From an uncultured Alphaproteobacteria bacterium (GTDB taxonomy: Bacteria; Pseudomonadota; Alphaproteobacteria; Rhodobacterales; Rhodobacteraceae): a stretch of 64,000 nucleotides of DNA. A program made the translations under genes and the position numbers. The notes beneath the pieces are model-generated. The model saw nothing but the letters and a program-made list of their open reading frames with translations, was not told the origin of the DNA and ran no database searches. The stretch lies in assembly GCA_902578545.1 (NCBI GenBank), contig CACHDI010000001.1, positions 248,001-312,000 on the forward strand, written 5' to 3'. Position 1 is the first letter of the stretch; each line of letters opens with the position of its first letter. Shown piece after piece: positions 1 to 64,000 of this stretch.

Positions 1-900
1 CCCTGTGATGGCTCTTATGTGTTGTTCAAACTGACTTATTATGCATCCACTCTGCGTCCAATGGCCTGAATTATGTACTCTAGGGGCCATTTCATTTACG
101 AGTAATTGTTTACTCTTTGTTAAAAAAAATTCTATTCCCATGGTACCAATATATTCTAAATTTCGAATTATTTTACTAGCTATAATAATAGCATCACTTG
201 CTATTGATAAACTAATATTTGCAGGTACTTTTGATTCTATTAATATACCATTTTGATGTACATTTTCTGAAGGATCATAGGCAGATATTTTTCCGTCCAT
301 GTCACGGCAAATAATTACAGACATTTCTAATTCAAAGTCGATCATTTCTTCAATGATAACAGGCACATTATTGAATTGTGAAGCAACTTTATCGATTTCC
401 TCTTTTTGGCTTATTATCTTTTGACCTTTCCCATCGTATCCAAATCGACTAGTTTTAATTACCACAGGAAGTCTAAGTTGTTTTATCCCATCAATGATAT
501 TTTCATACGATGATGCAACAACAAACTTAACTGTTTTAATTCCCATATTGTTAAGGAATTTTTTTTCATTTGTTCTATCTTGACATATTTCTAAAGATCT
601 AGAATTAGGATATACATTTTTAATTTTTTGACATACTCTTATAGTATCCAAAGGTATATTTTCAAATTCATACGTAATTACATCTACATTTTTTGCAAAA
701 TTTTTCAGATTATTTATATCATCATATTTAAAAGTACTTGATAAATTAGTTACCTGTTTAGCAGGAGCATTAAAATCTGGATCATATATATGTGTTTTAA
801 ATCCTAATTGAGAAGCTGACAAAGAAAGCATCCTACCTAGCTGGCCACCTCCTAAGATTCCTATTACACTTCCTAACGGCAATCTACTTTGTTTATTCAT
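1..900 (-). CDS. purK: PurK, N5-carboxyaminoimidazole ribonucleotide synthase (C-terminal end outside window)
   Basis: PurK is the ATP-grasp enzyme that carboxylates aminoimidazole ribonucleotide with bicarbonate in de novo purine synthesis. Translating the minus strand from the ATG at 900 gives 300 codons without a stop up to the window edge, so about 50–60 C-terminal residues lie outside. The N-terminus carries the glycine-rich ILGGGQLGRML motif, and a later VIKTSRFGYDGKGQ stretch is the ATP-grasp lysine region. The start overlaps the 3' end of purE by 8 bp, so the two genes are translationally linked and make substrate and product of consecutive steps. Confidence 0.95.
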   Translation of the reverse strand, partial: MNKQSRLPLGSVIGILGGGQLGRMLSLSASQLGFKTHIYDPDFNAPAKQVTNLSSTFKYDDINNLKNFAKNVDVITYEFENIPLDTIRVCQKIKNVYPNSRSLEICQDRTNEKKFLNNMGIKTVKFVVASSYENIIDGIKQLRLPVVIKTSRFGYDGKGQKIISQKEEIDKVASQFNNVPVIIEEMIDFELEMSVIICRDMDGKISAYDPSENVHQNGILIESKVPANISLSIASDAIIIASKIIRNLEYIGTMGIEFFLTKSKQLLVNEMAPRVHNSGHWTQSGCIISQFEQHIRAITG

Positions 901-1381
901 CTTTTGGAACCAATGGAACTTTTGAGACTTTCTTTTTATGCCAAATTGTTAATTTCTTTGATATATTTTCATTATTTAGTGCTAAAATTGAAATCGCAAA
1001 AATTGATGAATTTATCGCGCCAGGGACTCCTATTGCCATTGTTGCTACAGGACAACCTTTTGGCATTTGCACAATTGAATATAAACTGTCAATACCTGAA
1101 AGTGCTGATGATAATATAGGAACTCCAATAACTGGTAATAAAGTCTTTGATGCTACCATTCCTGGTAAATGAGCTGCGCCTCCAGCTCCGGCTATTATAA
1201 CTTTTATACTTTTTTTATGAGCATTTTTGGCATATTTAAAAAGGCGATCAGGTGTTCTGTGAGCTGAAATAATTTTTTTTTCGTATTTGATTTTAAATTC
1301 TTCTAACACATCACAAGCATATCTCATTGTTTTCCAATCGGATTGGCTACCCATAATTACACTAACTAATTTTTTTTCCAT
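893..1381 (-). CDS. purE: PurE, N5-carboxyaminoimidazole ribonucleotide mutase
   Basis: This class I PurE moves the carboxylate of N5-CAIR to carbon 4 of the imidazole, the step after PurK. The 162 residues match the usual length. The active-site motifs are GSQSDW (11–16), SAHRTP (39–44, catalytic His41) and GAGGAAHLPGM (65–75). It is the first gene of a purE–purK operon transcribed leftward and overlaps purK by 8 bp. The presence of PurK beside it supports the bacterial two-step route. Confidence 0.97.
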   Translation of the reverse strand: MEKKLVSVIMGSQSDWKTMRYACDVLEEFKIKYEKKIISAHRTPDRLFKYAKNAHKKSIKVIIAGAGGAAHLPGMVASKTLLPVIGVPILSSALSGIDSLYSIVQMPKGCPVATMAIGVPGAINSSIFAISILALNNENISKKLTIWHKKKVSKVPLVPKDE

Positions 1382-1420
1382 TTTTTCTCAAATATTTTAT
1401 AGACCAACCAATTATGAATT

Positions 1421-1442
1421 TACTATACGAATTTTTATAGTA
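1421..1442. promoter_or_regulatory. Inverted repeat in the purE / hsp20 divergent spacer
   Basis: TACTATA at 1421–1427 and its reverse complement TATAGTA at 1436–1442 are separated by 8 nt. It lies between the divergently transcribed purE and Hsp20 genes, where an operator would be expected. In such AT-rich DNA a 7-bp arm can arise by chance, so a regulatory role is only suggested. Confidence 0.25.
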
Positions 1443-1504
1443 TATATACAATTGAATTTATTGATATTACAAATATACCTTATTATTAATACTGGGAATT
1501 TTAA

Positions 1505-1921
1505 ATGGCTAGAATATCATTTGCAGCACATCCTTTTTTATTGGGTTTTGAGCAGATAGATAGGATATTAGAGAAAACTATTAAATCTAGTAATGATGGG
1601 TTTCCTCCATACAACATAGAGTTGTCTGATGATAATCATTACAAAATCACACTTGCAGTAGCTGGATTTAGTGAAGATGAGCTGGGTATAACCTTGGAAG
1701 AAAGGCAACTAATCATATCGGGAAAACAAGTTGAAAAAACTAATCAAAATACATTCATTTATAGAGGTATTGCTGCAAGACATTTTCAAAAAACATTTGT
1801 ATTGGCAGATGGAGTTGAAGTAAGTGGTGCAAGTTTAGAAAATGGTTTACTTAACGTTTTTTTATTGAGAAAAAACTTACAACCTAAAGTCAAAACAATA
1901 AAAATTAACTCTAATAATTAA
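1505..1921 (+). CDS. Small heat-shock protein, Hsp20/IbpA family
   Basis: This is an ATP-independent holdase that binds unfolding proteins in the cytoplasm. The 138 residues have a short N-terminal arm (FAAHPFLLGFEQIDR, 6–20), an alpha-crystallin domain starting at about PPYNIEL (34–40) with the hallmark NGLL near its end, and a C-terminal IKI motif (132–134) of the I-x-I type used for oligomer assembly. A GGGA ribosome-binding site lies at 1494–1497. It is divergent from purE. I saw no clear heat-shock sigma-factor promoter or ROSE-type thermometer upstream. Confidence 0.93.
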   Translation: MARISFAAHPFLLGFEQIDRILEKTIKSSNDGFPPYNIELSDDNHYKITLAVAGFSEDELGITLEERQLIISGKQVEKTNQNTFIYRGIAARHFQKTFVLADGVEVSGASLENGLLNVFLLRKNLQPKVKTIKINSNN

Positions 1922-1955
1922 ATAAGACTTTAAAAAACCAAAATTCATTAAAAAT

Positions 1956-2888
1956 TTATTTTTCTGACAAAAATTTTTCTGCTTCCAAAGCCGCCATGCA
2001 TCCCATACCTGCAGCTGTTACTGCTTGTCTATATTTGAAATCTGTAATGTCTCCAGCTGCAAAAACACCAGGTATTGAAGTTTCTGTCGAATTTGGTTTT
2101 GTAACCACATAGCCTCCATTATGTGTTTCTAATTGATTTAAAATTAGTTCGTTTGATGGTGCGTGACCTATAGCTATAAAAACACCTTTGCATGCAATTT
2201 CAATTTCTTTATTATTTTTTTGATTTTCTATTTTGATTGCTTCTACACAAAGAGGATTATCAATTCCAATTATTTCTTTCAATACACTATTCCATATTAC
2301 TTCAACTTTTGGATTATTGAACAATCTCTCTTGGAGTATTTTTTCTGCTCTTAAAGTATCTCTTCTATGTATTAATATTACTTTTTTAGCAAACTTAGTA
2401 AGAAACAAAGCTTCTTCTACGGCAGTATTTCCCCCGCCAATAACAGCAATTATTTCATTTCTAAAAAAAAATCCGTCACATGTAGCACATGCAGAAACTC
2501 CAAATCCTTTATACTTATCTTCAGATTTTAGGCCTAGCCATTTAGCTTGGGCACCAGTTGCAAGAATAATAGATTCTGCTTCATACTCATTACCATTATC
2601 CGATATGGCTAAAAATGGATATTTTTTTAGGTTTAATTTCATTATAGTATTATTAATTATGTCAGTACCTGCCGCTTTAGCATGATCTTCTAAATTAGTC
2701 ATTAAATCTGGACCTTGGATCTCTTTTTCTCCCGGCCAATTTTCTACTTCTGTTGTAATCGTAAGTTGACCCCCTGGTTGTATTCCCTGAATAAGTATAG
2801 GATCTAATAATGCTCTAGAAGCATAAACAGCTGCAGTATATCCTGCAGGCCCAGATCCAATTATTAATAACTTTGTTTTTTTTTGCAT
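1956..2888 (-). CDS. trxB: Thioredoxin-disulfide reductase
   Basis: This flavoenzyme passes electrons from NADPH through FAD and a redox disulfide to thioredoxin. The 310 residues include the FAD dinucleotide motif GSGPAG (11–16), the active-site CATC (134–137), the NADPH motif GGGNTA (151–156), and the C-terminal FAD motif in GVFAAGDITD. Length and order match low-molecular-weight TrxB. It is last in a leftward run lgt–MidA–pgeF–trxB, 31 bp after pgeF, and may share that transcript. Confidence 0.97.
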   Translation of the reverse strand: MQKKTKLLIIGSGPAGYTAAVYASRALLDPILIQGIQPGGQLTITTEVENWPGEKEIQGPDLMTNLEDHAKAAGTDIINNTIMKLNLKKYPFLAISDNGNEYEAESIILATGAQAKWLGLKSEDKYKGFGVSACATCDGFFFRNEIIAVIGGGNTAVEEALFLTKFAKKVILIHRRDTLRAEKILQERLFNNPKVEVIWNSVLKEIIGIDNPLCVEAIKIENQKNNKEIEIACKGVFIAIGHAPSNELILNQLETHNGGYVVTKPNSTETSIPGVFAAGDITDFKYRQAVTAAGMGCMAALEAEKFLSEK

Positions 2889-2919
2889 TTAACTTCTCGC
2901 ATTTTTTTCATAATTTAAT

Positions 2920-3675
2920 TTAAATTCTTATTGTAGAAATCATCCTACCACAATCACCAAGATTATTTATTTGATTTCGACGATGTGAAAAATATTTTTC
3001 TTGCTCTGAAAAAGTACACTTATTTAAAGAATGGATTTTATCTATTCCTTTTTTATTTAGTACAAATGTTATTGAACCAGGTAAATCAAAAAATATTTTT
3101 TTATTTTTATTAATAAAGAAAAAGTTTTTGAATGAAGAATTTTTATCAATAAATCTTTTATAGAATTCTATTCCGACCTCATATTTTTTTTTTTGAATAC
3201 AAGGACCTACTGCTACACAGATATTTTCCAATTTTGCTCCTAATTGTATCATATTTTCTATTGTATTTTCTATCACACCATTAAAAAAACCTTTCCACCC
3301 AGCATGTGCTGCGCCAATTATTTTTTTTTCAAAATCTCCAAAAAGTACAGGTGCGCAATCTGCAGTAAGTATTCCTAGACATATACCTTTTTTTGAAGTT
3401 ACCATAGAGTCAGCCTTGATATAATCAGATTTTATTATTTCTTTTATCTCTACTACGTTGGAGGAATGTATTTGACTTAGAATGATTAGATTAGAAGAAT
3501 TAATACCCATTTGTTGAGATACTAAAGCCCTATTTGAAACTACTGTATTTTTATTGTCACCATTTCCAAAACTACAGTTCAGACTTTTAAATTCTTTGTC
3601 TGATAAACCACCAGTTCTATCAAAAAAACCGTGTTTAAATTTTTTTAGCAAAGGTGTTGTTAAATATGGTTTCAT
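2920..3675 (-). CDS. pgeF: PgeF/YfiH-family protein (laccase-domain, multicopper-oxidase-like fold)
   Basis: Members of this family (PF02578) have been described as peptidoglycan editing factor, polyphenol oxidase and purine nucleoside phosphorylase, so the exact substrate is open. The 251 residues keep the metal-site residues at the positions seen in E. coli YfiH: His70, Cys107 (in LTADCAPVLF) and His124 (in GAAHAGWKG). The start ATG overlaps the stop of the upstream MidA-like gene by 4 bp, indicating translational coupling. This order with lgt is common in alphaproteobacteria. Confidence 0.92.
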   Translation of the reverse strand: MKPYLTTPLLKKFKHGFFDRTGGLSDKEFKSLNCSFGNGDNKNTVVSNRALVSQQMGINSSNLIILSQIHSSNVVEIKEIIKSDYIKADSMVTSKKGICLGILTADCAPVLFGDFEKKIIGAAHAGWKGFFNGVIENTIENMIQLGAKLENICVAVGPCIQKKKYEVGIEFYKRFIDKNSSFKNFFFINKNKKIFFDLPGSITFVLNKKGIDKIHSLNKCTFSEQEKYFSHRRNQINNLGDCGRMISTIRI

Positions 3676-4766
3676 TTGATCTCTAATCCAATAAGTGGAG
3701 AAGATTTTTTATTTCTAATGCCTAAAACTTTAAATAATTTTCCCATTTGATTATAATCAATCAGCCTTTTTAACGATGCAACATGCGTATCAATTTTTTC
3801 TTTTTCCATGTTCTTAGAAAGAGCTGTAAATCGCTCTTTTATACCTAAAGATTTCAAAAAATCACCTTGATTAATCAAATTTGTAACTACCAAATTATAT
3901 TCTTTTGAATAATTTTTTATAGCTTCAAAGTTTACCAAACTACTTAGATCGCTTTCTCCTTGGTATTTAAGTGGATCAGAATATTTGTGATTTTTTACTG
4001 ATTGTAAAGTATTACCTATGTTATTATTTTTACCGTAATCAATAATCAAACAAGCACCTAAATTTTTTTTCAAGTGTTTGGATATAAATAGTATGTTTTT
4101 TTTAATTTCCGAAGAAATTTCATAAATTTGATTTTCTTTCTGTTTAAAAGAATTCAATTCTTGAGGCAAAGTCGTAACTTTTTTTAGTCTAAAGCAAAAT
4201 TCGTCACTTTTTGTATTATTGTAGTCCTTCAAAGATACTATAATTTCCATCCATTTATTTTTTTTAAATACAAACTGTTTTATGGGTAGGGCATCAAAAA
4301 ACTCATTTGCAATAATAATGGTGGGGATGTTGGGTAGGTTACTTAAATTTTTTTTCCAATTAATAGGATAGCCTTTGAGAACTTGTTTTTGTAATTTTTG
4401 CAAGGAAGGTGATATTTCTATTAATGTAATTTTTAACGCTTTATGAAACTCTGAGATACTTTTAGTTACTCTTAATATGTCTTCCATTAATGTTCCGTTA
4501 CCAGGACCTAACTCTACTAATGAAAATTCAGGTGGTTTATTATGATCCATCCAAGCTTGAACTACCCATAATCCTATAAGCTCACCAAACATTTGAGATA
4601 TTTCTGGGCTTGTTATGAAATCTCCTTTGAAACCAATGGGGTATTGTTTTGTGTAATAACCGTATTTTGGATGCGTCATACACATTTTCATATACTCAGA
4701 TAAACTTATCCCTTTTTTTTTTAAAATTGCCTCTTTGATCAATTTATTGAGATTAATTTTTTCCAT
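3672..4766 (-). CDS. SAM-dependent methyltransferase, MidA/NDUFAF7 family
   Basis: Homologues of this family (PF02636) include mitochondrial NDUFAF7, which methylates an arginine of a complex I subunit. The bacterial target is usually unproven. The 364 residues contain the SAM-binding motif VELGPGNGTLMEDIL (84–98), preceded by the family motif GDFITSPEISQMFGE (48–62) and followed by NEFFDALP. It sits 3 bp after lgt and overlaps pgeF by 4 bp, so it is the middle gene of a tight operon. Family assignment is firm; substrate is inferred only. Confidence 0.9.
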   Translation of the reverse strand: MEKINLNKLIKEAILKKKGISLSEYMKMCMTHPKYGYYTKQYPIGFKGDFITSPEISQMFGELIGLWVVQAWMDHNKPPEFSLVELGPGNGTLMEDILRVTKSISEFHKALKITLIEISPSLQKLQKQVLKGYPINWKKNLSNLPNIPTIIIANEFFDALPIKQFVFKKNKWMEIIVSLKDYNNTKSDEFCFRLKKVTTLPQELNSFKQKENQIYEISSEIKKNILFISKHLKKNLGACLIIDYGKNNNIGNTLQSVKNHKYSDPLKYQGESDLSSLVNFEAIKNYSKEYNLVVTNLINQGDFLKSLGIKERFTALSKNMEKEKIDTHVASLKRLIDYNQMGKLFKVLGIRNKKSSPLIGLEIK

Positions 4767-4769
4767 AAA

Positions 4770-5672
4770 CTAAGAAATTTTTTTGTTTGTTTTTTTGAAT
4801 GAAAGTATAATGAAAATAAGTCCAATTACTAGCATTGGTAAAGAAAGTACTTGTCCCATTGAAAACCCCAAGTTTTGTGAAAACAGTAAAATATACCCAT
4901 TTGGATTTATTGTTGTAATATACTGAGGATCAGCTTCTCTAAAAAATTCCACAAAAATTCTGGCTAAACCATAGCCAAAGAAAAAAGTTCCCATTATCCT
5001 TCCTGGATATTTAAGTAACTTAAAAAAATAAACAAAAATTATAAGAATTATACCTAAAAATAATCCTTCTAAAGCAGCTTCATAAAGTTGGGAGGGGTGT
5101 CTAATGCAAATTTCTGATTCCCAATTTTTAGGACAAATATTTGCTGGAAATTTTGTAAATTCCATACCTAAAAAAAATGTTGTTGGTTTTCCCCAAAGTT
5201 CTTGATTTACAAAATTTGCTAAACGTCCCAAAAAAAGTCCTGGAGGGGTACTTACAGCAATTATATCTCCCATAGGTAAAATTGATATTTTATTTCTAAT
5301 GCAGTAATATAAGGCACCTAAGACCACACCAATGAACCCTCCATGAAATGACATACCACCTTCCCACAAATAAAAGATACTTATTGGTGAACTAATATAA
5401 AAAGAAGGGTTATAGAACAAAACATAACCCATTCGACCACCTAAAATTATTCCAAGTATTAGGTATGTCATCAAATCTTCAACATCTTTAGTATTTAATG
5501 GACTTTTTTCATGCCAGAGGGATTGTTTTTTGGTTAAAGAATAAATTAAATACCAAGCACAGATAATACCGAATATATATGATAAAGAATACCAAGTAAG
5601 GGATAAATTAATATCAAAAATTCGAAAAGATAAAGCATTGGGATTTAAAAAGTCTGGAAATCTTAAATACAT
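4770..5672 (-). CDS. lgt: Prolipoprotein diacylglyceryl transferase
   Basis: Lgt moves diacylglycerol from phosphatidylglycerol onto the lipobox cysteine of prolipoproteins in the inner membrane. The 300 residues form about seven membrane segments. Conserved motifs are MSFHGGFIG (107–115), GRLANFVNQELWG (149–161, the Lgt signature with Ala for the usual Gly) and RHPSQLYEA (191–199). It heads the leftward operon lgt–MidA–pgeF. The LptM-like lipoprotein at 39763 in this window is a likely substrate. Confidence 0.96.
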   Translation of the reverse strand: MYLRFPDFLNPNALSFRIFDINLSLTWYSLSYIFGIICAWYLIYSLTKKQSLWHEKSPLNTKDVEDLMTYLILGIILGGRMGYVLFYNPSFYISSPISIFYLWEGGMSFHGGFIGVVLGALYYCIRNKISILPMGDIIAVSTPPGLFLGRLANFVNQELWGKPTTFFLGMEFTKFPANICPKNWESEICIRHPSQLYEAALEGLFLGIILIIFVYFFKLLKYPGRIMGTFFFGYGLARIFVEFFREADPQYITTINPNGYILLFSQNLGFSMGQVLSLPMLVIGLIFIILSFKKTNKKIS

Positions 5673-5767
5673 AAGAAATTTAATCTCTTGTCTTTTATTT
5701 ATTTATTATTAATTAATATCTATCTATCATATTCTTATCGGAAAATTCTAGTATCATAGGATTCAAA

Positions 5768-6046
5768 ATGCAAAGCAGAAATCAAATTATTGATGATTTA
5801 TCAAAACTTATTACAAATGCATTTGGTTTAGCTCAGAATGCCACTGGAGAAATTGAAAATGCAGTGAAAGGCCTTTTAGATCGGTATTTAGCAGATAAAG
5901 GTTTGGTAACAAGGGAAGAGTATGAAGTACTTAAAGAAATGCACTCTGAATTGAAAAACGAAGTACATTCCTTGAGGAAAGAATTAAATACACTCAAACC
6001 TAAAACAAGATCTATTAAAGCTAATACTTCAAATAAAAATAAATAA
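5768..6046 (+). CDS. ubiK: UbiK-family accessory factor (BMFP / YqiC-like coiled coil)
   Basis: UbiK (PF04380) is a small trimeric coiled-coil protein that helps ubiquinone assembly in E. coli. Other members are described as membrane-fusogenic. The 92 residues have the N-terminal signature around DDLSKLITNAFGLAQNA and a C-terminal coiled coil with the conserved REEYEVLKEMHSELKNEV stretch, then a lysine-rich tail. It is transcribed alone, divergent from lgt, as in other alphaproteobacteria. Confidence 0.82.
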   Translation: MQSRNQIIDDLSKLITNAFGLAQNATGEIENAVKGLLDRYLADKGLVTREEYEVLKEMHSELKNEVHSLRKELNTLKPKTRSIKANTSNKNK

Positions 6047-6104
6047 ATCAGCTAATTTAAGTTTATATTATCTCTTAAAATTTACTTAACTTTTCAACAT
6101 TTTG

Positions 6105-6113
6105 TGTTATAAT
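6105..6113 (+). promoter_or_regulatory. Candidate extended -10 promoter for the YbjN gene
   Basis: TGTTATAAT carries a perfect TATAAT at 6108–6113 and the upstream TG of an extended -10 element, 50 bp before the ATG at 6164. The -35 region is poor (CTTAAC at 6085–6090, 17-bp spacer). It would drive the YbjN gene and perhaps proC. No transcript data are available here. Confidence 0.45.
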
Positions 6114-6163
6114 TTAAATAAGATACTACAAATTGTTTTAGTAAATTTATAAAAAATCAAATT

Positions 6164-6667
6164 ATGAATGTTCAGGAAGATTTGAAAAAATACTTTGAAG
6201 CTAACCCAATTTCTAAATTTAAACATTTGGCACAAATTAAAAGTTGGGAATTAGTAAATGACACTTTTCTTTCTACCTCTTTTTATGTTGAAGGAATATG
6301 GAAAAATTATCTATATTCTTTTCTGTGGTTAGAAAAAGATCAACTGCTCAAATTGACTTGTGAATATAATTTTAATTTACCTAAAAATAAAAATACTTCT
6401 TTTTATAGGACACTGAATCTTGCAAATGAAAGATGTGGAGAAGGATATTTTACTTTTTGTGAAAATGAGCAAGTCTTAGTATTTCATAATCAATATAAAG
6501 GAACAGATGCATTAGAAATTGAAAACAAACGTACAAAAGAGATTATTTTTGAAACTACTTCTATAATGGATGAACTTTATCCTGTATTTCAACTAATATC
6601 TTGGGGTAATGAAAGCCCGGATGTGGCCATTAAGTTAGCCAGTTATCATTCATCTGGTTTTAATTAA
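6164..6667 (+). CDS. YbjN domain-containing protein
   Basis: YbjN-type proteins (PF10722) resemble type III secretion chaperones in fold and have no settled function; in alphaproteobacteria a single copy often sits beside proC. The 167 residues show the family's features: an N-terminal segment, the VEGIWKNYLYSFLWLEKDQLLKL strand region, LNLANERCGEGYF, and a C-terminal YPVFQLISWGNESPDVA segment. It lies 68 bp before proC on the same strand. The family call rests on this pattern and the context. Confidence 0.8.
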   Translation: MNVQEDLKKYFEANPISKFKHLAQIKSWELVNDTFLSTSFYVEGIWKNYLYSFLWLEKDQLLKLTCEYNFNLPKNKNTSFYRTLNLANERCGEGYFTFCENEQVLVFHNQYKGTDALEIENKRTKEIIFETTSIMDELYPVFQLISWGNESPDVAIKLASYHSSGFN

Positions 6668-6735
6668 ATCACAAAAAAATTGGATAGAATGAATTTCTTA
6701 TTTAATATATTCTTTTACTAAAAAGAGTGAATAAA

Positions 6736-7545
6736 ATGAATAATGTATTGATTGTAGGTGCTGGTAACATGGGTGAGGCAATGCTTAAGGGCTGGTTAAA
6801 AGCCAATAACATGTTAAAGCAAGTTTATGTTCGAGAACCAGATCCTTCTAATTGGCTAAAAAAAATACATAACGAAAAAAAAATCCTTCTAAATCCATCA
6901 AATATAGAAGGAAAAATAGATGTTGGTATTTTTGCTGTAAAACCTCAAGTTGCAGAAAAAGTTATTTTAGATACCAAAATCGACCTTTCAAAAGAATCTT
7001 TTATTATAAGTGTAATTGCTGGAAAAGATTTTAATTTTTTTGATAAAGTTTTTGATGTACCCTATCCGGTTGTTAGAGTCATGCCAAACACACCAGTCGC
7101 CATTGAACAAGGAGTATCTGCGATTATTGGCAATAGTTTTTCTTCATTATCACAAGTTAATTGGACTGAGGAACTTTTTAATAATTTAGGAAAAACAGTC
7201 ATTCTTGAAAAAGAAAGTCAAATAGATGCAGTAACTGCGATATCAGGTTCAGGCCCAGCTTATATTTTCAATTTTGCAGAAACAGTTATTGAAATTGGTA
7301 AAGAATTAGGTCTACCTGAACAAATATCAAAGAAAATTGTTTTACAAACAATTGTTGGTGCAGGTCTTCTGGCTAATAATAGTGATAAAACACCTTCTAA
7401 ATTGAGAGAAAATGTAACTAGTCCTAACGGCACTACTCAAGCAGCCTTAAATATTTTAATGGATGAAAAAAATGGATGGCACGGAATAATAAAGAATGCT
7501 GTATTTGCTGCTCATAAAAGAAGTAAAATTTTAGCAAAAAATTGA
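6736..7545 (+). CDS. proC: Pyrroline-5-carboxylate reductase
   Basis: ProC reduces 1-pyrroline-5-carboxylate to proline with NAD(P)H. I chose the ATG at 6736 over an in-frame GTG at 6727 because AAAAGAG at 6721–6727 is well placed as its ribosome-binding site. The 269 residues begin MNNVLIVGAGNMGEAM with the Rossmann motif GAGNMG, contain VRVMPNTPVAIEQG, and carry the P5CR signature SGSGPAY followed by LRENVTSPNGTTQAAL. Length and motifs are standard. Confidence 0.95.
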   Translation: MNNVLIVGAGNMGEAMLKGWLKANNMLKQVYVREPDPSNWLKKIHNEKKILLNPSNIEGKIDVGIFAVKPQVAEKVILDTKIDLSKESFIISVIAGKDFNFFDKVFDVPYPVVRVMPNTPVAIEQGVSAIIGNSFSSLSQVNWTEELFNNLGKTVILEKESQIDAVTAISGSGPAYIFNFAETVIEIGKELGLPEQISKKIVLQTIVGAGLLANNSDKTPSKLRENVTSPNGTTQAALNILMDEKNGWHGIIKNAVFAAHKRSKILAKN

Positions 7546-7562
7546 ATTAATTGGAAGAAAAA

Positions 7563-7907
7563 ATGTTGAATTTCATAGACTTTGATGCTTTTCAGAATGT
7601 TGAAATGAGAGTTGGAGAAATTACAAGAGCAGAACCATATCCTGAAGCAAGAAAACCTGCGATTAAATTATGGATAAATTTTGGGCCAATTATAGGAGAA
7701 AAAAAATCCTCAGCTCAAATTACTGATCACTATAAGCCACAAACATTGATAGGTAAAAAAGTTCTAGCTGTAATGAATCTTAAACCAAGACAAATTGGAA
7801 ATTTTATCTCTGAAGTTTTAGTATTAGGTGTTCCTGATGTAAAGGATAAAGGAGTTATATTAGTAGTCCCAGACCAAGATACTAAGATTGGTAGTCGTTT
7901 ATATTAG
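7563..7907 (+). CDS. CsaA / Trbp111-like tRNA-binding protein
   Basis: The 114 residues form a single OB-fold tRNA-binding domain (PF01588), as in CsaA of Bacillus and Trbp111. The start at 7563 follows GGAAGA at 7553–7558; an upstream in-frame TTG at 7551 is less likely. Diagnostic residues are the VEMRVGEI and [11 protein letters not shown] strands, SSAQIT, and [20 protein letters not shown]. The family has been proposed to act as a chaperone, but tRNA binding is the shared property. Its 3' end overlaps the convergent tdk gene by 26 bp. Confidence 0.88.
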
Positions 7908-8484
7908 CATTTTCTATTTCTTCACACCAATGCAATCTACAAAGTGAAATGTAACTTTCATTCCCACCAATTTGGATTTGTTGTCCTTTTGTAATTACTT
8001 TACCTTCTTCATTTAAACGTGCAACCATGGTAGCTTTTTTTCCACAATGACAAATTGTCTTTATTTCTCTCATTTCGTCAGCTATTGACAAAAGTACAAG
8101 TGATCCTGGGAATAGTTCGCCTTGAAAATCAACTCTTAAACCATAGCATAAAACTGGGATATTGAGATTATCAACTACTTTTGCAAGTTGCCAAACTTGT
8201 TCTTTTGATAAAAATTGTGCTTCATCTAAGAGTATGCAATTCAATTTTTTTTTTTCTACAGTTTTTTTTATCATTAAAAACAAGTTATCTTGGGAATCAA
8301 AAAGATTTGCTTTCTCCTCAATTCCTATTCTACTTACAATTTTAGAATATCCAGCTCTATTATCTAATTTTGCAGTTATTAAGAATGGTTCCATTCCCCT
8401 TTCTCTATAGTTGTAAGCAGCTTGTAATAAGATAGTTGATTTACCTGCATTCATTGTAGAATAATAAAAGTATAATTTTGCCAT
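7882..8484 (-). CDS. tdk: Thymidine kinase (type II)
   Basis: This enzyme phosphorylates thymidine in the salvage route to dTTP. The 200 residues have the phosphate-binding loop [10 protein letters not shown] (8–17), DEAQF (87–91) with catalytic Glu88, and a zinc site formed by Cys145, Cys147, Cys182 and His185. It follows carB by 10 bp on the same strand, so the two probably share a transcript. Its 3' end overlaps the convergent CsaA-like gene by 26 bp. Confidence 0.96.
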
Positions 8485-8494
8485 TTTATTCTTT

Positions 8495-11400
8495 TTAATT
8501 TATGTGATCTAGTTTATTCAATTCCTGAAGCGATATAATTGAAAGATTTTTTTCATTATGATATTCCATAGAATGTGCAGCTGCCCATGCACCCGAAATA
8601 GAAGTATAGTAAGAAAGATTTTTTTCTAATGCTAAAATTCTAATCCCTTTACTATCTTCTATAGATTGAAGTCCTTCAGTAGTATTAATAACCAAATCAA
8701 TTTTGTTATCATTTAATAAATCAATAATATTAGGCCTACCCTCATAGGCTTTTTTTACTAGTTTAACTTTAATATTATTTTTCAAAAGAAATTCTGCTGT
8801 TCCACTAGTTGCTAAAATCTTAATACCTAAACTATCAACTATTTTACAAATTTCTAAAAGTTTTGTGTTTTTATCTTTTCCTTTTACCGAGATAAAAGCA
8901 GTCCCCTTTTTGGGTAATTTTATTCCAGCAGCGATTTGTGATTTCAAATATGCTTTAGCAAAACTTTTATCAATTCCCATCACCTCACCAGTTGAGCGCA
9001 TTTCTGGGCCTAATAAAATGTCGGTACCTGGAAACTTATTAAAGGGTAATACTACTTCTTTTATTGCAAAGAAATTTATTTTGGGGTCAAGAAGTGTATT
9101 TTTTGCAATTCCTGCCATTATTAATGACGCTATTCCGGGTATTGGTTTGCCTATAACTTTAGAAACAAATGGGAGCGTTCTAGATGCTCTAGGATTTACT
9201 TCGAGAACATAAATATTTTTTTCACGTACTGCAAATTGTATATTAATTAAACCTTTTACTTTAAGCTCTTTTGCAAGTAAAACACTTTGTTTTTTTATTT
9301 TTGTAATTAATGCACTACTCAAAGAGTATGGTGGTAAACAGCAAGCACTATCTCCAGAATGAATACCTGCTTCCTCTATATGTTGCATTACCCCTACTAT
9401 TGTTACTTTTTCACCGTCTGATATAGCATCTACATCTATTTCTATCGCATCACTTATAAAACTATCAATTAATATCGGATTTTCACCTGTTACTTTTACA
9501 GCGTGACTAATATATTTTTTTAAATGAATTTCATTAAAAACTATTTCCATTGCTCTACCTCCTATTACATAGGAAGGTCTAATGACTACAGGATAATTTA
9601 TTTTGGCTGCAATATTAATAGATTCTTCTTCTGATCTAGCTATTCCGTTTTTTGGTTGCTGAAGGCCTATGTTATTTAGTAGTTTTTTAAATTTTTCTCT
9701 ATCCTCGGAAATATCTATTGATTCTAGGCTGGTTCCAATTATAGGAATCTTATATTTTTTAAGAGATTTAGAAAGATTTAAAGGTGTTTGTCCACCTAGT
9801 TGAATAATGACTCCTAATAAATTCCCATTTGATCTTTCTTTAACAATTATTTCCATTACATGTTCAACTGTTAAAGGTTCAAAATAAAGTCTATCAGAAG
9901 TATCATAATCAGTTGACACAGTTTCAGGATTACAATTAATCATAATTGTCTCAATCCCTTCTTTGGAAAGTGCAAAACAAGCATGACAACAACAATAATC
10001 AAATTCTATCCCTTGCCCAATTCGATTAGGCCCTCCACCTAAAATTATAATTTTTTTATTTTTACTTGGATTGGACTCACAATTATTTTTTTCTTTCTCA
10101 TTAGGTCCATATGTCGAATACATATATGACGTATTCGATCTAAATTCTCCTGCACAAGTATCTACTCTTTTGAAAGTAGCTTGAATGTTTTTAGATTTCC
10201 TCAAGTTATAAATATCTTCTACTTTAAGTGATGATAGCATACTTAATCTCTCATCAGTAAAACCTAATGATTTTATATAAAATAATTTATTTTTATCATT
10301 TGGTAATTTATTTTTCTTAATATATTTTTCAACTTTGATTATTTCATTTATTCGTTCTAAAAACCACATATCTATTTTGGTGATTTCATTAATATGTGAT
10401 AATTCCATGCCATTACGAATTGCCTGTGAAATTTGAAGGATTCGTTGAGGATTCTGCTTCGACAAAATATTTATCATGCCTAAGGGATCTTTTGGCATAT
10501 CCACTTCATTTAAACCACATAAGCCAATATCTAGTGAAGTAAGTGCTTTTTGAAGGCTTTCATGAAAAGATCTTCCAATGGACATCACTTCCCCTACAGA
10601 TTTCATGGAACTACCCAATTCCGATGATGTTCCAGGAAATTTTTCGAATGTAAATCTTGGTATTTTTGTTACAACGTAATCAATAGAAGGTTCAAAACTA
10701 GCAGGTGTAGTACCAGTTATGTCATTTTGCAATTCGTTAAGAGTATAACCTATAGCTAGTTTTGCAGCTATTTTGGCAATTGGAAATCCTGTAGCTTTTG
10801 AAGCAAGAGCTGACGATCTGGATACTCTGGGATTCATTTCAATAACAACCATTCTTCCATCATCCGGATTTATAGCCCACTGAACATTAGATCCTCCTGT
10901 TTCTACACCAATTTCTTTTAAAATTCTTATAGAGTCCGTTCTCATTTTTTGATATTCTTTATCGGTGAGAGTAAGAGCTGGTGCGACTGTAATGCTATCA
11001 CCAGTATGAACTCCCATAGGATCAAAATTCTCAATAGAGCATATAATTATGGCATTATCTTTTTGATCTCTTACTACTTCTAGTTCAAATTCTTTCCATC
11101 CTAAAAGACTCTCGTCTATTAATACTTGGTTTGCAGGAGAAATTTCCAAACCATTTTTACAAATTTGATAGAAATCTTTAATATTATAAGCAATTCCCCC
11201 ACCAGCTCCACCTAATGTAAATGCTGGTCTTATAATAGCAGGTAAACCAATCTGATTTAAGGCAATTTCAGCATCATCAAATTTTTCAATTATAACAGAT
11301 TTGGGAGATTTGATTCCTAATTTTTCCATACAAGTTCTAAATTTTTTTCTATCCTCAGCTTTTTCTATTGCAGATTTTGTGGCACCAATTAACTTAACAT

Positions 11401-11734
11401 TTTCTTTTTTTAATATTCCTTTTACTTCAAGTTCTATTGCAATATTGAGGGCAGTTTGGCCTCCCATTGTTGGAAGTATTGCACATGGCTTTTCTTTTTT
11501 AATAATTTTCTCAACCGTTTCGGTATTTATAGGTTCAACATAAGTTGAGTCTGCTATTTCTGGGTCTGTCATTATAGTAGCAGGGTTGGAATTGATCAGA
11601 ATTACTCGATAGCCTTCTTCCTTAAGAGCTTTGCAAGCCTGTGTTCCGGAATAATCAAATTCACAAGCCTGACCTATAACTATTGGGCCAGCCCCTATAA
11701 TTAATATAGATGAAATATCATTTCTTTTTGGCAT
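8495..11734 (-). CDS. carB: Carbamoyl-phosphate synthase, large subunit
   Basis: CarB makes carbamoyl phosphate from bicarbonate, ATP and ammonia delivered by CarA, feeding pyrimidine and arginine synthesis. The 1,079 residues match the family length and show the two duplicated ATP-grasp halves: the first begins [22 protein letters not shown], the second at [21 protein letters not shown]. Each half has its IRPAF / IRPSY ATP-grasp motif. The C-terminal methylglyoxal-synthase-like regulatory domain (from about FISVKGKDK) is intact. carA is not adjacent; tdk follows 10 bp downstream. Confidence 0.98.
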
Positions 11735-11908
11735 TTTAATTTTTTAGTTCATTATTTGTCAGTTTGATGTAAATTAGGCAAGTATAAATTAAAAAAAATC
11801 GTTGTTTTATAACAATATGAAACTTAATTAATCATATTAAGGCTTTACCCTTTTATATCTTTCTATTAATTGAGAAGAGATTTAATTTGAATTGTCTAGA
11901 GGCAAATT

Positions 11909-13687
11909 ATGGATGTATATAGAACTCATAATTGTAATGAACTGTCCGTGAAGGATGTTGATAAGAAAGTTATCCTTTCAGGTTGGGTTCATAGAATAAG
12001 AGATCATGGAGGTGTACTTTTTATTGATTTAAGAGATCATTATGGAATTACACAAGTAGTAATAGATCCTGATAGTAAAGATTTTGTAACTGCTGAAAAA
12101 TTAAGATCAGAATGGTGTATTCAAATTATTGGGAAAGTTAAATTAAGAGATCATGAATTGATTAATAGAAATTTAAGCACTGGTGAAATTGAAGTATTTA
12201 TTGAAACTATAAAAATTTTAACGAAAGCTGATGACTTACCAATACCTGTATTTGGAGATTTAGAATATCCAGAAGAAACAAGACTAAAATATAGATTCTT
12301 AGATTTAAGGAGAGATGGTCTACACAAAAATATGGTACTTCGATCCAATGTTATTTCTTCAATTAGACAAGAAATGTGGAAAATTGGATTTAATGAATTT
12401 CAAACTCCAATTTTGACAGCTTCTTCTCCTGAAGGAGCTAGAGATTTTTTAGTTCCAAGCCGACTAAACAAAGGTAAATTTTATGCACTACCTCAAGCAC
12501 CCCAACAGTTTAAACAATTAATAATGATGGGTGGATTTGATAAATATTTTCAAATAGCGCCATGTTTTAGGGATGAAGATCCGAGATCAGATCGATCTCC
12601 TACTGATTTTTATCAGCTTGATATCGAAATGAGTTTTGTAAGTCAAAAAGATGTTTTAGATACAGTTAAACCAGTTATTGAAAACATTTTTAAACAATAT
12701 GCAGGAACTAAAAAAGTAGAATCAGAATGGCCGTTAATTTCATATGAGAATTCAATGTTATGGTATGGATGTGATAAACCTGATTTGCGCAACCCAATTA
12801 AAATGCAAATTGTAAGTGATATTTTTAGGGACTCAGGTTTTGCGGTCTTTGCAAATATATTAAAAAACCATGGAACTGAAATAAAAGCTATCCCAGCACC
12901 TGGAGGTGGTAGCAGAAATTTTTGTGATAGAATGAACTCCTATGCCCAAAAAGAAGGTTTGCCAGGAATGGGTTATATTTTTTGGAGAGAAGTAGACGGA
13001 AAAATTGATGCTGCAGGTCCTTTAGCAAAAAATATTGGTGAGGAAAAATCCGAAATTATAAGGAAACAGTTGAATTTAAATATTGGTGATGCAGCTTTTT
13101 TTCTTGGTGGAAAACCTTCTAATTTTGATGCATTTTCTGCAAGGGCTAGAATTCATATTGGTAATCAATTAAAACTTACTAATGAAGAAGTATTTGCATT
13201 TGCATGGATTGTTGATTTTCCCATGTACGAAAAAGATGAAGAGGAAGGTACTATTGATTTTTCACATAATCCTTTTTCAATGCCTCAGGGAGGAATAAAT
13301 GCCCTGATGGGTGACCCACTTAAAGTTAAAGGTTATCAATATGATCTTGCATGTAATGGTTATGAGCTATTATCTGGAGCAATAAGAAACCATGAATTAG
13401 ATACTTTATATAAGGCATTTGAGCTTGCAGGTTATTCAAAAAATGAGGTTTCTTCTAAATTTCAGGGGATCACAGAAGGTCTAAAATTTGGTCCTCCACC
13501 ACATGGTGGATGTGCACTAGGTATTGACAGGATGATAATGTTATTAGCTGAAGAAGAAAATATTAGAGAAGTAATAATGTTTCCTATGAATCAAAGAGGA
13601 GAAGATCTTATGATGAATGCTCCTAGTATTCCATCTAATCAACAGCTTATAGAACTAAACTTAAAATTTATTGAAACAGAGTCTTGA
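11909..13687 (+). CDS. aspS: Aspartyl-tRNA synthetase
   Basis: This class IIb synthetase charges tRNA-Asp (and tRNA-Asn if non-discriminating). The 592 residues are the bacterial long form: an N-terminal OB-fold anticodon domain ([19 protein letters not shown]), motif 2 with [19 protein letters not shown], the bacterial GAD insertion, and motif 3 in [14 protein letters not shown]. It is divergent from carB across a 174-bp spacer and is followed 17 bp later by a nitroreductase. Confidence 0.97.
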
Positions 13688-13704
13688 TTTAAAGGATAAA
13701 ATTT

Positions 13705-14277
13705 ATGAATCAAATCAAAGATATTTCTGCTTTTTTTTCATCAAGAAGATCAATCTCTGTAAAAAATTTAAATTATCCTGGTCCAAACCATAATCAAACT
13801 ATGGCAATTTTAAAAAACGCTCTTAGAGTTCCTGATCATGGTAAACTTGAGCCTTGGAGAATAGTATTAATTTCAGGCGATCACAAAAAAAACTTTATTT
13901 CCATAATAGAAAAAAGAGGAAAAGAAATAGATATAGATCCTTTAAAAATTGAAAAAAATAAAGCTAATTTATTGGGGACCCCAATTATTTTAGCAGTAAT
14001 TTGTTCCCCCTCTATTAGTTCAAAAATTCCTAAAATTGAACAAATCTTATCTTGTGGTGCTTTATGTATGAATATATTGAACAATTTTCTTGTTAAGGGC
14101 TGGGGAGCGAATTGGTTAACTGGTTGGATGGCTAATGATAAAAAATTTGGTGAATTAGCTTTTAATAATACTAAAAATGAATTTGTTGCAGGCTACATAT
14201 ATGTTGGAAGTTATGAAGTGATAAATCCTGATAGACCAAGGCCTTCATTAGATGAAAAGATTTCATATTTCAAATAA
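13705..14277 (+). CDS. Nitroreductase-family flavoprotein
   Basis: The 190 residues match the FMN-dependent nitroreductase family (PF00881), in the short YdjA-like subgroup. The FMN-binding start is FFSSRRSISVKNL, then ALRVPDHGKLEPWRIVLISG, and later the GWGANWLTGWMANDKKF segment and GYIYVGSYEVINPDRPRP near the end. These enzymes use NAD(P)H to reduce nitro or quinone compounds; the physiological substrate is unknown. It lies 17 bp after aspS, probably co-transcribed, and is convergent with the DUF1467 gene. Confidence 0.88.
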   Translation: MNQIKDISAFFSSRRSISVKNLNYPGPNHNQTMAILKNALRVPDHGKLEPWRIVLISGDHKKNFISIIEKRGKEIDIDPLKIEKNKANLLGTPIILAVICSPSISSKIPKIEQILSCGALCMNILNNFLVKGWGANWLTGWMANDKKFGELAFNNTKNEFVAGYIYVGSYEVINPDRPRPSLDEKISYFK

Positions 14278-14307
14278 AAATTAACGTATTTCTTTACATT
14301 TTTTTAT

Positions 14308-14541
14308 TCATATCAAAAAAATAATATATATTAACACCATCGAAATTAACCATATAATTGAAGATAATAATGTTACTAAAATCATCTTCTTTTTTATATT
14401 TGCGTTTATAGGTGCAGAGGTTGGAGTCCCATAAGATCTTTTACCCTCTTCTTGTTGTGTTTTAATATTTAAGGGCAATATTATAAATAAAATAAGAAAC
14501 CAAAATACTGCAAAAAGAACTAAAGATGCTGTTATTGTCAT
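14308..14541 (-). CDS. DUF1467 family membrane protein
   Basis: This 77-residue protein has two membrane helices (about 4–24 and 54–75) joined by a cytoplasmic loop with KTQQEEGKRSYGTPTSAPIN. That pattern, including the small-residue-rich loop, matches DUF1467, a family found almost only in alphaproteobacteria next to the methylmalonyl-CoA epimerase gene. The same arrangement holds here, 12 bp after mce. No function is established. Confidence 0.85.
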   Translation of the reverse strand: MTITASLVLFAVFWFLILFIILPLNIKTQQEEGKRSYGTPTSAPINANIKKKMILVTLLSSIIWLISMVLIYIIFLI

Positions 14542-14553
14542 ACCTTGGTAATT

Positions 14554-14955
14554 TCACTCCTCCTGTAATTCTATTAGAGTACCATCAAAACCAGATGGAT
14601 GTAAAAAAATTACAGGTTTTCCGTGTGCTCCTATTTTGGGATTATCTCCAATTATTTTATAGTTATTTTTCATCAAAATATTTATAGACAATTCTAAATT
14701 TTTCACTTCGTAACATATATGATGTATTCCCCCATTTTTATTTTTATTTAAAAAATTAAAAATAGGACTATTTTCTCCAAGTGGAGTAATTAATTCAACT
14801 TTTGTATTGGGTAATTCTATAAATACAACAGTTACTCCATGTTCTGGCTGGTCTAAAGGCTCCCCAACCTTAGCTCCTAATATATCTCTGTAAGTATTTG
14901 TCGCAGACTTTAAATCAGTAACTGCTATTGCTACGTGATTAAGTCTTCCCAGCAT
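14554..14955 (-). CDS. mce: Methylmalonyl-CoA epimerase
   Basis: The epimerase interconverts (S)- and (R)-methylmalonyl-CoA on the route from propionyl-CoA to succinyl-CoA. The 133 residues form two VOC-fold modules. Metal ligands are visible as His7 (GRLNHVAIAV), the His in GGIHHICYEV, and the Glu in the C-terminal GTLIELQEE. It lies 1 bp after dapE and 12 bp before DUF1467 in a leftward operon. No propionyl-CoA carboxylase or methylmalonyl-CoA mutase is in this window. Confidence 0.92.
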   Translation of the reverse strand: MLGRLNHVAIAVTDLKSATNTYRDILGAKVGEPLDQPEHGVTVVFIELPNTKVELITPLGENSPIFNFLNKNKNGGIHHICYEVKNLELSINILMKNNYKIIGDNPKIGAHGKPVIFLHPSGFDGTLIELQEE

Positions 14956-14956
14956 A

Positions 14957-16111
14957 TCATTTCCTATCTTTTTTTACGTCTAAATAAAATTTATTAAGTA
15001 TATCTGAATAAATATTTTCTAAACCTATTATTTGCGATGTTTGAACAGATTCATCAACAGCATGCATCTTTTTGCCTACTAATCCAAATTCAACTACGGG
15101 ACATTTTTTAATAATATATCTTGCGTCAGATGTTCCACCAGTTGTAGAAAAATTTGCTGATATACCAGTATATTTTTTAACTGACTCTTTAACTAATTTA
15201 GCCAAATAACCTGGTTTAGAAAAAAAGGGCTCCCCTGAAATACTAATTTTGATATTAATTTTTGTTTTTGTTAAATGCTCAATATTTTTAGCACACTGCT
15301 TTAACCAATCACTAATTTTTTTTCCAGTATGTTTATCATTAAATCTTATATTTACAATCATTTCTACATTTTTAGGTATAACATTATTTGATTTATTTGT
15401 AGTTGATATAGATGTGGTTACTAAGGTAGAAGGTTCAAAAAATTTAGAACCATTGTCCAGAGGTTTATTTGTTAATAAATTTATGAGTTTCATACTAGCA
15501 TGAATTGGATTAATAGCTAAATGTGGATAAGCAGAATGGCCTTGTTTGCCTAGAATTGAAAAATATCCTGTGAGTGAACCTTTTCTTCCAATTTTTATCA
15601 TATCCCCAAATTTTTCAGGGCAGGTTGGTTCTCCAACTACACAAAAATCAATACGTTCATTTTTTTTATCCATCCACTCTAATATTGCTTTTGTACCATC
15701 TTGGGCCTTACCTTCTTCATCAGATGTGATTAATAGTACTATAGAAAATATAGGTGGAGTTTTTTGACTAATACTAATTGCTGCAGTACAAAATGCTGCT
15801 ACAGCTGATTTCATATCTACTGATCCTCGACCGTAAATTTCCTCACCTATAATTTCTCCAGAAAATGGATTTGATTTCCAGTCACTAATTTCACCAGGAG
15901 TAACAACATCAATATGTCCAGAAAAACCAAAGGTAGGTAAATGTTTTGACCCCCATCTTAAAAAAAGATTTTTTATTCCATTCTTATTAATCTCATGAAT
16001 ATTAAAATCAGTATTTTTAAATAGGTTTTTTATTACTTTAAAGGTTCCTGCTTCTTTAGGAGTAACAGAATGGCATTTGATTAGCTGTGAAGTTAAATTG
16101 ATGGAATTCAT
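14957..16111 (-). CDS. dapE: Succinyl-diaminopimelate desuccinylase
   Basis: DapE removes succinate from N-succinyl-LL-diaminopimelate on the way to lysine and peptidoglycan. The 384 residues have the M20 dizinc site: His66 and Asp68 (FSGHIDVV), bridging Asp99 (GRGSVDMKSA) and the catalytic pair Glu132–Glu133 (TSDEEG). The dimerisation domain and the TGGTSDARYI motif follow. It lies 16 bp after dapD, which makes the earlier intermediate, so the two steps are co-transcribed. Confidence 0.96.
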   Translation of the reverse strand: MNSINLTSQLIKCHSVTPKEAGTFKVIKNLFKNTDFNIHEINKNGIKNLFLRWGSKHLPTFGFSGHIDVVTPGEISDWKSNPFSGEIIGEEIYGRGSVDMKSAVAAFCTAAISISQKTPPIFSIVLLITSDEEGKAQDGTKAILEWMDKKNERIDFCVVGEPTCPEKFGDMIKIGRKGSLTGYFSILGKQGHSAYPHLAINPIHASMKLINLLTNKPLDNGSKFFEPSTLVTTSISTTNKSNNVIPKNVEMIVNIRFNDKHTGKKISDWLKQCAKNIEHLTKTKINIKISISGEPFFSKPGYLAKLVKESVKKYTGISANFSTTGGTSDARYIIKKCPVVEFGLVGKKMHAVDESVQTSQIIGLENIYSDILNKFYLDVKKDRK

Positions 16112-16127
16112 ATTAATATGTTAAAAA

Positions 16128-16958
16128 TTAATCTCTTAGTAAATCATTAATAGATGTTTTAGACCTTGTTTTTTCGTCAACTTGTTTAACTATAACAGCA
16201 CAATAAAGGTTTGGCCCTCCATTATCAGAGGGAAGAGAACCCGGTACTACTACTGAATATGGAGGAATTTCTCCATAAATTATCTCATTAGTTTCTCTTA
16301 TCACTATTTTAGTTGATTTTCCAATAAATACACCCATCCCTATAACTGCTCCTTTTCTCACTATACATCCTTCTACTACCTCAGATCTAGCGCCTATAAA
16401 ACAACCATCTTCAATAATTGTTGGGGAAGCTTGCATTGGTTCTAGTACACCACCAATTCCTACTCCACCAGAAAGGTGAACATTTTTACCGATTTGTGCA
16501 CAAGAGCCAACAGTAGCCCAAGTATCAACCATTGTACCTGCATCAACATAAGCTCCCAAATTTACAAAACTTGGCATTAATACCACACCAGGTGCTACAA
16601 AAGCAGATTTACGTACAATGCAATTAGGAACTGCTCGAAATCCACATTTTTTCCAGTCGTCTTCTGTCCAATTTAAAAATTTATTATCAACTTTATCCCA
16701 CCAATTAGAATTTTGTGGGCCCCCAGGATGTAAGCTCATATCTTTTAAACGAAAACTTAATAAAACAGCTTTTTTTGCCCATTGGTTCACTTTCCATTTA
16801 TTATCTTCAATTGGTTCTGCCACTCTTAGTTTACCAGTTCCAAGAAGGTCTAATGTTTCAAGAATTGAGTCTTTTAATTCTCCAACTGTATTTGTGGAAA
16901 TAGTATCTTTATTATCCCATGCTTTATTGATAATATTCTCTAGATTTTCAATGCCCAT
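16128..16958 (-). CDS. dapD: Tetrahydrodipicolinate N-succinyltransferase
   Basis: DapD transfers succinyl from succinyl-CoA to tetrahydrodipicolinate, committing this organism to the succinylase branch of lysine synthesis. The 276 residues show the N-terminal helical domain and a left-handed beta-helix of hexapeptide repeats ([19 protein letters not shown] onward, including [18 protein letters not shown]). It precedes dapE by 16 bp. The length is normal for the family. Confidence 0.97.
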
Positions 16959-16981
16959 CCCTTTTTCCTTTCTTAGTATTT

Positions 16982-17878
16982 TTATTTTTTTAAGATAAAT
17001 TCTCTTACCTCAGTTTCTAGCAATGGTGAAAACTGATTATCTGAAATTAATGTAAGATAAATTTGACCATCATTATCTTTCCATTTACTTAAACCCTCAA
17101 AATTATAATACTCCCAAGGTAAACTTTCCAATAATATTTCTGAATTTATAATGTTGTTTTCTTCAATTATGATCCTTCTTAATCTAATTTTAAATCCATC
17201 ATAAAATGAGAATTTTCTTTCAAGAGTTATCAAGTTTCCATCATCAATCATTTCTGCATCAACTACTTTAAAGTCTTGGTTAATTTTGATTTCATCAATT
17301 ATAGACCACTTATTATTATGTAATCTATAAATAGGATGGCGTTCTTTTCCTTTAGGAGGTAATTCAGGAATAGCAAAAAGTTCTCCATTTTCTTTAATTG
17401 CAAGAGCTTCAATTCCATCATTAAATAAAAGTTTATCAAAATCTGGGTGTTTTGGTAAAAACTTACCTGGTCCATTTAAATCTTCATGATACATGACTCT
17501 ATTATTTGATTCGAATGATATATAAAATCCATTGCTTTTACTTCTGACTATGGATTCACTATCAATATTTCTTCCAGTTAAATTTTCTTTTTTGCTGCTA
17601 AAAAGTTGACCTTGATCTAATATTTCAAATTCAATTATTTTGTTTAGATTGTCTCTAACTATTTTCCCTTGGAAATAATGAGATTTATCACTTATTAGAG
17701 TAAAATTTTTACCATTTTCTGATAATGTAATACCTGAAATGCCTCCAAAATTATTATCTTCATATGTGATCAACTTAGATCCTAATAAAGTTATTTCCCA
17801 TTTATTTGTAGTTATTGAATATGTGTAGAAAGGAATTAAATATAAAAACAAGAGTAAAAAAAACAAATCCTTTTGCAT
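16982..17878 (-). CDS. Secreted esterase-like/phytase-like protein (PF13449)
   Basis: The protein of 298 residues starts at the ATG at 17878; an in-frame TTG at 17896 would add six residues. Its N-terminus is a signal peptide ([20 protein letters not shown]). The mature part has the family pattern: [13 protein letters not shown], then [28 protein letters not shown], and [10 protein letters not shown], which suggests a beta-propeller with acidic metal-binding loops. The family is annotated as 'esterase-like activity of phytase'; the substrate is unproven. It lies 23 bp before dapD. Confidence 0.8.
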
Positions 17879-17996
17879 TTTAAATATAGCTATCAAAATT
17901 ATATTTGGAAGATATGGATCATATACACTTTAGTCTATTATATTTTAGTTTATAGGTTATAAAGATAAATAGAATATATATTATTTAGATATACAA

Positions 17997-18281
17997 ATGG
18001 TTTCACTTATTCAAATAATATCTGCTTTGCTAAATATAATTACATGGCTTGTGATTATTGATGTTGTAATGTCTTTACTTATTCAATTTAGAATCCTCGA
18101 CCAAAGGAATCAAATTGTGTCACAAATATGGTTATCAATTAGAAATGTATTAGAGCCATTATATTCGAGAATAAGATCTTTTTTACCTAACACTATTGGA
18201 TTTGATTTGGCACCTGCAGTTTTGTTGTTTGGAATATTTGCTATACAAACAATTATAAGAAATAATTTTAACCACTATTAG
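17997..18281 (+). CDS. YggT family membrane protein
   Basis: This protein of 94 residues has two hydrophobic segments (about 5–27 and 68–87) around the YggT signature [27 protein letters not shown]. coli YggT has been linked to osmotic tolerance and the plastid relatives to membrane complex assembly; the role here is unknown. Its 3' end overlaps the convergent argG gene by 14 bp. Confidence 0.88.
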
Positions 18282-19503
18282 TATTTTTTAAATTTCTTTG
18301 TGCTAATAACTTTAACCTTAAAGCATTTAATTTAATGAAACCGGAAGCATCTCCTTGGTTGTATATACCCTCGTCATCTTCAAATGTAACTTGTTTTTCT
18401 GAATACAGGCTTTGTTTTGATTGTCTTGCTATTGATCTGACACTTCCTTTATATAGTTTAAGAGTAACCTCACCTTCCACGTATTTTTGACTAGTATTGA
18501 TAAGAGATTGTAACATTTCTCTTTCAGGAGAATACCAAAGCCCATTATATATAAGTTCAGAATATTTTGGCATTAATTCGTCTTTCAAGTGAGAAGCTCC
18601 CCTATCTAATGTAATACTTTCTATTGCTCTGTGAGCTTCAAGCAAAATAGTGCCTCCAGGAGTTTCATAAATTCCTCTAGACTTCATTCCAATAAATCTA
18701 CCCTCAACAAGATCTAATCTTCCGATGCCGTGTTTGCTACCTAATTGATTTAATTTTTCTAGCAGATCATGTCCTTTCATTTTTTGGTCATTAATAGCAA
18801 TCATATCTCCTGCTTCAAACTTTATTTTAATAATCTCTGCATCTTCTGGGGCATTTTCTGGAGAACAAGTTCTTTGAAAAACATATTCTGGTGCAATTTC
18901 TGAGGGATCCTCTAATACCTTGCCTTCAGATGATGTATGTAGAATGTTAGCATCAACTGAAAATGGAGCTTCACCTTTCTTGTCCTTTGAGATAGGTATT
19001 TGATTTTTTTCTGCAAACTCTAGTAATTTACTTCTACTATTTAAATCCCATTCTCTCCAAGGACTAATTATTTTAATATTTGGATTTAATGCATAACAAG
19101 ACAGCTCAAATCTTACTTGATCATTACCTTTTCCTGTAGCTCCATGAGAAACAGCGTCTGCATTAACTCTGTTAGCGATTTCAATTAACTTTTTTGAAAT
19201 TAATGGTCTTGCAATTGCAGTTCCAAGTAAATACTGACCTTCATATAATGCATTTGATCTAAACATAGGAAAAACAAAATCTCTTACAAACTCTTCTCTA
19301 AGATCCTCAATAAATATATTTTCGGGTTTTACTCCTAAAAGAAGAGCTTTTTCCCTTGCAGGTTCAAGTTCTTCTTTTTGTCCTATATCTGCTGTAAAAG
19401 TCACAACTTCATAATTATAATTCAACTGGAGCCATTTTAAAATTATGGATGTATCTAAACCACCTGAATAAGCTAAAACAACTTTCCTAGGTTTTTTATT
19501 CAT
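18268..19503 (-). CDS. argG: Argininosuccinate synthase
   Basis: ArgG joins citrulline and aspartate with ATP cleavage in arginine synthesis. The 411 residues begin with the PP-loop AYSGGLDTS (11–19) and continue with the GCTGKGNDQ-like motif, here [13 protein letters not shown], and the conserved [14 protein letters not shown]-type segment ([14 protein letters not shown]). Length is standard for the short bacterial form. argH, the next enzyme, is elsewhere in this window at 38384. Confidence 0.97.
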
Positions 19504-19664
19504 CTTTAAAAACCTTCATATTATTAAATTTAATGATTTTATTAAATAATTTTATTTTTATAACAAGTAAATATGAAATCAAATTTTTAAATCTATAACG
19601 AAAGAAAATCAAATGAGACGTTACTTAATTGATTATTAAATATGTATATGCTTTAATTGATTTA

Positions 19665-20843
19665 ATGAGTGAATTATTTAATTTTAATTTCAATACTACA
19701 CCTAATGTTCGTTTTGGTTCTAACATTTTATTATCCTCTGCAGCTGAAATAAAGAAAATATTAGGGCCTAGAATACTAATAGTTACAGATCCTTTATTGT
19801 CTAAGATGGGATTATATAAACCTTTGGTAGATCAGCTTTTATCTTTGGGAGCAAAAATCAAAATTTATGATGAGGTAAATGAAGACCCTTCAATTGAAAA
19901 TTTAGAAGCAGCAATTGAAGAAGCAACGATTTTTTTAACTACTGGCGTATTAGGTTTTGGAGGTGGATCTCCAATGGATGTGGCAAAGTTGACTGCTTTG
20001 TTGTTAGGGTCAAATGATAAAATCGATGAAATTTGGGGAGTTAATAATGTTGTAGGCCCAAGATTACCACTCGCTTTAATACCTACAACTTCTGGTACAG
20101 GTTCTGAAGTCACACCAATATCTATAATAACTTTATCAAACTATGAAAAAAAAGGTGTATCATCTAAAGTTATAATTCCAGATTTAGCTGTATTAGATCC
20201 ACTTTTAACTGTTGATCTTCCATCTAAGACTACTGCTAGTACTGGAATAGACGCTATGGTTCATGCTATTGAGGCATATACCTCTAAAAGTGCAAATAAT
20301 AATCCAATCTCAAAAGTACTAGCTGAAAAAGCCCTTAATCTAATTGGGGGTTCAATTATTCAAGCCGTTCAAGATGGTAAAAATGATGAAGAATCTAGAA
20401 ACAAAATGTTACTGGGTTCATTAATGGCAGGGATGTCATTTGCAAATTCACCAGTTGCTGCAGTACATGCTTTGGCCTATCCCCTTGGAGGTAAATATAA
20501 AATTACGCATGGATTATCTAATGCATTAATCTTACCCTATGTTCTTAAATTTAATATGAAAGATGAAGAAACAAAAAATTCATATCTTTATTTATCGGAC
20601 ATAATATTTCCTCAAATAAAGCATATTAAAAATACTCAAGACAAATCTATATCATTCATTAATGAATTTATAAATTTGTCAAAAAAGTTAAATTTACCTA
20701 CAAAAATAAGAGAACTCGGTATTCCAAAAAAAGCATGTAGGGAAATGTCTATTGAAGCAATGAAACAAGAAAGATTGTTGATAAATAATCCAATAGGTCT
20801 TACACAAAAAGATATTCAAAAAATTTATGAGCAAGCTTGGTGA
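19665..20843 (+). CDS. Iron-containing alcohol dehydrogenase
   Basis: The 392 residues belong to the group III (Fe-ADH) family, which oxidises alcohols or reduces aldehydes with NAD(P)H. I chose the ATG at 19665; a TTG at 19629 is also in frame but lacks support. The nucleotide-binding motif GGGSPMD is at 99–105, TTSGTGSEV follows at 141–149, and the metal ligands are Asp196, His200, His268 and His282. The substrate cannot be read from the sequence. It is followed closely by an alpha/beta hydrolase gene. Confidence 0.92.
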   Translation: MSELFNFNFNTTPNVRFGSNILLSSAAEIKKILGPRILIVTDPLLSKMGLYKPLVDQLLSLGAKIKIYDEVNEDPSIENLEAAIEEATIFLTTGVLGFGGGSPMDVAKLTALLLGSNDKIDEIWGVNNVVGPRLPLALIPTTSGTGSEVTPISIITLSNYEKKGVSSKVIIPDLAVLDPLLTVDLPSKTTASTGIDAMVHAIEAYTSKSANNNPISKVLAEKALNLIGGSIIQAVQDGKNDEESRNKMLLGSLMAGMSFANSPVAAVHALAYPLGGKYKITHGLSNALILPYVLKFNMKDEETKNSYLYLSDIIFPQIKHIKNTQDKSISFINEFINLSKKLNLPTKIRELGIPKKACREMSIEAMKQERLLINNPIGLTQKDIQKIYEQAW

Positions 20844-20870
20844 TAAAAAATCTGTTAATTGATATATCTC

Positions 20871-21644
20871 ATGCTTAGCTTTAATTGCTTTTCAAATCAA
20901 AAATATAATGAATATTTAATTATAGCTCATGGTCTTTTTGGTTCAAAAAAAAATTGGACGAATACAGCCAAATTTTTAAGTGAAAATCTTAATCTTGAAG
21001 TAATAGTTGTAGATTTAAGAAACCATGGATCCTCATTTTGGTCTGATAATCATGATTATTTATCTATGGCTAGGGATTTGATTGAATTATGTAAAAACTT
21101 TTCAAAAAAAGTAACTATACTGGGACATTCAATGGGTGGTAAAGTAGCTATGTATGCTTGTCTTTCATACCCAGAAATTTTTGACAAATTAATTGTTGTT
21201 GATATCAGTCCTGTAAATTATTCAAATTCTGAATTTGTTAACTATATAGAAATTTTACAGAGAATAGATTTGACTAAAATTCAATCTAGAAAGGATGCAG
21301 ACCTCGAGTTAGAAAATAAGATAGCTGATAAAAATATACGGTCATTTTTACTACAGAACCTTTTTAGAGAGGGCGAGAATAATTATAGTTGGAAAGTCAA
21401 CTTAGATGCTTTAAAAAAAAATATACACCATATTATGTCTTTTCCTACCATTCAAAATAGATTTTTAGGTAAGACTTTATTTATCAAAGGTGAAAACTCT
21501 AATTATATAAATGTATCCCACCATCCTGGGATTAAGAAATTTTTTCCTAATTTCAACCTGAAAAAAATTACAAATTCAGGACATTGGCCCCATGTTGAAA
21601 ACCCACAATTTTTCAGAGAAGAGATTAAGATTTTTTTTTCTTAA
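20871..21644 (+). CDS. Alpha/beta-fold hydrolase, YbfF-like esterase
   Basis: The 257 residues from the ATG at 20871 (a TTG at 20859 is an alternative) carry the oxyanion-hole motif AHGLFGSKKNW (19–29), VVDLRNHGSS, the nucleophile elbow GHSMGG with Ser87, VVDISP, and a catalytic His in NSGHWPHVENP near the C-terminus. The pattern fits YbfF-type short-chain thioesterase/esterases. It lies 27 bp after the alcohol dehydrogenase and converges on the thiolase gene. Confidence 0.88.
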   Translation: MLSFNCFSNQKYNEYLIIAHGLFGSKKNWTNTAKFLSENLNLEVIVVDLRNHGSSFWSDNHDYLSMARDLIELCKNFSKKVTILGHSMGGKVAMYACLSYPEIFDKLIVVDISPVNYSNSEFVNYIEILQRIDLTKIQSRKDADLELENKIADKNIRSFLLQNLFREGENNYSWKVNLDALKKNIHHIMSFPTIQNRFLGKTLFIKGENSNYINVSHHPGIKKFFPNFNLKKITNSGHWPHVENPQFFREEIKIFFS

Positions 21645-21657
21645 GAATGGATAAAAT

Positions 21658-22824
21658 TCAAACTTTTTCAATTGCTAAAGCTATACCTTGTCCGCCTCCA
21701 ATGCACATTGTTATTAAACCTAAAGTACCGTCAATTCTATCTAATTCATGTAAGGCTTTTATTGTCAAGATTGCTCCAGTTGCTCCAATAGGATGTCCCA
21801 ATGCAATTGCTCCACCATTTGGATTAACTTTTTCAGAGTTTAAGTGCAATTCTTTAGAAACAGCACATGCTTGAGCAGCAAATGCTTCATTGCTTTCAAT
21901 AACATCAAAATCTTTTTCAGATAAGCCGGTTTTATCCAAAAGTTTTTTTACAGCGATTATAGGGCCTATTCCCATTACCTCAGGTCTTACGCCTGAATGT
22001 GAATATCCTAATATTTTTGCCTTAACTTTTAATCCGTTTGATTTAGCAGCGGCGGCGGTACTAAGAACCAATGCAGCAGCTCCATCGTTTAACCCAGACG
22101 AGTTACCTGCAGTTACTGTCCCATTTTCCATAAAAACTGAATTTAAGCTTTTAAGACTTTCTGCATCTGTTTCTTTTGGGTGCTCATCAACGTTAAATAT
22201 ATTTTTTTTGACTTTAATATCTACAATTTGATTTTTAAAATAACCTTTTTCTAATGCATTTGAGGCTCTTAATTGACTTTCTAAAGAAAAACTATCTTGA
22301 TCTTCTCTTGAAATTCCGTATTCGCTAGCAACATTTTCTGCAGTAACTCCCATATGACCAGTACCAAAGGGACAATTTAATGCTCCTAGCATCATATCTT
22401 CTACAGTAGTGTTTCCCATTCTTTTACCCCACCTGTTAGATTTTAAAATGTGGGGTGAATTACTCATATTTTCTGATCCACCTGCAAGACCAAAATTAGA
22501 ATCACCTAATGTTAAACTTTGTATGACAGATACGATTGCTTGTAATCCAGATCCACATAAACGGTTCACATTCATTGCAGCAACGCTTTTTGGTAAACCT
22601 GAATTTAACGCTACAACTCTAGAAAGATACATATCTTTAGGTTCTGTATTAATAACATGACCAAAAGCAACTTGACCAACTTCATTTTTATCAACCTCTG
22701 AAATTTCTAGTGCTTTTTTTGCAACCACTGTTCCAAGTTCAATTGGTGAAACTGATTTAAGTGATCCTCCAAAACTACCAATTGCTGTTCTGGATCCGGA
22801 TAATATAACAACTTCTTCTTGCAT
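21658..22824 (-). CDS. Acetyl-CoA C-acetyltransferase / beta-ketothiolase (BktB-like)
   Basis: This biosynthetic or degradative thiolase acts on acetoacetyl-CoA and related 3-ketoacyl-CoAs. The 388 residues start at the ATG at 22824, preceded by AGGAAC; an ATG at 22842 is also in frame. The catalytic residues are Cys90 (NRLCGSGLQA), His344 (GHPIGATGA) and Cys374 (MCIGGGQG). EPKDMYLSRVVALN is typical of the BktB subgroup of broad-chain thiolases. It has no adjacent acetoacetyl-CoA reductase or PHA gene, so the pathway is open. Confidence 0.94.
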   Translation of the reverse strand: MQEEVVILSGSRTAIGSFGGSLKSVSPIELGTVVAKKALEISEVDKNEVGQVAFGHVINTEPKDMYLSRVVALNSGLPKSVAAMNVNRLCGSGLQAIVSVIQSLTLGDSNFGLAGGSENMSNSPHILKSNRWGKRMGNTTVEDMMLGALNCPFGTGHMGVTAENVASEYGISREDQDSFSLESQLRASNALEKGYFKNQIVDIKVKKNIFNVDEHPKETDAESLKSLNSVFMENGTVTAGNSSGLNDGAAALVLSTAAAAKSNGLKVKAKILGYSHSGVRPEVMGIGPIIAVKKLLDKTGLSEKDFDVIESNEAFAAQACAVSKELHLNSEKVNPNGGAIALGHPIGATGAILTIKALHELDRIDGTLGLITMCIGGGQGIALAIEKV

Positions 22825-22956
22825 AAAAAATTTGTTCCTCATAATTTAAAACTTAAGTTTTATAGCAATATATTTATTAAGTTTTAATAAATATATTATT
22901 TGAATAATATTAATTAATTTGAGTTTAGACAAATAATAAATTTTTAAAAAATTAGA

Positions 22957-23814
22957 ATGCCAAGATTAGTTTATTTAAACGGAAAATTTCTTCCTGACGT
23001 AGAGGCACATATATCAATCTTTGACAGGGGATTTTTATTTAGTGACGCAGTTTATGAAGTTACAGCAGTTATTGATAAAAAATTAGTCTCTTGGGAAGGA
23101 CATTTGAATAGACTGAGGTATAGTTTGAAAGAATTAAATATCGATTTTACAAAAACAAATGATGAACTTTTATCTATCCATAGAAAACTTATTGAACAGA
23201 ACAATATCACTGAGGGTTTAGTTTATTTACAAATATCCAGGGGTAAAGCTGAGCGTGATTTTGCATTTCCAATTTCAGAAGTAGAACCAACTATCGTTCT
23301 TTTTACACAACAAAAAAAAATAATTAATAATCAAAAATTATTATCTGGTGCTAAAGTTATATCTTGCCCTGATCTTAGGTGGGGAAGAGCAGATATAAAA
23401 ACTGTTCAATTACTTTATGCTTCAATGATGAAACAAAAAGCACTAGATATAGGAAAAGATGACGTCTGGTTCGTAAAAAATAATTTTATAACTGAAGGAA
23501 GTTCTAACAACACTTTTATATTATCAAAAAATGGGACACTTATTACAAATTCTCTTTCTCCTCAGATCCTTCCTGGTATTACAAGAAAATCAATTTTAGA
23601 ATATTCAAAAAATTCTGATTTGATTGTTAAAGAAAAACCATTTACTATTGAAGATATAAAAGATGCAAGAGAAGCTTTTTCTTGTTCGTCCACAACTTTT
23701 ATATTGCCAGTAGTTGAAATTGATGATTGCAAGATTGGTGATGGATGTCCAGGAGAGCATACCTTAAGGTTGCGTCGATTATATATTAATAATGTAAAAA
23801 AAGAATTAATCTGA
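22957..23814 (+). CDS. D-amino-acid transaminase
   Basis: This fold-type IV PLP enzyme interconverts D-amino acids and 2-oxo acids, typically D-Ala and D-Glu for peptidoglycan. The 285 residues include FDRGFLFSDAVYEV (22–35), the cofactor lysine Lys148 in DIKTVQLLYASMMKQ, and the glutamate in FITEGSSNNTFI. The DRG..F.DAVYEV pattern fits D-amino-acid rather than branched-chain transaminases. The 3' end overlaps the convergent DUF1244 gene by 9 bp. Confidence 0.88.
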   Translation: MPRLVYLNGKFLPDVEAHISIFDRGFLFSDAVYEVTAVIDKKLVSWEGHLNRLRYSLKELNIDFTKTNDELLSIHRKLIEQNNITEGLVYLQISRGKAERDFAFPISEVEPTIVLFTQQKKIINNQKLLSGAKVISCPDLRWGRADIKTVQLLYASMMKQKALDIGKDDVWFVKNNFITEGSSNNTFILSKNGTLITNSLSPQILPGITRKSILEYSKNSDLIVKEKPFTIEDIKDAREAFSCSSTTFILPVVEIDDCKIGDGCPGEHTLRLRRLYINNVKKELI

Positions 23815-24108
23815 ATTTGTTTCTTCATTTTTTTTCATTACTTTTTCTATATCCAGTGAATTCCTTTCCAGTTGAAATTTACCTTTCCACTTTTCATAAG
23901 GCATACCATATATCAACTCTCTAGCCTCATCTTTATCTATATTGAGACCTTGTTTTTTCGCCTCCTCGCTATACCATCTAGATAAACAATTTCTACAAAA
24001 TCCAGCAAGATCCATTAGATCCAAATTCTGAACATCGGTTCTATTTGAAAGATGATTAAGTAGCCTTCTGAAGGTTGCTGCCTCTAATGCTTCATTAATT
24101 TTTTTCAT
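23806..24108 (-). CDS. DUF1244 family protein
   Basis: Starting at the ATG at 24108 gives 100 residues, the family length; the longer open frame upstream is not needed. It has the DUF1244 signature AATFRRLLNHLSNRTDVQNLDLMDLAGFCRNC, then LSRWYSEEAKKQG and DEARELIYGMPYEKWK. Two cysteines (FCRNC) are conserved. The family is common next to pyruvate kinase in alphaproteobacteria, as here, and has no established function. Confidence 0.9.
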   Translation of the reverse strand: MKKINEALEAATFRRLLNHLSNRTDVQNLDLMDLAGFCRNCLSRWYSEEAKKQGLNIDKDEARELIYGMPYEKWKGKFQLERNSLDIEKVMKKNEETNSD

Positions 24109-24294
24109 TTTAAAATTCTCATAGATTTTTATTTTACAAGCTGTTACTACATTTATTGACATAAATATAAAGATAATTAGATGCCAATTTATCACAACAT
24201 TCGGCTTTATGTATCATAAATTATAAAATTGTTAATTAAAAAATAAATTCAACTATTCTCCAAAACACAGTAGTAATAAATGGATTAAAACTCA

Positions 24295-25752
24295 ATGGCT
24301 AAAGGCTTAAGAAGAAATAGAAATGTCAAAATTGTTGCAACACTAGGACCTTCATCCAGTACTGAAGAGATGGTATCTAGATTATTTGAAGAAGGTGTAG
24401 ATGTTTTTCGTTTAAACCTTAGTCACGGTTTACATGACGAAATAAAAAAAAGACATGAAATTATAAGAAAAGTTGAAAATAAATTTAGAAGACCAATTTG
24501 CATATTAGCAGATCTACAAGGTCCAAAATTAAGATGTGGAGATTTTAAAGATAAGCAAGCTGAACTTGTTACTGGGCAAACATTTGTTTTTGATAAAGAA
24601 AGAGCTCTTGGAAATTCTAAAAGAGTTCACCTTCCAGAATTTGAAGTTTTTAAGAGTTTAAAAAAGGATTCAAAAGTTCTTGTCAATGACGGCAAAATAA
24701 AACTTGTTGTCAAAGAAGTTAGTGAAAATTTTGTAAGTACAGAAGTATTAGTCGGTGGTATCATCTCAGATAAAAAAGGAATAAATGTTCCAGACCAACT
24801 TTTACCCTTGTCGGCACTTTCAAAAAAAGATTTAAGTGATTTAGAATTTGTATGTAACCTTGGAATAGAATGGTTAGGATTGTCCTTTGTTCAAAGAGCA
24901 AAAGATATTAAAGAAGCAAAAAAAATTGTCCGTGGAAGAGCAGCAATTTTATCAAAGATTGAAAAACCTTCAGCAGTTGATGCATTTGATGAGATTTTAG
25001 AAGAAACTGATGCAGTTATGATTGCTCGTGGAGATTTGGGAGTGGAACTTCCAATTGAAACTCTCCCGCCCATTCAAAAAAGATTAGTAAGGCAATGTAG
25101 AGATTCTGGAAAACCAGTTATTGTAGCCACTCAGATGATGGAAAGTATGATAAATTCACCAGTACCTACAAGAGCTGAAGTTTCTGATGTTGCTCAAGCA
25201 ATTTATGAAGGTGCAGATGCTGTTATGCTCTCAGCAGAAAGTGCCGTCGGTAATTATCCAATTGAAGCAGTGAGGACAATGAATAGCATAGCTACTGAAG
25301 TAGAAAAAGAAAAAACCTATCGTCAATTAATAGAGTCTTCTAGAACTCCACTTAAAGGAGATGTGTCTGATGCTATTACTGTGGCTGCAAGAGAGGTTGC
25401 TGAAACTACTAATGTAAAAGTAATTTGTTGCTTCACTGAGACAGGTACAACAGCTTCACTCACTTCAAGAGAGCGACCCAAAGTACCTATAATTGCACTA
25501 ACACCTAAAATTACAATAGCCAGAAGGTTAACTTTAAATTGGGGCTTGCACTGTATAGTCACCGAAGAACTTGAAAGATTTAAAATGGCAGTTGTTAATG
25601 CAGCAAAAGCCGCAAGAATGTACGGGTTTGCTAATAATGATGATAAAATAATTGTAATAGCAGGCGTTCCTTTTAATGTGTCTGGAACAACGAATATACT
25701 TAGGGTTGCACCAGCTGACGAAAAAAAAATATTTGAAGGAGAAAGTACTTAA
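24295..25752 (+). CDS. pyk: Pyruvate kinase
   Basis: Pyruvate kinase converts phosphoenolpyruvate and ADP to pyruvate and ATP. The 485 residues begin RRNRNVKIVATLGPSSST, with DVFRLNLSHG, LADLQGPKLR, the metal- and lysine-containing LSKIEKPSAVDAFDEIL, and MIARGDLGVELP followed by PVIVATQMMESM. The C-terminal domain is complete. It is upstream of rpmI–rplT–pheST with a 95-bp gap, and divergent from DUF1244. Confidence 0.97.
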   Translation: MAKGLRRNRNVKIVATLGPSSSTEEMVSRLFEEGVDVFRLNLSHGLHDEIKKRHEIIRKVENKFRRPICILADLQGPKLRCGDFKDKQAELVTGQTFVFDKERALGNSKRVHLPEFEVFKSLKKDSKVLVNDGKIKLVVKEVSENFVSTEVLVGGIISDKKGINVPDQLLPLSALSKKDLSDLEFVCNLGIEWLGLSFVQRAKDIKEAKKIVRGRAAILSKIEKPSAVDAFDEILEETDAVMIARGDLGVELPIETLPPIQKRLVRQCRDSGKPVIVATQMMESMINSPVPTRAEVSDVAQAIYEGADAVMLSAESAVGNYPIEAVRTMNSIATEVEKEKTYRQLIESSRTPLKGDVSDAITVAAREVAETTNVKVICCFTETGTTASLTSRERPKVPIIALTPKITIARRLTLNWGLHCIVTEELERFKMAVVNAAKAARMYGFANNDDKIIVIAGVPFNVSGTTNILRVAPADEKKIFEGEST

Positions 25753-25847
25753 GTTTTAAATTAATAGTTAATATTTCTTAAACTTTTTATCTTGCAAATT
25801 TTTTTAATAAATACTAATACATAAAAAAATTTTAACATGGTGATTGC

Positions 25848-26048
25848 ATGCCCAAAATGAAAACTAAATCTGGTGCTAAAAAAAGGTTTAAGCCAACATC
25901 TTCAGGGATGTTGAAAGCTGGTCAGGCTGGTAAAAGGCATGGTATGATAAAGCGTTCAAAAAAATTTATAAGAAATGCACGTGGCACGACTACTCTTTCA
26001 AAAGCTGATGAAGGAATTGTTAAGACCTATATGCCATATGCAAGATAA
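25848..26048 (+). CDS. rpmI: 50S ribosomal protein L35
   Basis: This short basic protein of 66 residues is a component of the large ribosomal subunit. It starts [14 protein letters not shown] and contains [18 protein letters not shown], both diagnostic of L35. It lies 10 bp before rplT. infC, which often precedes rpmI, is not here; pyruvate kinase lies upstream instead. Confidence 0.97.
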
Positions 26049-26058
26049 AGGATAACAA

Positions 26059-26421
26059 ATGTCACGAGTAAGACCAGGTCCCGTAACAAAATCTAGACAT
26101 AAAAAAGTACTCAAAGCTGCTAAAGGTTACTATGGAGCAAGGAGTCGAACTTTTAAAACTGCTGCACAAGCAGTAGATAAAGCACTTCAATATGCGACAA
26201 GGGATAGAAGAGTTAAGAAGAGGACTTTTAGATCACTATGGATTCAAAGAATCAATGCAGCTGTAAGGGAATTAGAACCTAGTTTTAACTACAGCAAATT
26301 TATAAATGGTTTGTCAAAAGCGAATGTGTCAGTTGATAGAAAGATATTATCTGAATTAGCAGTAAATGAACCTGAAGCTTTTAAAAAAATTTTTGAAATC
26401 GCAAAATCAGAAATAGCATAG
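26059..26421 (+). CDS. rplT: 50S ribosomal protein L20
   Basis: L20 binds 23S rRNA early in large-subunit assembly. The 120 residues begin [29 protein letters not shown] and include the core [19 protein letters not shown]. It follows rpmI by 10 bp in an rpmI–rplT–pheS–pheT run. In other bacteria L20 represses this operon by binding its mRNA; I could not identify such a leader structure. Confidence 0.97.
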
Positions 26422-26509
26422 ATTATCTTATAAAAATGTAGGCAAGATTACTGATATGAGTTTATAATTTGTATCATACGTCTTTTAAATTAAATGTGTT
26501 GGGGCTCAG

Positions 26510-27589
26510 ATGAGTGACATAAAGAAAACAGAAGACATTTTTTTAAAACTTATAGCGGCTACAAAAAATATTAATGATCTTGAAGCAATAAGAATTAAAG
26601 CTCTGGGAAAAAAAGGTGAAGTAACAAAACTTATGAAAACAATAAGTTTGATGGAAGAAGAAGAAAGAAGAACAAAGGCACCTTTACTCAATGCTCTTAA
26701 AGACAAAATAATTGAAAATATTGAAAAAAAGAAGTTATCTATTAACACAGATATTTTAAATGAAAAGATTTCTACGGAGTGGTTAGATATATCAAGACCG
26801 TCGAGATCACGGCAAAAAGGAAAAATACACCCTATAAGTCAAGTAACAGAGGAGATTGTAGAAATTTTTTCAGATCTTGGTTTTTCTATTGCAGAAGGAC
26901 CTCAAATAGAAAGCGATTGGTATAATTTTGATGCATTAAATATTCCTCCAGAGCATCCAGCCAGACAAGAATTTGATACTTTTTATGTAGAAAAATCAAA
27001 AAATAAAATTGGTGAACCTAATGTCCTAAGAACCCATACTAGTCCAGTACAAATTAGGCATATGGAAAAAAATAATGGTGTTCCATGTAGAATAATAGTT
27101 CCAGGAAAAGTTTTTCGTTCTGACTATGATCAAACACATACCCCCATGTTCAATCAACTAGAGGGTCTAGCTATTGATAAAGATATAAATATGGGACATT
27201 TAAAATGGACTTTAGAAGAATTTTGCCGAGTTTTTTTTGATATTGATGATGTGGTATTAAGATTTAGATCAAGTCATTTTCCTTTCACTGAACCTAGTGC
27301 AGAAGTTGATATAAAATGTTCATGGGATGACGGTTTGCTAAAATTAGGTCAAGGTGAAAGTTGGTTAGAAATTTTAGGTTCGGGAATGGTTCATCCAAAT
27401 GTACTAATGGCCTGTAATGTTGATCCATCAGTTTATCAAGGTTTTGCATTTGGTATGGGGATAGATAGGTTGGCAATGCTCAAATATGGTATACCAGATT
27501 TAAGATCTTTTTTTGATAGTGATATTCGTTGGTTAGATCATTATGGTTTCGACCCTTTACACAAACCCTCTATTCATAACGGATTATAA
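26510..27589 (+). CDS. pheS: Phenylalanyl-tRNA synthetase, alpha subunit
   Basis: PheS carries the catalytic core of the class II alpha2beta2 PheRS. The 359 residues have an N-terminal coiled-coil arm that binds tRNA, then [17 protein letters not shown], motif 2 in [21 protein letters not shown], and motif 3 in [16 protein letters not shown]. The length is normal. It is 88 bp after rplT and precedes pheT. Confidence 0.97.
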
Positions 27590-27622
27590 GGTCTTTAAAA
27601 TAACTCATGGGTGTTTTTGATT

Positions 27623-30043
27623 ATGAAATTTTCGATTAGTTGGTTAAAAACATACCTACAATATAGTGAAAATATTGATGTTGTTTTAGATTGTCTAAAT
27701 GATCTCGGTTTAGAAGTAGAAAGTGTTGAGGACCCAACCAATATTTATAGAAATTTTATAGTTGGAAGAATTGATAAAGTAGAAAAACATCCAAATGCTG
27801 ATAAGCTTAAAGTGTGCAAAGTTTTTTTGGGAAAAGATACCAAAGATATAGTCTGTGGCGCTAATAATGTAGAAACAGGTATGGGTGTTGTAGTAGCACT
27901 ACCTGGCACTTATATACCAGGTTTAGGTAATAAGATTTCGATAGGTAAAATACGTGGGGTTGAAAGCCACGGTATGATGTGCTCAGAATTAGAATTAAAC
28001 TTATCTGATGAACATGATGGGATAATAAGTTTAAAAAACCCAAAAGTTGGTGCAAATTTCAGTGAATGGTTAAGTTCTAATGACCCTGATAAAATAGATC
28101 CTGTTATTGAGATTGGTATAACTCCAAATAGACCAGATGCACTTGGAGTTTATGGAATTGCCAGAGATTTATATGCTAAGGGTCTAGGAAAATTAATTCC
28201 TAGAAAAATTGGAGATATTTATTCAACCTTTGATAGTCCAGTTGATGTAGTACTTGACAACAGTGTTTCAACAAAAGATTGCCCCTATTTTTTAGGAAGA
28301 TATATCAAAGGAATTACTAATAGTTCATCACCCGCTTGGCTTCAAAATAGACTAATAAAGATTGGCCTTCGACCTATATCCGGTTTAGTTGACTTAACTA
28401 ATTTCCTGACTTTTGATAGTGCTAGGCCTTTGCATGCATTTGATGCTGATAGGTTAGAGGGAGATCTAGTCGTAAGGAAAGCTAAGAAAGGTGAAGAATT
28501 AAAAGCACTTGATGGAAACGTTTATAAACTTGACGATACAATGACTGTAATTGCAGACTCAAAATGTGTACAGGCAATTGGAGGTATTATTGGAGGAGAA
28601 AACAGTGGTTGTTCTGAAAGTACTAAAAATATTTTTATAGAATCAGCATACTTTGATCCTATATCAACTGCCAAGACAGGTAGAAAATTAGGCCTAATTA
28701 CCGATGCAAGGTATAGATTTGAAAGGGGCATTGATCCTTCATTTACCAAAGCTGGATTAGAATATTATACAAAGTTAGCATTAGATTTATTTGGGGGTGA
28801 ACCATCAAACTTAGTTATTACTGGTAAAAATCCACATATTCCTAAAAAATTCAAAATGGACCATGCTAAAGTAGAAAAAATAACGGGGATAAAAATAAAA
28901 ATTGACAAGCAAATTGATATTTTATCAAAGTTAGGATTTACAGTTGAAAATAAAAATAGGAGCTTAACGGTGCATGTGCCCAGTTGGCGTCCTGACGTTA
29001 GTGGTGAGATTGATTTAGTAGAGGAAGTAATAAGAGTAACTTCACTAAATAAATTAAATTCCACACCATTACCACGTAATGATTTTGGCGTTTCAGTTAA
29101 CAAAATTAATAAAAGGCAAAGAAATATTAGTAAAATAAGACGTTTCTTAGCATCAAATGGGTTAAAAGAAACCATTAATTACAGTTTCATTGATAAAGAG
29201 AGTGCAGAAATTTTTTGTGATGATAAAGATTTAGTTATGCTTTCTAATTCAATTAGTAAAGAAATGACAAATCTTAGGCCATCTTTAATTCCAGGATTAC
29301 TTGATGTTGTGAAAAAAAATCAAGCTCGAGGATTAAACGATATTGCTATCTTTGAAATCGGTCAAATTTTTTATGGATCAGAACCTGGAGAAGAAACACT
29401 AGAATTAAGTGGTGTGTTTACTGGTTACAGTAATGATAGGAATGCTTTTCAGGATAGACGTAGTTATGATATTTATGATGCCAAATTTTGTATAGAAGAG
29501 TCGCTAAAGACTGCAGGCATTAATTTAGATAGTCTATTTCTAGATAGGGAAGTTCCAAGCTACTTTCATCCAAACAAATCTGCATTTATAAAACTAGGTA
29601 AGTTTAAAAAATTAGCAATTTTTGGAGAATTAAATCCAATCATATCAAATAAATATGGGTTAAAAAATCACCCTGTCATTTTTTCAATATTCCTAGAAAA
29701 GGTAACTGAAAATAAAAATAAGTCAAAAAATGTTAAATTCATTAACTCACCTTATCCATCTGTCATTCGCGATTTTGCATTTGTTGTTGATAAAAAAACA
29801 GAAGCTAATGAAATTATTAAAATTATTAAAAATATCAATAGAGAATTAATAACAGGAATTAAACTTTTTGATGTGTTTGATGGACAAAAAGCTCATGATC
29901 AAATTGGTGCTAATAAAAAATCTTTGGCATTTGAAGTAACAATTCAATCAAACGAAAGAACCTTAAAAGAAATTGAGATTGAAGATTTATCTCATAAAAT
30001 TATTTCTGATGTCACTGAACAAACAGGTGGCAATTTACGTTAG
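27623..30043 (+). CDS. pheT: Phenylalanyl-tRNA synthetase, beta subunit
   Basis: PheT contributes editing of mischarged Tyr-tRNA and tRNA binding. I use the ATG at 27623 (MKFSISWLKTYL), since the family begins there, rather than a GTG at 27611. The 806 residues contain the EMAP/OB domain (VEKHPNADKLKVCKV), the B3/B4 editing domain, B5, and a C-terminal ferredoxin-like anticodon-binding domain starting near SPYPSVIRDFAFVVD. It follows pheS by 33 bp. Confidence 0.96.
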   Translation: MKFSISWLKTYLQYSENIDVVLDCLNDLGLEVESVEDPTNIYRNFIVGRIDKVEKHPNADKLKVCKVFLGKDTKDIVCGANNVETGMGVVVALPGTYIPGLGNKISIGKIRGVESHGMMCSELELNLSDEHDGIISLKNPKVGANFSEWLSSNDPDKIDPVIEIGITPNRPDALGVYGIARDLYAKGLGKLIPRKIGDIYSTFDSPVDVVLDNSVSTKDCPYFLGRYIKGITNSSSPAWLQNRLIKIGLRPISGLVDLTNFLTFDSARPLHAFDADRLEGDLVVRKAKKGEELKALDGNVYKLDDTMTVIADSKCVQAIGGIIGGENSGCSESTKNIFIESAYFDPISTAKTGRKLGLITDARYRFERGIDPSFTKAGLEYYTKLALDLFGGEPSNLVITGKNPHIPKKFKMDHAKVEKITGIKIKIDKQIDILSKLGFTVENKNRSLTVHVPSWRPDVSGEIDLVEEVIRVTSLNKLNSTPLPRNDFGVSVNKINKRQRNISKIRRFLASNGLKETINYSFIDKESAEIFCDDKDLVMLSNSISKEMTNLRPSLIPGLLDVVKKNQARGLNDIAIFEIGQIFYGSEPGEETLELSGVFTGYSNDRNAFQDRRSYDIYDAKFCIEESLKTAGINLDSLFLDREVPSYFHPNKSAFIKLGKFKKLAIFGELNPIISNKYGLKNHPVIFSIFLEKVTENKNKSKNVKFINSPYPSVIRDFAFVVDKKTEANEIIKIIKNINRELITGIKLFDVFDGQKAHDQIGANKKSLAFEVTIQSNERTLKEIEIEDLSHKIISDVTEQTGGNLR

Positions 30044-30055
30044 TAAAATAGTATT

Positions 30056-30526
30056 TCAGATATATTCTATATTGATTATTTCATAGTGTTTTGTCCCTCC
30101 TGGGGACCTTACTTCCACACTATCACCCATTTCTTTACCAATCAGTGCTCTTGCTAAAGGAGACTTTACGTTTAATTTGTTGTTTTCTATGTTAGCTTCT
30201 GGCTCTCCCACTATTTGATATATTTTTTCTTCATCGTTATCTTCATCAATAATGGTTACTGTTGCTGAAAATTTAACACTCCCAGAAAGCTTTTTTGGAT
30301 CTATTACTTCTGCTAAACTAATTATTCCCTCAAGTTCTTTAATCCTTCCTTCTATAAATGATTGCTTTTCTCTTGCTGCATGATACTCAGCATTTTCAGA
30401 AAGATCACCATGCTCTCTCGCTTCTGATATAGCTCTTATAATATTTGGCCTTTCGTTAGACTTAAGGTGTTTTAATTCTTCATTGAGAGATTCGAAGCCA
30501 TTTAAAGTAAGAGGAACTTTATCCAT
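30056..30526 (-). CDS. greA: Transcription elongation factor GreA
   Basis: GreA rescues backtracked RNA polymerase by stimulating transcript cleavage. The 156 residues have the N-terminal coiled coil with [20 protein letters not shown], whose acidic tip sits in the polymerase secondary channel, and a C-terminal FKBP-like domain with [23 protein letters not shown]. It ends 12 bp from pheT in convergent orientation. In many relatives it follows carAB, but not here. Confidence 0.96.
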
Positions 30527-30714
30527 GTTTGTTTCCGCTTAATTTTAAAAAAATAATCATTAAAAATATTCAACCTAATATGTTATCCCAAGAAATATTT
30601 TTTAAATTATATAACTAAAAGAGACCCTTTAAATTACTTCATTTAAGAACTATAATAATAGAAAATAAATCTAAATCATTATAAGTGTCAAGAAAAGGTA
30701 TTTTAGGAGATTTT

Positions 30715-32370
30715 ATGTCCGAAATAAAAAGAGAGTCTATTGAATATGATGTAGTTATTGTCGGAGCTGGTCCTGCTGGTTTATCTGCTGCTATTAAATT
30801 AAAACAACTAGATGCTAATTTACAAGTTGTAGTTTTAGAAAAAGGTTCTGAAGTTGGTTCTCATATAATTTCAGGTGCTGTATTAGATCCTATTGGGTTG
30901 GATAAATTAATTCCTAATTGGAAAGATATGAATTCACCAATTAAAACAAAAGTAAAAGACGACAAATTTTATTTTCTAGGCCCTGCTGGTGGAATTCGGA
31001 TTCCAAATTTTTTGATGCCTCCATTAATGTCAAATCATGGTAATTATATTGTCTCTATGTCAAAAGTTTGTAGATGGCTTGCAGTTCAGGCAGAACAATT
31101 AGGAGTGGAAATTTTTCCTGGAATGGCTTGTTCTGAACTAATTTATGGTAATTCAAATGAGTTAAAAGGAGTAATAGCAGGTGAATTTGGTAAAGATTCT
31201 GATGGAAAACCAGGACCAATGTATGAACCAGGTATGGAAGTTATTGGCAAATATGTCTTCATAGCAGAGGGTGTAAGGGGTTCCTTAGCAAAAAAAATTA
31301 TCGCAAATTATGATTTGTCTAAAAATTCGGATTATCCAAAATTTGGAATTGGGATTAAGGAAGTTTGGGAGGTAAAATCAGAAAAGCATAAAGAAGGTCA
31401 AGTCCTTCATACAATGGGATGGCCTCTTGGAAATTCCACTGGTGGAGGATCTTTTTTATATCACGGTAATGACAATCAGGTTTATATCGGTTTTGTGGTT
31501 CATTTAAATTATAAAAATCCTTATTTATTTCCCTACAAGGAATTCCAAAAATTTAAACATCACCCTTTTATTTATAATTTGCTAGACGGAGGTAAAAGAA
31601 TTGAATATGGCGCTAGAGCAATAAGTGAAGGAGGAATTCAATCTATACCAAAACTTTCATTTCCTGGTGGAGTTTTAATTGGTTGTTCTGCTGGTTTTGT
31701 TAATGTACCTAGAATTAAAGGAAATCATAACGCAATTATTTCAGGAATTGAAGCAGCTGAAGCCGCTTACTTTGCTTTGAATAATGGAAGATCAAACGAT
31801 TCTCTTGTTGAGTATGAAAATAAGATTATGAAAGGACCTGTATTTCAAGATCTTTCTCCAGTTAGGAATGTAAAACCATTATGGTCTAGGCTTGGCCTTT
31901 TATTAGGAATAACATTAGGTGCTATTGATATGTGGTTTGCAAGCATATTTGGGAAAAATTTGTTTGGAACATTAAATCATAAATATCCTGATCACAGCAG
32001 CCTAGAACCAGCATCAAAATCTAAAGTAATTAATTATCCAAAAGCGGATGGTAAAATAAGTTTTGAACGTCTTGATAATGTTAGTTTTTCAGGTACTTCT
32101 CATAGTGATGGACAAGAATGCCATCTAAAATTAAAAGACGATACAGTTCCGATTAAATTTAACTTACCCAATTTTGATGAACCCGCTCAGCGATACTGTC
32201 CGGCTGGTGTTTATGAAGTTCTTCAAAATAATGAAACGTCGAAATCTAAATTTCAAATTAACTATCAAAATTGTGTTCATTGTAAAACATGTGATATAAA
32301 AGATCCAAGTCAAAATATTACATGGATTACTCCTCAGGGCGGAGAGGGTCCAAACTACTCTACTATGTAA
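30715..32370 (+). CDS. Electron-transfer flavoprotein:ubiquinone oxidoreductase
   Basis: ETF-QO passes electrons from acyl-CoA dehydrogenases, via ETF, to ubiquinone in the inner membrane. I use the ATG at 30715 because AGGAGA lies just before it; a GTG at 30685 is in frame. The 551 residues have the FAD motif GAGPAG (17–22), the quinone-site region, and a C-terminal 4Fe-4S site built from Cys495, Cys520, Cys523 and Cys526 (NCVHCKTCDIKDP). It implies fatty-acid or amino-acid oxidation. Confidence 0.96.
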   Translation: MSEIKRESIEYDVVIVGAGPAGLSAAIKLKQLDANLQVVVLEKGSEVGSHIISGAVLDPIGLDKLIPNWKDMNSPIKTKVKDDKFYFLGPAGGIRIPNFLMPPLMSNHGNYIVSMSKVCRWLAVQAEQLGVEIFPGMACSELIYGNSNELKGVIAGEFGKDSDGKPGPMYEPGMEVIGKYVFIAEGVRGSLAKKIIANYDLSKNSDYPKFGIGIKEVWEVKSEKHKEGQVLHTMGWPLGNSTGGGSFLYHGNDNQVYIGFVVHLNYKNPYLFPYKEFQKFKHHPFIYNLLDGGKRIEYGARAISEGGIQSIPKLSFPGGVLIGCSAGFVNVPRIKGNHNAIISGIEAAEAAYFALNNGRSNDSLVEYENKIMKGPVFQDLSPVRNVKPLWSRLGLLLGITLGAIDMWFASIFGKNLFGTLNHKYPDHSSLEPASKSKVINYPKADGKISFERLDNVSFSGTSHSDGQECHLKLKDDTVPIKFNLPNFDEPAQRYCPAGVYEVLQNNETSKSKFQINYQNCVHCKTCDIKDPSQNITWITPQGGEGPNYSTM

Positions 32371-32415
32371 TTTAATAAAATAAAATTTTATAGGTATCTG
32401 TAAAAAATATTCTTA

Positions 32416-34074
32416 ATGAAAATAAGTTCCTTTTTTTTAACATTTGCGTTTATATTGGCTACAATTTCACCCTTGAGTTGTAAATCAATATCAGGATCAA
32501 TACTGGCTTCAAAATATTCCTCATCCATAAATGACTTTAAAAAATCTGCTGAATTTAATTTAGATATCTTAAATTATGGTATTAAAGACTCAGCATTTTA
32601 TAATGACGCACTTCTTTATTTAGTCGCATCGGGAAATTTTAAGGATGCATTTAAATTATCAAAAGAAATGTATGATTTAGATCTAAGATCTCCAGCTCTT
32701 GGTTTAGTTTTGATAATTGAAAAAATTAGTAAGGAAGAACTTTATGAGAGTGTGTCATTAATAGAGTTATTTGATAAAGACCTTCCTCCAGTTTTGGTCT
32801 CTTCTCTAAAGGGATGGATTAATTTAAAACAAGGTAACCTAGAAGACTCATTAGTTGAATTCAATAAATTAAGTGAAAGCAGTTTAAATTTTGATCTTGG
32901 TGCGTATTATTCATCTATTGCTTATTTGCTAGTTTCAAAAGCAGAGAAGGCTTTAGAAATCATAAATAAGAATAATTCTGATTTTAAAATTTTGGGAAAA
33001 TTCTACGAAATCTTTAAATCAGAAGTTATGGCTAAGAACGGACAAAATGTTAAAGCTCATCAAAGTTTAAAACAATCTCTTAATGAATTTTCAAATGATA
33101 TAACTCTAAAGGAGTTATATTACAAAGTTAAAGTAAATAAATTAATTAATTATCAAATTTTTAGGAATGAAAATGATGGTATTTCTGATACATTACTTCT
33201 CTTTGCACGAGGAGAGAGTCGACAAATAAATCAAAAATTAGTTGAAGTTTTTTATTGTCAATTAGCGCATTATTTAAGTAAAAATAATTCTAGATATAAG
33301 CTAAAATTAGCTACAGCACTAAATGAATCTGGTCTATTTAAAGAATCTAAAGAAATTTTACTTACTATCTCTAAAGAAGATATCTTTTATACTGAGTCCA
33401 GGTTAATTTTGGCTGACTTTAATAATGAAAATTCTTTTGAGAAAGAAGCTATTAATATATTAAAAGAACTAATTAAAACTCAAGAAAAGACTTCTGAAAT
33501 TTACGAACTTTTAGGAAATATTTACAGATATCATGAAAAATTTGATTTAGCCCAAGAAGCTTATTCTGAAGCCATATATTTACACCAAAATTCAGAATTT
33601 GATAATAATAGTTTATGGCTTCTATATTTTTTTAGAGGTATTGCATTAGAACAATTAAAGAACTACGAGAAATCTAAACAAGATTTAAGAAAATCTCTAG
33701 CACTGATGCCAGATCAACCTCAGGTCTTAAATTACTTAGGCTATATGTTGATAGAGCAAAAAGAGAATTTAGAAGAAGCATTAGGCATGATAAGAAAAGC
33801 AGTAAAAATAAGTCCACAAAGTGGTTATATCATAGATTCTTTAGCATGGGGACTTTATCAATTAGGAAGATATTCAGAGGCAATAGAACCAATGGAAAGA
33901 GCAATAGAATTGGAACCAGAAGATCCAATAGTTAATGACCACCTTGGTGATGTATTATGGAAAGTTGGTAGAAAAAGGGAAGCATATTATCAGTGGAAAA
34001 AAACATTACTTTTTAATCCAACACCAGAGCTGAAATTAGAAATTGAAAAAAAATTAGATACAGGACTACCATAA
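32416..34074 (+). CDS. TPR-repeat protein with N-terminal signal sequence
   Basis: The 552 residues begin with a hydrophobic signal (SSFFLTFAFILATISP) ending in PLSC, a poor lipobox, so secretion as a lipoprotein is possible but uncertain. The rest is helical with tetratricopeptide repeats, clearest in the C-terminal third: LLGNIYRYHEKFDLAQEAY, LNYLGYMLIEQKENLEEA, and SLAWGLYQLGRYSEAIEPM. A TPR protein between ETF-QO and ispE is a common alphaproteobacterial arrangement. The role is probably scaffolding in the periplasm; nothing specific can be said. Confidence 0.85.
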   Translation: MKISSFFLTFAFILATISPLSCKSISGSILASKYSSSINDFKKSAEFNLDILNYGIKDSAFYNDALLYLVASGNFKDAFKLSKEMYDLDLRSPALGLVLIIEKISKEELYESVSLIELFDKDLPPVLVSSLKGWINLKQGNLEDSLVEFNKLSESSLNFDLGAYYSSIAYLLVSKAEKALEIINKNNSDFKILGKFYEIFKSEVMAKNGQNVKAHQSLKQSLNEFSNDITLKELYYKVKVNKLINYQIFRNENDGISDTLLLFARGESRQINQKLVEVFYCQLAHYLSKNNSRYKLKLATALNESGLFKESKEILLTISKEDIFYTESRLILADFNNENSFEKEAINILKELIKTQEKTSEIYELLGNIYRYHEKFDLAQEAYSEAIYLHQNSEFDNNSLWLLYFFRGIALEQLKNYEKSKQDLRKSLALMPDQPQVLNYLGYMLIEQKENLEEALGMIRKAVKISPQSGYIIDSLAWGLYQLGRYSEAIEPMERAIELEPEDPIVNDHLGDVLWKVGRKREAYYQWKKTLLFNPTPELKLEIEKKLDTGLP

Positions 34075-34093
34075 TAGTCTTATTTGATTTTAC

Positions 34094-34939
34094 ATGAATA
34101 ATATTAAATTACATTCCATATCCAGAGTTAAAGTAAATCTTTATTTACATGTTATTGGGAAAAGAAAAGATGGATACCATAATCTTGATAGTTTAGTTGC
34201 CTTTCCTAATATTGGTGACAAAATAGAAATTTATCCATCTAAAAATATTAATCTCACAATTACGGGTAGGCTAAAAAAAGAGCTTCCTACAAAAGAAAAC
34301 TTAATTTTAAAAGCCTCTAAATTATTTAAAAATAACAAAAATGGTGCTGATATTCACTTGAATAAAAATATACCTATTTCTGCAGGATTAGGGGGTGGTT
34401 CTTCAAATGCTGCAGTTGTTTTAAAATTACTTTCTAAACTTTGGAATGTACCATTGCCATCTATTCAGGATATAGTCTTACTAGGTGCTGATATTCCAGT
34501 ATGTATGGATTGGCGATTACAAAGAATGCAAGGTATTGGAGATAATACATCATTCATTTCTTCCCAAGGCCATTTATGGATACTATTATTAAATAATGGT
34601 GACAAAACACCAACAAATTTAATATTTAAGGAACTTTCACCGAATAACTTTTCAGATGTAATTAATATACCAAAATTTAATGATACTAGGTCTTTAATAA
34701 AGTTTTTGAAATCTACAAGAAATGATTTAGAAAAGGTGACAATTAAAAATTTTCCTTCTATTAAGATCCTTCTAGATCATTTTGAAATGACGAGTGGCTG
34801 TCTTATTTCAAGAATGTCAGGGTCTGGATCTACTTGCTTTGGATTATATGAAAAGAAATCTGAAGCTGTAAAAGCTAAAAATTTCCTTTTACAAAAATTT
34901 CCAAAATCTTGGATAAAAGTTGCAAAAATTTTATCATGA
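34094..34939 (+). CDS. ispE: 4-diphosphocytidyl-2-C-methyl-D-erythritol kinase
   Basis: IspE is the GHMP-family kinase of the MEP isoprenoid pathway. The 281 residues show VKVNLYLHVIGKRKDGYHNLDS at the start, the ATP-binding AGLGGGSSNA (97–106), GADIP (131–135) with catalytic Asp133, and RMSGSGSTCFGLY near the end. Its 3' end overlaps the convergent polyprenyl synthase gene by 6 bp. Another MEP gene, ispH, is at 47386. Confidence 0.96.
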   Translation: MNNIKLHSISRVKVNLYLHVIGKRKDGYHNLDSLVAFPNIGDKIEIYPSKNINLTITGRLKKELPTKENLILKASKLFKNNKNGADIHLNKNIPISAGLGGGSSNAAVVLKLLSKLWNVPLPSIQDIVLLGADIPVCMDWRLQRMQGIGDNTSFISSQGHLWILLLNNGDKTPTNLIFKELSPNNFSDVINIPKFNDTRSLIKFLKSTRNDLEKVTIKNFPSIKILLDHFEMTSGCLISRMSGSGSTCFGLYEKKSEAVKAKNFLLQKFPKSWIKVAKILS

Positions 34940-35923
34940 TGATCTTGATATTATACTATCTGCAAGTTCTTGAAGTAGAATTGTAATAGGGTTTTGTGGA
35001 ATTTTTTGAATTTCTTCTTTTGCTTTTTTTGACCACTTTATAGCCTCTATTTTTGTTTTTTTTAAGGCATCATTATTATCTAAAATTTCTAAAATTAATT
35101 TTAGGTCATTTTGGGTCTTTTGCTTCTTTTTGAAAAGATTCTCAATTTTTTCTTTTTCAGAATAAGTACCTTTATTAAGAGTTATTATAATTGGATAGGT
35201 TAATTTTGAGTTAAAAAAATCATTTCCTATTAACTTTCCCATAATTTTTTTATCGCCCTTATAATCTAGATAATCGTCAATAAGTTGAAAACAAATTCCA
35301 ATTGATTTTCCATATGACTTAAAACTTTTAATTTGATTTAAATTGCTTGTAGCTATCATAGCACCAGTTTCACATGCAGCAGAAAAAAGTTCAGCTGTTT
35401 TTCCTTCAATAATTTTGAAATAAGTGTTTAAGCCAATATTGATATTTTTAATATTTGTAAGTTGTAAAACTTCGCTTTCAGCTATTATAGCAGCGGCATT
35501 TGATAAAACTTCTAAAATACTTAATGATTTAGTTGCGACCATTAATTGAAAAGCTCTAGAAAATAAAAAGTCACCAACTAAAATTGAAGATTTGTTATCC
35601 CAAAGTATATTTGCTGTTTTTTCTCCTCTACGTGTTGAGCTTTCATCTACTACGTCATCATGTAATAATGTAGCAGTATGAATAAATTCAATAGTTGCAG
35701 CTAAAAGTATATGTTTATCTAATTTATAATTTAATGCCTCAGCAGTAGCAATACATAATAGAGGTCTTATTTTTTTTCCTCCTGATTCAAATATATGTTT
35801 TGTAATTTCAGGTATTCTAGGAGCACTATCTGATTCCATCATTTTTGAAAATAATTGATCCATTAAACCTAGCTTGTTGCTAAGTAATTTTTGCAATTTC
35901 AATATGGGATCATTTTGAGACAT
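34934..35923 (-). CDS. Long-chain polyprenyl diphosphate synthase (octaprenyl-type, IspB family)
   Basis: This enzyme builds the ubiquinone side chain by adding isopentenyl diphosphate units in trans. The 329 residues contain GGKKIRPLL (48–56), the first aspartate-rich motif DDVVD (89–93) followed by RRG, and the second, DDYLD (216–220). The small residues before the first DDxxD favour a long-chain product. Final chain length cannot be read with confidence. It is divergent from the TrmN6-like gene and convergent with ispE. Confidence 0.93.
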   Translation of the reverse strand: MSQNDPILKLQKLLSNKLGLMDQLFSKMMESDSAPRIPEITKHIFESGGKKIRPLLCIATAEALNYKLDKHILLAATIEFIHTATLLHDDVVDESSTRRGEKTANILWDNKSSILVGDFLFSRAFQLMVATKSLSILEVLSNAAAIIAESEVLQLTNIKNINIGLNTYFKIIEGKTAELFSAACETGAMIATSNLNQIKSFKSYGKSIGICFQLIDDYLDYKGDKKIMGKLIGNDFFNSKLTYPIIITLNKGTYSEKEKIENLFKKKQKTQNDLKLILEILDNNDALKKTKIEAIKWSKKAKEEIQKIPQNPITILLQELADSIISRSS

Positions 35924-36060
35924 AACAACTATACTTTAATTTTAAAAGGTACAGGATTTAAATAAGTACTTAATTTTTATTTACTATTAACAATTTTTGT
36001 AAAAAATTTTAATACAATATTCAATTAGTATATATTAAGCTAAAAAATTAAATTAATTCT

Positions 36061-36819
36061 ATGGAAAATCAACTTACTGAAATAACAAAAGATTTATTTT
36101 TAGGTGGAAAATTATCGTTATTGCAACCAAAAAAAGGTTTTAGAGCAGGTTTAGATTCAGTTTTATTAGCAGCGGCAGTAAATGCAAAAACTGGAGAGAA
36201 AGTGTTTGAAATTGGATCAGGAGTCGGAACAGTTTTATTTTGTTTGATGAGTAGAATTTCGGGTCTTAAGGCAACCGCCATTGAAATCATGAATGAATAT
36301 CATTCTCTTTCTTTAATAAATGCTAAGCAAAATAATTTTAAAGCAAATTTAATTTTAGGAGATTTTCTGAAAGATCAAAAATTAAAGCAAGAAAGTTTTG
36401 ACCAAATTTTTTTTAATCCACCATATTACCCAATTCATAATTATAAAATTTCTGGTAATAAATTACTTGAAATTGCACATATTGAGTATCCTGGAATTTT
36501 AAAAAAATTGCTTTCTTATGCATTAAAAAGATGTAAACCCTATGGTTATATAACATTAATTCATCGGCCTGCTAGACTTCCAGAAATTTTATCTATTTTA
36601 ACTAATGGGTCAGGTGATATAAAAATCCAACCAATTGTAAGTTCCCACTCTCAAATTTCATCTAGAGTAATTATAAGAGCAAGAAAGTCAGCAAAAGGAG
36701 AGACAAAACTTTTTAATCCCATATCTATTTATAAAAATTCAGACAAATCGGGGTTAAAAAAACAATATACCTCTAAAATCCAGGAAATTTTAAAAAATGG
36801 TAATGCTTTAAATTTTTAA
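36061..36819 (+). CDS. TrmN6-like tRNA (adenine-N6) methyltransferase
   Basis: The 252 residues match the tRNA1(Val) A37 N6-methyltransferase family. SAM motif I is FEIGSGVGTV (49–58), and the catalytic NPPY of N6-adenine methyltransferases is at 119–122 (FFNPPYYP). The N-terminal LLQPKKGFRAGLDSVLLAA is typical for the family. It is divergent from the polyprenyl synthase. The nucleotide modified is inferred from the family only. Confidence 0.88.
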   Translation: MENQLTEITKDLFLGGKLSLLQPKKGFRAGLDSVLLAAAVNAKTGEKVFEIGSGVGTVLFCLMSRISGLKATAIEIMNEYHSLSLINAKQNNFKANLILGDFLKDQKLKQESFDQIFFNPPYYPIHNYKISGNKLLEIAHIEYPGILKKLLSYALKRCKPYGYITLIHRPARLPEILSILTNGSGDIKIQPIVSSHSQISSRVIIRARKSAKGETKLFNPISIYKNSDKSGLKKQYTSKIQEILKNGNALNF

Positions 36820-36899
36820 AAAATATTTGCAACAACATTTATTTAGTGTAATTTATAAATATACAAAGTTTGGGGGGATAACAAATTAAGGAGGCTCCA

Positions 36900-37070
36900 A
36901 TGACTTTGGAAACTTACGTAGCTGAGCTTAAGAAAAAACATGCTAAATTGTCTCAAGATGTAGATAATGAGCAAAAAAAGCAATTTCCTGATATGATGCT
37001 ACTTTCAATTTTAAAAAAAGAAAAATTAATTATTAAAGAAAAATTAGTTCAAAAAGCTAGATTACTCTAA
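36900..37070 (+). CDS. YdcH/DUF465-like small coiled-coil protein
   Basis: A short reading frame of 56 codons starts at ATG 36900 after a perfect AGGAGG at 36889–36894, one of the strongest ribosome-binding sites in the window. The product, with LETYVAELKKKHAKLSQDV at the N-terminus and LKKEKLIIKEKLVQKARLL at the C-terminus, is a helical hairpin like YdcH (DUF465). The role of this family is unknown. The last 14 bp overlap the convergent amidotransferase gene. Confidence 0.82.
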   Translation: MTLETYVAELKKKHAKLSQDVDNEQKKQFPDMMLLSILKKEKLIIKEKLVQKARLL

Positions 37071-37800
37071 GAGCAGTAAGTAGTGGTTTAAAAATTTTCT
37101 GATTATCAATTTTTTCTGTTAAGCTTTCTAAAGCTTTATTACCTACTTTGTTTGGAATGGTTTGTCCAATTCTTCTTTTTATAATCATTTCTAAACAATC
37201 CTTTTTAAATTCGGGATGACTTTGAATAGATATTGCAATTGGATTTTCTAAATTGCCATAACACAAGATAGAATTGGGGCAAAAACTAGATCCATAAATA
37301 CTAAATGCGTTTTCAGGTTTAATTACAACTTGGTCTTGGTGGCTGGCATACCCAAAAAAATAATCTCCTACAATTTTTGACCATTTTGGATTCAATTTTC
37401 TTTCATATCTATGAACCCCAACCCCCCATCCTCTACTCGATTTTTCTACTTTTCCACCCAAAGCCTCAGCAATAACTTGGTGTCCAAAACATATTCCAAT
37501 AAGAGGTATTTTTAATTTATAGATTTTTTTTATCAAATTTTTTAATTTACTAATCCAGGGAACATTTTCGTATACTCCGTATGATGAACCAGTTATTAGC
37601 CATAAATCTGTATTATCAAGATTTTTTGGAAAGTCCTTATTTATCAAGTCATAGGTTTTTATTTCAAAATTTAAATTTGATTGTTTGAATAAGTCATTAA
37701 ACATTTTTGGATAATCCCCAAATTTATTTTCTAAATTTTGAGGCAACTTTCCTGTTTCTAATATCGATACTTTCAAAACTTTGTCCCATTTAATTTTCAA
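37057..37800 (-). CDS. Class I glutamine amidotransferase (GMP synthase-like)
   Basis: The 247 residues form a stand-alone class I glutaminase domain with the catalytic triad Cys104 (GICFGHQ), His194 and Glu196 (SHPEF). WLITGSSYGVYENVPWI is typical of the family annotated as type 1 GATase or GMP-synthase glutaminase-like protein. Such proteins include gamma-glutamyl-polyamine hydrolases and others, so the substrate is unknown. It lies 3 bp after the TlpA-like gene on the same strand. Confidence 0.85.
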   Translation of the reverse strand: MKIKWDKVLKVSILETGKLPQNLENKFGDYPKMFNDLFKQSNLNFEIKTYDLINKDFPKNLDNTDLWLITGSSYGVYENVPWISKLKNLIKKIYKLKIPLIGICFGHQVIAEALGGKVEKSSRGWGVGVHRYERKLNPKWSKIVGDYFFGYASHQDQVVIKPENAFSIYGSSFCPNSILCYGNLENPIAISIQSHPEFKKDCLEMIIKRRIGQTIPNKVGNKALESLTEKIDNQKIFKPLLTALRVI

Positions 37801-37803
37801 TCT

Positions 37804-38340
37804 TTAAGATTCTTTTTCAATTAATTCTATAAATAAATCCTCAACTTCTTTTTTTGACCAATCAATTGGACCAATTAATTGGCCTATATTTCTTTTTTCT
37901 TTTGATATAATTAGTGAGAAAGGTAGGCCAACTACACCCAGCTCTAAAGCTAATTTCCCCTTAGGATCTCTATAATTTTCTAAATTCGAGAGGTTATATT
38001 TTTTAAAAAAAGCTAAAATCTTGTTAGGATTGTTTCTACCAGTTGCTACTGTAACTATTTTTAGATTTTTTGTATCAAATTTAGATTGCAGTTCATTTAA
38101 AGATGGCATTTCTTTCGTACAAGGACTACACCAGGTTGCCCAAAAATTAATCAATATTATGTCAGTATTTTTATTTAGAATGTTTATTTCATTATCATTA
38201 ATATCTAATACATTCAAATTTTTAAGTTTTTGAGAATTTTCATGAAACAAAAACTTATCAACTTCGTTTTTTTCAGCAAAAGAGATATTTGCAAAAAACG
38301 TCATCAAAGCGTATAAAAAAACAAAACATCCAATTCGCAT
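37804..38340 (-). CDS. TlpA/ResA-family thiol-disulfide oxidoreductase
   Basis: The 178-residue protein from ATG 38340 (an in-frame TTG at 38352 is less likely) has a cleavable or anchoring signal (GCFVFLYALMTFFANISFA) and a thioredoxin fold with the redox motif WCSPC (Cys71, Cys74) and a cis-proline region VGLPFSLII. It acts in the periplasm, probably reducing cysteines of apocytochrome c or other proteins. It is divergent from argH, a neighbourhood found in many alphaproteobacteria. Confidence 0.9.
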   Translation of the reverse strand: MRIGCFVFLYALMTFFANISFAEKNEVDKFLFHENSQKLKNLNVLDINDNEINILNKNTDIILINFWATWCSPCTKEMPSLNELQSKFDTKNLKIVTVATGRNNPNKILAFFKKYNLSNLENYRDPKGKLALELGVVGLPFSLIISKEKRNIGQLIGPIDWSKKEVEDLFIELIEKES

Positions 38341-38383
38341 ATTTAATAACAAAAAAAACTTTCAAAAATAGTTAGAGGCGGAA

Positions 38384-39784
38384 ATGTCAAACAAAGGATC
38401 TCATGATACGAATTTAATGTGGGGAGGACGATTTTCAAGTCCACAGGATAATATTATGGAAGCTATTAATTCTTCGATAGAGGTGGATCATCGTATGGTT
38501 CTTCAAGATATTGAAGGTTCTATTGCTCATGTGAAGATGCTTAAATTTCAAAAAATAATATCAATTAAAATTTGTAATAACATTATTAAAGGTCTCAAAG
38601 TAATTCAAGATGAAGTAATTAAAGGCAAGTTTCTTTATGATAGGAAATTTGAAGACATTCATATGAATGTAGAAAAAAAATTATATGACATAATTGGAGA
38701 TGATGCAGGATATTTACACATTGCAAGATCAAGGAATGATCAAGTAGTAACTGATTTTAAAATGTGGATTAGAGACTCTATTCAAGATTTAGTTTCAAAA
38801 ATTTCTGAAAATATGAAAACTTTTTTAATGATTGCAGATAATAATTTTAATACTTTAATGCCTGGATTTACTCATTTACAAACAGCACAGCCAATCACAT
38901 TTGGCCATCATATTTTGGCTTATATAGAAATGCTTGATAGGGATAAGAAGCGGTTTATTGAAGCAAAAAATAGGTTAAATGAATGCCCATTAGGCTCTGC
39001 TGCTTTAGCCGGAACTTCTTATCCAATTGATCGTTTTTTTACATCTGAAAAACTTGGATTTGATAAACCAACCTCTAATAGTATTGATGCTGTTTCTGAT
39101 AGAGATTTTGTACTTGATTTTCTATCTGCATCTTCAATTTGTGCAACGCATTTGAGTCGTTTTGCAGAAGAACTAGTAATATGGGCCAGTGATGGATTTG
39201 CTTTTATTGAGATATCAGATAGTTTTTCAACTGGATCATCCATTATGCCACAAAAAAGAAATCCAGATGCTGCAGAATTAATTAGAGCTAAAGTTTCAAA
39301 CATAACAGGGTCTTTATTTTCAATGTTCACTATACTAAAGGGTTTGCCATTAGCTTATTCTAAAGATTTACAAGAGGATAAAGAGCTAGTTTTTAGATCA
39401 TATGATAACCTATCGCTCATGCTTGAAGTAATGAATAAAATGATGAAAGAAATAACTATTAACAAAGATAACCTTAGAAAAATGACTTCATCTCATTTTA
39501 TAACTGCAACTGACTTAGCTGACTATTTAGTAAAGCATTATGATTATAGTTTTAGGAAATCTCATCAAATTGTTGGAAAATTAGTGCTTAAGGCAGAAAA
39601 GCTTGATTGTGATTTAAAGGACCTTAAATTATCTGAATTTAAAAAAATAGACCCAAATATTGATAATAGTATTTATAAGATTCTTTCAATTGAAAATTCA
39701 GTTGATATAAGAACATCATATGGTGGGACATCTCCATCAGAGGTAAAAAAGAGAGTTAAAGAATGGAAAAAAAAATTAAAATAA
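38384..39784 (+). CDS. argH: Argininosuccinate lyase
   Basis: ArgH releases arginine and fumarate from argininosuccinate. The 466 residues begin with MWGGRFSSPQDNIMEAINSSI and include HIARSRNDQV, THLQTAQPITFGHH with the catalytic His, and the superfamily signature GSSIMPQKRNPD. Length is normal. The gene for the LptM-like lipoprotein overlaps its last 22 bp in another frame, and lysA follows, an order conserved in alphaproteobacteria. Confidence 0.97.
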   Translation: MSNKGSHDTNLMWGGRFSSPQDNIMEAINSSIEVDHRMVLQDIEGSIAHVKMLKFQKIISIKICNNIIKGLKVIQDEVIKGKFLYDRKFEDIHMNVEKKLYDIIGDDAGYLHIARSRNDQVVTDFKMWIRDSIQDLVSKISENMKTFLMIADNNFNTLMPGFTHLQTAQPITFGHHILAYIEMLDRDKKRFIEAKNRLNECPLGSAALAGTSYPIDRFFTSEKLGFDKPTSNSIDAVSDRDFVLDFLSASSICATHLSRFAEELVIWASDGFAFIEISDSFSTGSSIMPQKRNPDAAELIRAKVSNITGSLFSMFTILKGLPLAYSKDLQEDKELVFRSYDNLSLMLEVMNKMMKEITINKDNLRKMTSSHFITATDLADYLVKHYDYSFRKSHQIVGKLVLKAEKLDCDLKDLKLSEFKKIDPNIDNSIYKILSIENSVDIRTSYGGTSPSEVKKRVKEWKKKLK

Positions 39785-39900
39785 ATATTCAATTTATATG
39801 TTTAATTACAGTTAGCTTTTTATTAGGATGTGGTGTTAAGGGTGATCCACAGGAACCTTTGGTTGGATCGACACATAGTAAATACAAAAGAAATTATTAA
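39763..39900 (+). CDS. LptM-like small lipoprotein
   Basis: This 45-residue open frame starts inside the end of argH. It has a hydrophobic signal (INIQFICLITVSFL), a canonical lipobox LLGC with Cys23, and then GVKGDPQEP, matching the CG.KG.....P signature of LptM/YifL lipoproteins. In E. coli LptM helps oxidative maturation of the LPS translocon LptD. Its place between argH and lysA is the same as in other alphaproteobacteria and supports the call. Confidence 0.85.
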   Translation: MEKKIKINIQFICLITVSFLLGCGVKGDPQEPLVGSTHSKYKRNY

Positions 39901-39933
39901 TTCCAAAAATTAACATTATTAAAACGAAAAATT

Positions 39934-41229
39934 ATGTCTGAAAAAAGAACAAAAAAAATTAATGATTTTTTTATTTATAAAAATAATAAATTGTATGTGG
40001 AAGATGTTTCAGTCATTAATATTGCAAATAATATCAAAACCCCATTTTATGTATACTCAACAGCGTCATTGAGAAGACGATATATAGATTTAGCTACAAG
40101 CCTAAACAATATAAGACATTCGTTATATTTTTCAGTTAAATCAAATTCAAATCTTGCAGTATTGAGAGTGTTATCTTTATTAGGTTCAGGAATGGATGTT
40201 GTATCTGGAGGTGAATACCTAAGGGCCCAAAAAGCAGGTGTTCCAGGTAATAAAGTTGTATTTTCAGGAGTTGGAAAAACTTATGATGAGATTAAATTGG
40301 CTTTAAATGGTGGAATCCGGCAATTTAACGTTGAAAGTATTCCTGAAATTATAATGATAAACAAAATTGCTTCATCATTGGGTAAAAAAGCGCCAATTTC
40401 AATAAGAGTGAATCCTGATGTGGATGCGCAAACTCATAAAAAAATTATGACAGGTACGTCAGAAAATAAATTTGGGATTCCCCTCAATTCTGCATTAGAA
40501 GTTTATAAAATGGCATCTGAATTAAATAGTATAGAAATAGTTGGAATTGATCTTCATATTGGAAGTCAGATTACAGATATATTACCATTTGAGACTGCAT
40601 TTATAAAAATTGCTAGTTTTATTGAAAAATTAAGAGAAGAAGGTCATTCAATAGATAGAGTAGATATAGGAGGTGGGCTAGGTATAAGCTACTCCACAAA
40701 AGAGGAAGATCCTATATCAATTGACAAGTTTGCGATCATGTTGAGTAAAATTTTTAGAAAATTGAATATAGAAATTCAACTTGAGCCAGGAAGATTTATA
40801 TCAGGTAACTCTGGTCTCTTGATAACGTCAGTAGTGTATTTGAAGGAAGGGACGAATAAAAATTTCTTAATTATCGATGCAGCAATGAATGATCTATTAA
40901 GACCAGCTATATATGACGCAGAGCATGAATTTTTACCTGTAAGTGAGTCTAAAAATAATGACAATAAAATGGTTGCAGATATTGTGGGACCTATATGTGA
41001 GAGTTCTGATGTATTTTCAAAAAATACAATTCTCCCAAAAATGACAAGTGGTGATTTTTTGGCTATTTATTCTGCTGGAGCATATGGGGCTGTTATGTCA
41101 TCAGAATATAATTCGAGACCCTTAATACCAGAATTAATAGTTAATGAAAACTTGGTTTCAGTCATTAGGAGTAGACCTAAGATTGAAGAAGTTATTAAAA
41201 GAGACCAAATCCCTTATTGGTTGAGATGA
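39934..41229 (+). CDS. lysA: Diaminopimelate decarboxylase
   Basis: LysA makes L-lysine from meso-diaminopimelate, the last step of the pathway that DapD and DapE serve. The 431 residues have the PLP lysine Lys69 in FSVKSNSN, the glycine-rich GGGLG of the phosphate site, the ELEPGRF-type motif (here QLEPGRFI), and CESSDVF with the catalytic cysteine near the C-terminus. Length is standard. It is followed 12 bp later by a convergent zinc-ribbon gene. Confidence 0.97.
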   Translation: MSEKRTKKINDFFIYKNNKLYVEDVSVINIANNIKTPFYVYSTASLRRRYIDLATSLNNIRHSLYFSVKSNSNLAVLRVLSLLGSGMDVVSGGEYLRAQKAGVPGNKVVFSGVGKTYDEIKLALNGGIRQFNVESIPEIIMINKIASSLGKKAPISIRVNPDVDAQTHKKIMTGTSENKFGIPLNSALEVYKMASELNSIEIVGIDLHIGSQITDILPFETAFIKIASFIEKLREEGHSIDRVDIGGGLGISYSTKEEDPISIDKFAIMLSKIFRKLNIEIQLEPGRFISGNSGLLITSVVYLKEGTNKNFLIIDAAMNDLLRPAIYDAEHEFLPVSESKNNDNKMVADIVGPICESSDVFSKNTILPKMTSGDFLAIYSAGAYGAVMSSEYNSRPLIPELIVNENLVSVIRSRPKIEEVIKRDQIPYWLR

Positions 41230-41241
41230 TTAAAGGATTAT

Positions 41242-41862
41242 TTATTTCATCAGTTGTTTTTGAATGATTTGACTTAAATTAGTTACAAAAAAATCAATAT
41301 AATCTTTAAACATCAGTAATTCCTTCTCATATATTGTATTTTGACCTATAAAGGATTCAGGTTTTTGGTAAAAAATGTAACCACTGATAAAAAAAATACT
41401 TATTATTATAAATCCTAAATAGCTTTTATTTAATCCCCTTTCACTCTTAATTATAGGTGGTTCATCTTTGTTTTTCAATTTACCTCTAATATTTTCAACT
41501 CTATTCATCGAATTAGAGTTGGTATAAGACAAATTATTTTCACTATTTCGATTTTTCTCAATTTCAGAAATAGCCAAAGAGGTCAATAACTCTTTTTCTT
41601 GTTGTGAACTTAAAATACTATCTTTTTCGTCTGTTTCTTTTGAAATTAATTTACTTTTATTTAAGGAATTCTTTACTAAATTTTCTCTTCTATTTATTTC
41701 AGTAGAAAATGAATCTTCTAAATTTAATTTAACAACTTTTCCGTCAACATGCTGGATCCAATAATTTGAACAATTAAAACACTTTACTTTTCTTCCTTTC
41801 TGAGAAAGCAGTTTATTTTCAATTTCATAATTTGAGTTACAATGGGGACACTTTATAATCAT
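41242..41862 (-). CDS. Zinc-ribbon (MJ0042-type) membrane protein
   Basis: The 206 residues begin with a zinc ribbon formed by Cys5, Cys8, Cys28 and Cys31 (CPHC...CFNC), followed by a long charged, low-complexity linker and a single membrane helix (YLGFIIISIFFISGYIFY, about 148–166). The tail after the helix is short. This family is common in alphaproteobacteria next to ftsE–ftsX, but here the next gene across the divergent spacer is plsC. No function is known. Confidence 0.8.
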   Translation of the reverse strand: MIIKCPHCNSNYEIENKLLSQKGRKVKCFNCSNYWIQHVDGKVVKLNLEDSFSTEINRRENLVKNSLNKSKLISKETDEKDSILSSQQEKELLTSLAISEIEKNRNSENNLSYTNSNSMNRVENIRGKLKNKDEPPIIKSERGLNKSYLGFIIISIFFISGYIFYQKPESFIGQNTIYEKELLMFKDYIDFFVTNLSQIIQKQLMK

Positions 41863-41995
41863 GATAATTAGTCATTCAAAAAAAATATTAATGTATTAAC
41901 AGTTATGAAATTATGATTTAAAAAGATTTAAATCATTTTGTTTTAAATTTATAATTTACCTGCATTAGTATTTAATTTGTTTTGAGTTTTTAATA

Positions 41996-42724
41996 ATGAA
42001 TTTAATCATAACAATAATTCGTGGATTAATAAATGACATATTGATATTTTTTTCTATGTTTGTTCTTGGTATTATAGGCCTACCATTTTCTATTATCTCA
42101 AAGAAATGGGCTTATAGGTTTATAAAACTTTATTGCCTGTCGTGTTTTTTGATTTTAAGAGTAATTTCAAATATTCGTGTTGAGTGTAGAGGTAAAATCC
42201 CAACGGAAAACGTTTTGATTTGTTCTAAACATATGTCATTCTTAGACATTATAATGTTAGCTTATTTTCTTCCTGAATTTAGTTTTGTAATGAAAAAAGA
42301 AATAGTGTTTACTCCAATAATTGGGGTTTATGCTTTAAGAGTTGGGTGTGTACCAGTTAAAAGAGGTGCTAGATCAAAAGCATTGAGTAAAATGGTTTCA
42401 GATTATGATCAAAATTCATATAATCAAGATAATCGACAAATAGTTATATATCCACAAGGAACTAGAGTTTTACCAAATCAAACAAAGGAATATAAAGTTG
42501 GAGCAGGTGTATTGTACGGTAAATTTAATTTACCTTGCCATTTGGTAGGAACAAATTCTGGCATTTTTTGGCCAAAAGGAAGTTGGGTACGAAAATCAGG
42601 AACAGCAGTTATTGATTTTTTTGAAGTAATTGAACCTGGTATGTCATTGAACAATTTTATGAAAAGAATTGAAAAAAATATTGAAGATCGTTCTAATCTG
42701 TTGATGAAAGATTACCTGAAATAA
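41996..42724 (+). CDS. plsC: 1-acyl-sn-glycerol-3-phosphate acyltransferase
   Basis: PlsC acylates lysophosphatidic acid to phosphatidic acid in phospholipid synthesis. The 242 residues begin with membrane segments (about 3–35) and have the catalytic HX4D motif HMSFLD (His79, Asp84), the substrate motif YPQGTR, and a later VGTNSGIFWPKGSW. Family identity is clear. It faces accA tail to tail, 10 bp apart. Confidence 0.92.
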   Translation: MNLIITIIRGLINDILIFFSMFVLGIIGLPFSIISKKWAYRFIKLYCLSCFLILRVISNIRVECRGKIPTENVLICSKHMSFLDIIMLAYFLPEFSFVMKKEIVFTPIIGVYALRVGCVPVKRGARSKALSKMVSDYDQNSYNQDNRQIVIYPQGTRVLPNQTKEYKVGAGVLYGKFNLPCHLVGTNSGIFWPKGSWVRKSGTAVIDFFEVIEPGMSLNNFMKRIEKNIEDRSNLLMKDYLK

Positions 42725-42734
42725 GCTAGCCATT

Positions 42735-43694
42735 TTATAATTTAAACTTGCCTACATCCAAAAACTTTTTTCTTCTTTCTTCTAGTATTTGGTCAGGAGT
42801 AATTTTATTGAATTTTTTTAATGATCTTTCAAGAGATTTACCAACTTTTAAAATAATTTCATTTATATTTCTATGAGCTCCACCTATTGGTTCTGATATT
42901 ATTTCGTCAACTATTCCTAATTTAGTTAAATCCCCTGCAGTTAATTTGAGAGCTTCTGCTGCTTCTTTCATTTTATCTGAATTTTTCCATAAAATTGAGG
43001 CACATCCTTCTGGGGATATAACTGAATAAATTGAATGTTCGAGCATAATAATTTTATTTGAAGAAGCAAGAGCCACAGCTCCCCCAGAGCCACCTTCACC
43101 AATGATAATTGAAATTAAAGGAACTTTAATTTGCATACATTTTGCAATTGAGCTAGCTATAGCTTCAGCCTGTCCTCTTTCTTCTGCACCCTTCCCTGGA
43201 TAGGCACCAGGTGTGTCAATAAAGGTTATTACAGGAAGATTAAATTTGTCAGCTAAATCCATTAATCTTACTGCTTTTCTATAACCTTCGGGTCTTGCCA
43301 TTCCAAAATTATGTTGAATTCTTGACTTTGTATCATCTCCTTTTTCATGTCCAATGATAACAATTGGTGTATCATTTAATCTTGCTAATCCTCCAATTAT
43401 TGATTTGTCTTCTGCAAATTTTTTATCACCTGCAAGTGGTATAAATTCAGTCATAAGATTTTTTATATAAAGAGATGAATGTGGCCGCTCAGGATGCCTT
43501 GCAATTTGACATTTATGCCAGGGTGTTAAGTCTGAATATATTTTTTTTAATAATTGTTTTGATTTTTTTTCAATTTCTTTTATGTTACCATTTTTTTGTC
43601 TTTCTTCATTTTGGGATGAATTAGTAGAACGTAACTCATTGGCTTTACCATCTAATAAAGCAAGCTCTTTTTCGAAATCTAAATAGTGTTGCAT
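42735..43694 (-). CDS. accA: Acetyl-CoA carboxylase, carboxyltransferase alpha subunit
   Basis: AccA and AccD transfer CO2 from biotin to acetyl-CoA, the first step of fatty-acid synthesis. The 319 residues begin [19 protein letters not shown] and contain [43 protein letters not shown] and [13 protein letters not shown], all hallmarks of AccA. The gene stands alone on this strand, and accD is not in the window. Confidence 0.97.
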
Positions 43695-43812
43695 TTTTAA
43701 ATCTTAAATATTTCTTTTGATTTAATTGATTGTCCTACTCTTTATTAAACTCTCATATATCAGTTACTTAAAATTTTCCATATAAATTATTTTATTTTAT
43801 AAAATTTTATAT

Positions 43813-44982
43813 TTATTTAAAAACTGATCTTAGTCTTTCTGTACTTTCTTTGACCAAGTTAGTTGAAGTGGCTAAATTAAATCTAAAGTGGTTGTACCCA
43901 CCTAATCCAAAAATCGATCCACGCTTAGAAATAATTTTAGCATGATTAATGAGTTTCTTATAATTAGTATTTTCTGATTCTCCAGTTTTGGAAAAATCAA
44001 CCCATGCTAAATAAGTAGAGTCGATTCTCATTGAACTTAAACATTTTATACTTTTGATTTCTTTATCAAAAATATCTTTATTTTTCTTTAAATATTTGAG
44101 CAGATCATCCAACCATTTATGCCCAGATCTCATAGCTACTTCACCTAAGATCATACCAAATCTATTTGGAGTTTCTCCAGTTGCAAAATTTGCTTTTTTA
44201 AATTTATCTCTAAGTGAATTATTTGGAATAATTACGTTGCCCATCAACCCACCTGCGATATTGAATGTTTTTGTTGTAGAAGTCATTAAAATGTAGTTTT
44301 CATAAAAGTTTTCTCCTATTTTAGGGAATGTAATATGTTTATTTTCTGGATTTACAAGATCATTATGTATCTCGTCAATTATCAAAATGAGATCATGTTT
44401 CTTACAAAAATAAGCAATATCTTTAAGCTCATGTTCACTCCACAACCTACCACTTGGATTATGAGGTGAACACAAAATAACTACTTTTTCATTACCCTTT
44501 ATTTTATTTTCTAAATTATCTAAATCCAAATAATATGTTCCATTTTCTTTTATCATTTCACTTTCTATCAATTCTCTATTATTAGCTTTAATTATATTTC
44601 GAAATTGGTGATAGACTGGTGAAAATATAATAATTCCGTCGTTTTGGTTTGTAAAAGCTCTTAAAACTGTACCTATGGCCGCGACAAGTCCATGGGCCGT
44701 ATTTATCCATTGCGGTTTTGGTTTCCAGTTATGTTTTTTTTCTAACCAATTTACAACTTCTTTTCTGTAGCTTTCTATGCCGCCATAATAACCAAGAAAA
44801 CCTCTGTTCATCTCATTTTCTAGTGCATTTAAAACATCAATTGGAGGTTTGAAAGACATATCAGCAACACCCATTGATAAAAATTTATAAATATCACTGC
44901 TGTCAGTTGCCTTAATAGCATCGTATTTTAAAGAATTTTCTGGAATTTCTGCTAAGTAATTATCAAAATCATATTCCATCAA
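43813..44982 (-). CDS. MalY/PatB-type aminotransferase (C-S lyase family)
   Basis: The 389 residues are a fold-type I PLP enzyme. The cofactor lysine is Lys238 in STTKTFNIAGG, with Asn175 (CSPHNPSGRLW) and Asp203 (IIDEIHNDL) in their usual places. The GVADMSFKPP and GFLGYYGGIESYRKEV segments place it in the MalY/PatB group, which includes cystathionine beta-lyases acting in methionine synthesis and sulfur recycling. A second Met at residue 2 is an equally good start. Substrate is inferred. Confidence 0.87.
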   Translation of the reverse strand: MMEYDFDNYLAEIPENSLKYDAIKATDSSDIYKFLSMGVADMSFKPPIDVLNALENEMNRGFLGYYGGIESYRKEVVNWLEKKHNWKPKPQWINTAHGLVAAIGTVLRAFTNQNDGIIIFSPVYHQFRNIIKANNRELIESEMIKENGTYYLDLDNLENKIKGNEKVVILCSPHNPSGRLWSEHELKDIAYFCKKHDLILIIDEIHNDLVNPENKHITFPKIGENFYENYILMTSTTKTFNIAGGLMGNVIIPNNSLRDKFKKANFATGETPNRFGMILGEVAMRSGHKWLDDLLKYLKKNKDIFDKEIKSIKCLSSMRIDSTYLAWVDFSKTGESENTNYKKLINHAKIISKRGSIFGLGGYNHFRFNLATSTNLVKESTERLRSVFK

Positions 44983-45043
44983 TTTTTACCACAACCTTAA
45001 CTTAATCTTGCTTCAAAGATTTTATTAATTTAAATAATCTTTT

Positions 45044-45559
45044 ATGAGTGAGCTGACTGTACTTTTACATCCTGATCCTAGACTTAAAAAGACTTGTATT
45101 CCTGTAACTAATATTGACAAGAGTATCAAGAAGCTTTGTTTAGATATGATAGAAACAATGTATAAATATTCTGGTGTAGGTTTGGCTGCATCACAGGTGG
45201 GAATATTAAAAAGAGTTGTTGTTATGGATTGTTCTGAGGAAGGTGAGAAAAAACCCAAAGTACTAATAAACCCTGAAATAATATGGTCTTCTGAAGATGT
45301 TTCTCTTTTTGAGGAAGGTTGCTTGTCCATTCCAGATATTCGTGAAGAAATAAAAAGACCTTCATCGGTTAGAATTAAATTTACTGATATAAGTGGTGTA
45401 TTAAAAGAGGATTTTTTTGAAGGTCTATGGGCTACTTGTATTCAGCATGAAATTGATCATCTCAATGGAAAGTTATTTATTGATTACTTAGGACCCATAA
45501 AAAGGTCATTTATTACAAAAAAAATGAAAAAATATAAAAAAGAAATAAATAAAAAATAG
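45044..45559 (+). CDS. def: Peptide deformylase
   Basis: Def removes the formyl group from the initiator methionine of nascent proteins. The 171 residues contain the three family motifs: GVGLAASQVG (44–53), EGCLSIP (91–97) with metal ligand Cys93, and QHEIDHLNG with His135, Glu136 and His139. It is 11 bp before fmt, whose product adds the same formyl group. Confidence 0.97.
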   Translation: MSELTVLLHPDPRLKKTCIPVTNIDKSIKKLCLDMIETMYKYSGVGLAASQVGILKRVVVMDCSEEGEKKPKVLINPEIIWSSEDVSLFEEGCLSIPDIREEIKRPSSVRIKFTDISGVLKEDFFEGLWATCIQHEIDHLNGKLFIDYLGPIKRSFITKKMKKYKKEINKK

Positions 45560-45570
45560 TTGAGGTTTTT

Positions 45571-46491
45571 TTGCGAATTATACTTTTTGCTAGTTCAGAA
45601 TTTTCTCTTCCTTTATTAGACATTCTTAACAATTCTGACCATAAACTGTGTGCTATATATACTCAACCACCTTCTTTTTCAGGAAGAGGTATGAGATTGA
45701 GAGATAATGCTATAGGAATAAAGGCTAAGGAATTAAATATTCAACTTTTTTATCCCTCTAACATTAATAACACAATTGAAATAAATAAATTTAAAAGTTT
45801 AAATCCAGATATTGCTATAGTATCTGCTTATGGTCAAATACTGTCTTCAAATTTACTTAAAGTACCTAAATTTGGATTTTTAAATTTACACCCTTCTTTG
45901 TTACCAAGATGGCGTGGGGCTGCACCCATTGAAAGAGCTTTAATGTCAGGTGATAAAGAAACTGGAATTTGCACCATAAAAATGGTTAGGGAACTTGACT
46001 CAGGTCCTATTTTGGCTAGAGAAAAATTTGTAATTAATTCTAATGAAACTAACACTAGTTTATCGCATAAAATCAGTAAAATTGGAGCACTTCAACTATT
46101 AGAAGTTATAAATAATTTTGAATTTATTTCTGAAATCCCTCAAGAAAGTGATGGAATTACTTACGCATCTAAAATCCAAAAAAGTGAAACAAGAATTAAT
46201 TGGAATTTATCAGGTATAGTAGTTGATAGATTGATTAGAAGTTTATCTGAAAAACCTGGGGCTTGGTGTATTTTGAATGGTTCTAGAGTAAAAATACTGA
46301 ACTCGAAATATGTAAAATTAGAAGGAAAAACAGGTCATAATATTGTATCTTCTGCAAATAAATCGTCTCTTATTATCGCTTGCAGAGAAGACGCAGTTGA
46401 GATAATCACTCTTCAAAAAGAAGGGAAAAAACCTATTTCTGCAAAGGAATTTTTAAGTGGTTACAAAGGAAACAATATATATTTTAATTAA
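45571..46491 (+). CDS. fmt: Methionyl-tRNA formyltransferase
   Basis: Fmt formylates Met-tRNA for translation initiation. The start is a TTG at 45571, because the family begins RIILFASSEFSLPLL and GAGG at 45562–45565 is well placed. The 306 residues have the catalytic region LNLHPSLLPRWRGAAPIERA (104–123) and end with the C-terminal OB-like domain. The use of TTG and the def–fmt pairing are notable but not odd for the gene. Confidence 0.96.
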   Translation: MRIILFASSEFSLPLLDILNNSDHKLCAIYTQPPSFSGRGMRLRDNAIGIKAKELNIQLFYPSNINNTIEINKFKSLNPDIAIVSAYGQILSSNLLKVPKFGFLNLHPSLLPRWRGAAPIERALMSGDKETGICTIKMVRELDSGPILAREKFVINSNETNTSLSHKISKIGALQLLEVINNFEFISEIPQESDGITYASKIQKSETRINWNLSGIVVDRLIRSLSEKPGAWCILNGSRVKILNSKYVKLEGKTGHNIVSSANKSSLIIACREDAVEIITLQKEGKKPISAKEFLSGYKGNNIYFN

Positions 46492-46494
46492 GGA

Positions 46495-46953
46495 TTAGCT
46501 TACAAATTTAATTTTGTTAATTTCTTCTCTAGCCAAAAAATCTGCTCGCTCATTTTCTATATTGCCAGCATGTCCTTTAACCCATTTCCAATCTACTTTG
46601 TTTTTATTTACTAATTCTTCTAATTCTTGCCAAAGTTTTTTATTTTTTACTTCTTTTTTAGCTGAAGTTTTCCAATTATTTTCCTTCCAGGAAGGGAGCC
46701 ATTCAGTTATGCCTTTTTTGACATAATTACTATCGGTTATAATTATTATTTTTGTTGGCTTTGTTAATGCTTTTAGGGTTTCAATAGCTGCTATTAGTTC
46801 CATTTGGTTATTAGTTGTTTCTTTTGCAGAGCCAGAAAGTTCTTTTCTTTTTATTATTTCATCATTTTTTTCTGCTAATAAAACTGCTCCCCATCCACCT
46901 ATACCTGGATTACCAGAGCAAGCTCCATCAGTATATGCCGTGAATTTAAACAT
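46495..46953 (-). CDS. rnhA: Ribonuclease HI
   Basis: RNase HI cleaves the RNA strand of RNA–DNA hybrids. I use the ATG at 46953 (152 residues); an upstream TTG at 46968 is in frame. The catalytic carboxylates are Asp9 (YTDGACSGNPG), Glu52 (NNQMELIAA) and Asp74 (ITDSNYV), with a final Asp in GNIENERADFLA. The start overlaps the end of the DUF3429 gene by 8 bp, so it belongs to the ispH–DUF3429–rnhA operon. Confidence 0.96.
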   Translation of the reverse strand: MFKFTAYTDGACSGNPGIGGWGAVLLAEKNDEIIKRKELSGSAKETTNNQMELIAAIETLKALTKPTKIIIITDSNYVKKGITEWLPSWKENNWKTSAKKEVKNKKLWQELEELVNKNKVDWKWVKGHAGNIENERADFLAREEINKIKFVS

Positions 46954-47386
46954 TAAATCCCAATACAATTAGTAAAATAATCATTGCTGTGGTTAGTTGA
47001 AATCTTAATTTAAACCACCAATTCGGGAAACTTATAATTTTTGCTTTTGACAAGGAACGTTCTCTTTCTAGAGTAGCTAAAAATCCAATAGCAAGTAAAA
47101 AGCAAGTCATTGGAAGTAATAATGATAAAACTGCCCAAATTGATGGACACATCGAAATAAATAATCCTTTAAAGTCAATCTCAGATTTATAATGGGTCTC
47201 AAGAACAAATAAGCCACCTCCCAGAAACGAAAGAATTATTGCACTAAAAAGTACTCCAAACTCGATAAGTAAATCATTTATATTATTACTAATGAGATTC
47301 AAATCAAACGAACCAAATACACCAATAATTATAGGAATGATACCTGCATAACTTAAATATTTTACTTTAGAAGGGATCTTTATCAT
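46946..47386 (-). CDS. DUF3429 family membrane protein
   Basis: The 146 residues form four to five membrane helices. The pattern SYAGIIPIIIGVFG, then GVLFSAIILSFLGGGLF, CPSIWAVLSLLLP, and FPNWWFKLRFQLT matches DUF3429, whose members have ILSFLGG and P-x-W-x-x-x-LR-x-x-LT at the same places. The function is unknown. It overlaps ispH by 1 bp and rnhA by 8 bp. Confidence 0.78.
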   Translation of the reverse strand: MIKIPSKVKYLSYAGIIPIIIGVFGSFDLNLISNNINDLLIEFGVLFSAIILSFLGGGLFVLETHYKSEIDFKGLFISMCPSIWAVLSLLLPMTCFLLAIGFLATLERERSLSKAKIISFPNWWFKLRFQLTTAMIILLIVLGFNV

Positions 47387-48315
47387 TAATTCCTTATAGA
47401 ATTGGGTATTTTAAATTGTATATCTTCTTTTGTAATTTCTATAAATTCAATTGTTGCTTTAAATCTTTTTTTAAATTCTTCGATGACTTGATTAATTAAT
47501 ATTTCAGGAGCTGAAGCACCTGCAGTAAGTCCAATAGATTCCGATCCTGAAATTGATCGCCAATCTATATCATTAACGTTGTCGATAAGCTGGGAGTATC
47601 TGCACCCAGCATTTTTCCCAACCTCTACTAACCGTTTTGAATTCGAAGAATTTATTGATCCCACTACTAATAATCCATCTATAAGTGGTGAAATTTTTTT
47701 AACTGCATTTTGCCTATTAGTAGTGGCATAACAAATATCTTCTTTGTGTGGAGCCAGAATACCAGGAAACCTATTTTTTAGTGCGTTTCCTATCTCTAAG
47801 GTATCATCTATAGACAAAGTAGTTTGTGTAACATAGGCTAGTTTCTTTTCATCTCTTGGATTGATAACATCTACATCCTTACAATTTTCCACCAGTAAGA
47901 CCTCCCCATTTGGGAGTTGACCCATAGTACCAATTGTTTCGGGATGGTTTTTATGGCCAATCATTATAATTTGATATCCTAATTTATGATATCTCTTTGC
48001 TTCAATATGTACTTTAGTAACAAGTGGACATGTTGCGTCTATGTATTGTAAATTACGCTCTTCAGCTTCAGAAAAAACTGACTTTGCCACACCATGTGCA
48101 GAAAAAACTACTGGTCTGTCTTTTGGACATTCAAATAATTCATTGACGAATATGGCCCCTTTTTTTTCTAAATTTTCTACAACATACTTATTATGTACAA
48201 TCTCATGACGTACATATACGGGTTTTCCATATTTTTGCAGGCATTTTTCTACAATTTCTATTGCACGATCTACACCTGCACAAAATCCTCTGGGAGCAGC
48301 AACTAAAAGTTTCAT
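47386..48315 (-). CDS. ispH: 4-hydroxy-3-methylbut-2-enyl diphosphate reductase
   Basis: IspH is the iron-sulfur enzyme that makes isopentenyl and dimethylallyl diphosphate in the last step of the MEP pathway. The 309 residues have cluster ligands Cys12 (RGFCAGV), Cys96 (DATCPLV) and Cys195 (ICYATTNRQ), and substrate histidines in [16 protein letters not shown] and GHKNHPE. It heads a leftward operon with DUF3429 and rnhA. Confidence 0.97.
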
Positions 48316-48450
48316 AAGCCTTCTGAATTAATGTTAATATAAAGATAATGCTGTTAGAAATTTTGGTCAATATTTATATAATTTGTTATATTTAAATAAT
48401 TTTTAAAATATTATAATAAATATAATTTTTAACAAAAAAATTTTAATACT

Positions 48451-49029
48451 ATGATCAAATATTACATTGCTCTTGGGAGTAATTTAGAAACAAAAAATAT
48501 GGACAGATTAGAGATACTTAATAAAGCTCTAGAATATTTCCCAATGTTCAGTATTTCATTAGTTAAAGTAAGTTCATTTTGGGAAAGTAAATCATACCCT
48601 AATAAAAACCAACCAAATTTTATTAATGCTGTATCTGAAGTACAATCTATATTAAATCCTCATCAAACATTATGTTCACTAAAAAAAATTGAAATTATTC
48701 TTGGAAGAAAAGTAAATAGTAGGTGGGGAAGTAGAGTATTAGATCTTGATATATTAGCATCAGGTTCTTTAATTTTACCAAATTTGCGTATATTTAATAA
48801 ATGGTTGAAAATGCCTCTTCAGCACCAAATTCAAAATCAACCTAACCAATTAATTTTACCACATCCAAGAATACAAGACCGTCTTTTTGTATTAAAACCT
48901 TTAAGTGAAATCGATCCTAACTGGATTCATCCTGTACTAAATAAAAAACCCTATGAACTCATTGATCAGAATAATTGGAATAAAGAAAGCTTATTAAGTT
49001 TGGTAGATAATAAAAAATTTATTCTATAG
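48451..49029 (+). CDS. folK: 2-amino-4-hydroxy-6-hydroxymethyldihydropteridine pyrophosphokinase
   Basis: FolK transfers pyrophosphate from ATP to the pterin precursor of folate. The 192 residues begin [13 protein letters not shown] and include [17 protein letters not shown], the signature [18 protein letters not shown] with two metal-binding aspartates, and [16 protein letters not shown]. It is the first gene of a rightward run toward rpoZ. folP and folB are not adjacent. Confidence 0.94.
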
Positions 49030-49082
49030 TATTGATTTTTTTTGATTATAATAATATTAAACCTCATACTAAGGAGATAAAA

Positions 49083-49439
49083 ATGGCCAGAATCACAGTT
49101 GAAGATTGTATTGACAAGGTTCCTAACAGATTTGATTTAGTTTTATTGGCAGCTCATAGAGCTCGTGAGATATCACTAGGTGCTGAGCTCACTGTAGATA
49201 GGGATAAGGATAAAAATCCTGTAGTAGCTCTTAGAGAAATAGCTGATGAAACCCTAACTGCTGACCAAATTCGTGAGTCAGCTATTGAAAGTAGACAATT
49301 ACAGATTGAGGTTGATGAACCTGAAGAAGATCAAATGGCTATTCTTATGGGATCTGAAGCAGTTGATGACAGTCCGGAAGAAGAAATTTCTGAAGAAAAT
49401 CTCTTGAGAGCTTTGATGGAAGCACAAGAAAAAAAATAA
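49083..49439 (+). CDS. rpoZ: RNA polymerase omega subunit
   Basis: Omega helps assemble RNA polymerase. I use the ATG at 49083 because an AAGGAG ribosome-binding site (49072–49077) precedes it and the family starts MARITVEDC; the longer frame from 49032 is not real. The 118 residues contain [20 protein letters not shown], the conserved core, and an acidic tail. The RelA/SpoT gene follows 23 bp later, the usual arrangement. Confidence 0.96.
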
Positions 49440-49462
49440 TATTATTTTGAGTGGCTTCAATA

Positions 49463-51622
49463 ATGCTAAGTATTGGAGATCTTATAAATCAAATTAAATT
49501 ATATAATCCTAATGCAGATTTTGATTTAATAAAAAAATCTTACGACTACGGGTTTAATGCTCACAAAGGTCAGTATAGAGCATCAGGTGAAATATATTTT
49601 ACTCATCCTGTTCAGGTTGCTAAAATTGTAATTGATTTAAAATTAGACGAGTCAACTATAAAAACAGCTCTTTTACATGATACGGTAGAAGATACTGATA
49701 GCTCACTAAACCAATTAAAAATTGTTTTTGGTAGTGAGGTATCACAACTGGTAGATGGTGTCACAAAGCTCACAAATCTAGAATTAAGTTCCTTAGAAAC
49801 AAAGCACGCTGAAAATTTCAGAAAATTATTTATGGCTATGAGTAAAGATGTAAGGGTTTTATTGGTAAAATTAGCTGATAGATTACACAATATGAGAACT
49901 ATAAAGGCTTTACCCACAGATAAACAGATTAGAAAATCAAAAGAAACAATGGAAATTTTTGCTCCATTAGCTGGTCGTATGGGTATGCAATTTATGAGAG
50001 AGGAGTTAGAAGACCTTAGTTTCCGAGTACTTAATCCTGAAGCCAGAAATTCAATTATTAGAAGATTTATAACCTTAAGAAAAGAAACTGATGATTTAGT
50101 ACCCAAGATTATAGATGATATTAAACAACAATTAAAAAAAGAAAATGTAAATGCAAGAGTTACTGGAAGAGAAAAAAAACCTTATTCTATATGGAGAAAA
50201 ATGCAGTATAAAAAAGAGGGTTTTACAAGACTTTCTGATATATTTGCCTTTAGAATAGTAACTAAAAATGAAACAGATGCATATATTGCAATGGGTTCAG
50301 TTCATAGTAGATGGAGAGCAGTACCTGGTAAATTCAAAGACTACATCAGTCATCCCAAAAGCAATGGATATAGATCAATTCATACTACAGTTTCTGGAAG
50401 AGATGGTAAGAGAGTTGAAGTTCAGATTAGGACTGAAGAAATGGATGAAGTTGCGGAAAGTGGAGTTGCGGCTCACTGGTCTTATAGGGATGGTGAAAGA
50501 GTAAAAAATCCATTTGTTGTTGATCCTTTTAAGTGGTTAAGGGGATTAAGTGATGGATTTATAAAGAGTGAAAATCCAAGTGAGTTTTTTGAACATGTGA
50601 AACTCGAAATGTTTCAAGATCAGGTATTTTGTTTTACTCCAAAAGGAGAAGTAATAAAATTACCAAGGGGAGCAACACCTATCGACTTTGCTTATGCGAT
50701 TCATACCAGAATTGGTGATAGTTGTGTTGGTTCGCTTGTTGACGGGCAAAGGGTTCCTTTATGGACAAAATTAAAAAATGGACAATCAGTTTCAATTATT
50801 AGATCAGAAGCACAAAAACCGCAATCAAGTTGGGAAACAATGGTTTGTACTGGCAGAGCAAAAACAGCCATAAGAAGAAAATTAAGAGAAGAAAAAAGGG
50901 AAGAAAATATTAAAATTGGCAAAGAAATTGCCCGTGTTTCATTTGAAAATATTGGAAAAAAAGTAACTGAAAAAGCACTTTTAACTGCAGCCAAAAAGTT
51001 AGTAATTAATAATGTTGATGATCTTTTGGCTGCTCTTGGTTCAGTTGAATTAACAGGTGATGAACTGATTAAAACCCTATATCCAAAAAAGGTGACTGGT
51101 CTTACAATACAAAATTTTGGAGAAAGAAAACTTTCGTTTGTTGGTTTGGATCCTCATCAGCAGGCCAATACTGCTTCCTGTTGTAAGCCAATTCCAGGAG
51201 AAAGGATTGTCGGTATAACTGAAAAAAATAAAGGAATAATAATACACGCGATTGATTGTGATAACTTAGAAAATTTAGATATTAAATCAAGAAATTGGTT
51301 AGATTTGAGATGGCCAGAAGGTGACATTCAAATTTCACATCCTACAAGTTTAACTATTTCTATGTACAATGGTGTTGGAGTTCTTGGGAGGATATGCTCC
51401 CTAATTGGCGAAAGAGGAGCAAACATAACCAATATTGATTTTGTTGATAGAAAACCTGATTTTTACAGTATCGTCATAGAAATTCATGTAAAAGATCTCA
51501 AGCACTTATCTGATATTATGACATCTATTGAGGCAGATACTGATATTGCGACAGTAATTAGAACAAAAGAGTTTATAGAGACACCTAGTAATCAAAAAAT
51601 TCAATCATTATCTAACTATTGA
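49463..51622 (+). CDS. RelA/SpoT-type bifunctional (p)ppGpp synthetase/hydrolase
   Basis: This is the long RSH protein that makes and breaks the stringent alarmone. I use the ATG at 49463 over a GTG at 49451. The 719 residues have an HD hydrolase domain with LLHDTVEDT (71–79), the synthetase domain with REKKPYSIWRKMQYK and NGYRSIHTTV, a TGS domain around ATPIDFAYAIHTRIG, and a C-terminal ACT domain from about TSLTISMYNGVGVLG. The intact HD residues predict hydrolase activity. It is the only RSH in the window. Confidence 0.95.
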   Translation: MLSIGDLINQIKLYNPNADFDLIKKSYDYGFNAHKGQYRASGEIYFTHPVQVAKIVIDLKLDESTIKTALLHDTVEDTDSSLNQLKIVFGSEVSQLVDGVTKLTNLELSSLETKHAENFRKLFMAMSKDVRVLLVKLADRLHNMRTIKALPTDKQIRKSKETMEIFAPLAGRMGMQFMREELEDLSFRVLNPEARNSIIRRFITLRKETDDLVPKIIDDIKQQLKKENVNARVTGREKKPYSIWRKMQYKKEGFTRLSDIFAFRIVTKNETDAYIAMGSVHSRWRAVPGKFKDYISHPKSNGYRSIHTTVSGRDGKRVEVQIRTEEMDEVAESGVAAHWSYRDGERVKNPFVVDPFKWLRGLSDGFIKSENPSEFFEHVKLEMFQDQVFCFTPKGEVIKLPRGATPIDFAYAIHTRIGDSCVGSLVDGQRVPLWTKLKNGQSVSIIRSEAQKPQSSWETMVCTGRAKTAIRRKLREEKREENIKIGKEIARVSFENIGKKVTEKALLTAAKKLVINNVDDLLAALGSVELTGDELIKTLYPKKVTGLTIQNFGERKLSFVGLDPHQQANTASCCKPIPGERIVGITEKNKGIIIHAIDCDNLENLDIKSRNWLDLRWPEGDIQISHPTSLTISMYNGVGVLGRICSLIGERGANITNIDFVDRKPDFYSIVIEIHVKDLKHLSDIMTSIEADTDIATVIRTKEFIETPSNQKIQSLSNY

Positions 51623-51644
51623 TCATCTAATTATCACTAATATT

Positions 51645-52226
51645 ATGGTATTTAAGAGAAAAAAAAAGCTGACCATATTCAAAAATCTTAAATCCTTATT
51701 TTTTCCTGAAAGAGGATGGAGAAGAGCTATTGAGTATATAAGTCACAGAATTAGGAGATTACCAGACACTCCTCATAGAATTGCATTAGGTCTTTCTTTT
51801 GGAGTTTTGGCTTCTTTTTCTCCTTTATTTGGGTTTCATTTTTTATTAGGAGCATTTTTAGCGTATTTATTTAATGCAAACGTGTTTGCATCCATATTAG
51901 GAACTTTTTTTGGAAATCCTATAACTTTTCCATTTATAGCAGCTATCAGTGTTCGAACAGGTAGTTTTGTATCAGATAGAATTTATATAATTGAAAATGA
52001 GCAGAGTATTTCTGATACCTGGGAATTCAATTCTGAATTTACTAGTCTAAGTGTTTTTGAAAAATTTCTGGTTGAAGTTTATTTTGAAAAATTAATTCCT
52101 TACAGTATTGGTGGAACAATATGCGGAATTATTGCTGCTTTAATAGTATATCTATTATCAAGACCACTTATTAGTTCTTATCAAAAAAGAAAAAAAAAAA
52201 GAAAAAAGATTAATGCTAAATTATAA
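51645..52226 (+). CDS. DUF2062 family membrane protein
   Basis: The 193 residues have a basic N-terminus, then SPHRIALGLSFG-like sequence (here DTPHRIALGLSFGVLASFSPLFGFHFL), the GNPITFPFIAA motif and a C-terminal membrane helix. That is the DUF2062 pattern. The gene almost always lies between the RSH gene and pdxJ in alphaproteobacteria, as here. The tail is very lysine-rich. Function is unknown. Confidence 0.88.
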   Translation: MVFKRKKKLTIFKNLKSLFFPERGWRRAIEYISHRIRRLPDTPHRIALGLSFGVLASFSPLFGFHFLLGAFLAYLFNANVFASILGTFFGNPITFPFIAAISVRTGSFVSDRIYIIENEQSISDTWEFNSEFTSLSVFEKFLVEVYFEKLIPYSIGGTICGIIAALIVYLLSRPLISSYQKRKKKRKKINAKL

Positions 52227-52244
52227 TGGAGTAAAATTTTAATA

Positions 52245-52997
52245 ATGAACAAAATTTCTAGAATTCGCTTAGGTGTGAATATTGATCATGTAGCAACGCT
52301 TAGAAATGCCCGAGGAACCTTTTATCCTGATCCTCTAAAAATGGTAAAACTTCTTGAAAAATTAGATGTCGATGGAGTTACTGTTCATCTTAGAGAAGAT
52401 AGAAGACACATAATTGATTCAGATGTTAAGAGAATCAATAATGAATCTCATCTTCCAGTTAATTTAGAAATGGCTGCTACAGAGGAGATGCAAAAAATTG
52501 CAACAGAACTCATTCCTAATGCTGTTTGTTTGGTTCCAGAGAAAAGAGAAGAAAGAACTACAGAAGGGGGTCTAGATGTTATTACTGAGGAAAATAAATT
52601 AAAAACTTTTTTAGATCCAATAATCCAAAAAAATATTCGAGTTTCTTTATTTGTTTCACCTGATATTAGCCAAATAGAAGCAGCTTCTAGAGTTGGAGCA
52701 AATATTATTGAACTTAATACAGGAACTTTTTGTGATTTGTTGATTGAAAATAATAAGAAAGAGTATTTGAAAGAGTTTGAGAAACTGAAGGAGGCCTCAG
52801 TTTACGGAAAGAATCTAGGATTAGAAATTCATGGTGGCCATGGTTTAACTTTCGAAAGTGTAAAGTATATTGCATCTATTCCTGAAATAAGAGAATTAAA
52901 CATAGGGCATTTTTTAATTTCACAAGCAGTTTTTGATGGTATAGAAAAAACAATTAATACAATGAGATTAGAAATTGATAACTCTCAAAAAAAATAG
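52245..52997 (+). CDS. pdxJ: Pyridoxine 5'-phosphate synthase
   Basis: PdxJ condenses 1-deoxyxylulose 5-phosphate with 3-amino-2-oxopropyl phosphate to make vitamin B6. The 250 residues show RLGVNIDHVATLRNARG, VDGVTVHLREDRRHI, VCLVPEKREERTTEGGLDV, and LEIHGGHGLTFESVKYIASI, all in family order. It follows DUF2062 by 18 bp and precedes acpS by 7 bp. Confidence 0.97.
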   Translation: MNKISRIRLGVNIDHVATLRNARGTFYPDPLKMVKLLEKLDVDGVTVHLREDRRHIIDSDVKRINNESHLPVNLEMAATEEMQKIATELIPNAVCLVPEKREERTTEGGLDVITEENKLKTFLDPIIQKNIRVSLFVSPDISQIEAASRVGANIIELNTGTFCDLLIENNKKEYLKEFEKLKEASVYGKNLGLEIHGGHGLTFESVKYIASIPEIRELNIGHFLISQAVFDGIEKTINTMRLEIDNSQKK

Positions 52998-53004
52998 GTA
53001 ATTT

Positions 53005-53418
53005 ATGCTGCTCGGTCTGGGAAATGATATCGTTTCTGTGAAGAGAATAAAAAATTCTTACCAAAGATTTGGTAAACGTTTAGAGAATAGAATTTATACA
53101 ACGGCAGAAATAAAATTGATCTGGGAAAGAGGGTCTCCTTGTTTTAAGACTCTTTCTAGTCGTTGGGCTGCTAAAGAGGCATTTGTAAAAGCATTAGGTA
53201 CAGGTTTTAGAAAAGGAATTGTTTGGAAAGACATTTCTGTATTAAATAATTTGAATGGTAAACCTGAACTAGTTATAAGAGGCCAAGCTAAAGTTTGTCT
53301 AAATAGTATAGTACCTGCGGATAAAAGTCCGATTATTCACATATCTATTTCAGATGAAAAGGAAATTGTTAACGCAATTGTAATAATCGAGGCAAGAGAT
53401 TTAAATCATCTTAATTAA
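53005..53418 (+). CDS. acpS: Holo-[acyl-carrier-protein] synthase
   Basis: AcpS attaches 4'-phosphopantetheine from CoA to acyl carrier protein. The 137 residues have the two metal-binding motifs: Asp8 in GLGNDIVSVKRI and the Glu in SSRWAAKEAFVKALGTGF. Length is normal. The pdxJ–acpS–lepB order is standard for alphaproteobacteria. Confidence 0.95.
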   Translation: MLLGLGNDIVSVKRIKNSYQRFGKRLENRIYTTAEIKLIWERGSPCFKTLSSRWAAKEAFVKALGTGFRKGIVWKDISVLNNLNGKPELVIRGQAKVCLNSIVPADKSPIIHISISDEKEIVNAIVIIEARDLNHLN

Positions 53419-53437
53419 TATAGAGAATTATAAAACA

Positions 53438-54229
53438 ATGGCAAAAAAAGATAAAAATCTTATTGATAGTATAAAAGAATTTCTAAAAACAATATTTTTT
53501 GCTTTATTGATTGCTGGATTAATCAGAACTCTTTTTTTCCAACCTTTTTGGATACCCTCAGGTTCTATGAAACCTAATCTTTTAATTGGAGATTATATTT
53601 TTGTTAACAAATTTGTATATGGCTATTCCAAATATTCATGTCCATTTTCGTTATGTCCTTTCTCAGGAAGAATTTTTTATACAGAACCTAAGAGAGGAGA
53701 TGTAGTCGTATTTAGGCATCCAGTAAATGGGAAAGATTATGTAAAAAGGTTAATTGGACTACCAGGTGATGAAATATCTATAACAGATGGACGTCTTATA
53801 ATAAATGGAGAAAAAATAAATACTCAACAAATTGAGCCTTTTTCTGAAAAAAAAGAAATGCAAGGCCCATTAGCATCTATTCCAAGATGTAGTAATGCTC
53901 CAGTTTCTTTAGGTGCTCAATGTAAAAAAAGACAATACCAAGAAGAAATTTTAGATGGCTTAAAAGTAAATGTTCTTGATATAGCAGATAATGAATATGG
54001 TGATAATATTACATCACTGAAAGTTCCAAAGGATAATTTCTTTTTTGTTGGTGATAATCGCGATAATTCATTAGACAGTCGTTTCGGTAGGACAGCAGGA
54101 GGTGTTGGTTTTGTTAAATCTGAAAACCTCATTGGAAGAGCAGATGGAATTTTATTTTCTTCTGCTGGCAAGATGCTGATATCTTTTTGGTCATGGAGAA
54201 AAGATCGTTTTTTTAAGGCAGTAAATTGA
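53438..54229 (+). CDS. lepB: Signal peptidase I
   Basis: LepB cleaves secretory signal peptides at the periplasmic face of the inner membrane. The 263 residues have one N-terminal membrane helix (about 17–34), the catalytic serine Ser43 in PSGSMKPNLL, the general base Lys103 in GKDYVKRLIGLPGD, and the box E motif GDNRDNSLDSRF. The stop overlaps the TTG start of rnc by 4 bp (TTGA). Confidence 0.96.
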   Translation: MAKKDKNLIDSIKEFLKTIFFALLIAGLIRTLFFQPFWIPSGSMKPNLLIGDYIFVNKFVYGYSKYSCPFSLCPFSGRIFYTEPKRGDVVVFRHPVNGKDYVKRLIGLPGDEISITDGRLIINGEKINTQQIEPFSEKKEMQGPLASIPRCSNAPVSLGAQCKKRQYQEEILDGLKVNVLDIADNEYGDNITSLKVPKDNFFFVGDNRDNSLDSRFGRTAGGVGFVKSENLIGRADGILFSSAGKMLISFWSWRKDRFFKAVN

Positions 54230-54906
54230 AACTTAATTCAAATCAAAAAGAATTATGCAAAAATATAGATTATTCATTTCAAAATCTTTACCTTCTTGAA
54301 CAGGCCTTAATACATTCTTCTTTAAAATCAAGAGGACTAAATAATAATCAAAGAATGGAATTTTTGGGAGACAGAATCCTTGGTTTTGTCATTTCAGATT
54401 ATTTATTTAATCATTATCCAAAATGGAGAGAAGGTGATCTTGCACTTAATTATAATGCATTAGTTTGTAAAGAAACATGTAGTGAAATTGCAGAGCAAAT
54501 TGGATTAGGTCAGTCATTAATTATGGGTAAATCAGAGTCAAAACATGGTGGTCGACTGAAAAAAGCTATTCTAGCAGATGCTATAGAAGCTCTTATTGCT
54601 GCAGTATATCTTGATTCAAAATTAAGCACAGTCAAACATTTAATCTTAAAATTATGGTCTTCAAAATTAAATAATGTAGGAGATGTTGAGTTAGATCCTA
54701 AAACAGCATTGCAACATTGGGTACAAGAAAAAAAGGGTGGATTACCAAATTACACTGATATGAAGAGGGAAGGATCTGATCATGATCCAATTTTTTATGT
54801 AGAAGTTAAATTGGAAAATGGTTTGTCTGCTATTGGGAGAGATAAATCAAAAAGAAAAGCTCAACAAAATGCTGCTCAAAAATTATTATCCAAGATAAAA
54901 AATTGA
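54226..54906 (+). CDS. rnc: Ribonuclease III
   Basis: RNase III cuts double-stranded RNA, including rRNA precursors. The start is a TTG at 54226 inside the lepB stop (TTGA), with AAGG at 54214–54217 before it. The 226 residues have the catalytic signature NQRMEFLGDRILGFVI (41–56), the second acidic motif DAIEALIAAVYLD, and a C-terminal double-stranded-RNA-binding domain ending KRKAQQNAAQKLL. Confidence 0.95.
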   Translation: MKLNSNQKELCKNIDYSFQNLYLLEQALIHSSLKSRGLNNNQRMEFLGDRILGFVISDYLFNHYPKWREGDLALNYNALVCKETCSEIAEQIGLGQSLIMGKSESKHGGRLKKAILADAIEALIAAVYLDSKLSTVKHLILKLWSSKLNNVGDVELDPKTALQHWVQEKKGGLPNYTDMKREGSDHDPIFYVEVKLENGLSAIGRDKSKRKAQQNAAQKLLSKIKN

Positions 54907-54908
54907 TA

Positions 54909-55784
54909 ATGCTCAGTAATCCAAAAAATTCTGGTATTGTTACAATTATTGGGGAAGTAAACGTTGGTAAGTCTAGTTTATTAAATATTCTTGTGAAAAA
55001 GGATGTTTCAATAATAACGCATAAATCGAATACTACGAATAAGCAAATAAAGGGGATAAAAAGTTATAAAAACTCTCAAATTATTTTTATTGATACTCCT
55101 GGTTTGTATATAAATAAGGGAAAGACTAATCGTAACTTTTTAAGTGAGATCTGGAGTGCAGTTACAGAAGCGGATTTTTTATGCATTGTAGTTGATGGTA
55201 ATAGAACTGTATCAAATGTTGTGTATCAATTGCTTGAACAGATTAATGAAAAAAATCTTCCAAAAAAAAGAATTATACTTGCAATTAATAAAATAGACTT
55301 AATTTCAAAAGATAAATTATTAAAAAAGACACAAGAAATAAATGATAAATATGAATTTGATAAAATATTTATGATTTCAGCCTTAAAAAACGACGGTATT
55401 GATGATTTATTGAATTGGTTTACTAAACATTTACCTCAAAAAAAGTGGTTATATCCACCACACATTATTTCTGATCAATCTCTTGATCAGCAATTAAATG
55501 AAAAAACCAGACAGATAATTTTACTTCGTATTCATGACGAAATACCTTATAATATCGAGGTTTCTTCAGATAATATAATAAATGTTTCCAAATCAAAATT
55601 GAGAATTTTTCAGTCCATTTATGTTCATAATCAAAGGCATCGAAGTATTTTGATTGGAAAAAAGGGGGAGACAATAAAATCTATATCCATAGGTGCACGA
55701 AAAAAAATAGAAAAGTTTACTAACAAAAAAATTGATCTTTTTTTGGAAGTAAAAATTAAGAAAAAAGGTGTAGTGGTTAATTAA
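54909..55784 (+). CDS. era: GTPase Era
   Basis: Era binds 16S rRNA and helps 30S subunit maturation. I use the ATG at 54909; a TTG at 54903 overlaps the rnc stop. The 291 residues have the P-loop GEVNVGKSSLLN (15–26), DTPG (62–65), NKID, and a C-terminal KH domain with ILIGKKGETIKSISIGARKKIEKF. The P-loop uses GEVN rather than the common GRPN or GAPN, which does not affect the essential GKS. Confidence 0.95.
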   Translation: MLSNPKNSGIVTIIGEVNVGKSSLLNILVKKDVSIITHKSNTTNKQIKGIKSYKNSQIIFIDTPGLYINKGKTNRNFLSEIWSAVTEADFLCIVVDGNRTVSNVVYQLLEQINEKNLPKKRIILAINKIDLISKDKLLKKTQEINDKYEFDKIFMISALKNDGIDDLLNWFTKHLPQKKWLYPPHIISDQSLDQQLNEKTRQIILLRIHDEIPYNIEVSSDNIINVSKSKLRIFQSIYVHNQRHRSILIGKKGETIKSISIGARKKIEKFTNKKIDLFLEVKIKKKGVVVN

Positions 55785-55802
55785 GGTAATTTTAATAAAA
55801 GT

Positions 55803-56135
55803 ATGAAAATTTTAAGAGTAACTACTGAACTTTGGATTTCAGCGTATCGAACGAAATTAGAAAAAGAGGGTATTCCTTTTTATTTTTATAAAAAGGGTGA
55901 TTACTCTGCAGGAGCAATATTAATTAAATTTTTTAGTTTTGAAGGTGAAGTAGAATTATTTCATAGGGTAATAGATTTAAATGGCAAACAAAAATGGGAA
56001 TTACTTTTGATTGGTAGTGAACAAAAAATTGATAATGCTATAAAACGGCAATCTGACATGGACCCAGATATATGGGTTTTGGCAATTGATGACCCCAGAG
56101 GTAAAAATTATTTAAATGATTTTGACGAATTATAA
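55803..56135 (+). CDS. DUF1491 family protein
   Basis: The 110 residues contain VTTELWISAYRTKLEKEGIPF, KKGDYSAGAILIKF, and MDPDIWVLAIDDPRGKNYL at the end, the conserved pieces of DUF1491. These are alphaproteobacterial proteins of unknown function often found between era and recO, as here. It ends 2 bp before recO and is 18 bp after era. Confidence 0.85.
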   Translation: MKILRVTTELWISAYRTKLEKEGIPFYFYKKGDYSAGAILIKFFSFEGEVELFHRVIDLNGKQKWELLLIGSEQKIDNAIKRQSDMDPDIWVLAIDDPRGKNYLNDFDEL

Positions 56136-56137
56136 TT

Positions 56138-56878
56138 ATGAATTGGACTGACGAAGGACTTTTATTAAGTGTCAAGCCGTACGGAGAAAGGGCAGCAGTT
56201 ATTCAAGTTCTAACTGAACATAAAGGTCTTCATGCTGGATTAATCCAAAATGCTTTTTCGAGAAAAATGAATTCTACTTTACAACCTTCTAATCAACTAC
56301 ATTTAAATTGGTCTAGTCGTTTAGAAGAACATTTAGGAATTTACAAAGCTGATTTATTAAGGAGCAGAGTTGATATTTTTTTATCTAATAAACTTGCTTT
56401 AGATGTTTTTAATACAATATCTGCTCTTTGTTTGTCGACTTTAGCTGAAAGAGATCCAATACCAGGACTATATAAAAATACTACAAATTTTCTTGACCAA
56501 ATAACTAATATAAAAAAGTGGGAATTTTTTTATATTCATTGGGAATTGAATTTATTAGCATCTTTAGGTTACGGTCTTGATTTAAAAAAATGTGCTGCCA
56601 CTGGTACTACAGAAAATCTTTTTTATATTTCGCCCAAATCTGGGAAGGCTGTTTGTAAAGAAAAGGGACTAAAATATGATAAAAAACTTCTACGTTTTCC
56701 TTCAATTTTAAGGGATGTAGGAAAAAATCATGAATTTAATCGGTCAGATTTATTAGATGGTTTAAAAATAACTGGTTTTTTTTTAAAAAAATGCCTTATT
56801 GATTCCTTACAGAATAGTCAGACTATTATTATAAGACAAAGATTAATCGATACCCTATCCAATGAGGAAAATACCTGA
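56138..56878 (+). CDS. recO: DNA repair protein RecO
   Basis: RecO loads RecA onto SSB-coated DNA in the RecFOR pathway. The 246 residues have the N-terminal OB fold (DEGLLLSVKPYGERAAVIQVLTEHKGLHAG), and a helical domain with LLASLGYGLDLKKCAATG and SPKSGKAVC. The zinc-type cysteines are reduced in number compared with some homologues. It is the last core gene of the rightward operon; the repeat island starts immediately after it. Confidence 0.92.
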   Translation: MNWTDEGLLLSVKPYGERAAVIQVLTEHKGLHAGLIQNAFSRKMNSTLQPSNQLHLNWSSRLEEHLGIYKADLLRSRVDIFLSNKLALDVFNTISALCLSTLAERDPIPGLYKNTTNFLDQITNIKKWEFFYIHWELNLLASLGYGLDLKKCAATGTTENLFYISPKSGKAVCKEKGLKYDKKLLRFPSILRDVGKNHEFNRSDLLDGLKITGFFLKKCLIDSLQNSQTIIIRQRLIDTLSNEENT

Positions 56879-56929
56879 TTTAAGCCATATAAATAAGAGG
56901 TTTGATTTTCTATTTCTCTGAAAAAGGCT

Positions 56930-57056
56930 CAAAAGGTGGACTTTGAGGTGGAGAATTTTGAGTTTTTGTTTTGAAACCCCTCTACTGGACATGGTGGACA
57001 TGTACTTGGGGGTACCCCAAAAACCATAGCCTATTTTGCGAGTATTACTTCTCACA
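56930..57056 (+). repeat. Island repeat copy A (long form), between recO and metalloprotease
   Basis: Copy A fills the convergent spacer after recO. It has a leader shared only with copy B (CAAAAGGTGGACTTT at 56930–56944; TTTTGAGTTTTTGTTTTGAA at 56957–56974 in large part), a 9-bp unit in tandem (TGGACATGG then TGGACATGT), a hairpin (GTAC at 57002–57005 with GTAC at 57012–57015), and the tail CCCCAAAAACCATAGCC, TATTTT, then TTACTTCTCACA. It is more diverged in the middle than the others. Confidence 0.8.
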
Positions 57057-57074
57057 TGTTTTGAAAAGATTAAA

Positions 57075-57812
57075 TCAGTTTTCTTTTCCAAAAATTGATT
57101 GCAAAGCCAAGAGATCTACTCTGGAATAGAATTTAAGATATTCCCAACCTTCTGGAGGATCCTCGTATGCCATAACTGTCAATCCAGTATGAGCTGTCTT
57201 ATCTCCATACTCTTCTGTGGATCCTATGCAGTTACCGTCCGAATTATCGAAGGGATGTTTTAAGCCTAAAATATGTCCCAATTCATGGTAAAAAACAGTT
57301 GCATAATTGCTTTCTTCCATATTGTAATTCAATACCAAAACATATTCTTCCCCATCTTTGGTCTCAGAAACATAGCCTACCATATCTAAATTTTCATATT
57401 CATCAGGGTTACTTCCATCATGTACAGCGATAATAAAATCGGCATCAGAGCGCTTTTGGGTTCGGACAAATTTAATACTTAAAAATTGATCGAGTGCTGA
57501 TATTTTTTTTTCAAACCAATCAACATCTTGATCGTCAAGCGCTATGGAACGAAATTCTGTATATTCCATCATCTCTTCTTCTGTTTCATAATATGTTTCA
57601 GATTGTTCAACAAAGTACCAAACTTCAGACTTTTCTAAGCTAGCATAATTTTCCTCTAAATACTCTAGCAATTCATTTGCCCAATCTTTCTGAACTAGCA
57701 CCTCAACCCACGTATTATCGTCAGCATCAAGACTATAACAATCATCAGCAGCAGAAACTGTTCCAGCCCATGTCAGAAAAGAAAGTGCCATCACTAAAAA
57801 TATAAAATTCAT
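57075..57812 (-). CDS. Secreted metzincin-type zinc metalloprotease
   Basis: The 245 residues from ATG 57812 (a TTG at 57845 is in frame) begin with a signal peptide cleaved near VSA/ADD (about 21/22). The C-terminal third has the full metzincin zinc motif HELGHILGLKH (His176, Glu177, His180, His186) and a Met-turn TVMAYED with Met at about 214, then VDLLALQSIFG as in serralysin/matrixin proteases. No RTX repeats are present. Three lines counted (57121–57300) are 39% G+C, above the core. It probably degrades extracellular or envelope protein. Confidence 0.85.
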   Translation of the reverse strand: MNFIFLVMALSFLTWAGTVSAADDCYSLDADDNTWVEVLVQKDWANELLEYLEENYASLEKSEVWYFVEQSETYYETEEEMMEYTEFRSIALDDQDVDWFEKKISALDQFLSIKFVRTQKRSDADFIIAVHDGSNPDEYENLDMVGYVSETKDGEEYVLVLNYNMEESNYATVFYHELGHILGLKHPFDNSDGNCIGSTEEYGDKTAHTGLTVMAYEDPPEGWEYLKFYSRVDLLALQSIFGKEN

Positions 57813-57876
57813 AATCAAGTTAACTTTTGTTTTAATAAATATCAAACTGCTACCCAGTTTATCATACTCTTTTATG

Positions 57877-58017
57877 TTAAATTGTTAATTGGATTCTATT
57901 TAGGTAGTTAATCATAATCGAGACAGGATCAATGGTCACCCAAAAAGCTGCATTCCCACTTGGCCACACCCCATTTGGATCTTTTTAATTAGCGTTCATT
58001 TTTCTTTGCAAGTTCAA
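57877..58017 (-). pseudogene. Possible remnant of a short coding sequence
   Basis: The minus strand from an ATG at 57999 reads MNAN, then an in-frame TAA (57985–57987), then KDPNGVWPSGNAAFWVTI and DPVSIMINYLNRIQLTI to a stop at 57877–57879. The composition (W, P, G, A rich) and the locally higher G+C look protein-coding rather than random, and a second frame upstream reads FELAKKNER. This would fit a decayed gene, but it is short and I recognise no family. Confidence 0.3.
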
Positions 58018-58023
58018 AATGTA

Positions 58024-58136
58024 CAAAAGGTGGACTTTTTTGAGTTTTTGTTTTGAATATGACAGATATGACACTTATGACACCCACCCCAAAAACATAT
58101 CCTTGAGGATACCGTAAAATCAATAGACTTATTTTA
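58024..58136 (+). repeat. Island repeat copy B (long form), between metalloprotease and DUF3137 gene
   Basis: Copy B starts with the leader shared with copy A (CAAAAGGTGGACTTT). It then has three tandem 9-bp units, ATATGACAG (58057–58065), ATATGACAC (58066–58074) and TTATGACAC (58075–58083), then CCACCCC, AAAAACAT, and the best hairpin of the family: TATCC (58098–58102), loop TTGA, GGATA (58107–58111). The tail is the most diverged (ATAGACTTATTTTA). It sits in a divergent spacer. Confidence 0.85.
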
Positions 58137-58233
58137 AATTGCTAATACAGGCTGATTTACGTTTGCAAAAAGTTGAGTTACATTTTGTAATTATAGTTAT
58201 ATTTTTTCATGTAGTCATTTAGGATTTTAAATA

Positions 58234-59433
58234 GTGATTAGTCTATTAAAATGGATTTATGATTTTATCAAAGGTTATATAATTACAACATTTTTTTTCG
58301 CCTTTCTACTGATAATAGGTATTTCAATGTGGGATGTTTTTTATCCTTACAAAGATTTATTTCCAGGAGTTATTTTAGTCTTACTTTTTATAAGACTTTT
58401 AAATCCTTTTCTTACTAGAGAAAGAGTTTCTAGAGTGAGATTTCCCGAAACTGAACTCTATGAAAAAGGTTTTGCAGATCATTATGACAAATATTTAAAA
58501 AATAAAGTAAAAAAATTTGAGTTAAATAGAATTGCTGCTCTGAAAATAGCGAGGCGCAATTTTTTTATCGGTTTGCCCATAGCTCATTTTGTTCCATGGG
58601 GTATTTGGCGTATTAATGGATTTTTATATGATATCTTGTATGATGTCTTGTGGGGTTGGCCTTATATTTTAATAGTTTTTTTGGGACCATTTGCCTTATT
58701 ATTTGTTTTTTGGTTAATAGTAATGGGTCCAATTTGGCAGTATAAAGAATCTATCAAAACAAAAATCTTCCCAAACATCTTAAATTTTTTAGGAAAGTTT
58801 ACCTATACTGTTAATCCCAAGAACAAATATGTTGGGCAATATGATTTTATGGGGTTTTTCCCAATATATGACAAGTCAATCAATGAAGATAATATTAGAG
58901 GTGAGTATAAAAGTGTAAACATTGATCTATTTGAGACTGTGCTTGAAAGGGCTAGAAAAAGTAAAAATGGAGGAACATATTATGATAAAGTGTTTAGGGG
59001 AATTATTATAGATTTAACTTTTAATAAGGCCTTAAAAGGAACCACTATAATAAGAAAAGATTCAGGAATAATAGGTAATTTATTTCATGAAAAATTATCA
59101 AATCTGAAAGATATAAAACTTGAAGATCCAAAGTTTAATAAAATTTTTCAGGTTTATTCAGATGATGAGGTAGAAGCTCGTTACGTTTTGTCAGTTTCAT
59201 TTATGGAAAGACTAAAAGAATTATCTGAAGCATTTGGTAGTAAGGTAGTTCAATGTTGTTTCTACCAAGAAAAAGTAGTTTTTGTTGTTCCTATTAAGAA
59301 AAATATGTTTGAACCTGGATCAATTTATGCAAATGAAAATTTTATTGATGATGCTAAAAGTTTATTAGAAGAAATGGATTTGATTTGTAAAATAATTGAT
59401 ATTTTAAGACTTAATATTAAAACTAATATTTAA
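58234..59433 (+). CDS. DUF3137 family membrane protein
   Basis: The 399 residues start at a GTG (58234) after AGGA. Three membrane segments are visible (about 15–32, 43–58 and 140–165). The C-terminal soluble part has the DUF3137 pattern: GIIIDLTFNKALKGTTIIRKD, then KLEDPKFNKIFQVYSDDEVEARYVLSVSFMERL, and KVVFVVPIKKNMFEPG. Members occur widely in bacteria with no known function. The gene stands alone between repeat copies B and C. Confidence 0.85.
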   Translation: MISLLKWIYDFIKGYIITTFFFAFLLIIGISMWDVFYPYKDLFPGVILVLLFIRLLNPFLTRERVSRVRFPETELYEKGFADHYDKYLKNKVKKFELNRIAALKIARRNFFIGLPIAHFVPWGIWRINGFLYDILYDVLWGWPYILIVFLGPFALLFVFWLIVMGPIWQYKESIKTKIFPNILNFLGKFTYTVNPKNKYVGQYDFMGFFPIYDKSINEDNIRGEYKSVNIDLFETVLERARKSKNGGTYYDKVFRGIIIDLTFNKALKGTTIIRKDSGIIGNLFHEKLSNLKDIKLEDPKFNKIFQVYSDDEVEARYVLSVSFMERLKELSEAFGSKVVQCCFYQEKVVFVVPIKKNMFEPGSIYANENFIDDAKSLLEEMDLICKIIDILRLNIKTNI

Positions 59434-59535
59434 AAAGATACAAATGGAAGTAAATAATTAATATTGATTTTATTTCTGTTAAGCTTATAAAACCTCAAGG
59501 GTTTGCAAGAGAGTGTGTGAAAAGAACAGAAAAGT

Positions 59536-59633
59536 GTGTTGAACATAACAATCATAACATCCACTCCTAAGACATATCCTTGAGGTCACCCCAAAAACCA
59601 TAGCCTATTTTAGCAAGTACGACTGCTCACACA
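59536..59633 (+). repeat. Island repeat copy C, between DUF3137 gene and cyclase
   Basis: Copy C lies in a tandem spacer. It has GTTGAACATAACA, a second 9-bp unit ATCATAACA, TCCACTCCTAAGACATAT, CCTTGAGG, then TCACCCC, AAAAACCATAGCC, TATTTTAGCAAGTAC and GACTGCTCACACA. The tail is the consensus form and matches copies A and D closely. The hairpin arms are reduced to CC/GG around TTGA. Confidence 0.88.
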
Positions 59634-59727
59634 TCATGACCAATATTTTTTATTTCTTCCCTTTCCAAATTTCCTCTTATGAGTCATTATTGCTAATATG
59701 GTTTCTTTATTATTTATGGTTTATTAG

Positions 59728-61572
59728 ATGTCTTCAGGTACTGTTGATAGAAAAATAGCTGTGATCTTTGCTACGGATGTAGTGGGATACAGTAAACATA
59801 TGGAGACTAATGAAAAAGAAACAGTTAAGAATTTAAAAGTATGTGAAAAAATACTAACAAAAACTTTTGAAAACCACAAAGGAAGGCTCTTTAATACAGG
59901 AGGGGACTCTTTTTTAATTGAGTTTCCAAGTGCTGTAGAAGCAGTTGAATGTGCTGTTTCTTTTCAAGAACAAATAAAAAAAAGAAATACTACAGATAAT
60001 CCCACAGTGCCGTTGGAATTTAGAATAGGTATTAACACAGGTGATGTTATCCAAGATAACGAAAATTTATTAGGCGATGGTGTAAATATAGCAGCACGAT
60101 TAGAGGCTTTGGCTCAACCCAAGGGAATTACAATCTCTAAGGCTGTATATGATTTTATCAAAGGAAAGACTAACTTTGACTATAATGACTTAGGTATTCA
60201 AAAGATTAAGCAAAATGAGTTTCATGCTTATGATATACTCCTTGATCCATCTCAAAAAAGAAAACTCAAAGCCACAAAGAAAAAAATTTATGAAAATAAA
60301 TTATTATTAATTATAATTCCTTTTTTGATTATTGGTTTTTACTTTTTTTATGATTTTCAAAAAAAACAGCAACTGACTATTTCAGATTCGCCTATAATAT
60401 TAGTTAAACCATTTAAAGATTTAACAAGTTCACCAACTGGTGAAGCTTCAATAAGTGATGCTGTAACTGAAACAATTATAAATAATTTACAGAGATACAG
60501 TGAAATAACAGTTCTTTCAGTGGACAGCAGTTATCATATTAAAAAAGAAAATCTAACTAATGAGGTTATATCTCAAAAATTTAGTGTTAACTTTATAGTT
60601 AATGGTTCAGCTCAAAGATTTGGTGAAGATATTCGAGTTACTTCAGAACTTACAGATTTAAAAATTAATAAAGTTGTTTGGGCAGAAAAATTTGACTTTA
60701 AAATTACAGATCTTTTTAAAATGCAGGATACAATTGGTAACAAAATTTTAAATTCAGTTTCTACTAATGCAGTCATGGGGAAAGAAGGATATTCTGATAA
60801 TTTCATAGAACAATTTACTTCTATTGACGATTATCTTCTTCAAATAAATATGAGAAGGTATCTTAGACAGATTTCTAGGGATGGTTGGTATAACGCAGAT
60901 GAACTATATCAACAAATGAAAAACAATGATAATTACCCACCATTAAGTCTAGCAGTGATGGGTGGTTGGAGAAGTGTAGTTAAAATATTTACAGGAATTG
61001 CAGAAGATAAAAAAGCAGAAATCAAAGAAGCACTTAGATTGAATAACAAAGGGCTTGAAATTGACGATAACTACCCTCCTGTTTTGACGCAAAGGGCTTT
61101 TATAGAAGCCAATTTATTAAAGAATTGCGAAAATGCCGTTTCTTTTTCAGAAAAAGCTATGGTTAATGGCACATATGATTTTTTAGTAAATGGACTTGTT
61201 TTTTTTGGTTGTGGACAGTTTGAAAAAGGCCTGAAAATGTTTGAAGATGCTTTAAAAAGTACTCCTCATGACACAGATTTGCGAATAACAAAAAATCTTA
61301 TGGCTGGTTATTTAGCAATGGGTAAATATGATAAGGCAATTAATCATGGTGAAAGTAAAAAAGATAGAAATGATGGATTAAGTTATGTGTTGAGTGCATA
61401 TGCTCATTATAAAAGTGGTAACGAAAAAGAAGCCAAGAAACTTCTTGAAAAACAAAAATCTTTTGACAAAAAAATGGATAAAGAAAGATTTCAAAAAGAA
61501 TTTGCAACATTTGTAGACCGTGATTTTATAAATACTTTTTTTGAAGAGATGATTTCACTTGGTTTGGAGTAA
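59728..61572 (+). CDS. Class III adenylate/guanylate cyclase with membrane helix, TolB-like segment and TPR tail
   Basis: The 614 residues start with a class III cyclase domain (about 8–170): metal aspartates Asp17 (ATDVVGYS) and Asp60 (GGDSFLIEF), GINTGDV, and GDGVNIAARLE with transition-state Asn120 and Arg124. All catalytic residues I can check are present, so it is probably active, making cAMP or cGMP. A single helix (192–208) follows, then a periplasmic TolB-like segment (VKPFKDLTSSPTGEASISDAV) and several TPRs to the end. A membrane sensor that signals inside through cyclic nucleotide is the likely role. Confidence 0.88.
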   Translation: MSSGTVDRKIAVIFATDVVGYSKHMETNEKETVKNLKVCEKILTKTFENHKGRLFNTGGDSFLIEFPSAVEAVECAVSFQEQIKKRNTTDNPTVPLEFRIGINTGDVIQDNENLLGDGVNIAARLEALAQPKGITISKAVYDFIKGKTNFDYNDLGIQKIKQNEFHAYDILLDPSQKRKLKATKKKIYENKLLLIIIPFLIIGFYFFYDFQKKQQLTISDSPIILVKPFKDLTSSPTGEASISDAVTETIINNLQRYSEITVLSVDSSYHIKKENLTNEVISQKFSVNFIVNGSAQRFGEDIRVTSELTDLKINKVVWAEKFDFKITDLFKMQDTIGNKILNSVSTNAVMGKEGYSDNFIEQFTSIDDYLLQINMRRYLRQISRDGWYNADELYQQMKNNDNYPPLSLAVMGGWRSVVKIFTGIAEDKKAEIKEALRLNNKGLEIDDNYPPVLTQRAFIEANLLKNCENAVSFSEKAMVNGTYDFLVNGLVFFGCGQFEKGLKMFEDALKSTPHDTDLRITKNLMAGYLAMGKYDKAINHGESKKDRNDGLSYVLSAYAHYKSGNEKEAKKLLEKQKSFDKKMDKERFQKEFATFVDRDFINTFFEEMISLGLE

Positions 61573-61630
61573 AATTTATATCTGTTTAAGCCGTTTAAGA
61601 ATTTAAAACTTTTAAAAAAAAATTCATTAA

Positions 61631-61719
61631 ATATAACTTATATAACATCCACCCCTATGACATATCCTTGAGGGCACCCCAAAAAACAAAGCCTATTTTA
61701 GCAAGTGCTACTGCTCACA
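61631..61719 (+). repeat. Island repeat copy D, between cyclase and GFA-like gene
   Basis: Copy D lies in a convergent spacer. It has ATATAACTTATATAACA (two degenerate 9-bp units), TCCACCCCTATGACATAT, CCTTGAGG, GCACCCC, AAAAAACAAAGCC, TATTTTAGCAAGTGC and TACTGCTCACA. The tail is nearly identical to copy C. TAGCAAGTGCTA inside it is a perfect 5-bp inverted repeat with a 2-nt loop. Confidence 0.88.
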
Positions 61720-61868
61720 GATTATGTTTTTATATTATACTTGATTATTAATTTATTTACAGGTGTATACTATTTTACTACTAAGTTTTAATTCGTTGTT
61801 ATCATAACTATGATTGTTTTTATCTAAATTAAATCTAATTATATGAATTAACTTATCTTATTTAGCAT

Positions 61869-62471
61869 TTAATTTGGAGGTAAGTTTAATATTTCAATTT
61901 TGGGTAGTTTTAGTATCATTTCCCGAAAAGTAATTCCTTCTGGAGGTATTATGACTTCTCTTAGAGAATTGGAAACTTCAGGAATCATAAAAAATCTTTC
62001 ACGCTCGTTATTTTCAAATGACCAATATTTGTCTACATCATTAGGTATTTCATTAATCAAATGTTCAGGAAAATCTTTTAAATAAATTGCGGCACTGGGT
62101 TTGATCTCTAAATCAAAGTTAGCAGAACAAAATCCTTTAAAAAACATAAATACATTATTTTTATAACCTGGGTGATCTACTCCTAAAATAGAAAAACACT
62201 TTATACAATAAACACGAGTAGACTTTGCATTTTCACGAATTTGAAAAGCACGAAGAAACTCTAAACCTTGAATTTTTTTTATGTCAGATCGAATATATAA
62301 AAGTTGGGGCAAAATCTGAGGGGGATTGCCGCCTTTTTTGAATCCCCAAATTAAAGCCTCTCTACAATCTTTACAACCACATAGTAAGCATAAGCTAGGA
62401 GATGCATAGTTTAAAGTCAATTTACAACTTGAACATTTACAGATTATTTCTGCTTTAATTTGTTTCTCCAT
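61869..62471 (-). CDS. GFA/CENP-V-like zinc protein
   Basis: The 200 residues have an N-terminal cysteine cluster, CKCSSC (Cys11, 13, 16) and CLLCGCKDC (Cys28, 31, 33, 36), then RVYCIKCFSILGV at about 87. That spacing is typical of the GFA/CENP-V beta-tent fold (PF04828 and the related DUF6151). The central GGNPPQILPQLLYI and the C-terminal half fit no named subgroup I know. Glutathione-dependent chemistry is a family property only. It stands alone between repeats D and E. Confidence 0.7.
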   Translation of the reverse strand: MEKQIKAEIICKCSSCKLTLNYASPSLCLLCGCKDCREALIWGFKKGGNPPQILPQLLYIRSDIKKIQGLEFLRAFQIRENAKSTRVYCIKCFSILGVDHPGYKNNVFMFFKGFCSANFDLEIKPSAAIYLKDFPEHLINEIPNDVDKYWSFENNERERFFMIPEVSNSLREVIIPPEGITFREMILKLPKIEILNLPPN

Positions 62472-62793
62472 ATTTTATAGTATTTTTTTCAAAAAATAAT
62501 TCAAAAACTAATTTTAGTAAAATTTAATTAATTCATAAAGGCTTTTTGTCATTAATTATTTTTTGTATTTTTTCAGTCATAAAACTAATTGCCATGATAT
62601 AAATATTTCGTATCTTAAATGGGTACTTTTTTTTAGATTACTGTAAAAACCCTACCTTTTGTTAACCCCAGTACAATTCCAAAATTAAAGAGTCAAACAA
62701 TGGTAAGAAAGTACGTCAAGAATAACTATAAAGGGTGTTGAACATAACAATCATAACACCCACCCCTAAGACATATTCTATAGGATGAGAACA
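62472..62793. other. 322-bp spacer between GFA-like gene and small barrel gene
   Basis: Apart from repeat copy E (62735–62788) the spacer is AT-rich with T-runs and no supported gene, RNA or terminator. A 13-codon ATG frame at 62700–62741 is too short to call. Confidence 0.7.
62735..62788 (+). repeat. Island repeat copy E (short, tail missing)
   Basis: Copy E has GTGTTGAACATAACA, ATCATAACA, CCCACCCCTAAGACATAT, then a changed hairpin ATTC–TATA–GGAT (62775–62786, with one G·T pair). The similarity stops about 5 bp before the stop codon of the next gene at 62794. The AAAAACCATAGCC tail is absent, so the copy is either truncated or ends where the gene module begins. Confidence 0.85.
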
Positions 62794-63108
62794 TTACCAA
62801 CTATAAAATTTCTTTCCTCTGTTAAAAACTATTTTGGAAACAAATTCTTGAGCAATATCTCCCCACTTTGACCAAAGTTTCTGACATCGAACAAAGGCCT
62901 CTTCATCCTCATACTCCCAAATAATCAAAATTTTTACAAGGTTTTCATCTGCAATACGAATACAACTAACATTTAATTGGCCTGATTTTCTCAAAAATTC
63001 TTTTGATTTATCCGTATTAAATAATTTAAAGCTATCTGACCATAATTTATAATCACCTTCTGAAGGAAAGGTCACAATTGCAGAAGAAAAATAATTGTCT
63101 TTATCCAT
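62794..63108 (-). CDS. Small protein, probable dimeric alpha/beta-barrel domain
   Basis: The 104 residues start at ATG 63108 with AGGTG before it; a GTG at 63117 is in frame. The alternation of strands and helices (SAIVTFPSEGDYKLWSDSFKLF, then VKILIIWEYEDEEAFVRCQKLW) looks like an antibiotic-biosynthesis-monooxygenase or NIPSNAP-type ferredoxin-like fold, but I recognise no specific family. It has no signal peptide. Its stop codon abuts repeat copy E. Confidence 0.6.
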   Translation of the reverse strand: MDKDNYFSSAIVTFPSEGDYKLWSDSFKLFNTDKSKEFLRKSGQLNVSCIRIADENLVKILIIWEYEDEEAFVRCQKLWSKWGDIAQEFVSKIVFNRGKKFYSW

Positions 63109-63246
63109 AAATAACACCTATTAAGAATTTAAGAGTCAAATTATAACTTATGATAAATTTAGAATGTCTTCAATTTATTGATTAAAATTATAAAGGATAT
63201 TTGAACCTTTTATGAATTAAGAAATACTCATAAAAAAATCTGTTTG

Positions 63247-63330
63247 TTTTGAACATAACAAACATAATAATCATGACACCCACTCTTAAGACACATCCTT
63301 TAGGATAACCTTAAAAACATAGCCAATTAT
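63247..63330 (+). repeat. Island repeat copy F, between small barrel gene and secreted protein gene
   Basis: Copy F has TTTTGAACATAACA, then two more 9-bp units AACATAATA and ATCATGACA, CCCACTCTTAAGACACAT, the hairpin ATCC–TTTA–GGAT (63295–63306), AACCTTAAAAACATAGCC and AATTATTT. The tail diverges after ATAGCC. Its TTTGTTTTGAA start links it to the leader of copies A and B. Confidence 0.83.
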
Positions 63331-63356
63331 TTGTAATAATTGGGTTTGGAGTTTGA

Positions 63357-63370
63357 GTCTCTCTGGAGAC
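63357..63370. other. Short perfect hairpin GTCTC–TCTG–GAGAC
   Basis: A 5-bp perfect stem with a 4-nt loop lies 128 bp upstream of the secreted protein gene, just after repeat copy F. There is no T-run after it, so it is not a typical terminator. Role unknown. Confidence 0.4.
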
Positions 63371-63497
63371 AACATCATGTTAGACTTATTTTCTTTCTAA
63401 AGAAAAACAATAGGATAGAGTGACCTAACGTAATTCTTGTGTGAACTAACTTTTTTAGTTTGACTGTTCAAATATTAATTTTTTGGAGATAGTTTTA

Positions 63498-63938
63498 ATG
63501 AAAAGATTTTTTGTTTTTATTTGTTTTTATTTTTTTTCAGCCTTTACAATTTTTGCAGGTGGCCATGATAATGCAAATGCTTTTGGATTTGCATTAAAAG
63601 TTCCAATGAGTGAAGTGGAAAACATTGAGAAATTACTTAATGACCATTATGAATTTATGAAAAAAACTCATTCTGTTACCGGTGAAAAAGAAATAAGATT
63701 AAATGCCTACACAGTACTTAAAGGTCCTGAAATGGTTGATCCAACTAATCCTGAAAAGGGAACAACTGGCAATATGTTTTATATTTTGACTGAACATTAC
63801 GAAACACCTAAAGGGTTTCAGAATCATCTAGCTGCAGGTTCTAAATGGGAAGGGTTTCAACAATTCAATGAAATGTTGCTAAAGTATCGTGTTGCTATGA
63901 CCTTCCCTGGAACACTAGTATCACAAATGAATAGATAA
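63498..63938 (+). CDS. Small secreted protein, probable alpha/beta-barrel (ABM-like) domain
   Basis: The 146 residues from ATG 63498, with TGGAGAT before it, begin with a signal peptide (KRFFVFICFYFFSAFTIFA, cut near AGG). The rest has the pattern of a stress-responsive or monooxygenase-like alpha/beta barrel: FALKVPMSEVENIEKLLNDH, MFYILTEHYETPKGFQNHL and AAGSKWEGFQQFNEMLLKY. No catalytic residues can be named and no specific family is recognised. It is the last gene in the window. Confidence 0.65.
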   Translation: MKRFFVFICFYFFSAFTIFAGGHDNANAFGFALKVPMSEVENIEKLLNDHYEFMKKTHSVTGEKEIRLNAYTVLKGPEMVDPTNPEKGTTGNMFYILTEHYETPKGFQNHLAAGSKWEGFQQFNEMLLKYRVAMTFPGTLVSQMNR

Positions 63939-64000
63939 AATTATAATTTGATAACAAATAATTGTCTGCCATATATTATTTTTTTAATCTAATAACGCTC

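Follow-up and report, generated by a model that had tools for sequence, protein, structure and literature searches.

Nine-base-pair direct units as putative protein-binding repeats of a two-module site delimiting gene cassettes

Results

The repeat present as six copies (A to F) in the window, that is, the whole 64,000-nucleotide stretch of DNA analysed here, is a two-module site with a defined direction, and it marks the borders of exchangeable cassettes, mostly of one gene each, that lie in tandem arrays. The 9-bp tandem units in its left module are probably protein-binding repeats of this gene-shuffling site, and their position beside attachment-type cores suggests that they are probably arm-type or accessory sites. 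The array, as a context of attachment-site repeats that delimit cassettes, was absent from the interpretation given in the earlier note.

Cassette arrays and architecture of the repeat

Copies were counted with a sequence-only model of the repeat. At E<=0.01 it identifies 13 copies in the genome that contains the window, and six further genomes of the genus have 19-43 each. Outside the genus the model returned nothing convincing, with one match at E=1e-3, and no copy was found in the viral contigs, phages and plasmids searched. The records searched belong to uncultured Alphaproteobacteria, both single-cell-style isolates and MAGs, whose isolate names we take to denote a surface ocean origin. 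Nearly all copies of an array lie on one strand, and these same-strand copies separate cassettes of mostly one gene with a median length of 1.3 kb, in arrays that extend up to ~60 kb and occur in one genus of marine Alphaproteobacteria. Among the 147 intervals no longer than 4 kb, 101 contain exactly one gene, and the gene of a single-gene interval is oriented with the repeat in 64 cases and against it in 37. In five genomes of the window's sublineage the array begins ~100 bp past recO; in the sister sublineage no array follows recO where the region is visible, and arrays with the same r module are located elsewhere.

Two further features of the cargo were observed. Among the cassette families of the arrays, the one repeated most often consists of nucleotide-cyclase/TPR paralogues (window 59728-61572; L010:6872-8707), with 23 members in six genomes. 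Far from the array, a single aquaporin-like (MIP) gene lies between two full repeats (G000:C1:14628-15888; L004), and this repeat pair is nearly identical in five genomes.

The ~140-bp repeat is composed of two modules, l and r, that meet at GGGTACCCCAAAA. The l module comprises a T-rich stretch, the 9-bp units and CACCCACCCCTAAGACATATCCTTGA, the r module extends as GGTACCCCAAAAACCATAGCC...CTCACACATTTTG, and the centre of the repeat reads GGTTTTTGGGGTACC on the minus strand. The units are located in the l arm, at least 26 bp from the centre, and the position of the unit block relative to the centre is fixed in 83 of 116 copies. The only hairpin predicted in the l module was rejected as a folded structure, as it displays no covariation (WC fraction 0.779 vs 0.778 for shuffled sequences), and Rfam gives no match within the window. 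The ~57-bp r module (e.g., window 59584-59640) is conserved in both sublineages and adjoins several different integration arms; it may act, for example, as a packaging or transfer start. The features of the array in the window are listed in Table 1.

Table 1. Coordinates of the array features within the window
Feature	Position	Strand	Basis
recO, conserved gene, array start	56138..56878	+	annotation, genome comparison
Attachment-type core at the recO 3' end (ACAAAGATTAATCGATACCCTATCC-type), with duplicates in the arrays of relatives	56836..56859	+	genome comparison
Copy A, two 9-bp units TGGACATGG TGGACATGT	56986..57003	+	sequence
Copy A r module, first array site after recO	57010..57064	+	repeat comparison
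A-B cassette gene, weak metalloprotease-like	57075..57845	-	domain search
Copy B l module (T-rich stretch, units, C-rich block, ACATATCCTTGA)	58028..58106	+	alignments, half-site boundaries
Copy B, three 9-bp units ATATGACAG ATATGACAC TTATGACAC	58057..58083	+	sequence and pattern counts
Copy B r module, right-flank class ii	58107..58163	+	alignment; cassette start common to G001
B-C cassette gene, DUF3137	58234..59433	+	domain search
Copy C, full l-r repeat	59530..59640	+	repeat comparison
Copy C, two 9-bp units AACATAACA ATCATAACA	59542..59559	+	sequence
C-D cassette gene, nucleotide cyclase domain and TPR	59728..61572	+	domain search
Copy D, full l-r repeat	61618..61728	+	repeat comparison
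Copy D, two degenerate 9-bp units	61630..61647	+	sequence
D-E cassette gene, no family	61869..62471	-	domain search
Copy E, l module only, without r; abuts 3' end of a 107-aa gene	62721..62787	+	half-site boundaries
Copy E, two 9-bp units	62741..62758	+	sequence
E-F cassette gene, same cassette in four genomes	62794..63117	-	genome comparison
Copy F, l-r repeat	63241..63325	+	repeat comparison
Copy F, three 9-bp units (orthologous copy in G008: two)	63252..63278	+	sequence, genome comparison
tRNA-Thr(TGT) 3' fragment (nt 31-70, 87.5% identical), after copy F	63329..63368	+	sequence match
Cassette gene after copy F	63483..63938	+	domain search

Periodicity and number of the 9-bp units

Direct reading of the sequence locates 9-bp tandem units in all six copies of the window, ahead of the C-rich block as the earlier note had described, and their recurrence exceeds chance. 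The unit ATRWCANNYATRWCA occurs four times in the window against 0.14 expected by chance, all four inside repeats A to F, and a longer pattern consisting of the unit and the C-rich block occurs three times against 0.00. Tandem Repeats Finder does not list the unit arrays of the window, because they are too short.

The 9-bp period, which a larger set of copies might have failed to show, is present in 116 distinct copies of the genus, where lag-9 self-identity in the unit block is 0.59 as compared with ~0.30 after shuffling (z=28.9). It is restricted to the 25 bp upstream of the C-rich block, in the left part of the repeat, and the flanking blocks have no comparable signal. The 83 copies scored contain one (26 copies), two (31) or three (26) units matching the consensus. 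A variable dinucleotide is common to adjacent units in 56 of these 83 copies, compared with 22.6 expected for independent units. The units are thus homogeneous inside a copy, and form three main classes (AA, GA and GT); the direct repeats of the block have a common ATRWCA core. Unit class was rejected as a genome-specific signature, since several classes coexist inside each well-sampled genome. A link between unit class and the arm motif GGTGGA/GGGGCA/GTGGCA was likewise rejected, because it is not significant in a permutation test (404/5000 permutations).

The number of units varies between closely related cells, a check that the earlier note had proposed, and does so in 9-bp steps. The same cassette, ending in copy F, has two units in G008 as against three in each of G000, G001 and G009, a difference of exactly 9 bp. 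Further cassette families differ by one unit between genomes, and one family has differing unit classes at the same cassette end. Of the 143 orthologous cassette-end pairs compared between genomes, 13 differ in the unit region by a gap of 9 or 18 bp and 54 are free of gaps there; other gap lengths are also found. In addition, unit blocks are exchanged en bloc between copies. The changes in 9-bp steps fit slippage or out-of-register exchange between copies as the easiest route. An origin of the tandem units through a reverse transcriptase was rejected, as no RVT_1 was found in 12 genomes.

Attachment-type cores at tRNA-Pro(TGG) and recO

In six genomes the left partner of the r module is not l but a tRNA-Pro(TGG) 3' half, which lies on the opposite strand; the matching E. 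coli gene is annotated tRNA-Pro. The best phage match (93.5% over 46/46 nt) carries the annotation 'attachment site in tRNA-Pro(TGG)' in Paracoccus phage vB_PyeM_Pyei1 (MK291445), in which it adjoins the phage integrase gene. This site, GACGGTTTTGGGTACCGTAGG, includes the array junction GGTTTTTGGG(G)TACC. The repeat therefore presents two features of attP-type sites, a core identical to a segment of a tRNA gene and a tRNA 3' half at the junction. Because the junction matches the phage attachment site and tRNA-Pro 3' halves are joined to it, the repeat is best read as an attP-type site, and in the simplest reading the l-r site would belong to tyrosine-recombinase elements targeting the tRNA-Pro anticodon loop. 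The stretches examined from genomes of the genus revealed no intact tRNA-Pro gene, and no integrase specific to the l-r centre was found. In G005, two tRNA-Pro(TGG) 3' halves with other sequences joined to them lie 9 kb apart (G005:C2:53422 and 62381; L243 and L253), and no tRNA-Pro gene lies between them.

The 3' end of recO constitutes a second attachment-type core. Its last ~40 bp are found as ~15 duplicates with a sharp start inside the arrays of relatives, preceded by a conserved arm that is not part of recO and, further upstream, by C-terminal remnants of one integrase; no such duplicate was seen in the window's own genome. For cores with recognisable units, the units are located 103-134 bp from the recO core, and the l-r centre of recO-linked sites is 142-167 bp from it. 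Linkage to a recO core involves only ~20 of the 199 sites of the main sublineage. The putative cognate integrase of this core is intact in G001 (411 aa), where it ends ~125 bp before a recO core, and is represented elsewhere by C-terminal remnants. It contains a SAM-like domain, and its match to Arm-DNA-bind_4 is weak and below the cut-off. At recO, G001 harbours a ~10-kb P4-like integrative element with an intact tyrosine recombinase (G001:C1:254974-265280; L065), which also carries genes for a 1944-aa repeat-rich protein, a DnaB-like helicase and HTH proteins; the intact 411-aa enzyme neighbours HTH, replication-initiation and DnaB-like genes.

Repeated 3' fragments of a target gene between elements, a feature of tandem accretion, are found for recO and for tRNA-Ser(CGA) in G004 and G005. 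The tandem tRNA-Ser(CGA) 3' fragments are located at cassette boundaries (G004:C5:36684-51397 and G005:C1:6606-13856) and mark a distinct locus of accretion, where the r module is the same. A further tRNA-Thr(TGT) fragment (nt 22-56), besides that in Table 1, lies upstream of a right-only site that belongs to the same array (L010:1-80). Integrases near the arrays are few. Additional tyrosine recombinases were rejected as array enzymes, most of those tested being ordinary island integrases beside tRNA genes, and serine recombinases were rejected because they are only sporadic.

Exchange of cassettes between repeats

Recombination that can fall at any point of the repeat is the main way in which full copies swap cassettes. 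In a gap-aware analysis, their breakpoints range from -52 to +65 and agree with a simulated uniform crossover, not with a central crossover. A fixed central crossover for all swaps, as ungapped profiles indicate, was rejected for full copies by this analysis and the simulation; the abrupt mid-repeat switch that those profiles suggest is an alignment artefact arising from indels at the centre. Breakpoints distributed along the repeat, a feature resembling NIME/MME exchange, were found in full copies only. Since they are spread over the whole repeat, most recent swaps are explained by ordinary homologous recombination, which would be the process acting between full copies.

Half copies, by contrast with this spread, share one end point, which falls at model position 50-52 in 16 of 25 left-only copies and mostly at 44-50 in right-only copies. 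The boundary is joined to 23 unrelated left partners and 13 unrelated right partners. Because half copies end at one point with unrelated partners, l and r must have been joined to many sequences there; half-site boundaries and partner families thus reveal a fixed core joined to alternative partners, as in attP-type sites.

These data bear on the alternative that the repeat is portable homology only, that RecA-dependent exchange moves the cassettes, as has been suggested for the repeat arrays of Neisseria, and that the units are neutral and altered by slippage or out-of-register exchange. The uniform distribution of full-copy breakpoints, the en bloc swapping of unit blocks with its 9-bp steps and the scarcity of integrases near the arrays all agree with this account, whereas the fixed boundary common to the 23 left and 13 right partners, and its match to the tRNA-Pro attachment site, are left unexplained. 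We give it an appreciable but minor chance of being correct.

Discussion

Proposed role of the 9-bp units

Arm-type or accessory sites of tyrosine recombinases typically consist of short direct repeats placed at a constant distance from the attachment core. The 9-bp direct repeats occur at a fixed distance from the tRNA-Pro-type core, and an arm-type or accessory function fits because they lie in the l arm beside both the tRNA-Pro-type and the recO cores. Of the two explanations offered in the earlier note, spacing for a bound protein and slippage, the latter is supported by the 9-bp steps and the homogeneous units. Protein binding is consistent with the context, and, as unit number varies, pure spacing is an unlikely role. 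Copies from one genome differ in unit sequence, contrary to the prediction for a single binding protein.

We favour, by a slight balance of probability, the interpretation that the repeat is an attP-type site of tRNA-Pro-targeting elements, in which the units are arm sites, homologous exchange came later and recO is a second core. Small tyrosine-recombinase elements would target the anticodon loop of tRNA-Pro through the l-r site and accrete head to tail, generating a tandem array in which, as a consequence of this accretion, l-r junctions separate the elements. An integrase or an accessory protein would bind the 9-bp direct units as arm-type sites. Once formed, full copies would trade cassettes mainly by homologous recombination, and unit number would shift in steps of 9 bp.

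A bolder proposal, which we regard as unlikely, is a cassette-shuffling platform unrelated to integrons. Tandem elements carrying only cargo would have an attP-like site with interchangeable 9-bp arm specificity classes that are swapped between elements, and the integrase would be supplied in trans from rare intact elements, such as the recO-targeting element of G001.

It is improbable that the units are operators of a transcription factor or nucleoid protein with no role in recombination. Direct repeats with a common ATRWCA core would suit such operators, but the position of the units is the same for either orientation of the neighbouring gene, and they are always found within the l module beside the attachment-type junction. 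An integron remnant (CALIN) with the repeats as attC sites is very improbable. It would account for the tandem cassettes of single genes, each with its own directional site, but it was rejected, because the integron integrase IntI (TIGR02249) is below the cut-off in 12 of 12 genomes (which are incomplete), no inverted core-site pair was seen and the consensus lacks paired GTTRRRY/RYYYAAC ends, the only predicted hairpin is the one without covariation, and genes occur in both orientations.

Gain and loss of single genes in streamlined ocean bacteria are poorly resolved, and the arrays provide a concrete, testable route in one genus, in which dozens of swappable genes are bounded, at a set place on the chromosome after recO, by copies of a two-armed attachment site of the tRNA-Pro type. 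The l-r core can be used as a sequence tag for counting cassettes in metagenomes. The arrays also raise a clear question, namely whether any integrase reads the 9-bp arm classes and, if so, which one.

Comparison with known systems

No account of this array came up in our literature searches. The attachment site of Paracoccus phage vB_PyeM_Pyei1 shares with the arrays the same tRNA-Pro(TGG) 3' half and the same junction, GGTTTTGGGTACC. Compared with tRNA-targeting att sites, however, many tandem copies delimit single-gene cassettes here, mostly joining l to r without a tRNA part, and no integrase of the l-r site's own was found. Chromosomal integrons and CALINs (PMC8618304, PMC9668308) resemble the arrays in their long series of small cassettes with one directional site per cassette; the arrays differ in that no IntI was found, no folded attC is supported and gene orientation is mixed.

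In Neisseria, the repeats of NIME arrays and minimal mobile elements have been proposed to promote the exchange of whole-gene cassettes, and the repeat family contains a phage integrase target (PMC3898611). Both properties parallel the recombination part of the present system, but the Neisseria repeats are dispersed, whereas the present ones keep a strict direction and cluster at fixed loci. Among described systems of pelagic bacteria, the closest parallel is the additive flexible genomic islands of Ca. Methylopumilus, with recurring 20-bp tRNA-Lys end repeats (PMC10872708). Both are islands of streamlined pelagic bacteria marked by short, recurring repeats that stem from the 3' end of a tRNA; in contrast to the 20-bp tRNA-Lys end, the site reported here has two arms, measures ~140 bp and carries 9-bp direct units, and there is in addition a core at the recO 3' end. 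In its working the system resembles an additive island or a cassette array, and the site itself falls among attachment sites of the tRNA type.
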